In this document: positions 1 through 64,000 of the stretch, in pieces
Position numbering within the stretch: position 1 is the first letter of the stretch
How the letters are laid out: each line of letters opens with the position of its first letter
Assembly: GCF_000515335.1 (NCBI RefSeq)
Contig: NZ_KI911563.1
Coordinates: 1,213,598-1,277,597, forward strand
Direction: 5' to 3'
Length of the DNA: 64,000 nt
Source of the DNA: Cohnella panacarvi Gsoil 349
GTDB lineage: Bacteria; Bacillota; Bacilli; Paenibacillales; Paenibacillaceae
Program-made: the position numbers and the translations under genes
The notes under the pieces: generated by a model
The model's input: the letters and a program-made list of their open reading frames with translations, nothing else
Told to the model about the DNA's origin: nothing
Databases searched by the model: none

Positions 1-435
1 ATGTTCACGATCGACAACATGAAAATCATCGTCGAAAACTCGAATAAGACGCTGAATACCGAAGCGATCGTAAAGCTTACGGTTGGCGGAGAACAAGTGT
101 ATACGGTGGCCGAAGGCAACGGACCGGTCAACGCGCTGGATAACGCCCTCCGCAAGGCCCTCATGCAATTCTATCCCGGCATCCGCGATATTCATCTTAC
201 GGATTACAAAGTACGCGTGCTGGACGAGAAGGACGCGACCGCGGCGAAAGTCCGCGTGCTGATCGAGTCGACTAACTTCAAGGACACATGGAGCACCGTC
301 GGCGTGTCCTCCAACGTCATCGAAGCAAGCTGGGAAGCCCTCGTCGACAGTATCCGTTATGCGTTGCTCGGCATGGCCAAGGATGCATCCATGACCGCCG
401 TCCCGCGCGAAACACTAGGGCTTATCAACCACTAA
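1..435 (+). CDS. cimA: Citramalate synthase, C-terminal part (5' end outside window)
   Basis: This is the last 144 residues of a LeuA/CimA-family enzyme; the frame is open at base 1, so the ATG there is most likely internal. The part seen is the C-terminal regulatory dimer domain (LeuA_dimer), with VAEGNGPVNALDNALRKAL and YPGIRDIHLTDYKVRVLD followed by a TWSTVGVSSNVIEASWEAL segment. Members of the CimA group condense pyruvate and acetyl-CoA to (R)-citramalate for threonine-independent isoleucine synthesis, and this domain binds the feedback inhibitor. The wording of the YPGIRDIHLTDYKVRVL stretch fits CimA better than 2-isopropylmalate synthase, but without the catalytic barrel LeuA cannot be fully excluded. 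A bidirectional terminator follows directly. Confidence 0.82.
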   Translation: MFTIDNMKIIVENSNKTLNTEAIVKLTVGGEQVYTVAEGNGPVNALDNALRKALMQFYPGIRDIHLTDYKVRVLDEKDATAAKVRVLIESTNFKDTWSTVGVSSNVIEASWEALVDSIRYALLGMAKDASMTAVPRETLGLINH

Positions 436-459
436 GCTACCCTCGTCGTACCGACAATG

Positions 460-517
460 AATAAGGCTGTGCCGCCGAACATCGATTGAGGTCGATGGCC
501 GAGGCACAGCCTTTATT
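460..517. terminator. Bidirectional rho-independent terminator
   Basis: Arms AATAAGGCTGTGCC (from 460) and GGCACAGCCTTTATT (to 517) form a long stem flanked by A-rich and T-rich tracts on both sides. It serves cimA on the plus strand and the convergent thioredoxin-like gene on the minus strand, whose stop codon begins at 519. Confidence 0.85.
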
Positions 518-518
518 G

Positions 519-1091
519 TTACGATCGAATCGCTTTATCCAAGTATTGTTCCCACTGCTTCCTCTCGATAACCCCTTCGATTCGCTCCAGAACGACGCCG
601 TCCCGGTCCACGATGAAGCTCGTCGGGTAAGAAAACACTTTGTACAAATCCCCTGCCGTGCCCTTCTCGTCGGTGAGCACGGGCATCGTGAACCCTTGCT
701 CCTTCACGAATACTTTGGCTTCCCTGAGCTTGTCGTAATTCGTCGCGTTGACCGCGTACAGCTCGATATCGCCTTTGTACTTCGCGTAAAGTCCGACAAG
801 GTCGGGCGCTTCCGCTTCGCACGGTCCGCACCAAGCTGCCCAGAAGTTCACGATCGTTACCTTGTCGCTTGGCCCCCCGACGTCGTAGGTCTTCGTCCCG
901 TCAAGCGACGCAAGGCTGAACGAAGGCGCCCTAGCGCCTTTCTTCGGCGCCTCCGCCAACTGCGACACGGCATCTTGAATGTCCGACGGATCGCGGGCAT
1001 CCGCCGCGTTCTTATCTTTATCGAGGTTCATCACGACTACGCCGACAACAGCCGCCAACAAGAGCGCCAGTATTACGATATTCCTCTTCAA
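519..1091 (-). CDS. TlpA/ResA-like membrane-anchored thiol-disulfide oxidoreductase
   Basis: A 190-residue thioredoxin-fold protein. Residues 4-22 form a hydrophobic N-terminal anchor, followed by a polar linker and an AhpC/TSA-Redoxin type domain with the active site WAAWCGPC (cysteines 88 and 91). Later come a YPTSFIVDRDG motif (cis-Pro side) and a short C-terminal helix. Proteins of this build sit outside the membrane and reduce cysteines of exported proteins such as apocytochrome c. The start taken is TTG at 1091, placed behind GGGGATG; an ATG 24 bases upstream has no ribosome site. No ccd or res genes lie next to it, so the partner protein cannot be named. Confidence 0.8.
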   Translation of the reverse strand: MKRNIVILALLLAAVVGVVVMNLDKDKNAADARDPSDIQDAVSQLAEAPKKGARAPSFSLASLDGTKTYDVGGPSDKVTIVNFWAAWCGPCEAEAPDLVGLYAKYKGDIELYAVNATNYDKLREAKVFVKEQGFTMPVLTDEKGTAGDLYKVFSYPTSFIVDRDGVVLERIEGVIERKQWEQYLDKAIRS

Positions 1092-1285
1092 TGGTACATC
1101 CCCGTTTCTCGTCATCCTGATTGCCCTTATTCTACCCCATTCGCGGCCATTGTTCCAACCGTTGTCACCGAACTGTAACGACTTCCCTCCTCCCTGACAA
1201 CTGCATAGCCGTCCATTCGCAAGGGCAAATTAGCTATGTTCTACATCCGATACCGATCATTTCGTTAGGAGGAACGGATCGCGCC

Positions 1286-2587
1286 ATGTCCGCAACTAAA
1301 TCGAGATCCAGGCTCACCGTCACGTTCACTAGCGACATCGTCCCTTCCGATGCACCGGCAAAATCCAAAGGCGGAGGCCAAGCGCAAGGCGGCCGCAAAA
1401 GCAAAGTGTGGGAGTACGTCGCGCTGGCGACCGTTCCGCTCGTTCTGGTGCTCGGCAACTCGATGCTTGTCCCGGTTTTGCCGACTTTGCAAAGAGAACT
1501 GGGCATTTCCCAATTCCAAAGCAGTTTGGTCATCAGCTTGTTCTCCATATGCGCCGCGATCGTCATTCCATTCGCCGGCTACTTGTCCGACCGATTCAGC
1601 CGCAAGGCGGTCATCATTCCCTCGTTGATTATATACGGCGGCGCCGGAATATTAGCCGGATTCGGCGCAATCTGGGATTCTTACGGCGTGTTGATCGGCG
1701 CCCGGGCGCTGCAAGGGATCGGCGCCGCCGGCACGGCCCCGATCGCGATGGCGCTCGTCGGCGATATGTACAAAGACGGTCAAGAGAGCCAAGCGCTCGG
1801 GTTGATCGAAGCGTCCAACGGGGCTGGTAAAGTCGTCAGTCCGATTCTCGGCTCTTTACTTGCGATCATCGTCTGGTACGCCGCCTTTTTCGCTTTTCCC
1901 GCGTTTTGCGCGCTGTCGCTCTTGGCCATTCTTTTTCTGATCAAGGAACCGAAGCGACAACAAGAACCGAAGCCGATCCGTCAATACATTCAGTCCGTTA
2001 AGAAGGTATTCGCCAAGCACGGCCGTTGGATGATTTCTTCCTTTTTCAGCGGGGCGATGGCGTTGTTCATCTTGTTCGGGGTACTTTTCTTCTTGTCGAA
2101 TATCCTAGAGGACGCCCCGTATTCCATTAACGGCGTTCGCAAAGGCTTCGTATTAGCGATTCCTCTATTCGGCATGGTTACGACAGCCTACATTACCGGC
2201 ACGGTTATCAGCAAGAACGGCGTACTGATCCGCCTGCTCATGAACATCGGCCTCGTGCTGATGGTCGTCTCCCTGGCGCTAGCGATTTGGTTTAACAAGA
2301 GCATTTACGTATTCATCGGATTGCTTACGGTTAGCAGCATCGGAACCGGCTTGCTCTTGCCCTGCCTGAATACGATGATTACCGGGGCAGTGGAGAAGTC
2401 CGAGCGCGGCATGATCACATCTTTGTACAGCAGCCTGCGATTTTTCGGCGTGGCGTTCGGTCCGCCTTTGTTCGGCTGGCTCATGAACATTTCGCACCGT
2501 ACCGTGTTCATGACCGTGTCGATCCTGTCGCTGATTGCGCTCGGTCTCGTCTTCTTCCTCGTGAAGCCGGGCAAACAAGTCCAATAA
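1286..2587 (+). CDS. MFS transporter, drug-efflux type (DHA1-like)
   Basis: A 433-residue protein with a polar 45-residue N-terminal tail and about 12 hydrophobic segments. The loop after TM2 reads GYLSDRFSRKAV (the MFS motif A position) and TM5 holds GGAGKVVSPILG-like glycine/proline residues as in antiporter motif C, which suggests proton-coupled export. The ATG at 1286 follows TTAGGAGGAACGG with good spacing; the open frame extends upstream to 1121 but has no ribosome site there. It runs alone between a divergent oxidoreductase gene and a JAMM peptidase gene. The substrate is not visible from sequence; close relatives include Bacillus multidrug and siderophore exporters. Confidence 0.8.
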   Translation: MSATKSRSRLTVTFTSDIVPSDAPAKSKGGGQAQGGRKSKVWEYVALATVPLVLVLGNSMLVPVLPTLQRELGISQFQSSLVISLFSICAAIVIPFAGYLSDRFSRKAVIIPSLIIYGGAGILAGFGAIWDSYGVLIGARALQGIGAAGTAPIAMALVGDMYKDGQESQALGLIEASNGAGKVVSPILGSLLAIIVWYAAFFAFPAFCALSLLAILFLIKEPKRQQEPKPIRQYIQSVKKVFAKHGRWMISSFFSGAMALFILFGVLFFLSNILEDAPYSINGVRKGFVLAIPLFGMVTTAYITGTVISKNGVLIRLLMNIGLVLMVVSLALAIWFNKSIYVFIGLLTVSSIGTGLLLPCLNTMITGAVEKSERGMITSLYSSLRFFGVAFGPPLFGWLMNISHRTVFMTVSILSLIALGLVFFLVKPGKQVQ

Positions 2588-2652
2588 ACCGCTCGAATGT
2601 TGCCCATCCTCCCCGATTCGCGCATACTAACGTGTAGGGGGGATACAGACAT

Positions 2653-3075
2653 ATGTCCTGCGAAATTATAGTCAAGCTAGGGAACCGTTTGAGGGAAGAA
2701 CTCGTCGAGACTTGCCGCCGCCGGCTGCCGAATGAAGCTTGCGGCGTCGTTTACGGTTATCGGACCGCGGACGAGCTGATCCCCGACGGATTCGCATGGA
2801 TCCGTAACGTTGCTCCGAATGCCGAAGAAGCCTTCGCATTCGATCCCGGCGAGTGGATCGCGGCTTGCTACGAAGCGCAAAAAAACCAACGACTTATCGT
2901 TGGCGTGTTTCATTCCCATCCGATCGGCGCTAACGCGCCCAGCAAACGGGACGAGCAGTCGCTCGTTCCGTGGGATTCGTATTGGATTATCGGTTTCGCC
3001 GGCTCCGACGGCGACATCGCCGTTTACCGGCATACCGAACAAGGCTGGGTTTCGCTGCCGCTAGTGCCGGCTTAA
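2653..3075 (+). CDS. JAMM/MPN (M67) family metallopeptidase
   Basis: A 140-residue single-domain protein of the Mov34/MPN/PAD-1 group. The zinc site is complete: Glu28 in PNEACGVVYG, His87 and His89 in VFHSHP, then Ser97 and Asp100 in SKRDEQ. Prokaryotic members cut isopeptide or C-terminal peptide bonds, for example removing Cys from a ThiS/MoaD-like sulfur carrier; no carrier gene is adjacent, so the substrate is open. The ATG at 2653 follows TAGGGGGGAT. Its last 15 bases overlap the convergent end of the exonuclease gene. Confidence 0.82.
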   Translation: MSCEIIVKLGNRLREELVETCRRRLPNEACGVVYGYRTADELIPDGFAWIRNVAPNAEEAFAFDPGEWIAACYEAQKNQRLIVGVFHSHPIGANAPSKRDEQSLVPWDSYWIIGFAGSDGDIAVYRHTEQGWVSLPLVPA

Positions 3076-3807
3076 ATAAGCGTATAACTCCCCTAAGGTC
3101 GGCACTTGGCGATTACGGATCATCTTAAGAAATTGGAAGTAAAGCTTCGCCGTCATAATCGAATCGTGCAACGCATGATGCCTCGTCGTCACCTCGATGC
3201 CAAACCGCTCTAGCAAATCGTCCAAGCCGTAATGGATTTGCTTCGGTTCCAGCCACTTGGCGATCATCATCGTGTCGAGGACGCGGTGCGTCAGATTCAC
3301 TTTGGACGTCCGCCACAAGGCGGAATTCAGAAATTGCTTATCGTGGCCGCTGCCGTGGCAGATCATGACCCTCTTGCCTACAAAGTCCATGAAATCGTGC
3401 AAGCTTTGCATCAGATCGGGGGCCTTCTCGGCCATCTCGTTCGTTATGCCCGTTAATTCGGTTATATGTTTAGGGATTCTCCGTCTCGGATTGACGAGTT
3501 GATAGAACGGCTCCGCGTCTTCGAACTGATCTCCCCGGATGATGACGCCTCCGATCGAGATAATCTCGTCACCGTTATACGGATTGAATCCCGTCGTCTC
3601 CAAATCGAACACGACTGCTCCCATTTCCGAAAGTTGAAGCTCCATCGAGCTTTCCTTGCGCTGATCGCGCGACATCGAACGAATGAACGCCATTTGCTGC
3701 GCATTGGACATGCCCAGCATCGACGCGATCGCCGGCGTCAATCCACCCATTTTATAGAGATTCCACATTCTCCCCATCGTATTCGCGCTTTTGGGTGGTT
3801 CCTTCAT
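3061..3807 (-). CDS. DEDDh 3'-5' exonuclease (DnaQ/PolC-like)
   Basis: A 248-residue protein with a 60-residue N-terminal helical extension and one exonuclease domain. The DEDDh residues are visible: Asp68 and Glu70 in FDLETTGFNP, Asp156 in HGSGHDKQF, and the HHALHD motif (His210, Asp215). It trims 3' ends of DNA or RNA; it is too short to be PolC. ATG at 3807 sits eight bases behind GGAGG; a GTG at 3816 overlaps that ribosome site and is less likely. It follows the DUF294 gene by a few bases and is almost surely co-transcribed with it. Pairing of DUF294 proteins with such exonucleases is also known in proteobacteria, which suggests linked nucleotide or RNA chemistry. Confidence 0.85.
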   Translation of the reverse strand: MKEPPKSANTMGRMWNLYKMGGLTPAIASMLGMSNAQQMAFIRSMSRDQRKESSMELQLSEMGAVVFDLETTGFNPYNGDEIISIGGVIIRGDQFEDAEPFYQLVNPRRRIPKHITELTGITNEMAEKAPDLMQSLHDFMDFVGKRVMICHGSGHDKQFLNSALWRTSKVNLTHRVLDTMMIAKWLEPKQIHYGLDDLLERFGIEVTTRHHALHDSIMTAKLYFQFLKMIRNRQVPTLGELYAYLSRH

Positions 3808-3812
3808 CCCTT

Positions 3813-4892
3813 TCACCTCCCGCCGAAGCGGCCATTCATCTCTCGTTCAACCTTTCGTTGATAATATTTGCCCGTCTTGAGCGCCTTCTTAAGCGGACCT
3901 ACAAGCTCTTTCGTAAGCCGCGCTCTTGAAATTTTGCCGGTGTTGACCCTATGTCCGTCTTCGCTGGCGACCGTGGCGAGCAACCTCAGTCTCAGGAAGA
4001 AGGAGAAAGCTTGGGAGGCGTTCTCCGCCTCTCCGATCGTCAGCACGCCCGCATGCTGCAAGGCGGAAATCCGCCGGAGCGTGCTCGTCTCGCGAATCCC
4101 GCAGCTCAGCGCCAGCAGACGGAACGCGTTAACCATTGGAATATATGCGCCATACTTAATATCCAAGCTTCCCGCGTCGTCGCCGTATCTCTCCCGGAGC
4201 AGTTGTCCGAAGACGCCGAGCAATACTTTGTGCCGGAGCGTATTATCAAGCATTCTTCGGGCGATGACCGGATTGCCTAGCATGTCGTTGAAATAACGAT
4301 CCTTCAATCGCTCCCCGAACGATAAGTCGCCGGCGATCGGACGGCCATCCGCCACGATCAGCAAATACCGGACGTTCTCCCAGTTCGGTTCGGCGAACCA
4401 ACGGCCGATTTTGCCCTCCCACTCCGACAAGGACAGGCACCAATCGGCATTCGACGAGATGACGTTACCTTCGCACGGGGGATATCCGATCGTAATCAAG
4501 GAACGAACGATAATGGCGGCCAATTGCGCAAAATAAGCCCGATAAGCTTCCGCCTTCCCATCATCAGCCGGATCGGCGTAGACGAGGCCGCTGTCTTGAT
4601 CGCTGTTAAGGGTTTGCTCCGAGCGCCCTCCGCTGCCGAACAACAAATACGCGTAAGGCACGGGAGGGGCGCCATGCCCCAACCGTGCCATCTCTATCTC
4701 CGCAAGTTCAATCGTTCTTGCGATCAACTCGTCGTGTAACTCGTTTAAAGAATCGACTACCGTATGGATCGGAGAGGATACGATCTCCGCCGACAATCGG
4801 CTTTGCTCCGACTCCCGTATTGCCGCGAGCTTCTCAAGGCTGCCGGCTACGGCGATCTTGCGCAACCGCTTCTCCCGCTGGGGATTAGACAT
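3813..4892 (-). CDS. DUF294 nucleotidyltransferase-like protein
   Basis: A 359-residue protein with an N-terminal helical part (1-75), a GlnD-like nucleotidyltransferase core (about 76-200) containing LLFGSGGRSEQTLNSDQD with Asp98 and Asp100 as likely metal ligands, and a C-terminal helical DUF294_C domain. Unlike many family members it has no CBS or cyclic-nucleotide domains. The family is related to protein uridylyltransferases such as GlnD, but no reaction has been shown for this form. The gene starts 45 bases after amtB with no terminator between them and is followed within five bases by the exonuclease gene. So it probably belongs to a GlnR-controlled transcript. Confidence 0.78.
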   Translation of the reverse strand: MSNPQREKRLRKIAVAGSLEKLAAIRESEQSRLSAEIVSSPIHTVVDSLNELHDELIARTIELAEIEMARLGHGAPPVPYAYLLFGSGGRSEQTLNSDQDSGLVYADPADDGKAEAYRAYFAQLAAIIVRSLITIGYPPCEGNVISSNADWCLSLSEWEGKIGRWFAEPNWENVRYLLIVADGRPIAGDLSFGERLKDRYFNDMLGNPVIARRMLDNTLRHKVLLGVFGQLLRERYGDDAGSLDIKYGAYIPMVNAFRLLALSCGIRETSTLRRISALQHAGVLTIGEAENASQAFSFFLRLRLLATVASEDGHRVNTGKISRARLTKELVGPLKKALKTGKYYQRKVEREMNGRFGGR

Positions 4893-4937
4893 GCGGCATA
4901 TACCCTCCTGTAAGGTCGCCGGTTAAAGATTATGCGA

Positions 4938-6299
4938 TCAGACCGACGTGCCAGCTTTTTTCATTTGCTCCGGATAACCGTAGTTGCCGTGTTCGCTGAG
5001 GTCGAGACCAATGATCTCTTGCTCTTCCGTAACGCGGAAACCGATCGCTTTCTTCACGATCCACAGGACGATGAAGGAAGCCGCGAACGCGAACGCGCCG
5101 CATACGACTACGGACTCGAATTGAACCCACAATTGCTCTCCGCCGCCGCCGTAGAACAAGCCCGGTTTACCTACGCCTCTGGCAACCAATTCTTCGGTAG
5201 CGAATAGACCATTCGACAACGTGCCCCAAACTCCTGCCGCGCCATGCACGGACAAGGCGAAGATCGGATCGTCGACTTTGATTTTCTCGAAGAACATCGA
5301 GCTGAAGAACACGAGAATTCCCGCTACTAGACCGATAACGACCGCCGCCCACGGTTCAACGTAAGCACAAGACGCGGTAATGGCGACGAGGCCTGCGAGA
5401 GCGCCGTTCAGCATCGCCGTAATGTCGGCTTTGCCTTTCACGAGCCAAGAGATCAGAAGCGCCGCAACCGCACCGCCTGCGGCGCCAAGCTGCGTGTTGA
5501 ATGCGACGTAGCCGAAGAATCCGTCGCCGACCGCGAGCGCGCTGCCCGCGTTAAAACCGAACCAACCGACCCACAGCAGCAATACGGCAAGGGCCGTGAA
5601 TACTTGGTTGTGGCCGAGAATTTCATTAGCGGAGCCGTCTTTGTTGAATTTGCCGATCCGGGGTTTCAACAGGATCGTTGCCGCGAACGCAGCCATAGCG
5701 CCGGTCAAGTGAACGACCGTGGATCCGGCATAGTCTTGCGCGCCGTCCGTAGCCAGCCAACCGCCGCCCCAGATCCAGTGCGCGATGATCGGATAGATCA
5801 CTGCCGTGAAAATCACCGTGAAGATCAAGTATGCGGACAATTTCGCGCGTTCAGCGAAACCGCCCCATGCAATCGAGAGTGATACGGCCGCGAACGCCAG
5901 CTGGAATACGAAGAAGATCGATGTCGGATAACCTTCTCCTTCCCCTGCGGCTAAGCTAGGCTCGAACATGAAGTTGCCGATGCCGATAAACTTGTTCAGC
6001 GATTCGCTTGCTTCCGTTCCGAAGGCGAATCCATAGCCGACTGCCCAGTAGATCAGAGAGCAAAGACCTAACGTGAAAATCGTCTTGCCCGCTACGTGGC
6101 CGGCGTTCTTCATCCGAGTAGAGCCGGCTTCCAGCAAGATAAATCCGCCTTGCATGAGCAGTACGAGCACGCCTGCGACCATGATCCAGATCGCATTCAG
6201 CCCCATATCCAGTTGAGCTACGGACGGATCATCCGCGAACGCTAACGTTGGAAATAGGACTAGCAGTGCTCCGATTGCAAGCAAACTTTTTTTGACCAC
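4938..6299 (-). CDS. amtB: Ammonium transporter AmtB/NrgA
   Basis: A 453-residue Amt/Rh channel. After a signal-like first segment ending near FADDP come eleven membrane helices. Family landmarks are LLMQGGFILLEAGSTRMKNA, the pore histidines in IIAHWIWGGGWL and ALSVHGAAGVWGTL, and a cytoplasmic tail with EEQEIIGLDLSEHG. It carries ammonium/ammonia into the cell under nitrogen limitation. GTG at 6299 is spaced best behind GGGGAG; a GTG at 6308 overlaps that site. A sigma-A promoter and an exact GlnR/TnrA-type box lie just upstream. No glnK (PII) gene is next to it, which is unusual; a GlnD-like DUF294 gene takes that position. Confidence 0.93.
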   Translation of the reverse strand: MVKKSLLAIGALLVLFPTLAFADDPSVAQLDMGLNAIWIMVAGVLVLLMQGGFILLEAGSTRMKNAGHVAGKTIFTLGLCSLIYWAVGYGFAFGTEASESLNKFIGIGNFMFEPSLAAGEGEGYPTSIFFVFQLAFAAVSLSIAWGGFAERAKLSAYLIFTVIFTAVIYPIIAHWIWGGGWLATDGAQDYAGSTVVHLTGAMAAFAATILLKPRIGKFNKDGSANEILGHNQVFTALAVLLLWVGWFGFNAGSALAVGDGFFGYVAFNTQLGAAGGAVAALLISWLVKGKADITAMLNGALAGLVAITASCAYVEPWAAVVIGLVAGILVFFSSMFFEKIKVDDPIFALSVHGAAGVWGTLSNGLFATEELVARGVGKPGLFYGGGGEQLWVQFESVVVCGAFAFAASFIVLWIVKKAIGFRVTEEQEIIGLDLSEHGNYGYPEQMKKAGTSV

Positions 6300-6316
6300 G
6301 ACAACCACTCCCCGAA

Positions 6317-6333
6317 TGTTATGTTACATTACA
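6317..6333. promoter_or_regulatory. GlnR/TnrA-type operator of amtB
   Basis: TGTTATGTTACATTACA matches the published GlnR/TnrA pattern TGTNA-N7-TNACA in every fixed position. It lies about 16-32 bases downstream of the predicted amtB start of transcription and just upstream of the ribosome site. A bound regulator there would be expected to repress. The assignment to GlnR is inferred from the pattern. Confidence 0.75.
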
Positions 6334-6354
6334 TAATAAGAAAGACTTATTGTC

Positions 6355-6383
6355 ATTATAGGTTGAACTTCACCATTTGACAA
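6355..6383 (-). promoter_or_regulatory. Sigma-A promoter of amtB
   Basis: On the minus strand TTGTCA (6383-6378) and TATAAT (6360-6355) are separated by 17 bases. Transcription would begin near 6348, leaving a leader of about 50 bases that holds the GlnR box. Confidence 0.8.
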
Positions 6384-6423
6384 TACACTTTTTGCGATTT
6401 CTTTAATGGATTATGCCAAAAAT

Positions 6424-6575
6424 CTAACATTATATCGGGAATGCGGCCTTAATGTTAGGATTTGGGCTGCATAAACGCCTAGATGCTCGCCATTCTCCTT
6501 TTGCGATGACGATATCACCCCTTAATTTGATGTTAGGTTTCAGCTTGACGGCCATTAGTGTTAGTTTATATGTCA
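6424..6575. promoter_or_regulatory. Cluster of TGTTAG half-sites between amtB and the MerR gene
   Basis: Four TGTTAG copies occur in about 140 bases: at 6424-6429 (minus), 6453-6458, 6531-6536 and 6559-6564 (plus). The first two form a 9-bp inverted repeat CTAACATTA/TAATGTTAG with a 17-base gap. The last begins TGTTAGTTTATATGTCA, one mismatch from the full GlnR pattern. The one at 6424 reads TGTTAGATTTT on the minus strand, a perfect left half of the TnrA consensus about 70 bases before the amtB transcription start. They may be upstream activator sites; this is inference. Confidence 0.45.
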
Positions 6576-6625
6576 CAGTGGTAGAAAATGACTATGATTC
6601 CGCTTTTCACTCCTAAGCATTACGT

Positions 6626-6655
6626 TTGACTGTATGGTTCGCGTTTGAGTATGAT
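6626..6655 (+). promoter_or_regulatory. Sigma-A promoter of the MerR-family gene
   Basis: TTGACT (6626-6631) and TATGAT (6650-6655) are 18 bases apart. The predicted transcription start near 6662 lies inside the longest open frame, so translation must begin further down, at 6689 or 6701. Confidence 0.7.
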
Positions 6656-6688
6656 AGGGATAGGATCGAAGCCGAATATCAGGAAAGA

Positions 6689-7156
6689 ATGGTGAACGCC
6701 ATGCGCAACGGAACGATGAACACTCCGCGCCTGTACCGGATCGGCGAACTATCCGTCTTGGCCGGTATTAGCGCAAGAACGATCGACTATTATACGGGGC
6801 TGGGCTTGCTCTCGCCTAGCAAACGTTCGGCAGGCAATTATCGGTTATACGATGATGAAACTTTATCGCGCATCCGCCGTATTGAACATTTGAAGGCGCA
6901 GAAGTTTACTTTAGAGGAAATTAAGGAGCAATTCGCTTCGCTCGACCGAGTAACGCATGACGAAGAAGTGAACCGTAAGCTTACGGAGCTGCAGACGCAC
7001 CTCACTCAGTTGGAACGAGAGGTCAAAGAACTGGAACCGGTGCTCGACCAGCTGAAGCCGCAGCAAGCCAAACGCCTCTTCCGCGCGATTACTCCGCAGA
7101 CGGCGGCTTGCGTAGAAGCGCTTCTCCTCCTGCTTGGCAAGAACAATTTCATGTAA
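6689..7156 (+). CDS. MerR-family transcriptional regulator
   Basis: About 155 residues. A winged-helix MerR DNA-binding domain covers residues about 12-80: LYRIGELSVLAGISARTIDY, then GLLSPSKRSAGNYRLYDDE. A long dimerisation coiled coil follows, rich in Glu, Leu and Arg (THLTQLEREVKELEPVLDQL). There is no cysteine-rich metal loop and no large ligand domain, so the signal is unknown. ATG 6689 or 6701 are both possible; 6701 has GGTGA at better spacing. The frame begins before the promoter, so longer starts are excluded. A YugP-like protease gene follows after 57 bases and may be co-transcribed. Confidence 0.82.
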   Translation: MVNAMRNGTMNTPRLYRIGELSVLAGISARTIDYYTGLGLLSPSKRSAGNYRLYDDETLSRIRRIEHLKAQKFTLEEIKEQFASLDRVTHDEEVNRKLTELQTHLTQLEREVKELEPVLDQLKPQQAKRLFRAITPQTAACVEALLLLLGKNNFM

Positions 7157-7213
7157 CGCGCCTGCCTAAGCACCCATAAAGCAACATCCAGATTGATGGA
7201 GGGATTCTCACCG

Positions 7214-7897
7214 ATGTTTTTTCACCCGATGGATTTTCTGATTATTATCGCATTCTTGTTGTCGCTATGGGCACAATTCCGGGTAAAGGGAACGTTCAAC
7301 AGCTGGGCGGGAGTTCAGACGAGAAACGGACTGACCGGATACGAAGCCGCCCGTCGCATGCTTGACCGCAATGGGCTTCACGATGTGCCGATCGAGCCGG
7401 TCCAAGGCAGACTGACCGACCATTACGACCCGATCCATCGCGTCGTACGCCTATCCGAACCGGTCTACTACGAGAACTCGATCTCGGCCGTCGCGGTCGC
7501 TTGCCACGAAGTCGGACATGCGATCCAGCACGCGCAAAGCTATCCGATGCTGACGCTTCGTCACCGAATGTTCCCGATGGTACGATTCGCATCCGGCATC
7601 GCCCCGTTCTTGCTTATCGCAGGCTTCCTGTTCCAAGCCATGAACCTGGTCGGCATCGGGATCATTTTCTTCTCTGCCGCGGTAGCCTTCCAACTGGTTA
7701 CGTTGCCTGTCGAGTTCAACGCCAGCTCCCGCGCCCGCGACATCATGATCTCGGAGGGCTTTATTGCTCAAGACGAAGAACGAGGCGTCGCGAAGGTGCT
7801 CAACGCCGCAGCGCTAACCTACGTCGCAGCCGCGCTCATCTCTTTGCTGGAGCTCATCAAGTACATCATGATCTTTACGCAGAACCGCGAAGAATAA
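7214..7897 (+). CDS. Zinc metallopeptidase, YugP family
   Basis: A 227-residue membrane protein very close in length to Bacillus subtilis YugP. It opens with a hydrophobic segment (residues 5-20), then SLWAQFRVKGTFNSWAG, a zinc motif VACHEVGHAIQHAQSYP (HExxH form HEVGH), two central membrane helices and a C-terminal helix. Peptidases of this type are predicted to work at the membrane on unknown proteins. ATG 7214 follows GGAGGG; an earlier in-frame start at 7193 overlaps this ribosome site. A strong terminator follows. Confidence 0.85.
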   Translation: MFFHPMDFLIIIAFLLSLWAQFRVKGTFNSWAGVQTRNGLTGYEAARRMLDRNGLHDVPIEPVQGRLTDHYDPIHRVVRLSEPVYYENSISAVAVACHEVGHAIQHAQSYPMLTLRHRMFPMVRFASGIAPFLLIAGFLFQAMNLVGIGIIFFSAAVAFQLVTLPVEFNASSRARDIMISEGFIAQDEERGVAKVLNAAALTYVAAALISLLELIKYIMIFTQNREE

Positions 7898-7910
7898 TGA
7901 ATATCGCACA

Positions 7911-7948
7911 AAGGCGTTCCCGCGACTGAGGCGGGAACGCCTTTCTTA
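7911..7948. terminator. Bidirectional rho-independent terminator
   Basis: AAGGCGTTCCCGC (7911-7923) and GCGGGAACGCCTT (7931-7943) form a 13-bp perfect stem with a 7-base loop followed by TCTT. It ends the yugP-like gene and the convergent LysR gene. Confidence 0.88.
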
Positions 7949-8848
7949 TGAATGGGCTCTATATTGATCGAAGTATTCGAGCAGGAACGAATGGAACATC
8001 TGGACGACGAGCGGCATTTTCTCGCTTGAACGGCGAATGAGCGCGATCGAACGGTTCACTTGCGGCTCGCTGATTTTCACGACAGCCGGCATCATCGAGC
8101 TTGTCTTATACATCGCGAGCTCGGGCAGCAGGCTAACCCCCATCCCCGCGGCGACTAATCCCCGTATCGTGTCCGTCTCCTCTCCTTCGAACGCGATCTT
8201 CGGCGTAAACCCGGCTTCGCGGCATGCTTCCTGCACGATCGGCCTTAATGAGTATCCCGGACTGAACAGGACGAAATTGTCATCCTTCAACTCGCCAAGA
8301 TTGATGGAGTCTTCCATGGCTAGACGATGGTTCGCCGGCAAGATGGCGAACAACTCTTCGGTCAAGACGACTTCCCCCGTCACATGTTCGTTCTTCTCCG
8401 GGTAAGGAGAGATGAAGGCGAGATCGACTTCCGCTTCGATAACGTCCCGGATCAAGGATGGATACATCCCTTGCCTGAATTTGAACTTCACGTTCGGATG
8501 GAGCTTTCGGAATGCGGCAACGACCTGCGGAATAAGCTGAATGCCTAAGCTATGCGGAAATCCCAGACGAATTTCCCCGACCTCCGGGTCGAGAAACTCA
8601 TGAATTTCCGTCACGGCGCGTTCCAAGTCCGCAAGCAAGCCTTCGGCTCTCTTGAGGAACAATTGGCCCACAGGCGTCAGTTGCACGTTGCGCCCGCGCT
8701 GCATGAACAAGTGGACGCCCAACTCTTCCTCCAGCCGATGAATTTGACGGCTGACCGCCGATTGAGCGACATGAAGCTCCTCCGCCGCTTTGGTCACATG
8801 CTGCATTCTAGCGACATGTACGAAATATTGCAGCTGCCTAAGTTCCAC
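7946..8848 (-). CDS. LysR-family regulator, GltC-like
   Basis: A 300-residue LysR regulator. Residues 1-60 hold the winged HTH (ELRQLQYFVHVARMQHVTKA, then LHVAQSAVSRQIHRLEEELG). The rest is the two-lobed effector domain with GEIRLGFPHSLGIQLIPQ, KFRQGMYPSLI and GLVAAGMGVSLLPE. Wording is close to Bacillus GltC, the activator of glutamate synthase genes, but gltAB is not adjacent, so the target is not proven. GTG at 8848 follows GGGGGG at good spacing; the open frame runs upstream to 8965 into the tpx gene and is not the true start. It is divergent from tpx, the usual arrangement for a LysR regulator and a target. Confidence 0.83.
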   Translation of the reverse strand: MELRQLQYFVHVARMQHVTKAAEELHVAQSAVSRQIHRLEEELGVHLFMQRGRNVQLTPVGQLFLKRAEGLLADLERAVTEIHEFLDPEVGEIRLGFPHSLGIQLIPQVVAAFRKLHPNVKFKFRQGMYPSLIRDVIEAEVDLAFISPYPEKNEHVTGEVVLTEELFAILPANHRLAMEDSINLGELKDDNFVLFSPGYSLRPIVQEACREAGFTPKIAFEGEETDTIRGLVAAGMGVSLLPELAMYKTSSMMPAVVKISEPQVNRSIALIRRSSEKMPLVVQMFHSFLLEYFDQYRAHS

Positions 8849-8886
8849 GACAAAGTGCCCCCCTACACGAAGCAAAATTCCAATCA

Positions 8887-8917
8887 TTGGACAACGGTAT
8901 TCGTTAAAGATTATAAT
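8887..8917 (+). promoter_or_regulatory. Probable tpx promoter with PerR-box-like sequence
   Basis: TTGGAC (8887-8892) and TATAAT (8912-8917) are 19 bases apart, a wide spacer that often means activator dependence. The -10 lies inside TTATAATGATTA (8911-8922). This matches the first 11 or so positions of the PerR/Fur-type consensus TTATAATnATTATAA, but the end of the second arm is lost. Confidence 0.5.
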
Positions 8918-8956
8918 GATTACGGCAACCCTTATCAATGAAGGAGGAACAAATTC

Positions 8957-9469
8957 ATGTCTCAAGAACGCTCCGCCACGCTTAAAGGCAACCCGATTAC
9001 TCTCGTAGGTCCTCAGCTAGCTGCCGGTAACGCAGCGCCGGACTTCACGTTGAACAAAAACCTGCTAGAGACCGCTTCGCTGAAAGATTTCGCAGGGAAA
9101 GTCAAGCTCATCAGCGTCGTTCCTTCGCTCGACACGGGTGTTTGCGACGCGCAAACCCGCCGCTTCAACGAAGAAGCTTCTAAGCTCGGCGATAACGTCG
9201 TCATCATTACCGTCAGCGCGGATCTTCCGTTCGCGCAAGCTCGATGGTGCGGCGCTGCCGGCGTAGATCGCGTCGTCACGCTGTCCGACTACAAAGACAA
9301 CACCTTCGCCAAAGCATACGGCGTATTCATCAAAGAACTGCACTTGGACATGAGATCGATCTTCGTCATTGACCGCAACGACCAAATCACGTACGTGGAA
9401 GTGCTTGGCGAGATGACCGAGCATCCGAACTACGAAGCAGCGATTGCCGCAGTCAAAGCGCTGATCTAA
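8957..9469 (+). CDS. tpx: Thiol peroxidase Tpx
   Basis: A 170-residue atypical 2-Cys peroxiredoxin. The peroxidatic Cys63 lies in [15 protein letters not shown] and the resolving Cys98 in [12 protein letters not shown], with Thr60 and Arg68-type neighbours as in the family. It reduces hydrogen and alkyl peroxides in the cytoplasm using thioredoxin. ATG 8957 follows GAAGGAGGAAC. The gene is single and ends in a terminator. The upstream LysR gene and the PerR-like motif are candidate regulators. Confidence 0.96.
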
Positions 9470-9487
9470 CTTCTTCCATACAACAAC

Positions 9488-9523
9488 AAAAGCGAGGGAT
9501 GGCCTAGCGCCTTCCTCGCTTTT
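9488..9523 (+). terminator. Terminator of tpx
   Basis: AAAAGCGAGG (9488-9497) pairs with CCTCGCTTTT (9514-9523) and is followed by a T-rich run. Confidence 0.85.
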
Positions 9524-9531
9524 TCTATTCA

Positions 9532-9918
9532 TTATGAGGTCTTATAAGATGCAAGCTTGCGATCCAGAACGCTATAAATTTCTTGGATGATCCGATAGTT
9601 CGCTCCGAGGTCGCCAAGCGATCCGCGGGACGCGGAATATATATCGACCGCCGTGCTGCCTGGGCTTGTACCGACGACCTGTATCGTGATATCCATCGTT
9701 CGGCCGACTGCCGTCTTCTTCTCCATCACGATCTCGCCGACGTTCTGCACTTCGTGAAGAACTTTGTAGCCCTTCATCTTCTTAAGTATCGAGCTGACTT
9801 CTTCCCATGCGCGGTCTTTAGAAAGCCGATAATAATGAGATTTGAGCTTCGGGTCTTTCGCTCGATCGCTCGTATGTTCGTGGCTTCGGATCAATCCGAT
9901 CAGCACTCGCTTCAGCAA
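9532..9918 (-). CDS. DUF1499-like protein
   Basis: A 128-residue soluble protein. The C-terminal half with TAVDIYSASRGSLGDLGANYRII resembles the conserved DUF1499 signature (SASRxGxSDLGxNxRRI). It also has an AWEEVSSILKKMKGYKV start of domain. No catalytic residues can be named and no function is known for the family. The start is TTG at 9918, behind GGAGGGAGAG. It is a single gene. Confidence 0.65.
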   Translation of the reverse strand: MLKRVLIGLIRSHEHTSDRAKDPKLKSHYYRLSKDRAWEEVSSILKKMKGYKVLHEVQNVGEIVMEKKTAVGRTMDITIQVVGTSPGSTAVDIYSASRGSLGDLGANYRIIQEIYSVLDRKLASYKTS

Positions 9919-9998
9919 AGCTCTCTCTCCCTCCGGGTGCCTTTGGCGCTATCATCTATCTTACCACGCCAATCCCGGCGATTAAAGAGTAAGCTTAG

Positions 9999-10177
9999 AA
10001 AAACCCGCTTTGCCGTCCGGCGTGCATGTTTCTGAACCTGCTTTGGCAGGTGGGTGCGCGCAGCGCCTGCTTTTGACTACCCGTTTCGGGGGCGTGTCAG
10101 CCGCAGCGCAATGTAGGGCTCCCGGGAAACAAACATTGGTTCAAAACAATAAGCACCGTAACGCACATCGCAGGAAT
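9999..10177 (-). ncRNA. ssrS: Probable 6S RNA (RNA polymerase regulator)
   Basis: This 380-base gap has no credible gene but does have a clear minus-strand promoter and a transcript of about 180 nt ending in TTTTT. The 5' part begins ATTCCTGCGATGTGCG and can pair with ATGCACGCCGG near the 3' end, leaving a large inner bubble. Inside are TTTTGAACC, GGGAGCCC, GACACGCC and a CCCGAAACGGG hairpin, all reminiscent of Gram-positive 6S RNAs. 6S RNA mimics an open promoter and holds sigma-A RNA polymerase in stationary phase. SRP RNA, RNase P and tmRNA signatures are absent. The identity is recognised from memory of the family's shape and not from a model search. Confidence 0.68.
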
Positions 10178-10183
10178 AGCTCC

Positions 10184-10213
10184 ATTATAGAACAGGCGGT
10201 TAGGTAAGCGCAA
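10184..10213 (-). promoter_or_regulatory. Promoter of the 6S-like RNA
   Basis: Minus strand TTGCGC (10213-10208), an 18-base spacer, then TATAAT (10189-10184); transcription would start near 10177 at ATTCCTGCG. Confidence 0.72.
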
Positions 10214-10221
10214 ACGGAATT

Positions 10222-10239
10222 GCCTTCCTGCGGGAAGGC
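10222..10239. terminator. Hairpin after the YesL-like gene
   Basis: GCCTTCC (10222-10228) and GGAAGGC (10233-10239) form a stem with a 4-base loop. It has no good T-run, so it may be a processing or pause hairpin and not a true terminator. Confidence 0.35.
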
Positions 10240-10294
10240 CGGATGTCCGTCCGAGTCGAGAATAATCAAGATCTAAAGGCTTTCGTTAAGTAAC

Positions 10295-11089
10295 TTATGC
10301 TTGCTTTCCGTCTTCTTTATTGTCTTCGGAGTCCTCGGAGTCCTCGGATTGTTCGGTTTCGGCGGCCTCTAACGATTCTTTAAGCGTCATCATCTTCTGC
10401 ATGATCAAGTTAAAGTTGTAGAACGTGTACACCGCGATAATGCTTCCGAAGAAAAACGGAATCAGGAACGTCCATTTGATGCTTAAGTACAGAACGGCTG
10501 CCGTCCCGATCGCCATCATGATCGAACGCAAAGGCCGGCCGATCGTCAAGATCAGCGCATTCTTCAGTAACTGGAACGTCTTCATATGGAAATGAGACAA
10601 GAGCGAGAAAAAATGCAGCATAGAAATCAATAGCAATGCCATAAGAAAAATGAACAGGTATGCGACGAATCCGAAACCTTCGATCTGGTTCAGATAAACC
10701 CGGTAATCGATAATCATGATCGCGAACAGCAGCGCGTAGAAAATACCGCCGATCATCGCCTGGACGTAGTTCTGCTTATAGTTTCTGAAGAACGTCTTGA
10801 AGAGAGGCACGTCCGTATCGCCTAAAACCCATTTCCGGGCGACCGAGAACATCGCCGAGGTCGCCGGAAACAGGGTGAAAGGAGATATAACCGCGAGTAT
10901 GATTACGCCGGATTGGAACGTGGCAAGCAATTCTTCGTTCGTTTCCGTTAATTGCATGCCCCGGAACGTGACAAGCGTGATATACCAAAACGGCAAAGAC
11001 GTAACTAACCACAATATGTTCGTGACCGACAGCCGCATAACCCATTCGGACAGCCGGTAGAAGCCGCCCATCATGCCCCGCATCTCCAT
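10295..11089 (-). CDS. YesL-like membrane protein (DUF624)
   Basis: A 264-residue protein with about six membrane helices. The family feature is the amphipathic start GGFYRLSEWVMRLSVTNILW followed by SLPFWYITLVTFRG and a PATSAMF motif. The tail is strongly acidic with a repeated Ser-Glu-Asp pattern (EDSEDSEDNKED). DUF624 proteins often sit with carbohydrate uptake systems; here it lies 36 bases after cshA, so it may share that transcript. ATG 11089 follows GGGAGGAAAC. Function unknown. Confidence 0.78.
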   Translation of the reverse strand: MEMRGMMGGFYRLSEWVMRLSVTNILWLVTSLPFWYITLVTFRGMQLTETNEELLATFQSGVIILAVISPFTLFPATSAMFSVARKWVLGDTDVPLFKTFFRNYKQNYVQAMIGGIFYALLFAIMIIDYRVYLNQIEGFGFVAYLFIFLMALLLISMLHFFSLLSHFHMKTFQLLKNALILTIGRPLRSIMMAIGTAAVLYLSIKWTFLIPFFFGSIIAVYTFYNFNLIMQKMMTLKESLEAAETEQSEDSEDSEDNKEDGKQA

Positions 11090-11125
11090 GGGGTTTCCTC
11101 CCTGATGACAATCGTCGAGTTAACC

Positions 11126-12733
11126 TTAGATGTTTACGAAATCCTCGCTGTGCGACCTGCCTGGTCTTGGCTCGTCGCGACGCTCCGTGCGCGGACCGCG
11201 ATAGCCTTCGCCGCTGCGGCCATTATTGCTGCCGCTGTATGGCTTGCGTCCGGCATAGCCGGATCCGCGGGAATCTCCGCCGCGTCCTTGCCCTTGCCCT
11301 TGACGCCAAGAGCCTTGACCGCCGCCTTGACCGCCACGGTAACCGCCGCCCGAGCCGCCGCGATAACCGCCTGGTCCGCTGCGATTGCCGTCGAACTTGC
11401 GCTTCTTCGAACGGATCGGATCTTCCGGCGTCAATTCGATCGAGACGTCTTTCTTGTCGCCGGTAAGCAGCTTCATCGCTGCCGCGAGTAATTGTACCGA
11501 GTCGTATTGCTCGAGAAGCTGCATCGCGACCCATTTGAATGATGAGACGTCTTCTTCGCCGCTGACGGTTTCGATAATGCGTTCCGCCATAAGCTTCTGC
11601 TTGCCTTCCATCGCCTCGGAGATCGTAGGCAACGGTTTCTTAGCGATCCGGTGACGCGTAATTTTCTCGATGAAGTGCAGGTGATCCGTCTCCCGAGGCG
11701 TTACGAACGACCAGGAAGTACCTTCCTTGCCCGCGCGTCCCGTACGGCCGATGCGGTGAACATAGCTTTCGGGATCTTGCGGAAGGTCGAAGTTGATAAC
11801 GTGCGTGACGCCCGATACGTCGAGACCGCGCGCCGCAACGTCCGTTGCGACCAGCACGTCAATGCTTCCGTCGCGGAACTTGCGCATGACCGCATCCCGT
11901 TGGTTCTGGGAAAGATCTCCGTGCAAGCCGTCGCATGCGTAACCGCGCTTCATAAGAGCTTCCGACAGTTCCGCTACGCGACGTTTCGTACGTCCGAAGA
12001 TGATGGCGAGTTCAGGCGGCTCCATATCGAGCAAACGGCAAAGTCCGTCGAATTTCATCCGCTCTTGCACTTCAACGTAGAATTGCTGAATCGATGGTGC
12101 GCTGACTTGCTTCGGAATAACCGAGATGTGCTCCGGATTGCGCAGGAATTGCTGCGCCAGTCTTTGGATGTTCGAAGGCATCGTCGCGGAGAACAGCAAC
12201 GTCTGGCGTTCTTCGGGGACAAGCTTCAGAATCGATTGGATGTCATCCATGAAGCCCATGTCGAGCATTTCGTCCGCTTCGTCCAGAACGACCGTACGCA
12301 CGTCGTCCAACCGAATCGTCTTCCGGTTAATGTGATCGAGCAACCGACCAGGTGTGCCGATGATGATCTGCGGCTTCCGCTTCAACGAGCGGATTTGACG
12401 CGAAATGTCTTGACCGCCATATATAGCCAAAGAACGAATGCCTTTGAATCGTCCTAGTTTCTCGATTTCCTCTGCGACTTGAATCGCCAGTTCGCGCGTA
12501 GGCGCCATAATCAACGAGACGATTTTGTCTTCATTAACTCCGATTCGGCTAATTAGCGGAATACCAAATGCTGCAGTCTTGCCTGTACCTGTCTGCGCTT
12601 GACCAATCATATCCCTGCCGGTAATCGCGACAGGAATGGCTTTCGCTTGAATCGGAGTCGCTTCTTCAAACCCCATCTCCGAGATGGCTTGAAGAACGTC
12701 CGGCTCCAACCCAAATTCTGCAAATGTACTCAA
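11126..12733 (-). CDS. cshA: DEAD-box RNA helicase CshA
   Basis: A 535-residue helicase. In order: Q motif GFEEATPIQ (about 21-29), Walker A AQTGTGKT (46-53), [26 protein letters not shown], then the second RecA-like domain with [17 protein letters not shown] and [11 protein letters not shown] basic Gly/Arg-rich tail starts near residue 455 ([14 protein letters not shown] and similar). CshA-type helicases unwind mRNA duplexes in the degradosome and in the cold. The length and RGG tail fit CshA. An extended -10 promoter lies upstream at 12795-12800. Confidence 0.93.
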
Positions 12734-12794
12734 TTTCTCAAACTCCTTCTGTATTGGGCCTTCAACTTACGGCTTCCAAAAAGATAATCAGTTC

Positions 12795-12800
12795 ATTATA
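12795..12800 (-). promoter_or_regulatory. Extended -10 element of cshA
   Basis: Minus strand TGCTATAAT, a TGn-TATAAT element; the -35 region is weak. The start of transcription would be near 12788, about 55 bases before the start codon. Confidence 0.55.
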
Positions 12801-12930
12801 GCACAAACCTGTTCGGAAACTCCAGCATGAGGATACGGGTACGTGTTTTTTTGCATGTTCGACCGATCGGGGGAAAACCTATTACCAGTCCCGTTACGAA
12901 ATGCCAGCGTCTACGACAGGAGTGCATACG

Positions 12931-13767
12931 ATGAAAAGATTCGCTTGGATCGGGCCCGTAGTATTGATGATACTTAGCTCTGCGGCGGTTGCCTGCGGGT
13001 TTCAATGGCTTCTGATCCCCGAGGAACTTCTCAGCAGCGGCGTATCCGGCGTGGCCATGATCATCGGGTACGTGAGCGGCTGGAACATCGGGTGGATGTA
13101 TTTTGCCCTGAACTTGCCGATTTTGCTCTGGGGATATCGTGTCCTAGGGCGCCGATTCGTCGGGCTCAGCATGATCGTGGTCGTGTCGACCGTTATCTTC
13201 ATGCAACTCGTGCCGGAGCTCGACATCACGAAAGGAGATCGGCTGCTCGGGGCAGTGTTCGGGGGCGTGCTCGTCGGGCTCGGGAGCGCCGTATCGCTGC
13301 GTTACGGAGGCTCTTCAGGAGGTTTCGACGTCGTCGCCTCCATCGTTTCCCGCTACAAAGACGTGCCTGTCGGATTGCTCGTGATCGCGCTGAATACGTT
13401 CGTCGTAGCGGCACTGGGTTTTCTGCTCAATGACTGGAAAGCCGCCCTATATTCTATGCTGTCGATCTATTTAACGGGAAGAGTTGTTGATATCGTCCAT
13501 ACACCCCATCGCAAAATTACCGCATTCATCGTATCCCATAAGTCCGATGAGCTGGCCAAGCGGTTAATGTCGATTCCGAGAGGAGTAACCATCATCGAGA
13601 CCCGGGGCGCTTATACAAGCGAAAGCCGCAACATGCTGATGACCGTAACGACGAGATACGAGCTAGCCGAATTAAGAAAAATCATCATGGAAGTCGATAA
13701 ACGGGCCTTCGTCAACGTTGTCCAGACGATTGATGTAATCGGAGAATTCAGACGTAGGACAAACTAG
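12931..13767 (+). CDS. YitT-family membrane protein (DUF161 + DUF2179)
   Basis: A 278-residue protein with five to six N-terminal membrane helices (about 1-185) and a cytoplasmic C-terminal DUF2179 domain (about 205-270, RKITAFIVSHKSDELAK and GVTIIETRGAYTSESRNML). Family marks include GGSSGGFDVVA and the N-terminal FQWLLIPEELLSSGVSGVA. Members are common in Firmicutes in many copies; function is unproven. ATG 12931 follows ACAGGAG. Confidence 0.85.
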   Translation: MKRFAWIGPVVLMILSSAAVACGFQWLLIPEELLSSGVSGVAMIIGYVSGWNIGWMYFALNLPILLWGYRVLGRRFVGLSMIVVVSTVIFMQLVPELDITKGDRLLGAVFGGVLVGLGSAVSLRYGGSSGGFDVVASIVSRYKDVPVGLLVIALNTFVVAALGFLLNDWKAALYSMLSIYLTGRVVDIVHTPHRKITAFIVSHKSDELAKRLMSIPRGVTIIETRGAYTSESRNMLMTVTTRYELAELRKIIMEVDKRAFVNVVQTIDVIGEFRRRTN

Positions 13768-13881
13768 CCAAAATAATCGTTCTGCGATCGCCAAATATCT
13801 TCAAAATACTACAAAATACCTGTGTCTCCCCCCTCGAAACTCGTTTATAATCGGGATAGAGCGCTTATAGGGAGAGATACG

Positions 13882-15093
13882 ATGGATATTTTATTGGCAT
13901 TGTTCCTACTGCTAAATTCGGCTTCAGGGAACGGACAGCAACAAGATCATTCGGCAATCGGCAAGTTATGGAACACGGTCAAGCTCACCCTATCTCACGA
14001 TGCATCGGCACCGCAAGGCAACGCGCAGAACGGAAGCGCGAACGACCCGTCGCAACCGTCCGACCCGGGATCCTCAGTCGATCCGCATGCGGACCCGCAG
14101 AAAGACGCGCCCAAAATCAAGGGCGTCTATGTTACCGCTTACAGCGCCGGCGGCGAACGTTTCGCCAAGCTTCTTCAGTTGGTAGATTCGACGGAACTCA
14201 ATAGCATGGTTATCGACATTAAAGACGACACGGGCTTCATCACCTATAAAACCGAGAACGAGACGCTGAAGACGATGGGCGAACCTAAACCGTTCATTAA
14301 GGACATCGGCAAGCTCATGGCAACGCTAGAAGAACACGACGTCTATCCGATCGCTCGCGTCGTCGTGTTCAAGGACAGCATCCTAGCCAAAAAGCATCCG
14401 GAGTTCTCTTTCGTTCAGAAAGACGGCAAAGTGTGGCAGAACGGCAACGGCGATAAATTCGTGAACCCATACGTCAAGGAAGTTTGGGACTACAACGTGG
14501 AAATCGCTAAGGAAGCCGCCAAAATGGGCTTCAAGGAAATCCAATTCGACTACGTCCGATTCCCGGAAGGCTTCGAGAAGAAAGCGGATGGGCTTAAATT
14601 CGCGAAAGACGATAAGAGCCGCGTGGACATCGTTGCAGGTTTCGTGGAATACGCGAAGCAGCAGCTCGCTCCTCTCGGCGTCAGAGTATCGGTCGATATT
14701 TTCGGATATGCGGCTTCGGTACCGGCAGCGGAGGGCATCGGTCAAGACTTCGTGAAGATTTCCAGTAACGTAGACGTCATCTCGCCGATGGTATACCCAA
14801 GCCATTACAGTACCGGTTGGTTCAAGCAGAAGGATCCTGACAAAGCGCCGTACGAGACGATCAAAGGCGCGATGCTCGATACGCACAAGAAGCTGGATCC
14901 GTTAGGAGACGCGCAGCCGATCATTCGGCCTTGGATCCAAGACTTCACCGCCAAATGGCTCGGAGCAGGACACTACACCAAGTACGGCGCCGCCGAAGTC
15001 GAAGCGCAGATCAAGGCGCTCCGCGACACCGGCATCGACGAGTTCCTCCTTTGGAACGCAGGAAACACCTACTCGACCGGCGTTAAATATTAA
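13882..15093 (+). CDS. Putative glycoside hydrolase (DUF4015/COG1306)
   Basis: A 403-residue exported protein: signal peptide 1-16 (MDILLALFLLLNSASG), a Ser/Asn/Pro/Asp-rich linker to about 75, then a TIM-barrel domain. Conserved pieces are KGVYVTAYSAGG, MVIDIKDDTGFI, YPIARVVVFKD, KEIQFDYVRFPEGF and DVISPMVYPSHYS. The Asp in IQFDYVRFP is the usual candidate catalytic residue. Relatives are predicted glycosidases acting outside the cell, possibly on spore or exopolysaccharide. ATG 13882 follows AGGGAGAG; a weak promoter (TATAAT at 13846) precedes it. A strong terminator follows. Confidence 0.82.
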   Translation: MDILLALFLLLNSASGNGQQQDHSAIGKLWNTVKLTLSHDASAPQGNAQNGSANDPSQPSDPGSSVDPHADPQKDAPKIKGVYVTAYSAGGERFAKLLQLVDSTELNSMVIDIKDDTGFITYKTENETLKTMGEPKPFIKDIGKLMATLEEHDVYPIARVVVFKDSILAKKHPEFSFVQKDGKVWQNGNGDKFVNPYVKEVWDYNVEIAKEAAKMGFKEIQFDYVRFPEGFEKKADGLKFAKDDKSRVDIVAGFVEYAKQQLAPLGVRVSVDIFGYAASVPAAEGIGQDFVKISSNVDVISPMVYPSHYSTGWFKQKDPDKAPYETIKGAMLDTHKKLDPLGDAQPIIRPWIQDFTAKWLGAGHYTKYGAAEVEAQIKALRDTGIDEFLLWNAGNTYSTGVKY

Positions 15094-15116
15094 TGCACTT
15101 ATAAACATTCATTAGG

Positions 15117-15155
15117 CGGTCTTAGTCCGATATTGCATCGGACTGAGACCGTTTT
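15117..15155 (+). terminator. Terminator of the DUF4015 gene
   Basis: CGGTCTTAGTCCGAT (15117-15131) pairs with ATCGGACTGAGACCG (15137-15151), then TTTTG. Confidence 0.9.
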
Positions 15156-15220
15156 GTTATGCTTGTAGTCGCATACTTCTCGATCCAGTTAAACCATATC
15201 CAGGCATAATTAGAATAGTA

Positions 15221-15262
15221 AGCCGTCAAACTTATCAAATCTAAGAGTTTGACGGCTTTTTA
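15221..15262 (+). terminator. Second terminator-like hairpin
   Basis: AGCCGTCAAACT (15221-15232) and AGTTTGACGGCT (15246-15257) form a 12-bp perfect stem followed by TTTTT. No gene lies between it and the previous terminator, so it either backs that up or ends a short untranslated RNA from 15160-15220. The rest of the gap 15094-15356 shows no other feature. Confidence 0.7.
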
Positions 15263-15356
15263 CATAACATAATATAAGGCTATATTACGCAATAGTTCAG
15301 ACAACTAAATTCTTATTCGCCCCGTCTAATTATTAAATAGATATCTGGAGGTAGCT

Positions 15357-15809
15357 ATGTTTAAAAAGAAAACATTCGTTTCACTTATTATCATGATGCT
15401 CTTCTCGGGGTGTTCTAACAACGAAGATCTTCGAACATTAGAAACAAAATCGCTCTTGCCAAACCAAACCGAAAAGAATGATACTCGTGCGCAGATATTG
15501 AATGCTTATACTGATCTACAGAAAAAGTCGGGGTGGTGGGTAGTGCCGAGAAGCGTTAGCGCAATGACTATCTACGCGGAAGTCAAAAATGCAGAAACCG
15601 TTCTCTTTTGGAAAGTGCCGGGAGGGACGGAAACTTGGGGCGAAAGAACACTCATCGGTTTCGACAAAGATGGAAGCGATGGTTGGTCAATAAAATGGGA
15701 GTTCGGTAATCAGACTTTTCACGACTATATTTACATTCAGGCGTTAGGGAACGATAGCTCTAGTCTAGCTAACGAGACGATCCAAATAACATCGGAAGAT
15801 GATGAATAG
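15357..15809 (+). CDS. Small lipoprotein of unknown function
   Basis: A 150-residue protein with a lipoprotein signal: KKK, a hydrophobic core and the lipobox LFSGC (Cys at 19). The mature part is polar and has a motif-poor beta-type region (VFKVPGGTETW-like Trp/Gly content, residues 75-130). I do not recognise a family. ATG 15357 follows CTGGAGGTAG. Codon use is clearly more AT-rich than the neighbours (AAA, ATT, ACT frequent), and it is bounded by terminators on both sides, which suggests a recently gained gene. Confidence 0.68.
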   Translation: MFKKKTFVSLIIMMLFSGCSNNEDLRTLETKSLLPNQTEKNDTRAQILNAYTDLQKKSGWWVVPRSVSAMTIYAEVKNAETVLFWKVPGGTETWGERTLIGFDKDGSDGWSIKWEFGNQTFHDYIYIQALGNDSSSLANETIQITSEDDE

Positions 15810-15810
15810 G

Positions 15811-15849
15811 AAAAACCGATCGAAGGACTCTTTGTTCCAACGATCGGTT
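15811..15849. terminator. Bidirectional terminator of nupQ and the lipoprotein gene
   Basis: CCGATCG (15816-15822) pairs with CGATCGG (15841-15847); A-rich on the left and, read on the minus strand, followed by TTTTT. It closes the long nucleoside operon. Confidence 0.7.
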
Positions 15850-15892
15850 CCATGGAAGACGGTTAAACCTACTTTCGAACGGCAAAAACTCG

Positions 15893-16852
15893 CTACCTTT
15901 TACCCGCAAAGTACGGTTCCCCGAGCGCGCCTGGCGCCCTCGAGCGGCCTACGGCGCCTACGAGCACAAGGATCGTCAGCACGTACGGCAGCATGTAGAT
16001 GAACTCCGGAGGGATGTCCCGCGACCAATCGAACAATTGCAGAACGTTGTTGATCGACTGCGCGAATCCGAAGAAAATCGCCGCGCCCATCGCTCCGAGC
16101 GGATTCCATTTACCGAAGATGACTGCCGCCAGCGCGATGAAGCCTTGACCGGAAATCGTGTTATGCGAGAAGCTGCCCGTCGTCGTCATCGCGATCGTCG
16201 CGCCGCCGAAGCCCGCAAGCAGGCCGCTTAGCAATACGGCAGTGTAACGCATGCGCAACACTTTGATTCCGACCGTGTCAGCGGCGCTCGGATGCTCGCC
16301 AACGGCGCGCAGACGAAGGCCGAACGGTGTTTTGTACAGCACATAATAGATGACAGCGACTAGAATGAACGCCACGTAAGTCGTCGGGTAAGCGTTGAAT
16401 AACCCTTGACCGATGACTGGAATATCGGATAGCAGCGGAATCGCTACTTTGTGGAACGTCTCGTTCACGAGGCTGGTCTCGCCTGCGCCTTCGAACAATT
16501 GCTTAACCAAATAGACGGTTGAGCCTGCGGCAATAAAGTTGATGACGATGCCGCTAACGACCTGATCCGCGCGGAACGTAATCGTTGCGAACGCATGGAT
16601 GACCGCGAACAGCACGCCGAACAGTCCGCCCGCGAGGAGCCCGATCCACGGCGTTAATGCGCCGAAGCCAGCCTCTTGTGCATGGTAGGCGGATACGGCC
16701 GCAGCGAATGCGCCGGCGGTCATTAAGCCTTCGAGTCCGATGTTAACGACCCCTGAACGTTCGGACAGAATTCCGCCGAGCGCGGTCAGAATGAGAGCCG
16801 TCGAGAAAACCAAGGCGGTGTTTAGCATATTTCCGATCGTAACCAGATCCAT
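15893..16852 (-). CDS. nupQ: Nucleoside ABC transporter, permease subunit NupQ
   Basis: A 319-residue permease of the BPD_transp_2 class with about eight helices. Conserved segments: ALGGILSERSGVVNIGLEGLM near the N-terminus, PFGLRLRAVGEHPSAADTVGI (coupling helix facing the ATPase), and GQGFIALAAVIFGKWNPLGA. With NupP it forms the membrane channel of a guanosine/purine nucleoside importer like Bacillus NupNOPQ (YufNOPQ). ATG 16852 directly follows the stop of nupP (16853). Last gene of the operon. Confidence 0.9.
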   Translation of the reverse strand: MDLVTIGNMLNTALVFSTALILTALGGILSERSGVVNIGLEGLMTAGAFAAAVSAYHAQEAGFGALTPWIGLLAGGLFGVLFAVIHAFATITFRADQVVSGIVINFIAAGSTVYLVKQLFEGAGETSLVNETFHKVAIPLLSDIPVIGQGLFNAYPTTYVAFILVAVIYYVLYKTPFGLRLRAVGEHPSAADTVGIKVLRMRYTAVLLSGLLAGFGGATIAMTTTGSFSHNTISGQGFIALAAVIFGKWNPLGAMGAAIFFGFAQSINNVLQLFDWSRDIPPEFIYMLPYVLTILVLVGAVGRSRAPGALGEPYFAGKR

Positions 16853-17929
16853 CTAAGCCACCTCGCCTTTATTTTTACGAAGTCTAAGCTGTTTGAGTAC
16901 CCAACGGATAATACCTGGCGCCGCGACGAAGAAAATGACCGAGCCGATGACGATGCGGATAATTTCCGGCGGCACGTCAGCTCCGAAGCTCATACCCGCA
17001 GCCCCGTACGACAATGTGCCGAACAAGATCGCACCGAACAGGACGCCGAGCGGCGTATTGCCGCCGAGCAGCGCTACCGCGATGCCGTCGAACCCGTGAC
17101 CGGTATGCCCTGCGGATATCGGTTGGTTCAAGAATACGCCGAGCAATTGGAATACACCGGCGAGACCTGCGAGCGCGCCCGAGATGAACATCGCCTTTAC
17201 GACGCCCTTGTTCACGTTGATGCCTGCGTATTTAGCGGCATCCGGATTGAAGCCCACAACGCGCAGTTCGTAGCCCGATTTGGTGCGCCACAAGTACGCG
17301 TAGACGAAAATAACCGCCAGTATCGCGAAGAACATCCCCCAGTGGATCCTGGCGTTGTCCATCGCACGGGAAAGCCATCCGATGGTAACTGCCGCGGAAT
17401 CGTCCACGAAATACGAGCGTCCTTTGCCCGGCTCGAGTACAAACGTATTCACGAGGTAGTTGCCGAGGTGGAGCGCGATCCAGTTCAACATGATCGTCGT
17501 AATGACCTCGTTGACGCCGCGAGCCGCCTTAAGATAGCCCGCGATCATCCCCCAGAAGCCGCCGCATAACGCCCCGACGATAATCGCTAGAGGTGCATGA
17601 ATAAACCATGGGGCATTCACCTGCACACCGATAATCGTCGCTCCGGTCATGCCCACAATGTATTGGCCTTCGGCTCCGATGTTAAACAGCCCCGTACGGA
17701 ACGCAAAAGCGACCGATAAGCCTGTGAAGATAAGCGGTGTAATCGCGGTCAACGTTTCCCCGAAATCATAAGGGTTGCCGAATACTTTCTTCAACAAAGA
17801 CCGGTAAGCTAAGATCGGGTCATAACCGCCGAACAGCATGATAATGGCGCCAACGATAAGGCCGAGCACGATAGCGACAAGAGGTACGACCGCGGAGTCT
17901 TTCGTGAACAATCGGATGACCTTATTCAC
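16853..17929 (-). CDS. nupP: Nucleoside ABC transporter, permease subunit NupP
   Basis: A 358-residue permease with a cytoplasmic N-terminal helix and 9-10 membrane segments. It shares the class landmarks: RTGLFNIGAEGQYIVG, KSGYELRVVGFNPDAAKYAGI and HGFDGIAVALLGGNTPLG. GTG at 17929 is eight bases behind AAGGAGG; a GTG at 17938 is part of that ribosome site and is not used. It overlaps the end of nupO by a few bases, indicating translational coupling. Confidence 0.9.
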   Translation of the reverse strand: MNKVIRLFTKDSAVVPLVAIVLGLIVGAIIMLFGGYDPILAYRSLLKKVFGNPYDFGETLTAITPLIFTGLSVAFAFRTGLFNIGAEGQYIVGMTGATIIGVQVNAPWFIHAPLAIIVGALCGGFWGMIAGYLKAARGVNEVITTIMLNWIALHLGNYLVNTFVLEPGKGRSYFVDDSAAVTIGWLSRAMDNARIHWGMFFAILAVIFVYAYLWRTKSGYELRVVGFNPDAAKYAGINVNKGVVKAMFISGALAGLAGVFQLLGVFLNQPISAGHTGHGFDGIAVALLGGNTPLGVLFGAILFGTLSYGAAGMSFGADVPPEIIRIVIGSVIFFVAAPGIIRWVLKQLRLRKNKGEVA

Positions 17930-19463
17930 GTTGTCCACCTCCTTGCGGTGCTTTGAAGTCTGTCATCATTAAGCCGAGCTCCTCGTCGCTCGTCTGCGCC
18001 GGGTCCACTTCGCCGACGATTCTGCCTTCGTACATAACGGCAATCCGATCGGAAAGCTGCATAATCTCATCCAATTCGAAGGAGATGAGAAGCACGGCTT
18101 TCCCCATGTTCCGCTGTTCGACGAGTCTCTTATGGATAAACTCGATCGCGCCTACGTCCAACCCGCGCGTCGGCTGCGCGGCAATGAGAATTTCCGGGTT
18201 TTTGTCGACTTCCCTGGCGATAATCGCCTTCTGTTGGTTTCCTCCGGATAGCGCGCGCGCCGGCGTATGGATGCCCGGCGTCCGGACGTCGAACTCGGCG
18301 ATCAGGCGCTTCGCGTGTGCATCGATCGCGTCGTAATCGAGAAACCCTCCCTTGCTGAATTGCGGCAGATAGTACGTCTCAAGCACCATGTTCTCCCTCA
18401 TCGGGAAATCGAGCACGAGCCCGTGTTTGTGGCGATCTTCCGGGATGAGCGATATACCGGCTTCCGAGAGCTTGCGCGTCTTCGCGCCCGCCATCTCGGT
18501 CCCGAGAACTTTCAGCGACCCGCTCTCGATCGGTCGCAGTCCGGTAATCGCCTCGATCAACTCGCTTTGGCCGTTACCTTCCACGCCCGCAATGCCGAGA
18601 ATTTCGCCGCGTCTTAAGACGAACGACGTCTCGTTGAGCGCTCTTAGTCCTTGCCGGCCCTTAACGACGAGTTTATCCAATTCAAGCACAGGCTCGCCAA
18701 GCACGGCGCTCTTTTTATCCAGCTTAAGCGATACTTCGCGGCCGACCATCTTCTCGGCCAGTTGATTCGGATTCATGCCGGCTACGGGCAACGTATCGAT
18801 CCATTTGCCGCGCCTCACGATCGTAACCTGATCCGCGATCGCCATTATTTCCTTAAGTTTATGAGTGATCAGAATAATCGATTTGCCTTGCTCGACGAGT
18901 TTCCGCATGATAACGAGCAGCTCTTCGATTTCCTGGGGCGTAAGCACCGCGGTCGGCTCGTCGAAAATGAGAATGTCCGCGCCGCGATACAACGTTTTCA
19001 AAATTTCGACCCTTTGCTGCATGCCCACCGAAATTTCATCGATCGTGGCGGTCGGGTCTACGTTCAACCCGTATTGCTTCGATAAATTGGCAACCTTCTC
19101 GTTCGCGCTCTTATAATTCACAGCCAAGCCTTTGGTCGGCTCGCTTCCTAGAATGATGTTCTCCGTGACCGTAAAAGGGTGCACCAGCTTGAAATGCTGG
19201 TGCACCATTCCGATGCCAAGCTTAATGGCTTTATTCGGGCCGTCGATGACGACCTGCTCGCCGTTAACGAAGATTTCCCCTTCATCAGGCTGATACAGTC
19301 CGAACAGTATGTTCATCAGCGTCGACTTGCCCGCGCCGTTCTCGCCGAGCAGGGCGTGAATCTCGCCCTGCTTCAGCTCGAAACTGACACGGTCATTGGC
19401 GACGATGCCGGGGAAACGCTTCGTTATGTTCCGCATTTCTACGACTGTGTCCGCCTTATTCAT
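17922..19463 (-). CDS. nupO: Nucleoside ABC transporter, double ATPase NupO
   Basis: A 513-residue protein of two fused ABC domains. The first has a full Walker A (LLGENGAGKSTLMN), signature SVGMQQRVEI and Walker B LIFDEPTAVL. The second has a degenerate Walker A (GVEGNGQSELIEA, no GK[ST]) and the signature SGGNQQKAIIARE, as usual in the sugar/nucleoside-type ATPases, where only one site is fully active. It powers the NupPQ channel. ATG 19463 follows AAAGGGTG. Confidence 0.93.
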   Translation of the reverse strand: MNKADTVVEMRNITKRFPGIVANDRVSFELKQGEIHALLGENGAGKSTLMNILFGLYQPDEGEIFVNGEQVVIDGPNKAIKLGIGMVHQHFKLVHPFTVTENIILGSEPTKGLAVNYKSANEKVANLSKQYGLNVDPTATIDEISVGMQQRVEILKTLYRGADILIFDEPTAVLTPQEIEELLVIMRKLVEQGKSIILITHKLKEIMAIADQVTIVRRGKWIDTLPVAGMNPNQLAEKMVGREVSLKLDKKSAVLGEPVLELDKLVVKGRQGLRALNETSFVLRRGEILGIAGVEGNGQSELIEAITGLRPIESGSLKVLGTEMAGAKTRKLSEAGISLIPEDRHKHGLVLDFPMRENMVLETYYLPQFSKGGFLDYDAIDAHAKRLIAEFDVRTPGIHTPARALSGGNQQKAIIAREVDKNPEILIAAQPTRGLDVGAIEFIHKRLVEQRNMGKAVLLISFELDEIMQLSDRIAVMYEGRIVGEVDPAQTSDEELGLMMTDFKAPQGGGQRE

Positions 19464-19484
19464 AATAGCACCCTTTTATCGATA

Positions 19485-20567
19485 TTATTGGGCTGTCGGT
19501 ACAGTGATTTCACCGCTGATGATTTTGTTCTTGTACTCTTCTACTTTAGCGAGCACGTCTGCAGGAACGTTCTTCGAAGACGTCTCAGGCAAACCTACGC
19601 CATTGTCTTTCAGACCGAGAACCGTTACTTTGCCGCCGGCGAATTTGCCGTCAAGCAAATCTTTGGATATGCGATATACCGCTTCGTCAACGCGCTTCAG
19701 CATGGAAGTCAGCGTTACGTCGTCGCCGAACTCGATGGATTGGTCTTTGTCGACGCCGATAACCCAAACCTGCTTGCCGCTCGATTTGCGCTCTTTGGCT
19801 TCGTTGAATACGCCGTTGCCCGTGCCGCCCGCAGCGTGGAAAATGATGTCCGCGCCGTCGTTATAGATCGTAGCCGCTGCCGCTTTGCCAAGGTCTGGCT
19901 TGTCGAATGCGCCCGTGTAGTTTTTGATGATTTGCGCGTCAGGATTTACCGCTTTAACGCCGGCTTCGAAACCGAGGTCGAAACGTTTGATGACCGGGAT
20001 GTCGATGCCGCCGACGAAGCCGATTTTGTTCGTCTTCGTCATCATGCCCGCAACGACGCCGACCAAGAAGGAGCCTTCGTTCTCGGCGAACGTTACGGAT
20101 TCCACGTTCGGAGCTTCGACAACGCTGTCGATGATCGCCAGCTTGGCGTCCGGATTCTGTTTAGCCGCTTCCGTGATCGCGTCGCCCAGCAAGAATCCGA
20201 TGCCCCAAGTGAGGTCGTATTTCTCGCGCACGAATTGGTTGATGTTCGTCAAATAGTTCGTTGCTTCTTTAGACTCGAGGTATCTTACTTCCGCCGTAGT
20301 GTCTTTCGACAGCTTCTGCAGGCCTTCCCACGCGCTTTGGTTGAACGACTTGTCGTTGACGCCGCCCACGTCGGTAACCATTGCGAACTTTTTGCCGGCG
20401 CCTGCCGAGCTTGCAGGGCTAGCCGCTTCGCTTGCTGCCGGGCTGCTCGCGACAGGGCTTGCGCCCTCGTTCGTGTTGTTGTTGTTCTTCGCGCCGCAAG
20501 CCGTCAAGGCAAGCGAAGCGACAAGCATAATGCCCGTTGCGATTTTCGCTGTCTTTTTCATTTTCAT
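19485..20567 (-). CDS. nupN: Nucleoside-binding lipoprotein NupN (BMP family)
   Basis: A 360-residue BMP/PnrA-like solute-binding protein. Lipobox LALTACGAK (Cys about 24), then a low-complexity Asn/Ser/Ala/Pro linker to residue 60, then the two-lobe binding domain starting FAMVTDVGGVNDKSFNQSAW. Motifs IGFVGGIDIPVI and ADIIFHAAGGTGNGVF are typical. It captures purine nucleosides outside the membrane for NupOPQ. ATG 20567 follows AAAGGAG; a second ATG two codons later is also possible. The gene lies 63 bases after punA and may have its own weak promoter. Confidence 0.92.
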   Translation of the reverse strand: MKMKKTAKIATGIMLVASLALTACGAKNNNNTNEGASPVASSPAASEAASPASSAGAGKKFAMVTDVGGVNDKSFNQSAWEGLQKLSKDTTAEVRYLESKEATNYLTNINQFVREKYDLTWGIGFLLGDAITEAAKQNPDAKLAIIDSVVEAPNVESVTFAENEGSFLVGVVAGMMTKTNKIGFVGGIDIPVIKRFDLGFEAGVKAVNPDAQIIKNYTGAFDKPDLGKAAAATIYNDGADIIFHAAGGTGNGVFNEAKERKSSGKQVWVIGVDKDQSIEFGDDVTLTSMLKRVDEAVYRISKDLLDGKFAGGKVTVLGLKDNGVGLPETSSKNVPADVLAKVEEYKNKIISGEITVPTAQ

Positions 20568-20587
20568 GACTCTCCTTTTGTCTAATA

Positions 20588-20614
20588 ATTATATAATGTG
20601 TTGCGTGAAACCAA
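20588..20614 (-). promoter_or_regulatory. Possible internal promoter before nupN
   Basis: Minus strand TTGGTT (20614-20609), 15-base spacer, TATAAT (20593-20588). The spacer is short, so activity is uncertain; it could give extra nupN expression within the operon. Confidence 0.4.
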
Positions 20615-20630
20615 GAGTTAGACGAGCGTT

Positions 20631-21452
20631 CTACAGCTTCGCTACGACTTCCTTCACCAGGGAGATAAACTTCGGCTTCGTCCGATTCGCCACTTCGATC
20701 ACTTGCTCGTGGCTAAGCGGCTCAAGCTCTTCCCCGATCGCCATATCCGTAACGCATGAAATGCCGATAACCTGCATCGCCATGTGGCTCGCGACGATCA
20801 CTTCCGGCACGGTAGACATTCCGACGGCATCCGCGCCTAGCCGGCGCAGCATGATAAGCTCAGCCGGCGGCAGATAGTTCGGCCCGGAGATGCCGCCATA
20901 GACGCCTTGCTGAACTTCTATCCCCAGCGACGCAGCCGTGTCTCGCACCAGCTTAATCAGCTCCGGCGTATACGCCCGGCTCATATCCGGGAACCGCGGT
21001 CCGAGCGTCGGCTCGTTGTGACCCACAAGCGGATTCGCGCCGGTCAAGTTCAGGTGATCTTGAATGATCATCAGATCTCCGGGCTTGAACGCCGGATTCA
21101 TTCCGCCGCACGCGTTCGTAACGAACAGTTGCCGGACGCCCAGCGCCTTCATGACGCGAACGGGGAACGTAACCTCCTGCATCGAATAACCCTCGTAATA
21201 ATGGAACCGCCCTTGCATCGCAATGACGGGTTTGCCTTGCAACTGTCCGATGACGAGCTGCCCCGCATGTCCCTCGACGGTCGAGACCGGAAAATGAGGG
21301 ATCGATTCGTACGGGATCTTGACGGCTCCCTGGATCTCGTCCGCAAGCTCGCCCAATCCGGAACCTAGGATAAGACCGATCTGCGGCGTTACTGTGATTC
21401 GTGATTGAATGAACGCTTTGGCGGCTTCCATTGTCTGTAGTAATTGGCCCAT
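20631..21452 (-). CDS. punA: Purine-nucleoside phosphorylase (trimeric, PupG/PunA type)
   Basis: A 273-residue enzyme that splits inosine and guanosine with phosphate into the base and (deoxy)ribose-1-phosphate. Class marks of the trimeric type: LILGSGLGELADEI (phosphate-binding loop), STVEGHAGQLVIGQL, MQGRFHYYEGYSM, VTNACGGMNPAFKPGDLM and GISGPNYLPPAELIMLRRLG with ADAVGMSTVPEVIVA. The start is ATG 21452, seven bases behind GGAGG; a TTG at 21470 precedes the ribosome site. Lies between pdp and nupN in the operon. Confidence 0.95.
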   Translation of the reverse strand: MGQLLQTMEAAKAFIQSRITVTPQIGLILGSGLGELADEIQGAVKIPYESIPHFPVSTVEGHAGQLVIGQLQGKPVIAMQGRFHYYEGYSMQEVTFPVRVMKALGVRQLFVTNACGGMNPAFKPGDLMIIQDHLNLTGANPLVGHNEPTLGPRFPDMSRAYTPELIKLVRDTAASLGIEVQQGVYGGISGPNYLPPAELIMLRRLGADAVGMSTVPEVIVASHMAMQVIGISCVTDMAIGEELEPLSHEQVIEVANRTKPKFISLVKEVVAKL

Positions 21453-21505
21453 TCCATCACCTCCTTCCAAGTATGCCCCTTCAGGGCGAATAATTGTCCG
21501 ACGCG

Positions 21506-22807
21506 CTAGACGATCTCTCCCGACAGCAGCGGCGGAGGTTCGACCGGATCGTTCCGAAGGGCGATAGAAGCGCGAATTTTGTCCGTCGCCTCCGCGACTT
21601 CTTCGTTATTCGCATGAATCGTCGCAAGCGGTTGTCCCGCGGCAACGGGGTCTCCGACTTTCTTGTGCAGCACGATGCCGACCGCTAGATCGATGACGGA
21701 TTCTTTGGTCGCCCTGCCCGCGCCGAGCATCATCGCCGCCAGCCCCATGTTCTCGGCCGCGATCGATGCGACGTAACCGGACTTCTCCGCAACCACTTCG
21801 ATTTGATGCTTGGCGGTCGGGAGCCGGCTCGGCTCGTCGACGACGGAGGCATCGCCGCCTTGCGCCGCAAGGAACGTCTTGAATTTCTCGATCGCCTTGC
21901 CGCTCGCGATCGCTTCTTTCAGCAGTTCCGCCGCTTCGGCCTGCGTTGCCGCTACCCCCGCAAGAACCGCCATATGGCTTCCCAGCGTCAGGCAAAGCTC
22001 GGTTAAGTCCTTAGGCCCGACGCCGCGCAGCGTGTCGATCGCTTCCCGTACTTCGAGAGCGTTGCCGATGGCGTTGCCGAGCGGCTGGCTCATATCGGAG
22101 AGAACGGCGATCGTGCGGCGACCGACGCGGTTGCCGATATCGACCATACACGCGGCGAGCTCTTTGGCCTCGTCCAACTCTTTCATGAACGCGCCGTCCC
22201 CCGTCTTGACGTCCAGTACGATGGCATCCGCGCCGGAAGCGATCTTCTTGCTCATGATCGAGCTGGCGATCAGCGGAATCGAGTTAACGGTTCCGGTAAC
22301 GTCGCGCAATCCGTACAGCTTCTTGTCCGCAGGCGTCAGCTTATCGCTTTGTCCGATAACGGCAAGGCCGTGCCGATTAACGAGCGATATGAATTCGTCC
22401 TTGTCGATTTCCACGTGAAAACCCGGCACGGACTCCAACTTGTCGATCGTGCCGCCCGTATGGCCTAACCCGCGGCCGGACATCTTGGCGACGGGCACGC
22501 CGACGGATGCGACGAGCGGCGCCAATACGAGCGTGGTCGTGTCGCCGACGCCGCCCGTGCTGTGCTTATCCACCTTAATGCCGGCAATGCCGGACAGATC
22601 GATGACTTCCCCGGAGTTTACCATCGCCATCGTCAGATTCGCGCGTTCGTCCGGCGTCATTCCGCGGAAGAAAATCGCCATCGCCATGGCGGACATCTGG
22701 TAATCGGGAATCGTCCCTTGCGTATATCCGTGAATGAGGGCATCGATCTCGCTTTTCGCGAGCTCGCCGCCATCCCGCTTTTTCGTAATCAAATCGACCG
22801 TTCTCAT
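21506..22807 (-). CDS. pdp: Pyrimidine-nucleoside phosphorylase
   Basis: A 433-residue enzyme, the same length as Bacillus Pdp, that cleaves uridine, thymidine and deoxyuridine. The N-terminal helical domain begins [16 protein letters not shown]; the phosphate and nucleoside sites are in [16 protein letters not shown] and [18 protein letters not shown]. The C-terminal PYNP_C domain covers about 345-433. ATG 22807 is preferred: an ATG three codons upstream lies only two bases behind GGAGGGG. Confidence 0.95.
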
Positions 22808-22825
22808 GAACGGCATCCCCTCCGC

Positions 22826-23497
22826 TTAATAGCCTTGGGCCGTTCCGCCCGTTACGATCGCAATGCCGGAGCTTGCGCCAAGACGGGTAGCGCCGGCCTG
22901 AATGAGCTTGCGAGCCGTCTCCAAATCCCGAACGCCTCCGGATGCTTTAATGCCCATGTCCGGTCCGACGACGTGCCGGATCAACGCGATGTCTTCGACC
23001 GTCGCGCCGCCCTTGCCGAAGCCGGTCGACGTCTTGACGAAGTCCGCTCCCGCCTTCTTGCAAAGCAGCGAGGCTTCCTTCTTCTCTTCGTCCGTCAAAT
23101 AGCAAGTTTCGATGATGACTTTGACCTTCGCTTTGCCTTTGCAGGCTTGTACGACCGCTTCGATGTCGCGCAACACGGCTTCCTTCAGACCCGACTTCAA
23201 TGCCCCTACGTTAAGCACCATGTCGATTTCGGTCGCGCCTGCCGCGATCGCGTCGGTCGCTTCCGCTGCCTTGATTTCCGTACGGCTTGCGCCGAGCGGA
23301 AAACCGATGACGGTCGTCAGCCCGACCGGACTGCCTTGCAGCTCTTTAGCCGCCGCAGGGACCCAGTACGGATTGACGCATACGGTCGCGAAACGGTACT
23401 GCTTCGCTTCCCCGCAAATCCGAATGATGTCTTGCTCCGTGCTTGCCGCACCCAACAACGTATGGTCGATCATGCTTGCGATTTGCTCCGCTTTCAT
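22826..23497 (-). CDS. deoC: Deoxyribose-phosphate aldolase
   Basis: A 223-residue class I aldolase that splits 2-deoxyribose-5-phosphate into glyceraldehyde-3-phosphate and acetaldehyde. The Schiff-base Lys155 lies in [16 protein letters not shown]; Asp92 (ATEIDMVLN) and Lys184 (GIKASGGVR) complete the site. It lies between pdp and deoR; its product enters glycolysis. Confidence 0.96.
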
Positions 23498-23512
23498 CCA
23501 GCACCTAACCTC

Positions 23513-24463
23513 TTATCTCTTGGATTTATCTAGCAACGCCTTGGCCGTAATCTGATCGGTCACAAGCGTGTTGCCGTATCGGCCTCTCAACGCTCCGTAG
23601 ATCGCGCCCACCTTCGATGCGCCGCCAGCGACGAGAATCGCGTGCTCCTTGTGCCTGAGCTCGGCCAACTCGATGCCGATCGTCCGTTCGTTCAATTTGG
23701 GCAAACATATCTCCCCGTCTTGGTCGTAATAACGGGAACAGATGTCGCCGACCGCGCGGGACATAATGACTTCGAGCTCGTCCGGACGCATATAGTTCGA
23801 ATTGATTAGAACCGAATCCGGCGTCGGCGCCCCCGCGGTGAATACCGCGATATTCGCGTTCTTGGCCATGTCCATGACGCGCCGGATGTGACGATCCGTC
23901 ATGATCGCTTGCTTGACGATCGTCTGGTCCACGATGGCCGGCAAATACATAAAGTAAGGAATGACGCCGAAGGCTTTGCCGAATAAATGAACGATTTCCG
24001 AAGGCGAAATCAGAATGTCCGCGTCGCTGACGCCGCCGTTCAACTGCACGACTAACGAGTTCTTAAGCGACTTCGTTTGCAGATGCAAGGCGACTTGATA
24101 CATCGTCGATCCCCAGGAGGCGCCGATCGTATCGCCGTCTTTAGCGAGGGACACGATATAATCTGCAGCCGCTTGGCCGATATATTTCTTCACGATGTTA
24201 TCGTCGTATGTAGGAGTAAAAGCAATAATAACCTGATCGAGCTCGAACCGCTCCATCAGCTTCTTGCGCAGCTGCTCGATATCCTTCGTCGGATCGTGAA
24301 TCTCGATGTGCACGATGCCTTCGGATTTCGCCTGCTGCAGCAGCCGCGAGACCGTAGGTCTCGAGACGCCGAGCGTCTCCGCGATCTGGCTTTGGCTATA
24401 GTCCAGGTGGTAATACAGCTTGGCCGCTTCGATAACTTTTTTGATTTTGTCGGATTCCAACAA
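23513..24463 (-). CDS. deoR: Deoxyribonucleoside regulator DeoR (SorC family)
   Basis: A 316-residue SorC-family repressor. The N-terminal HTH is YSQSQIAETLGVSRPTVSRL (about 22-42); the effector domain has GASWGSTMYQVA, QLNGGVSD, DRHIRRVMDMAK and AVGDICSRYYD, very close to Bacillus DeoR, which responds to deoxyribose-5-phosphate. The likely start is TTG 24463 with a poor ribosome site, which would keep the repressor at a low level. It is the first gene of deoR-deoC-pdp-punA-nup, so the operon is probably autoregulated. Confidence 0.92.
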   Translation of the reverse strand: MLESDKIKKVIEAAKLYYHLDYSQSQIAETLGVSRPTVSRLLQQAKSEGIVHIEIHDPTKDIEQLRKKLMERFELDQVIIAFTPTYDDNIVKKYIGQAAADYIVSLAKDGDTIGASWGSTMYQVALHLQTKSLKNSLVVQLNGGVSDADILISPSEIVHLFGKAFGVIPYFMYLPAIVDQTIVKQAIMTDRHIRRVMDMAKNANIAVFTAGAPTPDSVLINSNYMRPDELEVIMSRAVGDICSRYYDQDGEICLPKLNERTIGIELAELRHKEHAILVAGGASKVGAIYGALRGRYGNTLVTDQITAKALLDKSKR

Positions 24464-24492
24464 CGGTCACACGCTTTCATACGGCGGATTTT

Positions 24493-24526
24493 TGAAATTA
24501 TGTTCACCCGAGATGAAATTATGTTC
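24493..24526. promoter_or_regulatory. Tandem DeoR operator-like repeats
   Basis: TGAAATTATGTTC occurs at 24493-24505 and again, identical, at 24514-24526: 21 bases apart, i.e. two helix turns. Each has a GAA-N6-TTC dyad. They lie just downstream of the predicted start of transcription, where a repressor would block elongation or promoter clearance. Confidence 0.65.
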
Positions 24527-24536
24527 TACAGCGCTT

Positions 24537-24542
24537 ATTATA
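24537..24542 (-). promoter_or_regulatory. -10 element of the deoR operon
   Basis: Minus strand TATAAT in GGGCTATAATAAGC; the -35 is weak. Transcription would start near 24530. Confidence 0.55.
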
Positions 24543-24580
24543 GCCCATTCGCCACCTTTTAGCTAGGTAAAATTACGCAG

Positions 24581-24613
24581 AAAAGCTGACGCCCGCACAG
24601 GAGTGTCAGCTTT
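24581..24613 (-). terminator. Terminator of pfkA
   Basis: GTCAGC-type arms: AAAAGCTGAC (24581-24590) and GTCAGCTTT (24605-24613). On the minus strand the stem is followed by TTTTCTG. Confidence 0.75.
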
Positions 24614-24692
24614 CCTCGACCTTTGTAAAGCGCAGTCTAAATGTACCCCGACGTCAGCCATTCTATTCCAGATCGGCTGACAACGTCGAAGC

Positions 24693-25661
24693 TTATTGGG
24701 ATAGACGCATCGCCAAATTGTACAGATCAATGTTGAACGATTTCTTCGTCGAAACGACTTTGTCGATATCCGTCGCGACGAACTCGCCTTTAATAATGCC
24801 GATCGATTTGCCGGAATCCCCTGCGCGCAGCCTCTGTACCGCATGGTCGGCCAATTGGCTGGCCAAGATCCGGTCGTTGTGCGTCGGCGAGCCGCCGCGT
24901 TGAATGTGCCCGAGCACCGTAACGCGAGGCTCGATGCCGCTGAATTCGGTAATGCCGCGCGCGATATCTTCTCCGGTGCCGACGCCTTCGGCAACGACGA
25001 CGATGCCGTGACGCTTGCCCTTCATGAAGTTGTCCTTCATCCGAAGCGAAATTTCTTTGACGTCGAACGGAACCTCCGGAACGAGAATCGCTTCCGCCCC
25101 GCTCGCCAGGCCCGCATATAGCGCGATATCGCCGCAATGGCGGCCCATGACCTCGACCACGGACGAACGCTCGTGCGAAGTCATCGTGTCGCGAAGCTTA
25201 TTGATGGCATCTACGACGATGCTGACCGCCGTATCGAAGCCGATCGTGAAATCGGTGAACGGAATATCGTTGTCGATCGTTCCCGGCAAGCCCATCGTCT
25301 TGATTCCGAGCTTGCTCAGCTTGTTCGCGCCTTGATACGAGCCGTCTCCGCCGATGACGATGAGGCCGTCTATGCCGTGCTCGCGAAGCACCTCCGCTCC
25401 GCGCTGCTGACCTTCCGCGGTCATGAACTCTTTGCAGCGGGCCGTCTGCAGAATCGTACCTCCGCGCTGTATGATGTCTCCGACGCTGCGCAAATCCATC
25501 GGACGCAAATCTTGATTCAAGAGGCCTTGGTATCCTCTCTGGATTCCGTATACCTCGAGGCCATGGTATAAGCCGCTCCGTACGACGGCGCGGACTGCCG
25601 CGTTCATCCCTTGAGAATCTCCGCCGCTCGTCAGAACGGCAATTTTCTTCACTTCACTCAT
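24693..25661 (-). CDS. pfkA: ATP-dependent 6-phosphofructokinase
   Basis: A 322-residue phosphofructokinase. ATP site LTSGGDSQGMN (10-20) and IGGDGSYQGA (103-112), catalytic Asp130 in GTIDNDIPFTD, fructose-6-phosphate contacts in EVMGRHCGDIAL and HIQRGGSPTHNDR. It commits glucose carbon to glycolysis. Unlike Bacillus it is not next to accA or pyk but 30 bases behind ytpB, probably in one transcript. ATG 25661 follows GGGAGGAATC. Confidence 0.95.
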   Translation of the reverse strand: MSEVKKIAVLTSGGDSQGMNAAVRAVVRSGLYHGLEVYGIQRGYQGLLNQDLRPMDLRSVGDIIQRGGTILQTARCKEFMTAEGQQRGAEVLREHGIDGLIVIGGDGSYQGANKLSKLGIKTMGLPGTIDNDIPFTDFTIGFDTAVSIVVDAINKLRDTMTSHERSSVVEVMGRHCGDIALYAGLASGAEAILVPEVPFDVKEISLRMKDNFMKGKRHGIVVVAEGVGTGEDIARGITEFSGIEPRVTVLGHIQRGGSPTHNDRILASQLADHAVQRLRAGDSGKSIGIIKGEFVATDIDKVVSTKKSFNIDLYNLAMRLSQ

Positions 25662-25691
25662 TCCCGATTCCTCCCTAATGTCTCCCGGCCC

Positions 25692-26771
25692 TTACAGAGC
25701 CTTTCTTATCCAATGGCTGTTCAGCCAGAAAAACACTCTCGTCCAGGGGCTGCCCTTCATGAGCCGCTTCGCGGTCGCTTTGACGCTCTTCTGCCCTTTG
25801 ACTTTCGGATCCGATAGATAGAGCGCGACCAAGCCTTCTACGATCATCCGGTGGAAGGAGCTGAAAGGCAATTCGTCAGCCGCTCTCCGAGCCGAACGCA
25901 CCATGCCGGCAAGCCTGTCGTTCAGCATGCTTTGGTCCGCGTAATAGCTGCAGAAGTTAAGATCGCCGCCCATCTCGTCTTCCGCCTGATCGATTAAATA
26001 ATCAAGCAGAATATGTAATCCGCATATCGAAGGAAAATACCCTTCTCGAATCCGCTTCGCCAGCGCTCCGTCAAGAGAAGGATCGGTTGCCGCCAGGAAG
26101 AGCATGAACATCCCGAGGGTAGATCCCGTGGCCGCCGCGAATTCGTTCCACATCAGCTCGGGATAGCGGTACGCATGCGACTCCCACCATGCCTGAAGCG
26201 CAGGCTCGCGCTTCTCGCGGGCGATATGCTTATACACTTGCAGATCGCCGTACAGCTGCACGAGCTCCGCGACCAAGGGCTGAACGTGCCGGTAACCCGG
26301 CAGTTCCGCCACCATCGCCCGGCATTTGTCGACGAGCGCTTGCAGGTATCCGCCGTCGTCCTGCTCGGCTCGAAGCGCATAATAATTGCGCGGTTCGGCG
26401 CCGGGCGTCACCGCGTCGATCATGCTTTGATGCAGCAGCCTGAAATCGTCGGCATCCAGCGAGGTGCTTCTGTCGCATAAATTATCCAAGTAGTCGCTGA
26501 TCGTCTGCAGCGCGACGATCAACGGAATCAGCACGTGCCTTTGCGCCAAGTTGCCGGCCGCGTAAACGCCGCCGCCCTCGCAATGGAACTGCTTCGAGGT
26601 CATGCTATCGATCGCTTGCTTGCGAAGCTCGGGATCCGGTATCGCATCCGCGACGCTGCGCCACCTCGCAAGTTCGGCTCTGACTTCCGGCAATACGTAC
26701 TTATACACCCGCTTCATCAGACTGAGCGGCCCTTTGGGCGTTTGGCCAGCCAGCAGCTCGTTCCCGTTCAT
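25692..26771 (-). CDS. ytpB: YtpB-like terpene synthase (DUF2600)
   Basis: A 359-residue all-helical protein of the DUF2600 family, whose Bacillus member YtpB makes tetraprenyl-beta-curcumene from heptaprenyl diphosphate on the way to sesquarterpenes. The Asp-rich motif QTISDYLDNLCDRSTS matches the substrate-Mg binding region and HCEGGGVYAAG is also typical. The C-terminal region has LDYLIDQAEDEMGGDLNFC. ATG 26771 follows GAGGGTAACG. Neighbours are a small ORF upstream and pfkA downstream; the heptaprenyl synthase genes and a sqhC cyclase are not in the window. Confidence 0.85.
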   Translation of the reverse strand: MNGNELLAGQTPKGPLSLMKRVYKYVLPEVRAELARWRSVADAIPDPELRKQAIDSMTSKQFHCEGGGVYAAGNLAQRHVLIPLIVALQTISDYLDNLCDRSTSLDADDFRLLHQSMIDAVTPGAEPRNYYALRAEQDDGGYLQALVDKCRAMVAELPGYRHVQPLVAELVQLYGDLQVYKHIAREKREPALQAWWESHAYRYPELMWNEFAAATGSTLGMFMLFLAATDPSLDGALAKRIREGYFPSICGLHILLDYLIDQAEDEMGGDLNFCSYYADQSMLNDRLAGMVRSARRAADELPFSSFHRMIVEGLVALYLSDPKVKGQKSVKATAKRLMKGSPWTRVFFWLNSHWIRKAL

Positions 26772-26797
26772 TCCGGTCGTTACCCTCCGCTGTTCGA

Positions 26798-27160
26798 TCA
26801 GCTATGCCGTTTGCTTTCGCGATCCAACTCCTGCTGGGTACGGAACCAAATGTGCAGATCGTTAATTCGACTTGCCAGCTCCGCGATCTCGCTATTCAAT
26901 CGACACGATGCGGCAAAATCCTCTTCCTCGTACAACATCGCCTGCTTGATCTTGATCTCTTCTTCGAATCGCTTCACGTGGTCGGGAATGTTGCCGCGGA
27001 TTCTTTCCCACAGCTCTAGCAAAGCAATCTGGCGGCTCCAACTGAGCGAATCCCAATCCTCCGTCAGGCGGGGCAATCGAATGCCAAGCCGTTCATCGAA
27101 CGCGAATTGGCTTGCCAACCAGAACTCTTCATCAGCCTGCATAAGCATTGTCATCTTCAT
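26798..27160 (-). CDS. Small protein of unknown function with UVR-like motif
   Basis: A 120-residue predicted cytoplasmic helical protein, start ATG 27160 or 27154. The region EEEDFAASCRLNSEIAELASRI (residues about 82-103) resembles the UVR interaction motif found in UvrB/UvrC/McsA-type proteins; the rest is unfamiliar (Trp- and Glu-rich, LTEDWDSLSWSRQIALLELW). It ends 27 bases before ytpB, so the two are likely co-transcribed. The start has only a weak ribosome site (GTGGGG). Confidence 0.6.
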   Translation of the reverse strand: MKMTMLMQADEEFWLASQFAFDERLGIRLPRLTEDWDSLSWSRQIALLELWERIRGNIPDHVKRFEEEIKIKQAMLYEEEDFAASCRLNSEIAELASRINDLHIWFRTQQELDRESKRHS

Positions 27161-27259
27161 TGCCCCACTCGAAAACATATCATTCTTTAATTTATCACTT
27201 CGCAACCGTGAAATCCAGCACAAACCTTCGGTTTTACATCCGCGCCGGATGCGGAATTC

Positions 27260-27268
27260 TGTTATAAT
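27260..27268 (+). promoter_or_regulatory. Extended -10 promoter of the MATE-like gene with adjacent dyad
   Basis: TGTTATAAT is an extended -10. A dyad CATCCG-CGC-CGGATG at 27237-27251 overlaps the -35 position and could be an operator. Confidence 0.5.
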
Positions 27269-27322
27269 ACAAGCAATCCAGTCGAATAATCGTGTCGCAT
27301 CATGTCTATGGAGGATGTCCGA

Positions 27323-28627
27323 ATGATCCAAAATAACGAGTCCGTCTCGCTGAGGCGGCTTTTCCTTTTTTTCATTCCGCTGGGCATATCCGTCCTTCTC
27401 ATCAATTTATCGCACGTCATTATCAACGGAACGCTTGCCCGCTCCGACCCGAGCATGCAGGTGACGATAATCGCGGGTTACGCGCTCGGGATGAGCTTGC
27501 TCAACGTAACGGAACGCCCCGCCGTGTTAATGAGGCAGACTTGTTCCGCGCTCGTCAGGGACCGCGTATCGTTCCGAGCCGTCGCGAGGGTGAGCGCTTT
27601 CGTGTTCGGAGGAGGCCTCTTGTTCGGGGCGACGGTCGCTTACACTCCGGTCGGGCACTGGGTGTTCGGAGGCGCGTTCGGCGCGGACGCGGTCGTGGAA
27701 CGACAGGCGATCGAAACTTATTACCCGCTGATGTTCTTGTCCGTTTTCTCCGGATTGCGTTGCTTGTACCAAGGCATCATTATTTATAAAATGAAAACGC
27801 GCTGGCTGACGATCGGCATGGTGTTCCGGTTGTCCGGCATGTTCGCGCTGTCTCAATACTTCCTCCATACCGGCGTACATAGCGCTTGGCAGGGCGCGGC
27901 TATTTTCTTGTTCGGCATGATCATCGAAGCCGCGATCAGCTGGCTGGAAGCGCGCAAGCTGCTGAAGGAGATGCCCGAGAAGGACGACGCTTGCGAAGTA
28001 ACGAAACCGAGACACGTGCTCGGGTTCTACAGCCCGCTGCTTTATTCCGCTTTCATCGTGGTTTGGGTCAGCCCGATCATGAACACCTTAATGGGAACGA
28101 CGGAGAAAAGCTCGCTTACGATCGCTTCTTTCGCGACGGCGGGAAGCTTGATGAACTTAATGCTCGGTTTTTTCACATACTTTCATCAGATCGCGCTCCA
28201 ATTTTTCAAATCGCACCCGCACCTCGTCAAGCGGTTTACGCTCATGCTCGGGTTCATTCCGACGGTCAACCTTCTCATCATGTGTTTCACGCCGGTTGGA
28301 CCCTGGATGTTCTCTCACGTGCTCGGCGCCGAAGAGGAACTGCTGCAGGCCAGCATCCACGCGCTTCGCGGGTTCCTCCCGCTGGTGCTTGTCTTTCCGT
28401 GGCTGGATACGCTCAACGGAATTGTCATGTCGGGCGGGGAGACGAAGCTGATGTTCGGCTCGCAGCTCGCGAACGCCGTGACGACCGTAACGATGATCGT
28501 CGTGCTCTCGTTGGCTCTGCCCGGTTGGAACGGCGTTCTCGGCTCGATGGCTCAGTCGATCGGCGTCTGCGTCGAGCTGCTCTTCCTGGCTTGGTTGTTC
28601 CGGAGAAATCACCGTACCGTAAAATAA
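27323..28627 (+). CDS. MATE/MOP-superfamily membrane transporter (ANKH-like)
   Basis: A 434-residue polytopic protein with about 12 helices. It has the MOP-type layout (repeat of six helices, long loop near residue 205-225 with KLLKEMPEKDDACEV). N-terminal LFLFFIPLGISVLLINLSHV and the mid-part SLMNLMLGFFTYFHQIALQF fit MatE/ANKH-like proteins better than MurJ. The transported compound is unknown. ATG 27323 is eight bases behind GGAGG; an ATG at 27302 precedes that site. Another transporter gene follows after 34 bases, probably in one operon. Confidence 0.7.
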   Translation: MIQNNESVSLRRLFLFFIPLGISVLLINLSHVIINGTLARSDPSMQVTIIAGYALGMSLLNVTERPAVLMRQTCSALVRDRVSFRAVARVSAFVFGGGLLFGATVAYTPVGHWVFGGAFGADAVVERQAIETYYPLMFLSVFSGLRCLYQGIIIYKMKTRWLTIGMVFRLSGMFALSQYFLHTGVHSAWQGAAIFLFGMIIEAAISWLEARKLLKEMPEKDDACEVTKPRHVLGFYSPLLYSAFIVVWVSPIMNTLMGTTEKSSLTIASFATAGSLMNLMLGFFTYFHQIALQFFKSHPHLVKRFTLMLGFIPTVNLLIMCFTPVGPWMFSHVLGAEEELLQASIHALRGFLPLVLVFPWLDTLNGIVMSGGETKLMFGSQLANAVTTVTMIVVLSLALPGWNGVLGSMAQSIGVCVELLFLAWLFRRNHRTVK

Positions 28628-28661
28628 AGCACGTTATTAACCTATAGGGGACTTGCCCGTT

Positions 28662-29837
28662 ATGAATGAATCTGAAGCAACTATGACTAATCATGCACGC
28701 CAACTGTTCATCCTGCGGGCCATGCAATTTACGAACTATGCGTTCATGGTGCTGCTCATCTCATACTTCCCGCTCTACTTCGACAGCCTAGGTTTCTCCA
28801 AGCTTCAGATCGGAGCCATCTACTCGATCGGTCCGATGCTATCGATCGTGTCCAACATCGTCGTCGGCATCGTCGGCGACCGCTCGCGCAATATCCGAAG
28901 AGTGCTCAGCATCCTATACGTCGGACAAATACTCGGCCTGGCGCTGCTGCTGCCGCAGAAGGAATTCGGCATCATGGCAGGCATTATGGCTTTCTTCTAC
29001 TTCTGCCAAACGCCGATGAACGCCATGATGGACAGCGTCACGTTGCTCGCGGCGGAACGAATGAACCGCAGCTTCCCTTCGATCCGCATGTTCGGCTCGC
29101 TTGGTTACGCGGTGTGCGCCGTCTTATTCGGTTATATCTTGAAGCATTTCGGCTCGGACGAGACGATCATCATCGGTCTTGTCGTCGTCGCGATTTCGCT
29201 GATCCTGTCTTTATTCGTCGGCAACTACCAAGCGTCGCTTCGCAAATTCGAGTTTAGCGGCCTGATCGGCATCTTCAAGCAACGGGAGACGATCGCGTTC
29301 TTCGTCATGATCATGCTCGTCTCGATCGCTCACCGCATTAACGAAGGCTTCCTGGCGCTCGCCATGCGCGAACTGAATGCCGATGATTCGATCATCGGAG
29401 TCGCCTCTTTGGCTTCTTCTGTCAGTGAAATTCCGGTATTTTTCCTGCTGGCCAAATACGGCTATCGGTTCCGCGAGCTGCCGTTGCTTGCGATCGCGAG
29501 CACGATGTACGTCGTCCGGCTCGGCTTGTTGAGCTTGGCGGACGAGCCGTGGATGATGGTTGCCCTGCAGACGATGCACAGCGTTACGTTCGGCATCTTC
29601 TACATAACCGCGCTGCGGTATTTGCAGATCATCATTCCGGACGAATTCCGCGCCTCCGGTCAAGCCGTATTCGCGGTCGTCTGGAGCGGCCTGGCCGGCG
29701 TCGCCGCGGGTACGCTGGGCGGATGGTTGATCGATGCGATCGGCTTCGGGTCGGCGTTCAGGCTAGGCGCGCTGTTCGCGTTGCTGGGGGCCGTCGGGTT
29801 TTTCGCGATGCACTTTCGCAAGTCGTATACGGCTTAA
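28662..29837 (+). CDS. MFS transporter (MFS_1-like)
   Basis: A 391-residue, 12-helix MFS protein. Helix 1-2 ALMQFTNYAFMVLLISYFPLYF-like start, loop VGIVGDRSRNIRRVLS (motif A position), SFPSIRMFGSLGYAVCA typical of the LacY-like/nucleoside-proton symporter-like branch, and PDEFRASGQAVFAV before the last helices. Substrate not visible. ATG 28662 follows AGGGGAC; an ATG at 28683 is an alternative. It ends just before the 50-bp repeat array. Confidence 0.75.
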   Translation: MNESEATMTNHARQLFILRAMQFTNYAFMVLLISYFPLYFDSLGFSKLQIGAIYSIGPMLSIVSNIVVGIVGDRSRNIRRVLSILYVGQILGLALLLPQKEFGIMAGIMAFFYFCQTPMNAMMDSVTLLAAERMNRSFPSIRMFGSLGYAVCAVLFGYILKHFGSDETIIIGLVVVAISLILSLFVGNYQASLRKFEFSGLIGIFKQRETIAFFVMIMLVSIAHRINEGFLALAMRELNADDSIIGVASLASSVSEIPVFFLLAKYGYRFRELPLLAIASTMYVVRLGLLSLADEPWMMVALQTMHSVTFGIFYITALRYLQIIIPDEFRASGQAVFAVVWSGLAGVAAGTLGGWLIDAIGFGSAFRLGALFALLGAVGFFAMHFRKSYTA

Positions 29838-29895
29838 CTTAGTTACCGCTCCTCACGTAATCCGGGCATGTATCTCCTAGCGGCGTCTGCTTCAC

Positions 29896-30873
29896 CCCGC
29901 CGCACCACTTGCCGCTATTTCGCTCACACGCGGGCGCGCGCCGATTTAACGGCACCTTGTGCCACTATTTTCTCTCTCTCTCTCGGGCGCGCGCCGATTT
30001 AACGGCACCTCTTGCCGCTATTTCTCTCATTCGCGGGCGTGCGCCGATTTAACGGCACCTTGTGCCACTATTTTCTCTCTCTCGCGGGCGCGCGCCGATT
30101 TAGCAGCACCACTTGCCGCTATTTCGCTCATTCGCGGGCGTGCGCCGATTTAACGGCACCTCTTGCCGCTATTTCGCTCATTCGCGGGCGCGCGCCGATT
30201 TAACGGCACCTCTTGCCGCTATTTCGCTCATTCGCGGGCGCGCGCTGATTTAACGGCACCTCGTGCCGCTATTTCTCTCTTTCGCGGGCAAGCGCTGATT
30301 TAACGGCACCTCTTGCCGCTATTTCGCTAAATCGTGGGCAAGCGCTGATTTAACGGCACCTCGTGCCGCTATTTCTCTCATTCGCGGGCAAGCGCCGATT
30401 TAACGGCACCTCTTGCCGCTATTTCTCTCATTCGCGGGCAAGCGCTGATTTAACGGCACCACTTGCCGCTATTTCGCTAAATCGTGGGCAAGCGCCGATT
30501 TAACGGCACCTCTTGCCGCTATTTCTCTCATTCGCGGGCAAGCGCCGATTTAGCAGCACCACTTGCCGCTATTTCGCTCTCTCGCGGACGCGCGCAGATT
30601 TAACGGCACCTTGTGCCACTATTTTCTCTCTCTCGCGGACGCGCGCAGATTTAACGGCACCTTGTGCCACTATTTTCTCTCTCTCGCGGACGCGCGCCGA
30701 TTTAACGGCACCTCGTGCCGCTATTTCGCTCATTCGCGGGCAAGCGCCGATTTAACGGCACCTCGTGCCGCTATTTCGCTCATTCGCGGGCAAGCGCCGA
30801 TTTAACGGCACCTCGTGCCGCTATTTCGCTCATTCGCGGGCGCGCGCTGATTTAACGGCACCACGTGCCGCCA
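29896..30873. repeat. Tandem array A: 50-bp repeat, about 18 full and 2 partial units
   Basis: Units begin with GATTTA at 29943, 29996, 30046, 30097, 30147 and so on to 30849. The period is 50 bases, with a few units of 51 or 53. Unit plan: GATTTAACGGCA, loop, TGCCGCTATTTCGCTCAT, then TCGCGGGCGCGCGCC. The arms TAACGGCA and TGCCGCTA form a hairpin; loop variants are CCTCT, CTT and CTC. Units differ at a limited set of positions (GGGCGCGCG or GGGCAAGCG, CGCTCA or CGCTAA). The array fills the gap between two convergent genes. Open frames inside it exist only because the period is not a multiple of three; none has a ribosome site. Confidence 0.95.
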
Positions 30874-30889
30874 ATCAAACACGCAAATA

Positions 30890-30928
30890 CGGGCTTGGAT
30901 GCGGCGATCGCCGCGTCCAAGCCCGTTT
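30890..30928. terminator. Bidirectional terminator next to array A
   Basis: CGGGCTTGGA (from 30890) and TCCAAGCCCG (to 30925) with an inner GCGGCGATCGCCGC palindrome form a very long stem; TTTTG follows on the plus side. It separates the array from the end of the CorC-like gene. Confidence 0.75.
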
Positions 30929-30953
30929 TGATAGGTAAGAATAAGTGCTATTG

Positions 30954-32300
30954 TCAGCCGGTTTCGGCTTGAAGTTCTTGGAGATTCCATTCCGAGTCGT
31001 CCATGCGGGTGACGGTAATGCGGGAAATGCGCAAGTTGTCCGTCTCCTCGATCGTGAACCGCAGACCGTCGTTCGATTCCACGAATTGGTTCTTCTTCGG
31101 CGGGCTTTCGATCTGGGAATACATCCATCCGCCGATCGTATCGTAATCGTCCGTCGGAATGTCGAGACCGAAGAAGTTGTTCACTTCCTCGATTAGCATC
31201 ATGCCGTTAATGGAATAAGTGCTGTCTTCGCGCTTCTCGACATCGGGACGCTCTTCGTCGAATTCGTCTTGAATTTCGCCAACGATCTCCTCCATGATGT
31301 CTTCCAGCGTCACGAGGCCGGCCGTGCCGCCGTACTCGTCGATCAGAATCGCGATCTGCGACTTCCGCTTCTGCATCAGCTTAAGAAGCGCGCTGATCGG
31401 CATACTCTCCGGAACGGTCGTGATCGGCCGCATGATTTCGCGAATATCGTGGACGGCATTATCGGTCGCCTTAAGCAGATCCTTGATATGAACGAACCCG
31501 ATAATATTGTCTTTGTCTTTGTCGCACACCGGATAACGCGTATGCATCTCGCGGAGCGCGATCTTCTTGTTCTCATCGAAAGACAGGTTGCCGTATAGGC
31601 ACATCATTTCTAGCCGCGGAATCATAATCTCGCGGGCGTTCGTCTCCGCGAAGTCGAAAATGTTGTCCATGAGCGTAAGCTCCGTATTATCGATCAAGCC
31701 GCTCTTGTGGCTTTCTTTGACCAGGATGCGAATTTCTTCCTCGGTATGCGCCGAGTTCGACTCGTCGGTCATATTAATGCCGAATGGCCGCAACAATAGT
31801 CCGGCGGTTCCGTTCAGCAACCAGATGAACGGACTCATTAACTTGCGGAAAAACATTAGCGGAGCTGCTACCCATAACGTTACCATCTCAGATTTGCGAA
31901 TCGCGACGGTCTTCGGCATCAGCTCGCCGAGCACGATATGCAGCAACGTAATGAACGAGAATCCGATTAAGAACGCCAACGGGTGGATGAGCTTCTCGCT
32001 TAAATTCCAATCGGCGAAAAGCGGCTCGAGCATTCTCGCAATGGCAGGCTCGCCGATCCAGCCTAGACCAAGCGAGGCTAACGTAATCCCCAGTTGGCAA
32101 GCTGACAGATAGGCATCCAGATGGTCCACGAGATGTGACGCGCGTTTGGCTCGCGAATGTCCTTCCTGAACCAACGATTCGATTCGCGTGCCGCGTACTT
32201 TCACCATCGCGAATTCGGCAGCCACGAAGAAACCGTTCAAAAATACGAGAAAAGCGATCAAGACCAAGTCCACGCTTAGCGGAAAGGGGTCTACGTCCAA
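30954..32300 (-). CDS. CNNM/HlyC-CorC family membrane protein
   Basis: About 448 residues. Order: DUF21/CNNM domain with four helices (about 8-190; FFVAAEFAMVKVRGTRIESL, QLGITLASLGLGWIGEPA, LGELMPKTVAIRKSE), two CBS domains (about 210-330; IMIPRLEMMCL, IDEYGGTAGLVTLEDIMEEI) and a C-terminal CorC_HlyC domain. Relatives export Mg2+ or Co2+. A perfect AAAGGAGGTG lies at about 32345, but the GTG at 32339 is inside it. The TTG at 32300 behind GGGGATAGGGA gives the family-like start (M)DVDPFPLSVDL and is preferred. Confidence 0.85.
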   Translation of the reverse strand: MDVDPFPLSVDLVLIAFLVFLNGFFVAAEFAMVKVRGTRIESLVQEGHSRAKRASHLVDHLDAYLSACQLGITLASLGLGWIGEPAIARMLEPLFADWNLSEKLIHPLAFLIGFSFITLLHIVLGELMPKTVAIRKSEMVTLWVAAPLMFFRKLMSPFIWLLNGTAGLLLRPFGINMTDESNSAHTEEEIRILVKESHKSGLIDNTELTLMDNIFDFAETNAREIMIPRLEMMCLYGNLSFDENKKIALREMHTRYPVCDKDKDNIIGFVHIKDLLKATDNAVHDIREIMRPITTVPESMPISALLKLMQKRKSQIAILIDEYGGTAGLVTLEDIMEEIVGEIQDEFDEERPDVEKREDSTYSINGMMLIEEVNNFFGLDIPTDDYDTIGGWMYSQIESPPKKNQFVESNDGLRFTIEETDNLRISRITVTRMDDSEWNLQELQAETG

Positions 32301-32453
32301 ATAATCCCTATCCCCACTTACGAGAGAGGATAGGTACACCTCCTTTATTGTACATACATACTTTTCTATAGCTTAGACGGTTTACAGCGGACCGTCAAAC
32401 GCCGGATGCCACAGCAATATGCCGTAGTACCCATCTCTATTCGCTCCTGCCTG

Positions 32454-32528
32454 CCCGCTATGCCGATTTTTCGGCTCTTACGGCGGGAAATCCTCGATTC
32501 CAGCGATATTGCCTGCTTTTGCGGGCAA
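32454..32528. other. Structured gap between GGDEF gene and CorC-like gene
   Basis: Two hairpins: a nested one, CCCGC (32454-32458) with GCGGG (32483-32487) enclosing GCCGA/TCGGC, and GCCTGC-TTTT-GCGGGC (32511-32526). The second follows the stop of the GGDEF gene but lacks a T-run on that strand. CTATTCGCTCCT at 32437 resembles the CTATTTCGCTCAT core of array A; one decayed copy is possible but weak. Confidence 0.35.
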
Positions 32529-32530
32529 AG

Positions 32531-34075
32531 TTAGCCGTTCTCGGCTTCGACCGTCGAATTCCGGCCTTGTTTCTTGGCCCGATAGAGCGCTTGATCCGCG
32601 GCCTGTACCCAATGCTCCAAGCCAGTGTAGTCCAACGCCGAAGCCACGCCTACGCTAATCGTTACGATGGCTTCGCCGGCTACGCCTTCGTGCGGGATCG
32701 CACAGCTTTCGACGGAACGACGGATTTGATCGGCGACGGACTTGCCGGCTCGAGAGTCGCAACCCGGCAGCAATACGGCAAATTCTTCCCCGCCGTAACG
32801 GAATGCCGCGCCTCTTGCTTTCCTTGCTTCGTCCTCCACGATGCCGGCTATCATCTGGAGACACGTATCTCCGGCCTGATGGCCGTAATGATCGTTATAT
32901 TCCTTGAAGCTATCGACATCGAGAAGGATTAAGGCTAACGGCTCGACCTCCTGCCGGGAACGGTCCCAGTCCGAAGCAAGCCGCTCGTCGAAAGAACGCC
33001 GATTCAGGATGCCCGTCAGACCGTCGAGCTTAGACAAGCGCTCCAGAAGCATATTCGCTTCCGTAAGCTTCCGTTCCGCTTCCTTGCGGACTCCGATATC
33101 CCTGCATATAATGAGCACCGCCGGCTTTCGTTGGTAAGGAATGCCGATCGCCGTTACCTCCACGTCGATCACGGTGCCGTCCGGCCGCACGAACTGCTCG
33201 TCCAGTTTGCCTACCTCGTTCTCCTTCATCGCGTTGTATGCCCGTGCCGCGACGACTTCGGCTAAATGCGCGGGCACGAACTTCATGATCGGTTGGCCCA
33301 CCAACTGCGAAGTCTGGCCTACGCCCATCAGCGTCGTGCACGCCGGGTTCGCGAATACGACGTGACCGTCCTGATGCACCGCGACGGCGTCGGGAGTGCT
33401 GTCGATCAACACGCGATACCTTCGCTCGCTCTCGATCGTCGCCCGAAGCGCCTTGCGGGTCGTGAGATACAAATAACCCATCGCCAAGATCACGAGCATC
33501 GATACGACGATCGACACGATAATAAGTTCCTGGGCGAACGACGCACGGCGGTTCTGTTCCCCCCAAGCGGATTCCATCGACTCGACGATATCATCGTTCA
33601 ACAGGCCGATTTCCGTGCGAAAACGATCCACCTTCGCTTTGCCCGACAACAGCAGCACGGCGGCTTCCGATACTTGGTTCGCATCGATAAGCCGATCGAT
33701 ATGGCGGAAGTCGTTCTGCACTTCCTCCAGCTTCGCCAGCGCAAGCTCCGCATGCGAACTGATCGTAGGGTTGTAGCGAAGATGCTCCTTCAGCAGGGAC
33801 ATGTAGCGTTCAACGTCGGCGGTTCCCGACTCGTAAGGCTCCAAGTAAGACTTGTCTCCCGACAGGACGTACCCCCGAAGGCTCGTCTCCTGGTTGGTCA
33901 CGGCGAGCATTAGGCGATTCACCGTATGATCCATGGGATACGTCTCGTCTTTAATCCGGTTCGCGCTGTCTACCAGCTCTCGAACCGAAGTAAACGTAAT
34001 CACGCAAATCGCGACGATGAGCAGGATGGAGCCCATAAAGATCATCGAAAGACGCCATGCGATTCTTCGAAGCAT
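32531..34075 (-). CDS. Membrane-bound diguanylate cyclase (CHASE3-like, PAS, GGDEF)
   Basis: A 514-residue sensor. TM1 8-30, an extracellular four-helix CHASE3-like region to about 180 (ETSLRGYVLSGDKSYLEPY is typical), TM2 183-205, PAS about 218-330, then a GGDEF domain from about 345 with LDGLTGILNRRSFDE and the active-site form GGEEF at 428-432. It should make cyclic di-GMP. The product-inhibition RxxD site is missing: the residues before RYGGEEF are KARGAAF. ATG 34075 follows a GGGGGG run. It stands alone. Confidence 0.87.
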   Translation of the reverse strand: MLRRIAWRLSMIFMGSILLIVAICVITFTSVRELVDSANRIKDETYPMDHTVNRLMLAVTNQETSLRGYVLSGDKSYLEPYESGTADVERYMSLLKEHLRYNPTISSHAELALAKLEEVQNDFRHIDRLIDANQVSEAAVLLLSGKAKVDRFRTEIGLLNDDIVESMESAWGEQNRRASFAQELIIVSIVVSMLVILAMGYLYLTTRKALRATIESERRYRVLIDSTPDAVAVHQDGHVVFANPACTTLMGVGQTSQLVGQPIMKFVPAHLAEVVAARAYNAMKENEVGKLDEQFVRPDGTVIDVEVTAIGIPYQRKPAVLIICRDIGVRKEAERKLTEANMLLERLSKLDGLTGILNRRSFDERLASDWDRSRQEVEPLALILLDVDSFKEYNDHYGHQAGDTCLQMIAGIVEDEARKARGAAFRYGGEEFAVLLPGCDSRAGKSVADQIRRSVESCAIPHEGVAGEAIVTISVGVASALDYTGLEHWVQAADQALYRAKKQGRNSTVEAENG

Positions 34076-34158
34076 GTCCTCTGCCCCCCGTCCCTATTGC
34101 ATTGTCGCTCATGCTCGACTATTGTCATTTTACACGAACCGCGCTTGAAAATGCTAGT

Positions 34159-35478
34159 TTATTCCTGCTGAGGGGGACGTCTGCGTTTCTGTTGGTTAAC
34201 CCGGATTTTATCCACCGTGCCTTGATCCGTCGCTTCGTAGAACGCGCGGCCCGCAAGCTTGTCCGGCAAGTAATTCTGAACGACGTAATGGCCGGGATAG
34301 TCATGCGGGTACAGATAGCCGACGTGGCCGAGTTTCTTCGCTCCGCTGTAATGGCCATCCCGCAAATGAAGCGGAACCTCGATGTTCTTCGTCGCCTCGA
34401 TCGTTGACATGACATTACCGATCGCAACGGCTACGGCGTTCGATTTCGGACTTTCGACCGCGAATAGGATCGCCTGCGAGACGATATATTTGGCTTCCGG
34501 CCAACCGATCCGATGATAAGCTTCCATCGCGCTGACCGCTTGTTGCATCGCCTGCGGGTTGGCTAAGCCGATATCTTCGCTGCAGGCGACCGTCAAACGG
34601 CGGATAAACACCATCGGGTCCATCCCGAGCTTCTCCACCGCGTACATGAACCAGAACAACGCGGCGTCGCTCGATCCCCTCACGCTCTTGTGAAAAGCGG
34701 AAAGCACGTCGTACTGCGTCGATTCATCCGCTTGTATGCTAGGCTGGCGAATCGATTCCTCCGCAATGTCGAGCGTAACGCGAACCGATCCGTCCTGCCG
34801 CGAAGGGGTCGTGACCGCTGCGAGTTCAAGCGCCGTCAACGCGCGGCGAATATCGCCGCTCGCCATCGAAGCGATATGCTCGAGCGCCTCCTCGTCCACG
34901 GTCAGCTTCATGAAGCCCAGACCTTTTTCCTTGTCGGCAAGCGCCCGCCGCATCGCCTCCATCGCATGCGCCTTCGTAAGCGGCTCCAGGCGAAAGAGCG
35001 TGGAACGGGACAGCAAAGCCCCGTTCACCGAATGGAACGGATTTTCCGTCGTCGCGCCGATGAATATAATCGTCCCCCGTTCGACCGCCGGCAGCAATGC
35101 GTCCTGCCGCGCGCTGTTGAAGCGATGAACCTCGTCAAGGAACAGGATCGTTTTGGTGCCGTATAGGCCACGGTTCTGCTCCGCCTTCTCGATCACGTCG
35201 CGTACGTCCTTCACTGAGGCGTCCACCGCGTTCAGACGGACGAATTCGCCTTTGGTCTGTTTGGAAATAATGTGCGCTAACGTCGTTTTGCCGCAGCCCG
35301 GAGGACCGAACAGAATGATCGAGGAGACGACGTCGCCTTCGATCGCCCTCCGCAGCAGCTTCCCTTCTCCGATCAGATGCTCTTGGCCGATATATTCTTC
35401 TAAACTCTCGGGACGCATCCGGTCCGCGAGCAGCCGCGCCCGCGGCTCCGATTCCGCCCGATAGCTGAATAAATCCAT
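34159..35478 (-). CDS. rarA: Replication-associated recombination protein RarA (MgsA)
   Basis: A 439-residue AAA+ ATPase. N-terminal PLADRMRP-like start (LLADRMRPESLEEYIGQEHL), Walker A LFGPPGCGKTTLA, Walker B ILFLDEVHRFN, sensor ATTENPFHSVN, arginine finger region SRSTLFRLEP, and a C-terminal tetramerisation domain with EAYHRIGWPEAKYIVSQA and LRDGHYSGAKKLGHV. It acts at stalled replication forks. In Bacillus it directly follows tcdA (yrvM-yrvN); here cotH and a small gene lie between. Confidence 0.94.
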   Translation of the reverse strand: MDLFSYRAESEPRARLLADRMRPESLEEYIGQEHLIGEGKLLRRAIEGDVVSSIILFGPPGCGKTTLAHIISKQTKGEFVRLNAVDASVKDVRDVIEKAEQNRGLYGTKTILFLDEVHRFNSARQDALLPAVERGTIIFIGATTENPFHSVNGALLSRSTLFRLEPLTKAHAMEAMRRALADKEKGLGFMKLTVDEEALEHIASMASGDIRRALTALELAAVTTPSRQDGSVRVTLDIAEESIRQPSIQADESTQYDVLSAFHKSVRGSSDAALFWFMYAVEKLGMDPMVFIRRLTVACSEDIGLANPQAMQQAVSAMEAYHRIGWPEAKYIVSQAILFAVESPKSNAVAVAIGNVMSTIEATKNIEVPLHLRDGHYSGAKKLGHVGYLYPHDYPGHYVVQNYLPDKLAGRAFYEATDQGTVDKIRVNQQKRRRPPQQE

Positions 35479-35522
35479 GTTGCTCCCGCCTTTCTGCTAT
35501 TCCTATCATAGCAGATTCGCCC

Positions 35523-36620
35523 TCATAATCGCGACAGTTCGGCTCTGACTCTCTCTCTGCGTTCGCGGATGTACGTCCGTATGCGGCTTGACTCTTCCGT
35601 AAACTCCCGATAGGACCACCGTTGCGATTCGTCCTTGCGAATATGCGGAGCCAGACGGGCAAGCATCTCGTTCGCGACGGGCATCAGCCAGCGTTCGGTG
35701 AACGGACCGTTCATGAAGCCGCTCAGCAGCCGGACATACCGGTCTCGGATCGCCCGCTGCTCGAGCAGCTTTCGCGTCAAACGATTGTACCCGGTAACCG
35801 ACACCAGGTTGCTGTCGACGACCCGTCCGTAGCAATTGCGCCCCCACGTTCCCTCGTAATCCCACGGCACCATGCGGTATCGTCCCGTTCGGCGGCTCCG
35901 GTATATCGCGTAATTTTGCTCGAATCCGTCGTAATTGCCCGTCAGCACCGCGCCGGCCAGCCATCGTAAATAATTGTCCGCATCGACGCGCAAGAGCGTT
36001 CGCCGAATGGCGCTTGCGGGACCGTCCTCGCCCAACGCGCGGATGAACGCCGCCAGCCTCGTTCTTTCTCCCTGTCCGCCGAAACGGTGCTCGTAGCCGG
36101 ACAACAGCGACGGCTTACGTTCGCTCGATTCCGAGTCGCGGATTTCGAAGTTCGCATGATTGTTGACTGCGTAAAATAACGCTTCGGCCGCGATGCCCCG
36201 TCTGCGGAAGAAGGGGCGACCGACGCCTTCGATTTCCAAATAAACGCCCGCCGGCCGGCCGTTGACGGATAGACGGACGTGTCGCGTCATAGGCGCGTGC
36301 ACCCCGATCCGATTGAAAAAGGCGAAGGAAAGCGCATTGCGGATCATCGAAGGATCGTCGTACTCGGCGTTGTAGTGGGTGATGACGCCGTTACTCGCGA
36401 CTTCGTAGGATCTCTTCGGGTAGCCGCGGGTATGTCCGCCCCGATACCGGATTCGGACCGGCGCAGACCGCCTGCCGTCCTGCATAATCGCGGAAACGTA
36501 TCGATCTTTCCACAGGTTTTTCTCAAGCTCCAAGGCAGCCGATTCGCGAAACCGAAGCTCTCTGACCGGAAGGGTCAAACGGACACCGCCTTTCCGTAAC
36601 AGCCGTTGTCGTTGTCGCAA
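35523..36620 (-). CDS. cotH: CotH-family spore coat kinase-like protein
   Basis: A 365-residue protein of the CotH family, atypical kinases that phosphorylate coat proteins in Bacillus. Conserved parts: RIRYRGGHTRGYPKRSYEV (substrate/ATP side), LYLEIEGVGRPFF-like VYLEIE segment, YRMVPWDYEGTWGRNCYG (metal-binding region with Asp) near residue 262. The Arg content is high. The start is uncertain: TTG 36620 has no clear ribosome site; TTG 36578 follows AAAGGCGGTG. It would act in the mother cell during sporulation. Confidence 0.8.
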   Translation of the reverse strand: MRQRQRLLRKGGVRLTLPVRELRFRESAALELEKNLWKDRYVSAIMQDGRRSAPVRIRYRGGHTRGYPKRSYEVASNGVITHYNAEYDDPSMIRNALSFAFFNRIGVHAPMTRHVRLSVNGRPAGVYLEIEGVGRPFFRRRGIAAEALFYAVNNHANFEIRDSESSERKPSLLSGYEHRFGGQGERTRLAAFIRALGEDGPASAIRRTLLRVDADNYLRWLAGAVLTGNYDGFEQNYAIYRSRRTGRYRMVPWDYEGTWGRNCYGRVVDSNLVSVTGYNRLTRKLLEQRAIRDRYVRLLSGFMNGPFTERWLMPVANEMLARLAPHIRKDESQRWSYREFTEESSRIRTYIRERRERVRAELSRL

Positions 36621-36692
36621 TCAACGTATGTCCGCGGGAGATTCGCGGAAACGGCAGATGACTAGAACGCGGAATCGTTAGCTCAACAACAA

Positions 36693-36721
36693 AGCAAGCC
36701 CCGGGTTATCCGAGGCTTGCT
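36693..36721 (-). terminator. Terminator of the Cys/His-rich protein gene
   Basis: AGCAAGCC (36693-36700) and GGCTTGCT (36714-36721), extended by inner GG/CC pairs; on the minus strand followed by TTTGTTGTT. Confidence 0.75.
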
Positions 36722-36738
36722 AGTCCTGCGTTATTCGG

Positions 36739-37086
36739 TTAAAGCCAACCGGGCGAGACGCCCGGACGATCATGCTCGTGGGGCTGCCCCGAATGGTGTA
36801 ACCCCTGCGCTCCCCCCGTACGGTGATGGTCGCCATGGAATCCGCCGGAATGGTGATGCCCGGGCGATATTCCGCCCCCGATCGGCCCGAACGCCCAGTC
36901 CGGAATCCGCTCGATCCACAATGGCGCCCAATAAGCCGAAGGCTCTTCCTGGACCGGCGACGGCGTCTGCTCTTCCTCTTGGGCTCCGGTATTGTCGGGA
37001 GGACACGTCCTTCTACGCCGGCGAAGCTTTCTCTTGCGCCTGTTGCATCCGCAATCGCGACGGTGATGATGTCTGCACGCTCCCAC
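36739..37086 (-). CDS. Small Cys/His/Arg-rich protein, possible spore protein
   Basis: A 115-residue protein, GTG start at 37086 behind GAGGAGG. Two parts: a basic Cys/His/Arg-rich head (MGACRHHHRRDCGCNRRKRK) and, after an acidic linker and a PSAYWAPLWIERIPDWAFGP stretch, a Gly/His-rich tail (GHHHSGGFHGDHHRTGG). It has its own ribosome site and terminator, so it is likely real. Composition suggests metal or polyanion binding as in some spore coat proteins, and cotH follows it downstream. No family recognised. Confidence 0.66.
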   Translation of the reverse strand: MGACRHHHRRDCGCNRRKRKLRRRRRTCPPDNTGAQEEEQTPSPVQEEPSAYWAPLWIERIPDWAFGPIGGGISPGHHHSGGFHGDHHRTGGAQGLHHSGQPHEHDRPGVSPGWL

Positions 37087-37197
37087 GGTACCGCCTCCTC
37101 ATAGATGATGCTTCAGTCTATGTAGGCAAGGCATTAGCCGATAGGGACATTCGCATATGGCGGGCATCTTTTTCCTTACCTAACCGAAGGCCGTTCG

Positions 37198-37947
37198 TTA
37201 CGTCTCACCTTGGCCGACGAGGTCTCTTACGACGACGCTGACCATAATGAGGCCCGCGACAGGCGGCACGAACGCGTTGCTGGACGGAGGCTGCTGTGCT
37301 TTGCGGATTTCCGGCGCGCTCTCGGGAACGATCCGCTGCGTGACGTCCTCGCGCGGCTTCACCGGAATTTCGGTCGAGAACACGACTTTGACGCCGCGCT
37401 TGATGCCTTCTTGACGCAACTTTTTGCGGATGACCTTCGCGATCGGGTCCATCGACGTCTTCGAAATGTCCGCTACCTGGAACCGCGTCGGGTCCGTCTT
37501 GTTCGCCGCGCCCATGCTGGAGATGATCGGTATGCCGCGCTCCAGACATTGCTTGATCAGGTGGATTTTGTACGAGATCGTATCCGACGCGTCGACGACG
37601 TAATCGAGCGGATACTTGAACAGCTCCTCGTACGTCTCCTCCGTATAAAACATGCGGAGCGCGATCGCGTCGCAATCCGGATTGATCAGCTTGATCCGGT
37701 CCCGCATCAACTCGGCTTTCGGCTGACCGACGGTCGTCGTCAATGCATGGATCTGGCGGTTAATGTTCGTAATGTCGACGACGTCCTTATCGATCAAGAT
37801 GATCCGGCCTACGCCGGACCGCGCCAACGCTTCGGCGGCAATGCCGCCGACGCCGCCGATGCCGAGCACGGCGACGGTGCTGCCTTTCATCTTCGCTAAC
37901 CCTTCCGGCCCGATCGCAAGCTCCGTTCGAGAAAATTGATGCAGCAT
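37198..37947 (-). CDS. tcdA: tRNA threonylcarbamoyladenosine dehydratase TcdA
   Basis: A 249-residue E1/ThiF-fold protein (Bacillus YrvM, E. coli CsdL). ATP site VLGIGGVGGIAAEALARSGV and IDKDVVDITNINRQI; DASDTISYKI and MGAANKTDPTRFQV are typical of the TcdA branch. It cyclises t6A37 of tRNA to ct6A. It follows aspS by 21 bases, matching hisS-aspS-yrvM in Bacillus. Confidence 0.93.
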   Translation of the reverse strand: MLHQFSRTELAIGPEGLAKMKGSTVAVLGIGGVGGIAAEALARSGVGRIILIDKDVVDITNINRQIHALTTTVGQPKAELMRDRIKLINPDCDAIALRMFYTEETYEELFKYPLDYVVDASDTISYKIHLIKQCLERGIPIISSMGAANKTDPTRFQVADISKTSMDPIAKVIRKKLRQEGIKRGVKVVFSTEIPVKPREDVTQRIVPESAPEIRKAQQPPSSNAFVPPVAGLIMVSVVVRDLVGQGET

Positions 37948-37968
37948 CTTAGAGACTCGCTCCTTTGC

Positions 37969-39798
37969 TTAGCCTTGGCTTGGCACTGCGGAAGCTTCGG
38001 CGTCCGGAGCGTCGGCTTTCGTCTGCGCCGCGATCGCCTTCGCCGACAATCGGACGTGCAGGTCTTCCAATTGACGATCAGCGACCGGCGACGGCGCGTC
38101 GCTCAGCAAGTCGGTGGCGCTCGCGGTTTTCGGGAACGCGATCGTCTCGCGGAGGTTCGTGCGGCCGGCCAGCAGCATCACGAGGCGGTCTAGACCGAAA
38201 GCGATGCCGCCGTGCGGAGGCGTTCCATAGTCGAACGCATCGAGGAAGAAGCCGAACTTCTCCTTCGCTTCCTCCATCGAGAAGCCGAGCGCGGAGAACA
38301 TCTTCTCCTGCACTTCGCGACGGAAAATCCGCATCGAGCCGCCGCCGACTTCGTAGCCGTTAAGCACGATATCGTACGCTTGCGCGCGGATCGCGCCCGG
38401 ATCGGTATCGAACAGGGCCAGATCGTCGTCGTGAGGACGCGTGAACGGATGGTGTTCCGCCACCCAGCGCTTGCCTTCTTCGTCCCAGCCGAGCAGCGGG
38501 AAGTCAACGACCCACAGGAACTTGTACGCGCTATTGTCGATCAAGCCGAGCTCGCGTCCGACTTTCAGACGCAGGTTGCCCATGACGTCCGCAGCGGTCT
38601 TCAGCTTGTCGGCGGAGAACGTGATCAAGTCGCCTTCTTCGACGTTCAGCCGCTCGGTCAGCGCCGCGATCTCTTCTTCTTTGAAGAACTTCACGATCGG
38701 ACCGTTCCATTTGCCTTCCTTGACCGTAATCCAAGCGATGCCTTTGCCGCCGTAGCGCGCGGCGAACGGTTGCAGGTCGTCGAGCTCTTTGCGGCTCCAG
38801 CTGGCGCAGCCTTTGGCGTTCAACGCTTTGACGACGCCGCCGGAAGCCGCGACGGATGCGAACACTTTGACTTCGCTGTTCTTCACGATATCGGTGACGT
38901 CTTCGATCTCGAGACCGAATCGCAGATCCGGCTTGTCGGAGCCGTATTTATGGATCGCGTCATGATACGTCAGACGTTGGAAAGGCGTAGCAATTTCGAC
39001 GCCGATCGTCTCGCGGAACAGCTTCGCCATGAGGGTCTCCATCATGCCGAGCAATTGTTCCTGCGAGAGGAACGACGTCTCGATGTCCACCTGCGTGAAC
39101 TCCGGCTGACGGTCCGCGCGAAGGTCCTCGTCGCGGAAGCAGCGCGCCACTTGATAGTAGCGCTCGATCCCGCCAACCATCAGAAGCTGCTTGAATATTT
39201 GGGGCGATTGCGGCAGCGCGAAAAACTCGCCCGGATGAACGCGGCTAGGCACCAGGTAATCGCGGGCGCCTTCCGGCGTGCTCTTCGTCAGGATCGGCGT
39301 CTCTACGTCGATGAAGCCGTTCTCGTCAAGGTAATCGCGGAACACCTTCGTCGCCTTGGAGCGGAGCAGCAACGTCTTCTGCATTTCCGGACGGCGAAGG
39401 TCAAGGTAACGATATTTCAAGCGAAGCGATTCATCGACTTCGACGCCGTCCTCGATCGGGAACGGAGGCGTCTTCGCCGCGTTGATGATTTCGACCTCGT
39501 GCACCTGCACTTCGATTTCGCCGGTCGGCAGATTCGGATTGAACGTCTCCGGATCGCGGTCGACGACGACTCCTTTCACGGCAAGCACGAACTCGTTGCG
39601 CGCGCGGCTTCCAAGTTCAAGCGCTTGCCCGGAGAACGCCGGGTTGAATACGATTTGCACGATACCCGTGCGGTCGCGCAGGTCGATGAACAGAATGCCT
39701 CCGAAGTCCCGCCAGCCCTGCACCCAACCGTTCAGCACGACGTTATCGCCTACATTGGCCTTCGTCAATTTTCCGCAATCGATATTTTTTAGCATCAT
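37969..39798 (-). CDS. aspS: Aspartyl-tRNA synthetase
   Basis: A 609-residue class IIb synthetase of bacterial type: N-terminal OB-fold anticodon domain ([20 protein letters not shown]), catalytic core with motif 2 [19 protein letters not shown], the bacterial GAD insertion domain (about 290-420), and motif 3 [15 protein letters not shown]. Length fits the bacterial family. It starts one base after the hisS stop region and shares the T-box leader. Confidence 0.97.
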
Positions 39799-39800
39799 CT

Positions 39801-41075
39801 CTAATTCGTCCCCTTTTCGTTCGGTATGAAAGATTGAATCGCTTCGGCCAGCCCGCTGAGCGGGACTGCCCGTTGTTCGCCCGATGCGAGATGCTTCAAC
39901 GCGATCTCGCCGCGCGCCAGTTCGTCGTCCCCGAGCACCGCCGCGAACTTCGCGCCCAGACGGTCGGCCGCTTTGAACTGCGCCTTCGTTCCCCGTCCTT
40001 TGTAATCGCGCTCCGCCGCGATGCCCGCGCTCCGCAGCCGGTGCAGGACGCCCGGCGTCGCTTGCTCCGCGCGTTCGCCGAGCGCGACGAGATAAACCTC
40101 GATATCGTCGCCGAGATCCGGCTTCACGCCCTGGCTCTCTAGCAGCAGCACCGTGCGTTCAAGGCCCAATCCTAAGCCTACGCCCGGCTGGTCGTCGCCG
40201 CCGATCTGCGCCACGAGGCCGTTGTAGCGGCCGCCGCCGCCGATCGTGTCGATCGCGCCGATGCCTTGCGCCTTGTACTCGAACGCGGTATGCGTGTAAT
40301 AATCGAGTCCGCGCACGAGCCGAGGGTTCAATTGATATGGGATGTTCATCTCGTCCAAGATCGCCCGCACCCGAGCGAAGTGGGTCTCGCATTCCTCGTC
40401 CAAGTTGTCCAGGATCGAAGGCGCGCCTTCGAACTTCGCCTGGTCGACCTTGCAATCCAGGACACGGAGCGGATTGCGCTCCATGCGGGATTGACAGTCC
40501 TTGCACAGGCCGTCCTTCATCGGCAGCAAGAAAGCAAGCAGCTTCTCGCGGAACGCGGCCCGCACGGCAGGCGTTCCGACCGAGTTCAAATCGACGGTTA
40601 CGCCTGTCAGCCCGACTTCCGAGTAGAACGCGTATCCGAGGGCGATCACTTCCGCGTCGAGCGCCGGATCGGTCGACCCGATCGCTTCGATGCCGAATTG
40701 ATGGAACTGCCGGTATCTGCCGGCCTGCGCCCGCTCGTAACGGAACATCGGTCCGATATAGTACAGCTTCGCGATGTCCGGTTCGCCGTACAGCTTGTTC
40801 TCCACGTAAGCGCGAACGGTGCCCGCCGTGCCTTCCGGACGCAGCGTCATGCTTCTCTGGCCGCGGTCCTCGAACGTGTACATTTCCTTCTCGACGATAT
40901 CCGTCGTCTCGCCTACTCCCCGATTGAACAGTTCGGTCGACTCGAAGATCGGCGTCCGAATTTCATGGTAACGGTAGCGTCTCCCTAGATCTCTCGCTTT
41001 GTTCTCTACGTACTGCCATAATGCGCTCTTGCCGGGCAGAATGTCCTGCGTGCCCGTCGGCTTCTGGTAACCCAT
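39801..41075 (-). CDS. hisS: Histidyl-tRNA synthetase
   Basis: A 424-residue class IIa synthetase: [13 protein letters not shown] start, motif 2 [19 protein letters not shown], histidine A motif [28 protein letters not shown], motif 3 [14 protein letters not shown], then the anticodon-binding domain (about 325-424). First gene after the T-box leader; ATG 41075 follows AAGAAGGAGTG. Confidence 0.97.
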
Positions 41076-41103
41076 CGTTCGTTCACTCCTTCTTTCGGCA
41101 AAT

Positions 41104-41482
41104 AAAAAAGCCCCGCCCCGCGACGATGTCGGAATCGTCGGGGACGAGAGCTGTACGTACGTGCTCCCGCGGTGCCACCCGCATTCAAACCGCCGCGTAC
41201 CGTTCCGATTAGCGAACGAGCAATGTTCGGTTTGCGCTTCAATCCGGTTAACGCCCGGCTACGCCATAACGCTACTGGGCTCTTCGCTCATTCGAGCGTC
41301 AGCCGTTCGCGGAAGGATCTCGAGGGGGTCTTTCATCCGTTCATTGCCGGAAAGCTTGCAGCCATATCCGCGTTCGTACCGGCGGCGCTAGCCGCGGACG
41401 GTTGCAAGAAGGGCTTTCCTCTCTGGGGACCTGGGTCCGGATTACTTATCCCTGTCATCGAATTTCAGGCGGATTTCAATTG
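41104..41482 (-). promoter_or_regulatory. T-box riboswitch of hisS-aspS
   Basis: A leader of about 380 nt. Landmarks on the minus strand in order: AAGTAA (S-turn side of Stem I), CAGAGAG, GGATATGG in the distal loop, then GATGAAAGACCCCCTCGAG, where by comparison with other leaders (GAA-N-xyz-N-CCYCTGAG) the specifier codon is GAC (41330-41328), Asp. Further on comes the T-box GGGTGGCACCGCGGG (41181-41167), and a terminator CGTCCCCGACGAT/ATCGTCGCGGGGC with TTTTTT (41104-41150). Uncharged tRNA stabilises the antiterminator and opens the operon. Confidence 0.88.
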
Positions 41483-41488
41483 TTATAT

Positions 41489-41517
41489 ATTGTAGTCTGT
41501 TGCCGGATGACTGTCAA
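41489..41517 (-). promoter_or_regulatory. Sigma-A promoter of the hisS T-box leader
   Basis: Minus strand TTGACA (41517-41512), 17-base spacer, TACAAT (41494-41489): close to consensus. Confidence 0.85.
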
Positions 41518-41551
41518 GGCGACTACCCGTTCTCGGGAAAGAAAAGAAAAT

Positions 41552-41573
41552 AACCCGCCGATCGTCTCGGCAG
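41552..41573 (-). terminator. Terminator just upstream of the hisS promoter
   Basis: On the minus strand CCTGCCGA and TCGGCGGG form a stem followed by TTATTTTCTTTTC. It would insulate hisS from transcription coming from the intron side. Confidence 0.65.
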
Positions 41574-41852
41574 GTTCAAGTTAATTCTATTGAAAAAAGG
41601 GGGTCGTCTATAGAGTAATCCATACAGGTTAAGCTAACGTGAATAAAAGATTACAGTTATATTACAAAAACGAACGAAAAATCGTACAACATTGTGAAAA
41701 TAGCGGTCTGATACAGGGAATTTGTATGAAAAGTCATACAAAAGTGAGCGCGCTACCGGATCAGTATTCATAATTCGTCATCGAATTACGCATTCCTGCC
41801 CCAATCTTACGAAGCAAGTCCAGCCAACTCATCGCGAAAATAGTGTTATATA
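41574..41852. other. AT-rich non-coding stretch with a perfect palindrome
   Basis: No credible gene. It holds TTTGTATGA-AAAG-TCATACAAA (41721-41742), a perfect 9-bp inverted repeat, in a context much more AT-rich than the window. The Bacillus gene order would place an amidase gene (yrvJ) between dtd and hisS; none is present here. Confidence 0.5.
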
Positions 41853-41931
41853 ATCGAGTAGATGGGGGCGGCTAGCCCCCGACCTCTCACACCACCGTAC
41901 ATGCGGGTCCGCATACGGCGGTTCCTAAAAG

Positions 41932-43323
41932 TTAACGAGTTTCAAGATAACGAGTTGTCAGACTTAACAGCCCTTGGTCACTCCAGTAGGAGCGATTAAG
42001 GGCGTTGTTTATGTTTCGGGACATTTCCCAGCATCCGCGGCGAGCGTTTGCCATCATTCTTGCCGCCCACTCCGGTACACCTAGGGCACGTAAGTTTCGG
42101 AGCCTGGATTTAGGTAGTTTCCACTGCTTCCATAGGCACATGCGTAGTCTTCGGCGAATCCATTCGTCGAGTCGTTCGCAGTGCGTCTTTACGGATGCTA
42201 GCCGGAAGTAGCCTATCCAACCCATCAGGTAGCGATTTAATTCTTGCAGCCTCTTCTCCATCGAGACGCCTCGCGTACGCGAGGTTATCTCCCTGACGCG
42301 TTCCTTTAGTTGTTCCAGTTTCTTCGGCGCGATTCGAATCGTCGCGACTTTGTTGCTGAGAAAGCTGAATCCAAGGAACTTGCGGTTCCATGGGCGGTCT
42401 ACCGCACTCTTGTCCCGATTCACTCTTAGTCTGAGCCTCTCCTCTACAAAGCGAATGACCGACGCCATTACGCGTTCACCTGCACGCTTGCTTCGGACAA
42501 AGATGTTGCAGTCGTCCGCATAACGCACAAACTTCAAGCCGCGTTCCGTTAACTCTTTGTCCAGATCGTCCAACAGGATGTTAGCTAAAAGCGGGCTGAG
42601 CGGACCGCCTTGCGGCGTTCCTTCCAGCGTCTCCTGCTTTGTCCCGTCGACCATGACTCCGGCATTGAGGTAGGAACGAATCAGCTTCAAGACACGCTTG
42701 TCCGCGACTTTTCGTGCTACCCTTGCCATGAGGATGTCGTGGTTCACTCTGTCAAAGAACTTCTCCAAATCTATGTCTACGACCCAGCGATTTCCTTCTT
42801 GAATGTAGGACTGCGCTTGTTTTACTGCGTCATGGGCACGTTTCCTTGGGCGGAATCCAAAGCTGTTCGGTGAGAATAACGGGTCGAAAATCGGTGTCAT
42901 TACTTGCATGAGGGCTTGTTGGATCAAGCGGTCCATTACGGTTGGGATACCTAACAGCCGCACCCCGCCTCCGGGTTTGGGGATTTCCACCCGTTTGACT
43001 GGCATCGGTCTGTACGTACCCAATTGGAGCTGCGCTTTCACGGTTTCCCAGCATTCCCATACGTGTGCTTGTAGCTCGGCTACCGTCACGTTGTCTATGC
43101 CGGGCGCTCCTCCGTTTTGTTTCACTCGCTTGTAGGCTTCTCGGAGATTTCCCTCCTCGAGCATTTGATCCAGCAAGTCGTGCTTTCCTTCGCGAGAAGA
43201 AAGGTCGGTTTGTGCCGACGAAGAACTCGGCGCTCCGGCATACCCTTGCGGTTTCACCGCTACCCTTTGCCGCGAGCTCCCTTGCGGGATATTCTGCTGT
43301 CGTTGTTCTTCGCGCGAACGCAT
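41932..43323 (-). CDS. ltrA: Group II intron reverse transcriptase/maturase
   Basis: 463 residues. A variable N-terminal tail (1-48), RT domains from about 55 with GAPGIDNVTV, VRLLGIPTVMDRLIQQAL, FGFRPRKRAHDAV, VVDIDLEKFFDRVNHD, GTPQGGPLSPLLANILLDDL and the catalytic YADD (268-271). After these come the GIIM maturase/thumb region (about 370-450, LMGWIGYFRLA) and no endonuclease domain, as expected for class C. It promotes splicing and reverse-transcribes the intron into new sites. ATG 43323 follows AAAGGAGAG. The frame is intact, so it may be active. Confidence 0.95.
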   Translation of the reverse strand: MRSREEQRQQNIPQGSSRQRVAVKPQGYAGAPSSSSAQTDLSSREGKHDLLDQMLEEGNLREAYKRVKQNGGAPGIDNVTVAELQAHVWECWETVKAQLQLGTYRPMPVKRVEIPKPGGGVRLLGIPTVMDRLIQQALMQVMTPIFDPLFSPNSFGFRPRKRAHDAVKQAQSYIQEGNRWVVDIDLEKFFDRVNHDILMARVARKVADKRVLKLIRSYLNAGVMVDGTKQETLEGTPQGGPLSPLLANILLDDLDKELTERGLKFVRYADDCNIFVRSKRAGERVMASVIRFVEERLRLRVNRDKSAVDRPWNRKFLGFSFLSNKVATIRIAPKKLEQLKERVREITSRTRGVSMEKRLQELNRYLMGWIGYFRLASVKTHCERLDEWIRRRLRMCLWKQWKLPKSRLRNLRALGVPEWAARMMANARRGCWEMSRNINNALNRSYWSDQGLLSLTTRYLETR

Positions 43324-43355
43324 CGATTTCTTCTCTCCTTTAGGTTCAGCCCTTC

Positions 43356-43377
43356 CGGTGTTGTTGCAACAACACCG
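43356..43377. repeat. Perfect 22-bp palindrome upstream of ltrA
   Basis: CGGTGTTGTT followed by GCAACAACACCG, perfectly symmetric, in intron domain IV a few tens of bases before the ltrA ribosome site. It would fold as an RNA hairpin and may affect maturase translation. Confidence 0.6.
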
Positions 43378-43730
43378 TACTATGGCTTCTGCTGACTCCT
43401 GCGGATTCAGCGCGACTTCTCAGCCACGGTTACGCAAATACTTCGCATATTCCACAGGTCTCCCCAGATAAGAACGTCATCTTTCCGCCCGCGCTCGCCC
43501 AAGTTTACGGCTGCAGCCTTTGGCAGCTTAGGATTTCGTCATGTGATGGTGACTCATCCGACTGCAACCGCCTCAAATTGGATTCGTGTACCTCGAGCCG
43601 TGCGTTTGCCTCCAGCTTCCTTCGGATTCCGCCTCGCGGCGGACACCCTTGCTCTTGGCTATGGTAGGCGCTTGCCAGCCCCCATTCCGGACTTTCACCG
43701 TAGAGATGACGCCCATGCTGGGCGTACATC

Positions 43731-43766
43731 AAAAATCCCCTCCGGTTTATTAACCGAAAGGGATTC
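43731..43766 (-). terminator. Terminator used as intron target
   Basis: On the minus strand AATCCC-TTTCGGTT, loop AATA, AACCGGAGGGGATTTTT. It ends the dtd side operon; the intron begins three bases after the T-run. Confidence 0.88.
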
Positions 43767-43778
43767 CTTACCGCCATG

Positions 43779-43961
43779 CTATCCGCGGCCGCCCGGCGGA
43801 TGCCGTCTGCCGTTCGCCTCGCCTTCCGAAGGACCGATCGATCCTAACTCGCTCCCGAACTCCTCGCGGCCGGTATCCAACGCCATCGCTTCCCGGCGCT
43901 CAGGCATTAATCCTTCCCGCATGAACCATTCCAGCTTCGCTTCCTTGCGCGACTGCCGCAT
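43779..43961 (-). CDS. Small hypothetical protein
   Basis: 60 residues, ATG 43961 behind GGGAG. Sequence MRQSRKEAKLEWFMREGLMP leads into an acidic/Gly-rich polar tail ending GRRHPPGGRG. No membrane segment, no known family. It sits between dtd and a good terminator on the same strand, which supports it as a real last gene of the relA-dtd operon. Confidence 0.5.
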   Translation of the reverse strand: MRQSRKEAKLEWFMREGLMPERREAMALDTGREEFGSELGSIGPSEGEANGRRHPPGGRG

Positions 43962-44033
43962 GCCAATCATCTCCCGTAGAAGTGTCGGCATCTAGTATTG
44001 CCCGGTCGCGAAGCTTTCAATCGTCAACCTCTG

Positions 44034-44480
44034 CTATCTAAGTTTGCTATCTACGATTAAGGTCACCGGACCGTCGTTCACGAGCGCGACGTCCATCATC
44101 GCGCCGAATTTGCCGGTCTCGACCGTAAGGCCCTTGGCTCTCAGACGGGCATTGAACTGCTCGTAGAGCGTTTCCGCAAGCTCCGGGCGAGCGGCGGCCA
44201 TGAAATTCGGCCGTTTGCCGTTGCGGCAATCGCCGTAGAGCGTGAACTGGGACACCGACAGAATCTCGCCCTTCACGTCCTCTACCGACAAGTTCATTTT
44301 CTCGTTCTCGTCCTCGAAGATTCGAAGTCCCGCCAGCTTGTCCGCCATCCAGACGACGTCCTGCTCCCCGTCCTCGTGCCCGACGCCGACGAGCAGCATA
44401 AGCCCTTGGCCGATTCGACCGATCACTTCCCCGCCTACCGTTACGCTCGCTTCGGATACTCTTTGTACGACGACTTTCAA
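44034..44480 (-). CDS. dtd: D-aminoacyl-tRNA deacylase
   Basis: 148 residues. The catalytic [17 protein letters not shown] (near residue 78) and the cross-subunit [11 protein letters not shown] (Gly-cis-Pro type) motif are present. It removes D-amino acids and glycine mischarged on tRNA. It follows relA by 14 bases, as in most Firmicutes. ATG 44480 follows GGAGGTAGCC. Confidence 0.96.
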
Positions 44481-44494
44481 CTGGCTACCTCCGT

Positions 44495-46687
44495 CTATTG
44501 CATCATCCGCTGCACCGAGAAAATATCTTTCACCCGTTTGATCTTATCGACGACGGATTGGAGATGATCCCTGTTGCGAATGAGAATGGTCATATGCATA
44601 ATCGCCATCTTGTTCTTGTCCGATCGGCCGGATACCGCGGCGATGTTCGTCTTGCTTTCGGATACCGCCAGCAGCACCTCGTTAAGAAGGCCGCGGCGAT
44701 CGTGGCCGAGAATTTCGATCTCGACGCTGTAGCTCGAAAGGGCGGTTTCCTCCCACTGGACTTCGATCACCCGCGCCGTCTCTTCGCCGTCATCGCCCGT
44801 CGGGATGTTCGGGCAGTCCGTCCGATGAACGGAAACGCCGCGCCCCCGCGTAATGTAGCCGACGATATCATCGCCCGGCACAGGATTGCAGCACCGCGCG
44901 AACCGAACGAGCAGATTGTCGACGCCCTTCACGGTTACGCCGTTCGACGGACGACGACGCTCCGTCGTCTGAGCCGCGGGAGCCTTCATCTCCTGCACTT
45001 CCGTCGTCAGTTGGATCTGTTTCGCTTCCTCTGCTTCCTTGCGCAGCTTCTCGGTCAGCTTCGTGCACACTTGCGCCGCCGTAATGCCGCCGAAGCCCAT
45101 CGCGGACATCATATCCTCGACGTCGTTAAACGTAAATTTCTTCGCCGCTTCCTGCAGCTTCTCGTCCGTCATCCATTCGATCGGATCCAAGCCTTGGCGT
45201 CTCAGCTCGCGTTCGAGCGATTCCCGGCCTTTCTCGACGCTTTCCTCGCGCTGTTCCTTCTTGAACCATTGCCGGATTTTCGTTCGGGCGTGAGACGATT
45301 GGGCGATCTTCAGCCAATCCTGGCTAGGGCCGTAAGAATGCTTGGAAGTTAGAATTTCGACGATATCGCCGGTTTTCAGCTTATGGTCGAGCGGTACGAT
45401 CCGCCCGTTTACCTTCGCTCCGATCGTACGGTTGCCGACCTCCGTATGAACGCGGAACGCAAAATCGAGCGGAACCGAACCGGCCGGCAGCTCGAACACT
45501 TCGCCCTTCGGCGTAAACACGAATACGAGATCGGTGAAAAAATCCATCTTGAGCGATTCCATGAATTCCGCCGCGTCCCTGGTCTCTTGCTGAAGCTCGA
45601 TAATTTCGCGGAAAAAGTTCATTTTGTCGCCGAAGCTGCCCGTCACCCCTGAGTTGCTGCCTTCCTTGTACGCCCAGTGCGCGGCGATCCCGATCTCGCT
45701 TGTCCGATGCATCTCCCACGTCCGAATCTGAACCTCGGTCGGCTCTCCGGTCGGTCCGACGATCGTCGTATGCAGCGATTGATACATGTTCGCCTTCGGC
45801 ATGGCGATATAGTCCTTGAAACGCCCCGGCATCGGCTTCCATAACGTATGAATAATGCCTAGCGTGGCATAGCAATCCTTGACGTTGTCTACCAGAATGC
45901 GAATCGCGAGCAGATCGTATATCTCATTGAACTGCTTGTTGCGGGTCGTCATTTTTTTATAAATGCTATAAATATGTTTCGGACGCCCCGAAATATCCCC
46001 TTGGATACCCATCTCGTCCAGCTTCTCGCGAATGCGGCCGATCAGCTCGGTAATGTACTGTTCCCGCTCGGTCCGCTTCTTCTTCATGAGATGCGCGATC
46101 CGGTAGTATTGCTGCGGGTTCAGGAATCGAAGCGCGATATCTTCCATCTCCCACTTGATCGCGCTAATCCCGAGCCGATGGGCGATCGGGCAGTAAATTT
46201 CGAGCGTCTCGTGGGCGATCCGGCGCTGGCTCTCTTCCGATTGGAATTTGAGCGTGCGCATATTGTGAAGGCGGTCAGCCAGCTTGATTAAGATCACGCG
46301 AATATCGTTCGCCATCGCGACGAACATCTTACGGTAGTTCTCGTTCTGCTGCTCTTCTTTCGAACGGAACTGAATGCGCTCTAGCTTCGTTACGCCATCG
46401 ACAAGTCCCGCGATCGTATCTCCGAATCGCTCCCGCAAATCGTCGACCGTCACGTTCGTATCCTCGACGACGTCGTGCAGCAACGCCGCCATGACCGTAA
46501 CGACATCCATCTGCATGCCCATGCAAATATCGGCGACCGCTACGGGGTGCAGAATATAGGGCTCGCCGGATTTGCGCAGCTGGCCGCGATGAGCCTCGTC
46601 GGCGTACTCGTACGCTTCGCGCACTCTGAGCAGATCCTGCTCCTTCATATAGGTTGACGCTTTGTCGAGCAGCTGCTCCATGCCCAT
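44495..46687 (-). CDS. relA: Bifunctional (p)ppGpp synthetase/hydrolase RelA
   Basis: 730 residues, near the 734 of Bacillus RelA. HD hydrolase domain first ([20 protein letters not shown], then LLHDVVEDT), synthetase domain ([35 protein letters not shown]), TGS domain ([20 protein letters not shown]), a zinc-finger/helical part with [16 protein letters not shown], and a C-terminal ACT domain (about 655-730). It makes the stringent alarmone on the ribosome. ATG 46687 follows GGAAAGGAAA; the upstream open frame to 46777 overlaps the promoter -35. Confidence 0.96.
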
Positions 46688-46747
46688 GCCGAGTTTCCTT
46701 TCCGCCGGCGCCCGGCGCCGGAAGTGTCCCCTGAAGTTATTCCTTTC

Positions 46748-46777
46748 ATTATGCCTCTTTACGAAGCGAAACGTCAA
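46748..46777 (-). promoter_or_regulatory. Promoter of relA
   Basis: Minus strand TTGACG (46777-46772), 18-base spacer, CATAAT (46753-46748). Confidence 0.7.
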
Positions 46778-47124
46778 CCACGTCCATTCCTTCTAAAGTC
46801 TTGGGTTTCGCCTTCGTTCGACACGCGCTTGTGCCCGAATCGGAAGGAACCATGCCTGCCAACTTCGCCGGAAAAGAGGGACTCCATGCGCCCTGAGATC
46901 GATGTTCACGAACGTCCGCCGCTCGGCCAGAATCTACTTCTCAGCTTGGGCATCCGTTCGCCATGCTCGGCTCCACCGCCCTCGTGCCGACGCTGCTGCA
47001 TGGAGTACAGTTCGTTACCGGTCAAGGAGTATCCCATCGATTGGAACACCTGCCATTCATGCAGTATGCGTCGAGCAATTACGCTGCGGTTGGCCGAGTC
47101 GACATCGATCAGGTCGGTAATAAA

Positions 47125-47163
47125 CAAAAGGACGCAGCAGAGATTATCCTCTGATACGTCCTT
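47125..47163 (-). terminator. Terminator of apt
   Basis: On the minus strand AAGGACG and CGTCCTT enclose an inner CAGAG/CTCTG stem and are followed by TTGTTTATT. Confidence 0.8.
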
Positions 47164-47171
47164 GGGGATGA

Positions 47172-47684
47172 TTAGTAGGTGACGAGCGATTTGACTTCGA
47201 TGTCGCCGAGTTTGGCGCGGCCGTCGAGGTAGCCGAGCTCGATCAAGAAGGCCGCGCCGATGACTTCGCCGCCGAGCTGCTTGATCAAATTGATCGTCGT
47301 CGCGATCGTGCCGCCGGTAGCGAGAAGATCGTCGGCGATCAGAACTTTCTGGCCCGGCTTAATCGCGTCCTTATGAATCGCCAGGCGATCCTTGCCGTAT
47401 TCGAGGTCGTATGCCGCTTCTACGGTCTCGCCCGGAAGCTTGCCGCTTTTGCGGATCGGCACGAAGCCTACGCCAAGCGCCAGCGCCAGCGGCGCGCCGA
47501 TGACGAACCCACGGGCTTCGGGACCGGCGATCAGATCGATATCGAGATGCTTCACCAGCGCTTTAAGCTCGTCGATCGCCGCTTGGTAAGCGGTCGGATC
47601 CTTGAGCAGCGTCGTAATATCCTTGAACCGGATGCCCGGCTGCGGAAAGTCGGGAATAACCCGAATATAGTTTTTGAAGTCCAA
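47172..47684 (-). CDS. apt: Adenine phosphoribosyltransferase
   Basis: 170 residues, the same length as Bacillus Apt. Start [20 protein letters not shown], then the adenine loop [16 protein letters not shown] and the PRPP site [13 protein letters not shown] (115-127). It converts adenine and PRPP to AMP. The start is TTG 47684 behind AAAGGAG; the open frame to 47714 is not favoured. A TATAAT at 47745-47750 (minus) is its probable -10. Confidence 0.95.
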
Positions 47685-47744
47685 CGTAGTAGCGCTCCTT
47701 TGATCATCGTTCACTTAGTGTTGCCGTTTCTATATCCGTTAAGC

Positions 47745-47750
47745 ATTATA
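47745..47750 (-). promoter_or_regulatory. Probable -10 of apt
   Basis: Minus strand TATAAT preceded by TG; no clear -35. It lies between array B and apt, about 55 bases before the start codon. Confidence 0.45.
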
Positions 47751-47797
47751 CACTCCCGTGCGCCCATCTGGCTAGAGCTTGCCTACGACCGACCTAT

Positions 47798-48052
47798 TTA
47801 GCGTTGCGCGGCAACGTTACTGCGACTCGTGTGCGGGAGCGCGCCGGGTTAGCGTTGCGCGGCAACGTTACTGCGACTCGTGTGCGGGAGCGCGCCGGGT
47901 TAGCGTTGTGCGGCAACGTTACTGCGACTCGTGTGCGGGAGCGCGCCGGGTTAGCGTTGCGCGGCAACGTTACTGCGACTCGTGTGCGGGAGCGCGCCGG
48001 GTTAGCGTTGCGCGGCAACGTTACTGCGAATCGTGTGCGGGAGCGCGGCGGT
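47798..48052. repeat. Tandem array B: 51-bp repeat, five units
   Basis: Units start with TTAGCG at 47798, 47849, 47900, 47951 and 48002, exactly 51 bases apart and almost identical (one change in unit 3, a few in unit 5). Unit plan: TTAGCGTTGC, GCG, GCAACGTTACTGCGACTCGT, GTGCGGGAGCGCGCCGGG. TAGCGTTGC and GCAACGTTA form a nine-pair hairpin. Unit 5 contains the last codons of recJ, so the array extends out of the recJ 3' end. Confidence 0.95.
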
Positions 48053-50420
48053 CCAAATGCCAGCGGTGCATCCAGCTTCGCAGCTCGTCGGCCGGCATGT
48101 GCCTAAGCTGAAGCGCTTCTGCCGCCTGCTGCGCCCTGCGGTAGCGAGCCGAACGATCCAGCTCGCTTCGCGGCGGATCGGCAACCACTTGAAGCTTGCT
48201 GCCTTGGACGGCAATAAAGCCGAGCTCGACGAATACCTCCTGCATCATGCGAACGGTGGCAAGCGGCCACCCCGTTTCCGCCGCGACGGATTGGAGGAAG
48301 CCTTCCGGCGCGTCGATCCATGTGCTCTGCCGCTTGAACAAGCCGTATACTTGTCCGAATTGTTTGCGATCCGGAAAATCGACTCTAGCAGCAGGTTGAT
48401 CCTCCTCTCGCGAATCGTCGAACACGACGACGAGCTCTCCCCCGCATTCCGGTGACAGCCAAGCGGTTAATTGCTCCGCATCTCGTTCGTTGCGAGGAAC
48501 GCCAAGCAGAATCAATCTCGACCATCTGCCCGAGGGCCGCGTATCCTCCGCATACGTACGCACTAGAATATCGCGCGAACCGAATCGGTCGATCGCATCT
48601 TGAGCCGCTCTGGCAGAGCCGCACAATACTAAGGTACCTGAGATCGATTCCTCGATCAGATATCCAAGCTTACGCCAGATGTCCCGTTCTTGACGCAAAT
48701 CCGTCAGCCTAAGCTCGCCCGTTCTCCAATCCTGGAATACGAGTTGCACGCGCCTCGAGCCTTTCCACTCGTTAACCGACAGCTCCCCGAGCAGATCGAT
48801 CCGCATGCCTGGCGCTAGCTTGGCGCTATCTTCGCCCATGCCGAATCCGATCGCTTCGATGACTTGGCCGTCCTGCTCGACCGACAGCTTTAAGTGATTG
48901 TTTTCCTTGCCGAGCGTGCGGGCCTCTCGGACCGTCAGCCCTTGAACGACTACTCGAGGCGTAGGATTCCCGTTCCCGAAAGGCTCCAGCCCGGCAAGCT
49001 GGTCGACGGCGTCGAGCGTTGCGTGAGCGAGCGTACAGACGAGATCCGCCCGTTTCTTCGGCTGCCAATCGTCCTCGGTAAGCCATTCTTCGGCTAACGC
49101 GTGCAACCGATCGGATAATCGGTCTACGTTTTCCCGGGAAATCGTCAAGCCCGCAGCCGCGGTATGCCCTCCGAAGTGCTCCATCAGCTCCGCGCATTCG
49201 GATAACGCGGCGAATAGATCGAAACCCTCTATGGAACGGGCGGAGCCTTTGGCTTTGCCCGTCTCCGGATCGATCGCCAGGATGATCGCGGGCCGGTAAT
49301 AGCGTTCGACTAGTTTAGACGCCACCAACCCTGCGATCCCCGCGTTCCAGCCTTCGCCTGCGAGCACGATCACGTTCCGACGGCGTCCATCCGACATCAG
49401 AGATTTCCACCTCTCCTCCGCTTCGGCTACCGTCTGCACGACTAAGTCTTGACGCTCGGCATTGAGCTGATCCAGCTCCTCGGCCAATCCCGCGGCTACT
49501 TCTTCACTCGCGGCGGTAAGCAACTCCACTGCCCCGCTTGCATGAGCAAGGCGTCCGCCCGCGTTAAGCCGCGGCGCCAAGCCGAAACCGATCCGTCCGC
49601 TCGTCAGTTCCTCCGCCTTCGTTCCGCTCACCTTCGCCAGCGCCCGTATGCCGGGTATCGGATTGGTTCGCAGCATCGCTAACCCCAGCTTCGCGATGAT
49701 TCGGTTCTCGCCGATGAGCGGCATCAGATCGGCGATCGTACCGATCGCCGCCAAATCCGCGTATTCCAGCATCGGTCTACCCATGAACGCATGGGCCAGC
49801 TTGAAGACGACGCCTGCCCCGCACAGTCCTTTGAACGGATACGGGCAGTCTTCCTGCTTCGGATTAACGAGGGCCGCCGCAGCCGGAAGCACGCCCGACG
49901 CCGGCGGTTCATGATGGTCGGTAACGACCACGTCGATGCCTGCCTGCGCCGCGTAAGCGATCTGTTCCACCGCGCTTATGCCGTTATCGACCGTAACGAT
50001 CAACGATACGCCGGCTTCGGCAGCCAAGTCGATGGCTTTCAGGTTCAATCCGTAACCCTCGTTGCTCCGATGCGGAATATACGTATCGAAACGCGCGCCG
50101 AGCGCCGTCAGCAGACGGCTCATCAACGCCGTGGACGTAACGCCGTCCGCGTCGTAATCTCCATACACGCGAATTAACTCTCCGGCATCGATCGCCTGTC
50201 GGATTCGGGATACCGCGGCTTCCATCCCTTTCATCCCGAGAGGATCGTGCAGATGCTGCTCATTCGCATGCAGGAAAGCCGTCGTATGCTCGGCGGAAGT
50301 CCAGCCGCGGGCGACGAGCACGCCTGCAACGAGTCTGCTGAGGCCGTGCTGCGCGGCGAGTTCCCGTTCAAGCTGCTCGTCTTGCTGCGGCAAAGCCCAC
50401 TTATATTTGGATAATCTCAC
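48021..50420 (-). CDS. recJ: Single-stranded-DNA-specific exonuclease RecJ
   Basis: 799 residues. DHH domain with YGDYDADGVTSTAL (about 86-99) and VVVTDHHEPP (DHH about 168-170), DHHA1 domain with GGHTAAAGLTI, an OB fold (about 450-560) and a C-terminal Firmicute extension. It degrades ssDNA 5'-3' in recombination and repair. GTG 50420 is nine bases behind GGAGG; TTG 50447 and ATG 50441 precede that site. The last ten residues (DRRAPAHDSQ) are encoded by unit 5 of array B, so the natural C-terminus may have been altered or may have seeded the array. Confidence 0.94.
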   Translation of the reverse strand: MRLSKYKWALPQQDEQLERELAAQHGLSRLVAGVLVARGWTSAEHTTAFLHANEQHLHDPLGMKGMEAAVSRIRQAIDAGELIRVYGDYDADGVTSTALMSRLLTALGARFDTYIPHRSNEGYGLNLKAIDLAAEAGVSLIVTVDNGISAVEQIAYAAQAGIDVVVTDHHEPPASGVLPAAAALVNPKQEDCPYPFKGLCGAGVVFKLAHAFMGRPMLEYADLAAIGTIADLMPLIGENRIIAKLGLAMLRTNPIPGIRALAKVSGTKAEELTSGRIGFGLAPRLNAGGRLAHASGAVELLTAASEEVAAGLAEELDQLNAERQDLVVQTVAEAEERWKSLMSDGRRRNVIVLAGEGWNAGIAGLVASKLVERYYRPAIILAIDPETGKAKGSARSIEGFDLFAALSECAELMEHFGGHTAAAGLTISRENVDRLSDRLHALAEEWLTEDDWQPKKRADLVCTLAHATLDAVDQLAGLEPFGNGNPTPRVVVQGLTVREARTLGKENNHLKLSVEQDGQVIEAIGFGMGEDSAKLAPGMRIDLLGELSVNEWKGSRRVQLVFQDWRTGELRLTDLRQERDIWRKLGYLIEESISGTLVLCGSARAAQDAIDRFGSRDILVRTYAEDTRPSGRWSRLILLGVPRNERDAEQLTAWLSPECGGELVVVFDDSREEDQPAARVDFPDRKQFGQVYGLFKRQSTWIDAPEGFLQSVAAETGWPLATVRMMQEVFVELGFIAVQGSKLQVVADPPRSELDRSARYRRAQQAAEALQLRHMPADELRSWMHRWHLDRRAPAHDSQ

Positions 50421-50449
50421 CGGATAATGCCTCCATTGCATGGTCAAAT

Positions 50450-50480
50450 AACAAAGCCGCCGTAAATCAACGGCGGCGAA
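50450..50480 (-). terminator. Terminator between the CDF gene and recJ
   Basis: GCCGCCGT (50456-50463) and ACGGCGGC (50470-50477); on the minus strand followed by TTTGTTATTT. Confidence 0.82.
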
Positions 50481-50504
50481 TAATGGCGGACAATCGTGAT
50501 GGCG

Positions 50505-51446
50505 CTATTGCACGAACGCCGATAATTCCTCTTCCTGATGGTTCGATTTATACGGATAGCCGGGATCATAAGGCTGCACGCGGATGTTTGCATCGATAAT
50601 ATGCAGGAATCGTTTGGTCAAGTGACGCTTGACGCGCATCGCGATCTCTTGGCCTTCGGCGACCGTAATCCGAGGATTCACGGACACGGTAACGTCCAAC
50701 ACGATATAATGACCGTGCTCGCGAGCCCCCAAATCTTCGACGGCGACGACCCCGTCGATGCGTTGAACCGATTCCAGAACCGTCTGGGCATCGATTTCGT
50801 TCATCGTACATAAGGTCGACTTCTGTAACACGCCGGACGTCAATCGATAACCCATGCGCAGGACGAATACCGAAATGACCAGACCGGCGGCGGGATCCAG
50901 CACGTACAGGAACGGCATATCCAGCAGCCCCCCGGCGACCGCAGCCGATGTTCCGACGAGCGCCGTCAACGACGCGAATATATCGGAGCGATTATCGGCC
51001 ATTCGGTCTTCCCGGATTCCGCACTCGCTGTCGCGTTTTCTCTTATACCGTACGAGCGCTTCACGCGCTCCGATACTCGCGGCGATCACGACGACGGCTC
51101 CCCAGCCGGGCGCTTCGTTAACGCCTTTCGCGACTTCCCGGATCGACGAAATACCGACTTCAAGTCCGGCGACGAGCACGATCGCCGACAATACGATGGC
51201 GAGCGCCGAGCCTGGCTGGGACTGGGAAGGAGACGCCGCCGCGGACGGCAGCCTCCCTTTGCGAAGCCCTAGATAGGCGGTAGCCGAGTTGGCGCAATCC
51301 GCCGCGGACTGACAAGCATCCGCGATAAGCGCTTTGCTCCCGGTCAACCAACCGACCGTGCCTTTCACGAAAAATAAGCCGAGCAGCCCCCACAGAGAAA
51401 CGATTGCGCCGCGTTCGCAAGCGGCTGTGCGATCTTCCATTTTCAT
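50505..51446 (-). CDS. Cation diffusion facilitator (CDF) transporter
   Basis: 313 residues with six helices (about 12-200) and a cytoplasmic metal-binding domain (about 215-295). TM2 has ALIADACQSAADC and TM5 has ADNRSDIFASL, the two positions of the CDF zinc/iron/manganese site, here with Asp and His-poor variants (DxxxD-type residues); the metal is therefore uncertain. CDF proteins export divalent metals by proton antiport. ATG 51446 is eight bases behind AAGGAG; a GTG at 51455 overlaps it. Confidence 0.85.
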   Translation of the reverse strand: MKMEDRTAACERGAIVSLWGLLGLFFVKGTVGWLTGSKALIADACQSAADCANSATAYLGLRKGRLPSAAASPSQSQPGSALAIVLSAIVLVAGLEVGISSIREVAKGVNEAPGWGAVVVIAASIGAREALVRYKRKRDSECGIREDRMADNRSDIFASLTALVGTSAAVAGGLLDMPFLYVLDPAAGLVISVFVLRMGYRLTSGVLQKSTLCTMNEIDAQTVLESVQRIDGVVAVEDLGAREHGHYIVLDVTVSVNPRITVAEGQEIAMRVKRHLTKRFLHIIDANIRVQPYDPGYPYKSNHQEEELSAFVQ

Positions 51447-51498
51447 CCGAGCCACTCCTTACGCCCTTTCCATAGACCTGCCATTATACCCATTTCGC

Positions 51499-52413
51499 TT
51501 ACGGATTGGTTGCCGCTTTGGCAGGAATCTTCTTAATCGGTTGCTTTTTCTTGAAGTACAGCCAGATTTGGCTGGCGATGAAGATCGAAGAATACGCGCC
51601 GCTGGCGAGACCGACGATCATCGCGAGCGAGAAGAGCTTGATCGAGACGCTGCCGAAGATGAACAAACATACGGCCGCGATCAGAACGGTAATGACGGTA
51701 TTGATCGAACGCGCCAACGTCTGCCAGATGCTTTTGTTGACGAGATCGTCGTAGTCCTCAGGCGTTTTGATTTTCGCGAAACGAAGATTTTCGCGGATCC
51801 GGTCGAATATAACGACGGTATCGTTAATCGAGTAACCGATAATCGTCAGAACCGCGAGAATGAACGGAAGGTTGACTTCCAATTGGAATATCGAGAATAT
51901 CGCGATGACGAAAAAAGCATCGTACACGAGCGAGAGAACCGCCGCGATCGCGAACCGCCATTCGAAGCGAATGCTGACGTACAGCACGATGCCGATACAG
52001 GCGATCGCCATGCCGATCAGCGCGCTGCGTTGCTGCTCTTGGGCGATCTCGGGATCGACCACGTTGACTTCGAAGGAGGCTTCCGGATCGAACTGCGCGT
52101 GATAGTCTGCTTTGAGCTTTCGCTCCTGCTCCTGGGTGAGCGCGTCCTTGAAACGAACCGATGCCCGGTTATCCGAGTTCGATACCGTCAAGGAGTAGGT
52201 GCCGATATTCTCGCCGTCCAGAAACTCGCCTATCTTGACGTCGTCGATCGGCTTTTTCGACGTAATATCCATCGACGTGCCGGCGCTGAAATCGATCCCG
52301 TAGTTCAGACCGAGGAAGCCCGTCGCAACGATGCCGATCACCGTGATGATCGCGGAGATGAGCAAAAATTTATTCGCGGAACGCGCGAAATTGAACTTTC
52401 TGTTAGAGTGCAT
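51499..52413 (-). CDS. secF: Protein translocase subunit SecF
   Basis: 304 residues, six helices with a large loop between TM1 and TM2. FLGLNYGIDFSAGTSMDI (start of the extracellular domain), IGMAIACIGIVLYVSIRFEW, GYSINDTVVIFDRIREN and RSINTVITVLIAAVCLF are family marks. With SecD it uses the proton gradient to help pull exported proteins. It is separate from SecD here, unlike the fused SecDF of Bacillus subtilis. ATG 52413 follows GGAGAG and overlaps the end of secD by 11 bases. Confidence 0.94.
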   Translation of the reverse strand: MHSNRKFNFARSANKFLLISAIITVIGIVATGFLGLNYGIDFSAGTSMDITSKKPIDDVKIGEFLDGENIGTYSLTVSNSDNRASVRFKDALTQEQERKLKADYHAQFDPEASFEVNVVDPEIAQEQQRSALIGMAIACIGIVLYVSIRFEWRFAIAAVLSLVYDAFFVIAIFSIFQLEVNLPFILAVLTIIGYSINDTVVIFDRIRENLRFAKIKTPEDYDDLVNKSIWQTLARSINTVITVLIAAVCLFIFGSVSIKLFSLAMIVGLASGAYSSIFIASQIWLYFKKKQPIKKIPAKAATNP

Positions 52414-53677
52414 GAATCTCACTCTCCTTCACGCCATAATAGCCCGGTTTGTTGAACCGGCCGCTCTTGATCAGCAATTGAAGCAAGTAGCGCGGGAGGA
52501 ATACGTTGGTCAGGATGTTCGCCACGATGCTCGCGATCAGTACGATCGCGAAGCTCTTCACGATACCCTGTCCCATAAAGTAAAGCACGCCGGCTGCGAT
52601 AATCGTCGTAATATGCGCGTCGATGATCGTACGGAAGCTATTCTTCGCCCCTGCGCGCAGAGACGAAGCGACCGTCTTGCCGCTGCGGAGTTCATCCTTG
52701 ATCCGTTCGGCTTGGATAATGTTCGAGTCGACCGCGATACCGATACCGAGTACGAACGCGGCGATCCCCGGCAGCGTCAACGTGGCGTTCATCATCCAGA
52801 ATACGGCAAGCAGCAGCCAGACGAAAATGATCAGGCAGATTGCCGCGACCGCGCCGGGCAATCGGTATAATAGAATCATGAACACCAAGATCAGCACCGA
52901 TGCGAGCACGCCGGCGAACAAAGTATCGTTCAGCGATTTTTTGCCGAGCGTCGCGCCTACGCTTTGCGTGTACTTGTCCGTAAGCTTCAGTGGCAGCGCG
53001 CCTAGATTAATGATGTCGGCCAGGTTCTGCGCTTCCGCGCGCGTCTCCTGTCCGGTTATGGTGGCGGTGCCTTGCGTTAACGCCGCCTGTACGACCGGAG
53101 TCGAGATGGCCTCGTCGTTCAGGTAAATCGCCAATACTTGGCCAATCAGGCGCTGAGATACTTCCGCCAACTGATCTTTATCTTTGACTTCGATCGCAAC
53201 GACGGGTCTGCCCAGCTCGTCCGATTGGACTTTCGCTGCGCCCGCTTTGAAGTCGCTTCCATTGAATTCGACTTTGCAATAGGTGCCGTCCGTGCATTCC
53301 GAAGCGCTGCGGAATTGCAGTTCGGCAGGTTTCTGCATCAAGTCGCGTATTTTCGTGATCGCTTCCTCGCGTTCTTTCTCGGTTTTGCCGGTTTCGATCG
53401 CGATTTTGACGCGGATGCGGTTCTTGCCTTCCGTCGTAACATCCGGCTCGGCGACGCCGCTTTGGTTCGCGCGTTTCTCCAAGCTGAGCGCCGTCTGCAC
53501 GAGCGACTCTTTCGTTACTTCGCCGCCTTCCGTCAACGGCGACGCCTCGTACAAAATTTCGACTCCGCCCTTCAAATCAAGCCCGAGCTTCGTGTTGTTC
53601 AGCAAACCCGGAGTCGTTGCGCCCATTACCGCGAAAGCTACCACAATAATTAGCGCGAATGCTACTAAACGGTTCAT
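52403..53677 (-). CDS. secD: Protein translocase subunit SecD
   Basis: 424 residues. TM1 about 4-22, the extracellular domain with LGLDLKGGVEILYEA and repeated head region, then TM2-6 with PGIAAFVLGIGIAVDSNIIQ and FRTIIDAHITTIIAAGVLYF (the conserved Asp and Arg of the proton path). ATG 53677 gives the canonical start MNRLVAFAL. The -10 of its own promoter lies at 53714-53719, which rules out the longer frame. Confidence 0.94.
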   Translation of the reverse strand: MNRLVAFALIIVVAFAVMGATTPGLLNNTKLGLDLKGGVEILYEASPLTEGGEVTKESLVQTALSLEKRANQSGVAEPDVTTEGKNRIRVKIAIETGKTEKEREEAITKIRDLMQKPAELQFRSASECTDGTYCKVEFNGSDFKAGAAKVQSDELGRPVVAIEVKDKDQLAEVSQRLIGQVLAIYLNDEAISTPVVQAALTQGTATITGQETRAEAQNLADIINLGALPLKLTDKYTQSVGATLGKKSLNDTLFAGVLASVLILVFMILLYRLPGAVAAICLIIFVWLLLAVFWMMNATLTLPGIAAFVLGIGIAVDSNIIQAERIKDELRSGKTVASSLRAGAKNSFRTIIDAHITTIIAAGVLYFMGQGIVKSFAIVLIASIVANILTNVFLPRYLLQLLIKSGRFNKPGYYGVKESEIHAL

Positions 53678-53713
53678 CTCTATATGCGGCCCCTTTCGAT
53701 TCTCAATGTTCCT

Positions 53714-53743
53714 ATTATACCTACGTGTCCGAAAGGAAGTCAA
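53714..53743 (-). promoter_or_regulatory. Sigma-A promoter of secDF
   Basis: Minus strand TTGACT (53743-53738), 18-base spacer, TATAAT (53719-53714). Confidence 0.82.
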
Positions 53744-53779
53744 AAAAGAAAGCCTCCCTCCGCAAGTCGGAGAGAAGCC
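53743..53779 (-). terminator. Terminator of comN
   Basis: On the minus strand GCTTCTCTCCG, loop ACTTG, CGGAGGGAGGC, then TTTCTTTTTT. Its T-run abuts the secDF -35. Confidence 0.82.
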
Positions 53780-53792
53780 GTTGCCGTCCCGA

Positions 53793-54086
53793 TTATCGTC
53801 CGCGAAACTCGCCGCGGTACATGTTGAGCGTAATAAAATTCATAAACTGCGTCACTTTTAAGGATAAAATGTCGTTCACGACTTCGTGGAGGCTCGGCGT
53901 TCCTTTTTTGTGGTACTTATCGCTCACGCATTCCCATACATCGGCGCCGGTCACTTGGTCGTATCCGATCATGCGGAATTCGTCCGCCTTGCTCTCGCAC
54001 AGCTTCTCTATCATTTCGTTCAATTCCGCGTCCTGGAGTTTCTCTTCGCTCTCTTGCGCCTGGATGTAGTCGTTCGCGTCGCTCAC
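53793..54086 (-). CDS. comN: Post-transcriptional regulator ComN-like
   Basis: 97 residues, close to the 98 of Bacillus ComN (YrzD). Acidic helical start, then SKADEFRMIGYDQVTGADVW and KGTPSLHEVVNDILSLKVTQ, the family core. In Bacillus ComN promotes comE mRNA accumulation and binds at the pole with MinJ/DivIVA. GTG 54086 is eight bases behind GAGGAGG; ATG 54104 lies in front of that site. The place beside secDF and spoVB matches Bacillus. Confidence 0.85.
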   Translation of the reverse strand: MSDANDYIQAQESEEKLQDAELNEMIEKLCESKADEFRMIGYDQVTGADVWECVSDKYHKKGTPSLHEVVNDILSLKVTQFMNFITLNMYRGEFRGR

Positions 54087-54230
54087 CGCTTCGTACCTCC
54101 TCATACCTGTTGCAACCCTTTGCCTATTAGGTTTCTCCACCCGATCCCGAAATTCCTGCCTATGGAATGAACGAGGACAAACCCCGCATACACATAATTG
54201 TGGGATTTACCATGGGAATGAGGGATTCCG

Positions 54231-55817
54231 TTGTCATTGCGCAAACAGTCGTTCATACAAGGCGCCATGATCTTGCTCGCCGCAGGACTCTTCAACCGTC
54301 TGCTCGGCTTCGTTCCGCGTATCGCATTGCCTCGCATGATCGGAGCGGAAGGCGTCGGGCTCATCCAGCTCGTGTTTCCGTTCACGATCGTGCTGTTAAC
54401 GATTATCGCGGGAGGCATCCCGTTAGCCGTCGCGAAGCTGGTCGCGGAAGCCGAAGCCAAGGGCGACGTCGCCTCGGTTCGCCGCATTGTGCGCGGTGCC
54501 GTGTCCATCGCGTTATCCATCAGCCTCGTATGCGCCGCTGCATGTCTCGGGTTGGCGGAGTGGATCGCTTCTTACGTCATGACGGACTCCCGCGTGCATA
54601 CCGCTTTTCTTGCCATGCTGCCCATCCTGCCGTTAGTTGCCGTCTCCTCCGTCTGGCGCGGTTATTTTCAGGGCCGGATGAACATGATTCCAACCGCGCT
54701 GTCCCAGACGGCCGAGACGCTTGTCCGTATCGTTCTTTCGCTCATGCTCGCCTGGATGCTGCTTCCTTACGGTCTGAATTGGGCGGCGGCCGGCGCGGTG
54801 CTCGGGATGGGAGCCGGCGAGCTGGCGGGGTTGCTCGTGCTGTGGCTCCAGCTTCTGAAAGAGAAGCGTCGATCGTTTGGCAACGAAGCCTCCGCCGATC
54901 CCGTCTCCGATGCATCGCCGCGGGACAAGCGCTTCATGCGCCAGCTGCTTGCGATAGCAGCGCCTGTAACCGGCAGCAAAATGATCGGATCGCTTTCCTA
55001 CTTGCTGGAATCGATTATTACCGCCCGAAGCTTGGCGATCGCAGGCGTCTTGCCCGCAATCGCGACCGCGCAATACGGGGCGCTTCAAGGGATGGTCATC
55101 CCGCTCATCCTTCTGCCCGGCGCGCTTACGTACTCGCTGGCCGTGTCGCTCGTACCCGCGCTTTCCGAGGCGGCGTCGCGCGGAGATTGGACCACGATCC
55201 ACAATCGTCTCCATCAATCGATGCGGCTTGCGGTCGTGACCGGCGCTCCGTTCATCGTGCTCATGGGATTGTTGGCCGATCCGCTCTGCACGCTATTATA
55301 TGGAAGCAGCTCGATGGCAGTCATGCTGAGATGGCTTGCTCCGATCGCCGTCTTCCTGTATATGCAAGCCCCTCTGCAAGCCGCTCTTCAAGCGCTTGAC
55401 CGGCCGGGGACGGCATTGTTCAACACGTTCGCAGGCGCGGCGGTCAAGCTCATTCTTATCGTACAATTGGCAACGAAACCGGATTTAGGCATTCATGGCG
55501 CCGTCATCGCGATCGCGGTCAACATGGCGCTCGTTACGTTGCTGCACTGGATCAGCGTAGCGAGATTAACCGGCTTCCGAATGAATCCGCTCGATTTCCT
55601 CCGGGTAACGCTGGCGATGATCGTTATGAGCGCGGTCGCGCTATGGATATGGAATCAGCATTGGCTCCATATCGGCGCCGCCGATATGGGAATCGCCTCG
55701 GCCGTCGCGATCCTTGTCTATTTGTCGCTGCTCGTCATGCTTAGACTGATCGACCGGCGAGACGTCGCCCGCATTCCGGTCATCGGAAAGCTGTTTCGGC
55801 CGTTGCGGCCGCATTAA
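54231..55817 (+). CDS. spoVB: Stage V sporulation protein B-like flippase
   Basis: 528 residues with about 14 membrane helices, MOP superfamily. SFIQGAMILLAAGLFNRLLG, PRMIGAEGVGLIQLVFPFT, RGYFQGRMNMIPTALSQTAE and EQ-type residues are typical for SpoVB/polysaccharide transport proteins. It probably flips lipid-linked precursors for the spore cortex. The start is TTG 54231 behind TGAGGG. Convergent with the DUF421 gene; the two stops overlap. Confidence 0.88.
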   Translation: MSLRKQSFIQGAMILLAAGLFNRLLGFVPRIALPRMIGAEGVGLIQLVFPFTIVLLTIIAGGIPLAVAKLVAEAEAKGDVASVRRIVRGAVSIALSISLVCAAACLGLAEWIASYVMTDSRVHTAFLAMLPILPLVAVSSVWRGYFQGRMNMIPTALSQTAETLVRIVLSLMLAWMLLPYGLNWAAAGAVLGMGAGELAGLLVLWLQLLKEKRRSFGNEASADPVSDASPRDKRFMRQLLAIAAPVTGSKMIGSLSYLLESIITARSLAIAGVLPAIATAQYGALQGMVIPLILLPGALTYSLAVSLVPALSEAASRGDWTTIHNRLHQSMRLAVVTGAPFIVLMGLLADPLCTLLYGSSSMAVMLRWLAPIAVFLYMQAPLQAALQALDRPGTALFNTFAGAAVKLILIVQLATKPDLGIHGAVIAIAVNMALVTLLHWISVARLTGFRMNPLDFLRVTLAMIVMSAVALWIWNQHWLHIGAADMGIASAVAILVYLSLLVMLRLIDRRDVARIPVIGKLFRPLRPH

Positions 55818-56542
55818 GGCCGATTCTTCCGGTCGACGTACAGCTTGCCGCGATGGTCGATGCTGCAGAAAAAAACATCTTTAAAGCTGTCTATCCCGTA
55901 ACCCTGCAGCTCTTTTTTTAGCCAAAAACGGGTTTTGCCCATCCCTTCCAACGTATCGTCCTGCACGTGTCCGTCGAGGATGAGAGCGATCGGCAACAAT
56001 TCGTAGCGCACTTTCGGGTAATCTTGCTCCCCCGCAGAGCTTTCGGGATGAATGCCGCCGCTTCGCGCGGTTGCTTCTCTGCCGGCACCTTCGCCATCTT
56101 TAGTGATGACCGAAAGCTTGCCCGTAGATTCGAGTACGGCCAGCTTCACTTCTCCGATATCCGTAACGCCGTTCTCGCGAAGCTGGGCCATTAGATCGTC
56201 AAGGTTGTAGCGTTGCTTCGTCATCTCCCTGCGGTTCAGATGTCCGTCGCGAACGATCACGCTCGGTTTTCCGTCGACCCAAATGCGGAGCTTGTTGTTT
56301 TTCAATGCGATAAACGCGATGCCGATCTGGACGAGCGCCAAAAATAAAATCGGCGTAATCGCCGTCCATAACGGTTTTTCGGTGCTCTCTATGACAATGA
56401 CCGCGATCTCCGCGATCATGATGGAGATGACAAGATCGAATACGGACAGCTTGCCGATCTCGCGTTTTCCCATCATCCGCAAGATGACATAGATGAAGAT
56501 GTACATGAACGCCGTCCGCAGCAGTATCGCCGTGAATTCCAT
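55814..56542 (-). CDS. DUF421/YetF-family membrane protein (YrbG-like)
   Basis: 242 residues: three N-terminal helices (about 5-80; YVILRMMGKREIGKLSVFDLVISIMIAEIAV), then a soluble DUF421 domain with DGKPSVIVRDGHLNRREM and RYNLDDLMAQLRENGV, and a C-terminal part. The position between spoVB and yrzE equals Bacillus yrbG. Related YetF-type proteins are linked to spore germinant or membrane functions; no activity is proven. ATG 56542 follows GGAGAGAGG. Confidence 0.88.
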   Translation of the reverse strand: MEFTAILLRTAFMYIFIYVILRMMGKREIGKLSVFDLVISIMIAEIAVIVIESTEKPLWTAITPILFLALVQIGIAFIALKNNKLRIWVDGKPSVIVRDGHLNRREMTKQRYNLDDLMAQLRENGVTDIGEVKLAVLESTGKLSVITKDGEGAGREATARSGGIHPESSAGEQDYPKVRYELLPIALILDGHVQDDTLEGMGKTRFWLKKELQGYGIDSFKDVFFCSIDHRGKLYVDRKNRP

Positions 56543-56740
56543 GCGCCTCTCTCCTTCACCTCTCGGTAGCCGCTTCGCGTAAGTCAAGCTTGCCGTCGTA
56601 GTGTCACCGCATGCCATGGGGCTCATTCAATTGCATCAAGCGGAAAATATGGCAAAGGAGCCTGCGCGCGCAAGCTGCTGTACTAGCCTACCCTCGCGTG
56701 CCATAAGCTGTACAAATAGGAATGAGAAGGAGGTATAAAG

Positions 56741-57136
56741 GTGAAATCTTTCAGTGGCGCAATTGGCTTTCGGATCGCCTCGCCTGTCGCTTCCGGCTTA
56801 TATTGGTCATGCATATGGCTGGCGATCGGCGCGGTTGTTCTCTCCATTATGTTGACGGGCTCTTCGGTGAACGAATCGAACATGCTCCCTTGGGTGTTCG
56901 GCGTGCATGGCTTCTCCTCCTTCGCCGGGGGATTCGCATCGGCTAGGCGGGCGAAGCGCAAAGGATGGTACTTCGGCATCGCGAACGGTTTATTGTATAC
57001 GGTGATTATCCTGATCGTCAGCTTCCTGGCCACGGACGCGAATTGGACGACATCCGTGCCGATTCTGCTGCTCGTAACGGCGATGACCGGGGCATTCGGC
57101 GGCATGCTCGGCGTAAATACGGCCACCGGTCGCTAA
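56741..57136 (+). CDS. TIGR04086-family membrane protein (YrzE-like)
   Basis: 131 residues with four membrane helices, GTG start behind AGAAGGAGGTATAAAG. Gly-rich helices GVHGFSSFAGGFASARRAKRKGW and TGAFGGMLG are typical. Same neighbourhood as Bacillus yrzE. Function unknown. Confidence 0.8.
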   Translation: MKSFSGAIGFRIASPVASGLYWSCIWLAIGAVVLSIMLTGSSVNESNMLPWVFGVHGFSSFAGGFASARRAKRKGWYFGIANGLLYTVIILIVSFLATDANWTTSVPILLLVTAMTGAFGGMLGVNTATGR

Positions 57137-57179
57137 ATTCGGCTCCCGTGCCTGATTTTCGATAATCCCGGGCTTATTG

Positions 57180-57188
57180 TGCTATAAT
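57180..57188 (+). promoter_or_regulatory. Extended -10 promoter of the PAP2 gene
   Basis: TGCTATAAT, a TGn-TATAAT element; -35 weak. Start of transcription near 57195. Confidence 0.55.
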
Positions 57189-57231
57189 AGTTCGGTATGT
57201 TTCGATCAACAGGCTGTACGGGAGGCGCACC

Positions 57232-58092
57232 ATGGTTTTGTTCGAGAGCATGTCGACTTTGACGATCTATACGGTCGTCGTCGTTGCCGTCTTGCTGACA
57301 TTCGGCACAAGGCGACAGCCACTCATCGCTGCATGGATGTTCCTGAAGTCTTTGGCGATGTCGCGCAACTATTTGCTGTTCTTCGTTGCCATGTCCGCTA
57401 TTCTGGTGCTCAACAAGAACGAGCTCAGACTGGAACGGTGGCTCAATGTCCCGTACGACCTCACCCCGCTATTAAGCGGATGGGAAGGGAAATGGCCGCT
57501 ATGGCTTCAATCGACTTTCCAATCCGACCTGCTCACCGCCGTCTGCACGATGTTCTACCTTGTCGTCTTCCAGGCCGTCATGATCGCGTCGATTGGCATC
57601 TATACGTTCCATAACAACCGGAGACTGTACTACGCCTTCTGCGTGACGCTGCTGCTTAACTACTTCCTGGCCGTCCCTTTTTATTTGTTCGTACCGGTCA
57701 ATGAAGTGTGGTTCGCGCATCCGGAAATTAAATTTCTCATGCTGGATTCATTCCCGACCTTCGAATCGAGCTATCGCGCGCTATCCGGACTGAACAATTG
57801 CTTCCCTAGCTTACATACGTCGATCTCGGTTTCGATGGCGCTTCTCGCCAGCCGTTCCGGTATCCGCAAATGGGCCGTCTTTACATGGATACATGCCTCG
57901 GTGATCATCTTCTCGATCTTCTACCTTGGGATTCACTGGTTTACGGATATGGTCGCGGGACTCGTACTCGCGAGCTTCGCCGTCACGGTCGGTCTCAAAG
58001 TCGGCGATTGGGCGGACCATTCGCTGGGCGATGTCAGCTGGCCGCTTCGCATTCGGGCGAAGCTGAAGGCTTCCCGGTCTTTGGAGTCTTGA
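57232..58092 (+). CDS. PAP2-family membrane phosphatase
   Basis: 286 residues, about six helices. The phosphatase signature is seen as NNCFPSLHTSISVSMA (PSxxH) and YLGIHWFTDMVAG (SRxxxxxHxxxD variant with His and Asp); the first KxxxxxxRP motif is not obvious. Its build with a long N-terminal membrane part is like inositol-phosphoceramide synthase-type PAP2 proteins. It probably acts on a lipid phosphate on the outer face. ATG 57232 follows ACGGGAGG. Confidence 0.8.
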   Translation: MVLFESMSTLTIYTVVVVAVLLTFGTRRQPLIAAWMFLKSLAMSRNYLLFFVAMSAILVLNKNELRLERWLNVPYDLTPLLSGWEGKWPLWLQSTFQSDLLTAVCTMFYLVVFQAVMIASIGIYTFHNNRRLYYAFCVTLLLNYFLAVPFYLFVPVNEVWFAHPEIKFLMLDSFPTFESSYRALSGLNNCFPSLHTSISVSMALLASRSGIRKWAVFTWIHASVIIFSIFYLGIHWFTDMVAGLVLASFAVTVGLKVGDWADHSLGDVSWPLRIRAKLKASRSLES

Positions 58093-58102
58093 TCGCATGA
58101 CG

Positions 58103-58132
58103 AAGGGCATCCTTTACGGATGCCCTTTTTTT
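58103..58132. terminator. Terminator of PAP2 gene, overlapping the tag 3' end
   Basis: AGGGCATCC (58104-58112) and GGATGCCCT (58118-58126) plus TTTTTT. The last codons of tag lie in the stem. Confidence 0.9.
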
Positions 58133-58758
58133 AATTCGATAAAACCTGCGCTAATCCCCGGCCGAATAAATGTCGCGCGCGCGGCTTCGACTGGAGGTCT
58201 GACCGCGCAATCCTCGACATGATCGTTGATCAGACCCATCGATTGCATGAACGCATGCATCGTCGTCGGTCCGACGAACTTCCAGCCTAGCTTCTTTAAG
58301 TCTTTGGACAGCGCGGTTGATGCCTCGGAGACCGATACGGTCTGCGGCTTTGCCAGCCCGGCGGCGGGTTCGTATCGCCATAGGAACGCCGCTAGCGACC
58401 CTTCCCGTCGGACGAGTTCCTGCGCCCGCTTCGCGTTGTTAATGACGGCCTCGATTTTGCCGCGGTGACGGATGATCCCCTTATTGTTCAATAGACGGTC
58501 GATATCCTGCCCGGTATAAGAAGCGACCTTCTCGAAGTCGAAGTGATGGAACGCCTCGCGAAGATGCTCGCGCTTGTCCAGAATCGTACGCCAGCTGAGC
58601 CCGGTTTGAAACCCTTCCAAGCACAATTTCTCGAACAGTCGGCGATCGTCGCTTACGGGATAACCCCATTCGGTATCATGATAATGCATCATCTCCGGCG
58701 TCGAGCCGCACCAACGGCAGCGCGGCTTCCCATCCGGACCTGCGATCGTCGTTTCCAT
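58114..58758 (-). CDS. tag: DNA-3-methyladenine glycosylase I
   Basis: 214 residues. RCRWCGSTPEMMHYHDTEWG gives the N-terminal zinc ligands and active-site Tyr/Trp; LCLEGFQTGLSWRTILDKRE and GPTTMHAFMQSMGLINDH are family core. It excises 3-methyladenine from DNA. ATG 58758 has only a modest ribosome site. Confidence 0.94.
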   Translation of the reverse strand: METTIAGPDGKPRCRWCGSTPEMMHYHDTEWGYPVSDDRRLFEKLCLEGFQTGLSWRTILDKREHLREAFHHFDFEKVASYTGQDIDRLLNNKGIIRHRGKIEAVINNAKRAQELVRREGSLAAFLWRYEPAAGLAKPQTVSVSEASTALSKDLKKLGWKFVGPTTMHAFMQSMGLINDHVEDCAVRPPVEAARATFIRPGISAGFIELKKGHP

Positions 58759-58799
58759 TTGCTGCAGCCTCCAGGTAACGTTTCAGTTTCCGTTCATCC

Positions 58800-58996
58800 T
58801 AACAACCATGCGCAGTTATTTCATCTACTTCGGTGTCACGATAACTGAATAACAACCAATCGCAACTATTTTCGACCCAAAACCATCATATCCGTAAAAA
58901 TCGCGCAAATAACAAACGATATGTTGTTATTTTCCCCGTTCATCTATTATCTCGAATAATAACTATCGAATTGGTGTTATTCGCCCCTCGTAAACT
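58800..58996. repeat. Degenerate array C: about 50-bp repeat, four units
   Basis: TAAC starts recur at 58800, 58850, 58910 and 58960 (steps 50, 60, 50). Each unit is TAAC, 9-12 bases, then (G/A)(T/C)TATTT: TAACAACCATGCGCAGTTAT, TAACAACCAATCGCAACTAT, TAACAAACGATATGTTGTTA, TAACTATCGAATTGGTGTTA. In unit 3 AATAACA pairs with TGTTATT. Far more AT-rich than arrays A and B but with the same period and layout. It lies between the yajC terminator and tag. Confidence 0.7.
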
Positions 58997-59029
58997 AAAA
59001 AAGCGACGCCGGGATTTCTCCCTAGCGCC
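58997..59029 (-). terminator. Terminator of yajC
   Basis: On the minus strand GGCGCT-A-GGGA, loop GAAA, TCCC-GGCGTC, then GCTTTTTT. Confidence 0.75.
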
Positions 59030-59039
59030 ACCGTTGTTA

Positions 59040-59342
59040 TTATTCGTTCGTTTCCGCGCGAGCGGTAACGTTGTTGATCGCGGAACGGTCGAACGTGAGT
59101 TTCGTTACGTCGTTCACTTTCAACACGATGGAATCGTCGGTAATTTCCGAGATCGTTCCGTGCATGCCGCCGATCGTGACGACTTTATCGCCTTTCTTCA
59201 AGGCGTTCAGCATGGCGCCGCGATTGCGCTGCTTCTTCTGTTGCGGACGAATCAGCAGGAAATAGAAAATTGCGAACATAAGAACGAACGGCAGCAACGT
59301 TACTAGCAGGTTGCTTCCGCCCGCATCACCGGATAGCCACAT
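59040..59342 (-). CDS. yajC: Preprotein translocase subunit YajC
   Basis: 100 residues: one membrane helix (about 12-32, TLLPFVLMFAIFYFLLIRPQ) followed by QKKQRNRGAMLNALKKGDKV and TIGGMHGTISEITDD, the family core. It is an accessory of SecDF. ATG 59342 follows GGGGGGGAC. Same operon as tgt and queA. Confidence 0.95.
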   Translation of the reverse strand: MWLSGDAGGSNLLVTLLPFVLMFAIFYFLLIRPQQKKQRNRGAMLNALKKGDKVVTIGGMHGTISEITDDSIVLKVNDVTKLTFDRSAINNVTARAETNE

Positions 59343-59360
59343 AGGTTGTCCCCCCCTTCA

Positions 59361-60512
<1,152 letters not shown>

Positions 60513-60525
60513 TTAGGCCTATTAC

Positions 60526-61578
60526 CTAAGTGATGAACATCGCGTCTCCAAAGCTGAAAAACCGATACTGCCGCTCGATCGCTTCCCGGTAGGCGGCAAG
60601 CGTCGGTTCTCTTCCCGCCAACGCGCTCACGAGCATCACCAGCGTCGACTTCGGAAGATGGAAATTCGTCAGCAAGGCGTCGACCATGCGGAACTTGTAG
60701 CCGGGATAGATGAAAATGTCCGTCCATCCCTCGCAAGCTTGCACGTGATCATCTCCGAACCGCTTGCCGAGCGTCTCGAGCGTACGCGCCGACGTCGTGC
60801 CGACGGCAACGATCCGGCCTCCGCTCGCTTTCGCCTCGCGAAGCATGTTCGCGCTCTCCTTGCTGACCGAATACCATTCGGCATGCATCTCGTGTTCTTC
60901 CACCGATTCGGCCGACACCGGGCGGAACGTCCCCAATCCGACGTGCAGCGTGATCGGGCACACTTTAATCCCGGAAGCCTGCAAGCTTCTCAAAAATTCG
61001 TCCGTAAAATGAAGGCCGGCAGTCGGCGCGGCGGCGGAGCCTTCGTGCTTCGCGTACACCGTCTGGTATCTTTCGCGATCGTCCAACGTTTCCTTAATAT
61101 ATGGCGGCAACGGCATCTGACCGAGACGATCGAGCAGCTCGTTGAAGATGCCGGCGTATTCGAACCGGACGGTTCGTGCCCCCATCTCTCCTTCCGCCTC
61201 GACGATCGCGGTCAGGAGCGGCGCGCCGCCGTTATTCTCGTCTTGTCCGAAGTGAAGCCTCGTCCCTTGCGTAATGCGTTTGCCAGGCCGGGCCAACGCT
61301 TCCCAGCGGTCTCCGTCCAGACGCTTCAGAAGCAACAGCTCGACTTTCGCGCCGGTCTCGGCTTTGACTCCGAACAGACGTGCGGGGAGCACTCTCGTGT
61401 CGTTCAACACGAGGGTGTCCCCCGGCTTCAGGAATTTGGCCAGATCGGTGAACGTCCCATGCTCCGTCCGGCCGCCGTCCTTATGCAGCACGAGCAGTCT
61501 GGAAGCCGTCCGATCCGCAAGAGGAGTCTGCGCGATCAAAGCCTCCGGCAGATCAAAATCGTAATCGCTAACATTCAT
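60526..61578 (-). CDS. queA: S-adenosylmethionine:tRNA ribosyltransferase-isomerase
   Basis: 350 residues. Start [20 protein letters not shown], then [37 protein letters not shown] and [18 protein letters not shown]. It turns preQ1-tRNA into epoxyqueuosine-tRNA with SAM, the step after Tgt. The start codon abuts the stop of the SpoIID-like gene. Confidence 0.97.
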
Positions 61579-63708
61579 CTACTTTGCACCTTTTTCGATC
61601 GTCACGTTCTTGTAATAGTATAGCAGGATATATTGGTAGTCATACCCTTGTTCCGCGAAGCCTCGCGCTCCCCATTGGGACATGCCGATACCGTGGCCCC
61701 AACCGTAACCGCTAATGATAAACTTCGGCTTCACGGTCGCGGCTCTCACCTGCGCGTTGCCGTCCATGATGAACAAGTTGCCGTCGCTTACCGTCTGCGC
61801 TTGTCCGTTACCGCCGGCGATGCTGAGCGTACCGGACTGCTTAGCCAGCTCCCGAGTGTTACCTTGACCGTCCAACACCGTCATTCTGCCGGTCTCTTCG
61901 ATCTCGAACAGCGTACTGTTGATATTGCCTAGCGCGCTGCGGAAGCTGTCCGGTTGGTCGATTGCCACGCGAGCCCCGTTCGCTTTCAGCTCGGTTGCCC
62001 GGCCTGACGGCCCTCTCGCCGATACTTCAAGCGTATAGATCGGTCCGGCAATACTCGGATCGCGCTTGGACAAGCTCGCCTGCAGCTGTTCCGGGGTGAA
62101 CGGTCCGGCTACCCAGCTGTACGCTTTCGTCATTTCCGGCACCTTGGCAAGCGGTACTACGCGTTCGCCAAGCGTTAATCGTCCAAGATCGTCTCCGTCG
62201 GTCGCCGGTTTAGAACGTACGATCGCGACATCGCCCGTTACCTGCAGCTCCGGGAGACCTGCCGCATTTTTGCGACCGGCGTCCGCAAGTAAATCCTCCC
62301 GGACGTATCCGACCAATCCCGTGTTGGACGAGATTCTGTACCATTGCTTCTTGCCGGCGTTCGGACCGTCGTCCGGACTGAGCGCCGCGCTCGCATAGAT
62401 CGGGTCCGCCTTGCCCCAGCCTTCCGCCGCATCCGCGGTAACGCCTCCGGCATTCGACGAGAACAGCGCGCTGATGATCTTGCCGCCCGCGCCTACAAGC
62501 ACTTCGCCCTGCGTCGCGTCGACGCCCGCCGTCGAATTCGGATTCTCGGCGCCCGTACCGTAATAAGCTTGACTTACCGTCGTATCGACGACGTGGGCGA
62601 TCTTGAAAGCCATACCCCCGGCGAGCGCGTAAGATCTCGCCGCCACCGCTTGCGCTTTCTGAGCTTCGAGCGGCCAGCCGGAGCCGACCTCGGTTCCGAC
62701 GACGGAGTAAAGATAATGCTCTAGGTTCACTTCGTTAATGACCGCGAGCGAATTGTTGTTCACGCTGAGTTCCATGCTGCCCCGGTAAGACCGCTTGGAA
62801 CGTTCCGCCAGTTGGATCGGATTCGCGCCCGCCGGGTCGGCGCGGAGCACGACGCCGGACGAAGCCGGAATCGCGTACATCGGGACCGGCACGGCCGCCG
62901 TTCCGTTCAACGTCATATCGTTGCGAACAACCGCATACGGTTCGCTTGGCGCAGGAATCGCGACGTTAACGACTCCCGTCGCGATGACGGTTTGCTGCAC
63001 GGCGGCCAGCGCCGCAGCGTCCTTCTCTTGGCCGACTCTAACCGTGTACGTGATGATTCCGTTCACCGGCTTCAGCGCAACGAACGCGTCAAGACCGCTG
63101 TTCCCGATAACCTCCGCCGCGGCTGCCGCTTCCGCAGAACTCGCGTAGGAACCGGCCTCGATCGCCCATGGACCGGCCACTCGCGGGCTAAGCAGCGTCT
63201 GTACCCCCAGAGAAGAAGCCGCGTTCGTCCACTTTGCCAAGGACGCGGCGGCTTGAGAAGCGGTCGCGTACGAGCCTTCGGATACCTGATAGACCATCTT
63301 GCCGGACTTGAACAATTGGGTCATGAACGCCGACGACGACTGCGCCTGAATCGACTTCAGCACCGCGGTCGCCGCGGATAAGTCCGCGGTCTCGAGCACG
63401 AGCGCCCGATACCCGTCCATGCCGAACCGTACGAGCTGGTTCGGTACCGTCGAACCGATGGCCAGGCTGAACTGCGGATCTCTCCAGACGAGCTTCAGTC
63501 CGCCGGCGGACTGAAGCGTTGCGACGGAAGTCAACGAAGTGGACGCGCTTGCGCCCGTATTGATGAACAGCGCTGCACGGATCGTGCTAGGGACCGCGAC
63601 GTCCGCATGCGCGACGATTCGCGAAGAAGCCGACAATAGCGCGGCGAGCAGGAGCACGAGCAATGCCAATCGCGAGCGTGAACGAGGTTGTCGAATAGTT
63701 GGCGCCAT
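61579..63708 (-). CDS. SpoIID/LytB-domain protein with SPOR-like N-terminus
   Basis: 709 residues, nearly twice a usual SpoIID. Signal peptide 1-36, then Ala/Ser-rich SPOR-like repeats (about 95-245; WAIEAGSYASSAEAAAAAEV is a SPOR-type piece). The SpoIID domain (about 265-705) is split by an SH3-like insert (about 490-560, VAIVRSKPATDGDDLGRLTL). Domain marks: VNLEHYLYSVVGTEVGSGWP, QKAQAVAARSYALAGG, and at the end GYGWGHGIGMSQWGARGFAE. SpoIID-type enzymes cleave peptidoglycan glycan strands lacking stem peptides; SPOR domains bind such strands. Between ruvB and queA. ATG 63708 follows AGAGAGG. Confidence 0.87.
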   Translation of the reverse strand: MAPTIRQPRSRSRLALLVLLLAALLSASSRIVAHADVAVPSTIRAALFINTGASASTSLTSVATLQSAGGLKLVWRDPQFSLAIGSTVPNQLVRFGMDGYRALVLETADLSAATAVLKSIQAQSSSAFMTQLFKSGKMVYQVSEGSYATASQAAASLAKWTNAASSLGVQTLLSPRVAGPWAIEAGSYASSAEAAAAAEVIGNSGLDAFVALKPVNGIITYTVRVGQEKDAAALAAVQQTVIATGVVNVAIPAPSEPYAVVRNDMTLNGTAAVPVPMYAIPASSGVVLRADPAGANPIQLAERSKRSYRGSMELSVNNNSLAVINEVNLEHYLYSVVGTEVGSGWPLEAQKAQAVAARSYALAGGMAFKIAHVVDTTVSQAYYGTGAENPNSTAGVDATQGEVLVGAGGKIISALFSSNAGGVTADAAEGWGKADPIYASAALSPDDGPNAGKKQWYRISSNTGLVGYVREDLLADAGRKNAAGLPELQVTGDVAIVRSKPATDGDDLGRLTLGERVVPLAKVPEMTKAYSWVAGPFTPEQLQASLSKRDPSIAGPIYTLEVSARGPSGRATELKANGARVAIDQPDSFRSALGNINSTLFEIEETGRMTVLDGQGNTRELAKQSGTLSIAGGNGQAQTVSDGNLFIMDGNAQVRAATVKPKFIISGYGWGHGIGMSQWGARGFAEQGYDYQYILLYYYKNVTIEKGAK

Positions 63709-63711
63709 CGT

Positions 63712-64000
63712 TTAGGCCTCTCTTTCCGGAAGTGGAAGTCCTAGATGCTTATAACCCGCTGCGGTGACGATTCTTCCCCGAGGCGTGCGCTGCAGGAATC
63801 CGATCTGCATGAGATACGGTTCATACACGTCTTCGATCGTCTGGCTTTCTTCCCCGATCGACGCGGCGATCGTATCGAGCCCTACCGGACGGCCGCCGTA
63901 ATTCACGATCATCGCTCTAAGCATTTTGTGGTCGATGCTGTCGAGTCCCATCGGATCGACTTGGATTCTCTCGAGCGCGTCTTGGGCGACCGCTTCCGTA
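63712..64000 (-). CDS. ruvB: Holliday junction helicase RuvB, C-terminal part (5' end outside window)
   Basis: The frame is open to the end of the window ([20 protein letters not shown]), so this is the last 96 or so residues. It is the RuvB winged-helix DNA-binding domain with [57 protein letters not shown] and YKHLGL. RuvB drives branch migration with RuvA. Head of the spoIID-like/queA/tgt/yajC group. Confidence 0.95.

Follow-up and report, generated by a model that had tools for sequence, protein, structure and literature searches.

Intergenic dyad arrays of constant repeat length in Cohnella panacarvi and related bacteria

Runs of short repeats between the genes of Cohnella panacarvi Gsoil 349 point to a hitherto undescribed kind of non-coding DNA in which spacing matters more than letters, since related bacteria keep the repeat length and differ in sequence. 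The window, meaning the whole 64,000-nucleotide stretch that we analysed, holds array A, array B with a period of 51 bp and a degenerate element C, all of which the original prediction had located (Table 1). TRF resolves array A into 19.3 copies with a period of 50 bp (88% matches, score 1305), bearing out the predicted run of about 20 such units between convergent genes. The repeat unit is GATTTAACGGCAcctctTGCCGCTATTTCGCTCATTCGCGGGCGCGCGCC, and its dyad TAACGGCAcctctTGCCGCTA reads TAGCGGCA...TGCCGTTA on the opposite strand. Steps between units are mostly 50 bp, with some of 51–53 bp that stem from the varying length of a CT repeat. For gene calling we used our own simple predictor based on codon usage. 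The gap between the convergent neighbours of array A measures 1116 bp. The array starts 18 bp past the terminator-like hairpin of the CNNM/CorC gene.

Table 1 Features of the window and their positions
Feature	Position	Strand	Description
6S RNA	9998-10179	-	RF00013, 85 bits
MFS transporter gene (MFS_1_like)	28662..29837	+	Left neighbour of array A; 3' end 65 bp from array
Array A	29902..30871	.	About 19 head-to-tail 50-bp units; 21-nt dyad TAACGGCAcctctTGCCGCTA plus GC-rich spacer
Intrinsic-terminator-like hairpin of CNNM/CorC gene	about 30889..30927	-	From sequence and terminator scan
CNNM / CBS / CorC_HlyC membrane protein gene	30954..32300	-	Right neighbour of array A; 3' end 83 bp from array
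Group II intron	41853-43643	-	With reverse transcriptase/maturase (Rfam group-II D1-D4, domain V; RVT_1, GIIM domains)
Array B	47798..48051	+	5 units of 51 bp, dyad TAGCGTTGCgcgGCAACGTTA; overlaps final 31 bp of recJ, upstream of apt
Element C	58796..58981	+	Four AT-rich dyad sites, types 1,1,2,2, spaced 50/60.5/50 bp; between yajC and methyladenine glycosylase gene

A genome-wide class and its period

Searches of the 4.77-Mb, single-contig genome with A, B and C each yielded many further places, so the proposal of a genome-wide family holds. For an unbiased view, we sampled twenty 20-kb stretches (400 kb) and counted intergenic tandem repeats with periods of 25–160 bp. The sample contained nine arrays of period 51, from which about 100 arrays are expected in the genome. 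Among the sampled arrays were two types unrelated to B or C, both intergenic with a period of 51: type D, TAAGCACAC...GTGACACTA, and type E, ATTGTCGC...GCGACAAT. Across sample and window together, 11 of 13 intergenic arrays had a period of 50–51 bp. Two intergenic arrays of this genome fall outside the class, with periods of 42 bp (L161 2521–2735, units 100% matched) and 39 bp (L168 11393–11652).

Genomes of relatives, which were likewise sampled, extended this pattern within the genus and to one member of another GTDB family (G213). A period of 49–53 bp was found in 26 of 35 intergenic arrays from other Cohnella species, and six of eight from G213 had periods of 50–52 bp. Other families of the order contributed seven intergenic arrays, two of them in the range; 607 kb from Paenibacillus and relatives contained four, none with a period of 49–53 bp. 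Tandem repeats in coding sequences had periods other than 49–53 bp. The period, described at the outset as about five helix turns, proved to be the most constant property of the arrays.

Units are near-identical within an array and unlike between arrays; a CRISPR array was rejected on the grounds that spacers within an array are near-identical. Arrays sit intergenically near the 3' ends of genes and are sparse just upstream of genes, and several have ordinary terminators beside them. Convergent gaps accommodate 15 of 46 arrays, compared with 23 of 261 of the remaining gaps of at least 100 bp, an excess that may reflect mere promoter avoidance.

The gap that holds array A could be followed across the genus. 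Its CNNM/CBS/CorC gene has its nearest orthologues in Cohnella species (81–83% amino-acid identity), and the orthologous gap carries a 50–51-bp array in 5 of the 30 Cohnella genomes searched, C. panacarvi included and Cohnella sp. SGD-V74 and C. terricola among them. The sequences of these arrays are unrelated. Because only about 2% of gaps hold arrays in unbiased stretches of other Cohnella, by our estimate, this gap is array-prone. The same gap in Cohnella xylanilytica (L339 3054–3521, L080 5406–5873) contains a repeat with an 87-bp period and TTATCCC and GGGATAA motifs, which falls outside the 50–52-bp class.

Paired arms, type B repeats and element C

Many arrays have in common the frame CG-N3-TAR-N15-YTA-N3-CG, whose 21-nt dyad frequently takes the form TAR, 6-nt arm, 3-nt loop, arm', YTA. 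In a comparison of 18 array types, chosen partly by hand and not all independent, 78% of cells were paired versus 60% in shuffles, both sides had changed in 44 cells versus 19.6 ± 3.4, and the covariation score was 0.512 versus 0.203 ± 0.035 for shuffled and at most 0.164 for slid controls. Given this partial hand selection, we repeated the test without bias on pooled samples, taking frames from the outer motif alone with pairing ignored and collapsing near-identical arms. Arm complementarity was again in excess (52 of 78 versus 35.7 ± 3.9, p = 0.0002). The claim that arms change in pairs is therefore sound between arrays, but it does not extend into type B, where the stem sequence itself is conserved and no stem covariation was detected. 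Together, covarying arms across types and a conserved stem in type B indicate that what persists from type to type is the fold, and inside a single type the sequence.

Among 45 arrays of 48–54 bp, 15 had a singly significant inverted repeat at p <= 0.05 (combined chi2 = 196, df 90), so a clear hairpin is absent from some arrays. Outside the genus, the arms-free frame pattern had matches in 7 of 250 genomes of the order versus 4 for its reversed control, which makes the frame alone weak as proof there. The TAR...YTA hairpins present in the G213 arrays, an independent sample, are better evidence.

When aligned with array A, both B (30 matches versus 23.2 ± 1.3, z = 5.2) and type D (z = 3.7) scored above shuffles, whereas A–C (p = 0.18) and B–C (p = 0.49–0.62) alignments fell within chance. 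Thus the proposed single family of A, B and C is supported for A with B and not shown by sequence for C, whose resemblance to the arrays is limited to the outer TAAC...GTTA and to the spacing.

A covariance model of type B produced 164 matches at about 20 loci in C. panacarvi. Among the matches listed, all lie inside arrays, and thus no single-unit insertions were seen; the outermost units pass directly into unrelated flanks. Relative to genes in co-directional gaps, type B is sense in four cases and antisense in four, and it has no replication polarity (11 versus 7). A single palindrome spanning the whole 51-bp unit fits much of type B and was rejected because it fails in general. Type B is the most numerous tandem type found and was confined to its own genome among the 41 searched, which leaves the suggestion that array A is the founder of the family unsupported.

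Element C is a separate four-site element, distinct from the tandem arrays. The genome has about 35 dispersed C loci, the window copy included, most of which consist of AATAACAACGATTTGCAGTTATT twice (type 1) followed by AATAACTATCGATTTGCTGTTATT twice (type 2), and no copy was found outside C. panacarvi among 37 Cohnella genomes. Of 21 four-site copies, 17 have site centres separated by exactly 50, 60.5 and 50 bp, three of these 17 belonging to one local cluster, and the others keep to this spacing within about 2 bp. Identity among copies is 80% in the sites, 41% in the spacers and 29% in the flanks. The sites are AT-rich and their stems short, and the element often lies 10–50 bp past an intrinsic terminator.

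Element C is also polarised with respect to replication. With the origin at about 2.85 Mb and the terminus at about 0.5 Mb, as placed by sampled GC skew, 32 of the 35 copies run in lagging-strand orientation (32 versus 4 in a slightly different locus list minus the origin region, p = 1.9e-6). In convergent gaps, where neighbouring genes set no single direction, 12 of 14 copies are in lagging-strand orientation; in co-directional gaps, all 17 are antisense to genes that are themselves co-oriented with replication. The densest cluster seen (L047 2183–3005, genome ~2.804–2.806 Mb) lies near the inferred origin and comprises three consecutive C elements and extra type 1 sites.

Phased dyads and competing explanations

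Our preferred account, which we hold tentatively and at a little under even confidence, is that array A is a local expansion in a Cohnella-typical class of DNA-level, helically phased dyad arrays that dock a putative DNA-bridging protein. Identical dyads recurring every 50–52 bp, or about five turns of B-DNA, would face one side of the helix. The units may work as double-stranded DNA or as extruded hairpins or cruciforms, and a putative multivalent DNA-bending or DNA-bridging protein would dock on the phased dyads. Slippage or unequal exchange would alter local copy number, and novel arm types could emerge and then spread inside a species. The likely role would be DNA organisation or buffering at gene ends (supercoiling, domain boundaries), comparable to proposals made for REP/BIME. 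We consider geometry to be the key because spacing is constant, at about five turns in the arrays and about 5, 6 and 5 turns in C, and we favour double-stranded DNA over strand-specific RNA because type B orientation is random and G.U pairs are not preferred.

The peak of intergenic periods, with coding repeats differing, argues for phased dyads, as do the complementarity of arms across array types, the excess in convergent gaps and the spacing of C, kept while its spacers diverged. Other considerations run against them. A protein reading only the outer TA/CG positions has no need of paired arms, one reading the arms should be incompatible with the five arm types that coexist in a single genome, and quasi-palindrome correction during replication could keep arms paired. 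Furthermore, some arrays lack a significant dyad, and C is tied to the arrays by spacing and outer motif, not by sequence.

A first alternative is that the arrays are neutral or selfish minisatellites, in which hairpins favour slippage during replication and expansion in place, palindromes are perfected by template switching, and arrays survive in harmless 3' gaps. Avoidance of the region immediately upstream of genes, homogeneity inside arrays with differences between them, and the unrelated arrays that occupy the array A gap across species would all follow. We nevertheless regard this as somewhat unlikely, for it does not predict a single 50–52-bp period for unrelated sequences across the genus and in a member of another family, the common outer TAR/YTA frame, or the near-absence of indels in C spacing despite near-saturated spacer divergence.

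Non-autonomous mobile repeats, mobilised in trans by a transposase or recombinase that recognises hairpin structure much as RAYTs recognise REPs, would explain how type B came to occupy about 20 loci of one genome and none in the rest of the 41 searched, and why arms covary between conserved ends. Transfer of single strands on the lagging-strand template would also account for the polarity of C, and the frequent position of C past terminators speaks for mobility too. This account is distinctly improbable in our view. The REP-associated tyrosine transposase raised in the original prediction is missing: PF01797 detected no RAYT/Y1_Tnp gene in the 99.99%-complete genome and did find matches in control genomes, so a RAYT/REP system for the arrays was rejected. 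The confinement of listed type B matches to arrays and the lack of polarity in type B also weigh against mobility, no target duplication was noticed, and the searches made of phages, plasmids and viral contigs found no copies.

A function as 3'-UTR RNA, with tandem hairpins stabilising mRNA ends or blocking read-through between convergent genes, accords with array placement 3' of genes, the convergent-gap excess and stable predicted hairpins (MFE per unit of -19.9 kcal/mol on one strand and -23.9 kcal/mol on the other). We judge it very unlikely. Type B is oriented at random relative to genes, several arrays already adjoin ordinary terminators, and the AT-rich C sites form short stems only. 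Mismatches on the TAG...TTA strand comprise 20 G.U and 34 A.C, so G.U is no commoner; with wobble pairs favouring neither strand, a strand-specific fold was rejected. So was a known structured RNA family, as Rfam gave no match at the array at the gathering threshold or at E <= 0.5. The random orientation, unbiased wobble pairs and lack of an Rfam match likewise disfavour the RNA role initially suggested.

Phased dyads could be part of something broader. It is conceivable, though we think it unlikely, that Cohnella and some relatives use a chromosome-organising DNA code in which dyad sequence is nearly free, helical spacing of five or six turns is fixed, a putative protein serves as reader, and the replication-polarised, four-site C marks the chromosome from origin to terminus. 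Being replication-polarised, C is in any case of interest as a possible genome-orientation signal. More generally, finding such a class in a genus of firmicutes, where no RAYT accompanies it and unrelated sequences share repeat length and paired arms, sets spacing and symmetry apart from sequence. The function of intergenic palindrome arrays also becomes testable, as half-turn insertions should abolish the binding of any protein that docks on phased dyads.

Comparison with known repeat systems

In agreement with the original prediction, we found no described family with this plan in the open-access literature. The best descriptions of REP-like palindromes come from Proteobacteria, and an association with RAYT transposases is usual. 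REP/BIME elements are GTAG- and CGTC-tagged palindromic repeats, and the word Firmicutes is absent from the REP survey (PMC3733652, PMC2817692). The Cohnella arrays resemble them as short intergenic palindromes in many copies, mostly 3' of genes and in gaps whose flanking genes are convergent or co-directional, with species-specific arm families and proposed roles at the DNA level. Taken broadly, as abundant extragenic palindromes 3' of genes, REP/BIME embraces the 164 intergenic type B matches with their convergent excess; a further mark of REP/BIME in this sense is binding of gyrase, IHF or Pol I. However, REP dimers in head-to-tail arrangement are reported to be missing or under-represented (PMC3733652, PMC2817692), whereas Cohnella arrays are head-to-tail with a fixed period of 50–52 bp and lack RAYT. 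Unlike GTAG-REPs, A and B units carry no unpaired GTAG/CGTC tag; their ends are paired TAR/YTA, flanked by ATTAG or TTTAA.

Among Firmicutes, pneumococcal BOX is an intergenic repeat with a tandem, hairpin-capable module (boxB). BOX elements with tandem boxB have been described (PMC3049150). Type B arrays differ in showing no boxA- or boxC-like ends, and the Cohnella unit is 50–52 bp rather than about 45, with arm sequences that turn over. Mycobacterial MIRU-type minisatellites are dispersed intergenic VNTRs with units of ~50–77 bp that form one sequence family with a small reading frame; the Cohnella arrays, by contrast, keep period and dyad, not sequence. Integron attC sites form hairpins whose ends are conserved and whose arms vary yet remain complementary. 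Unlike these, Cohnella arrays have no cassettes between sites, their spacers are near-identical, and their ends misfit the attC core boxes. The arrays are most likely REP/BIME-like in place and possibly in role, and unrelated to REP/BIME by sequence.
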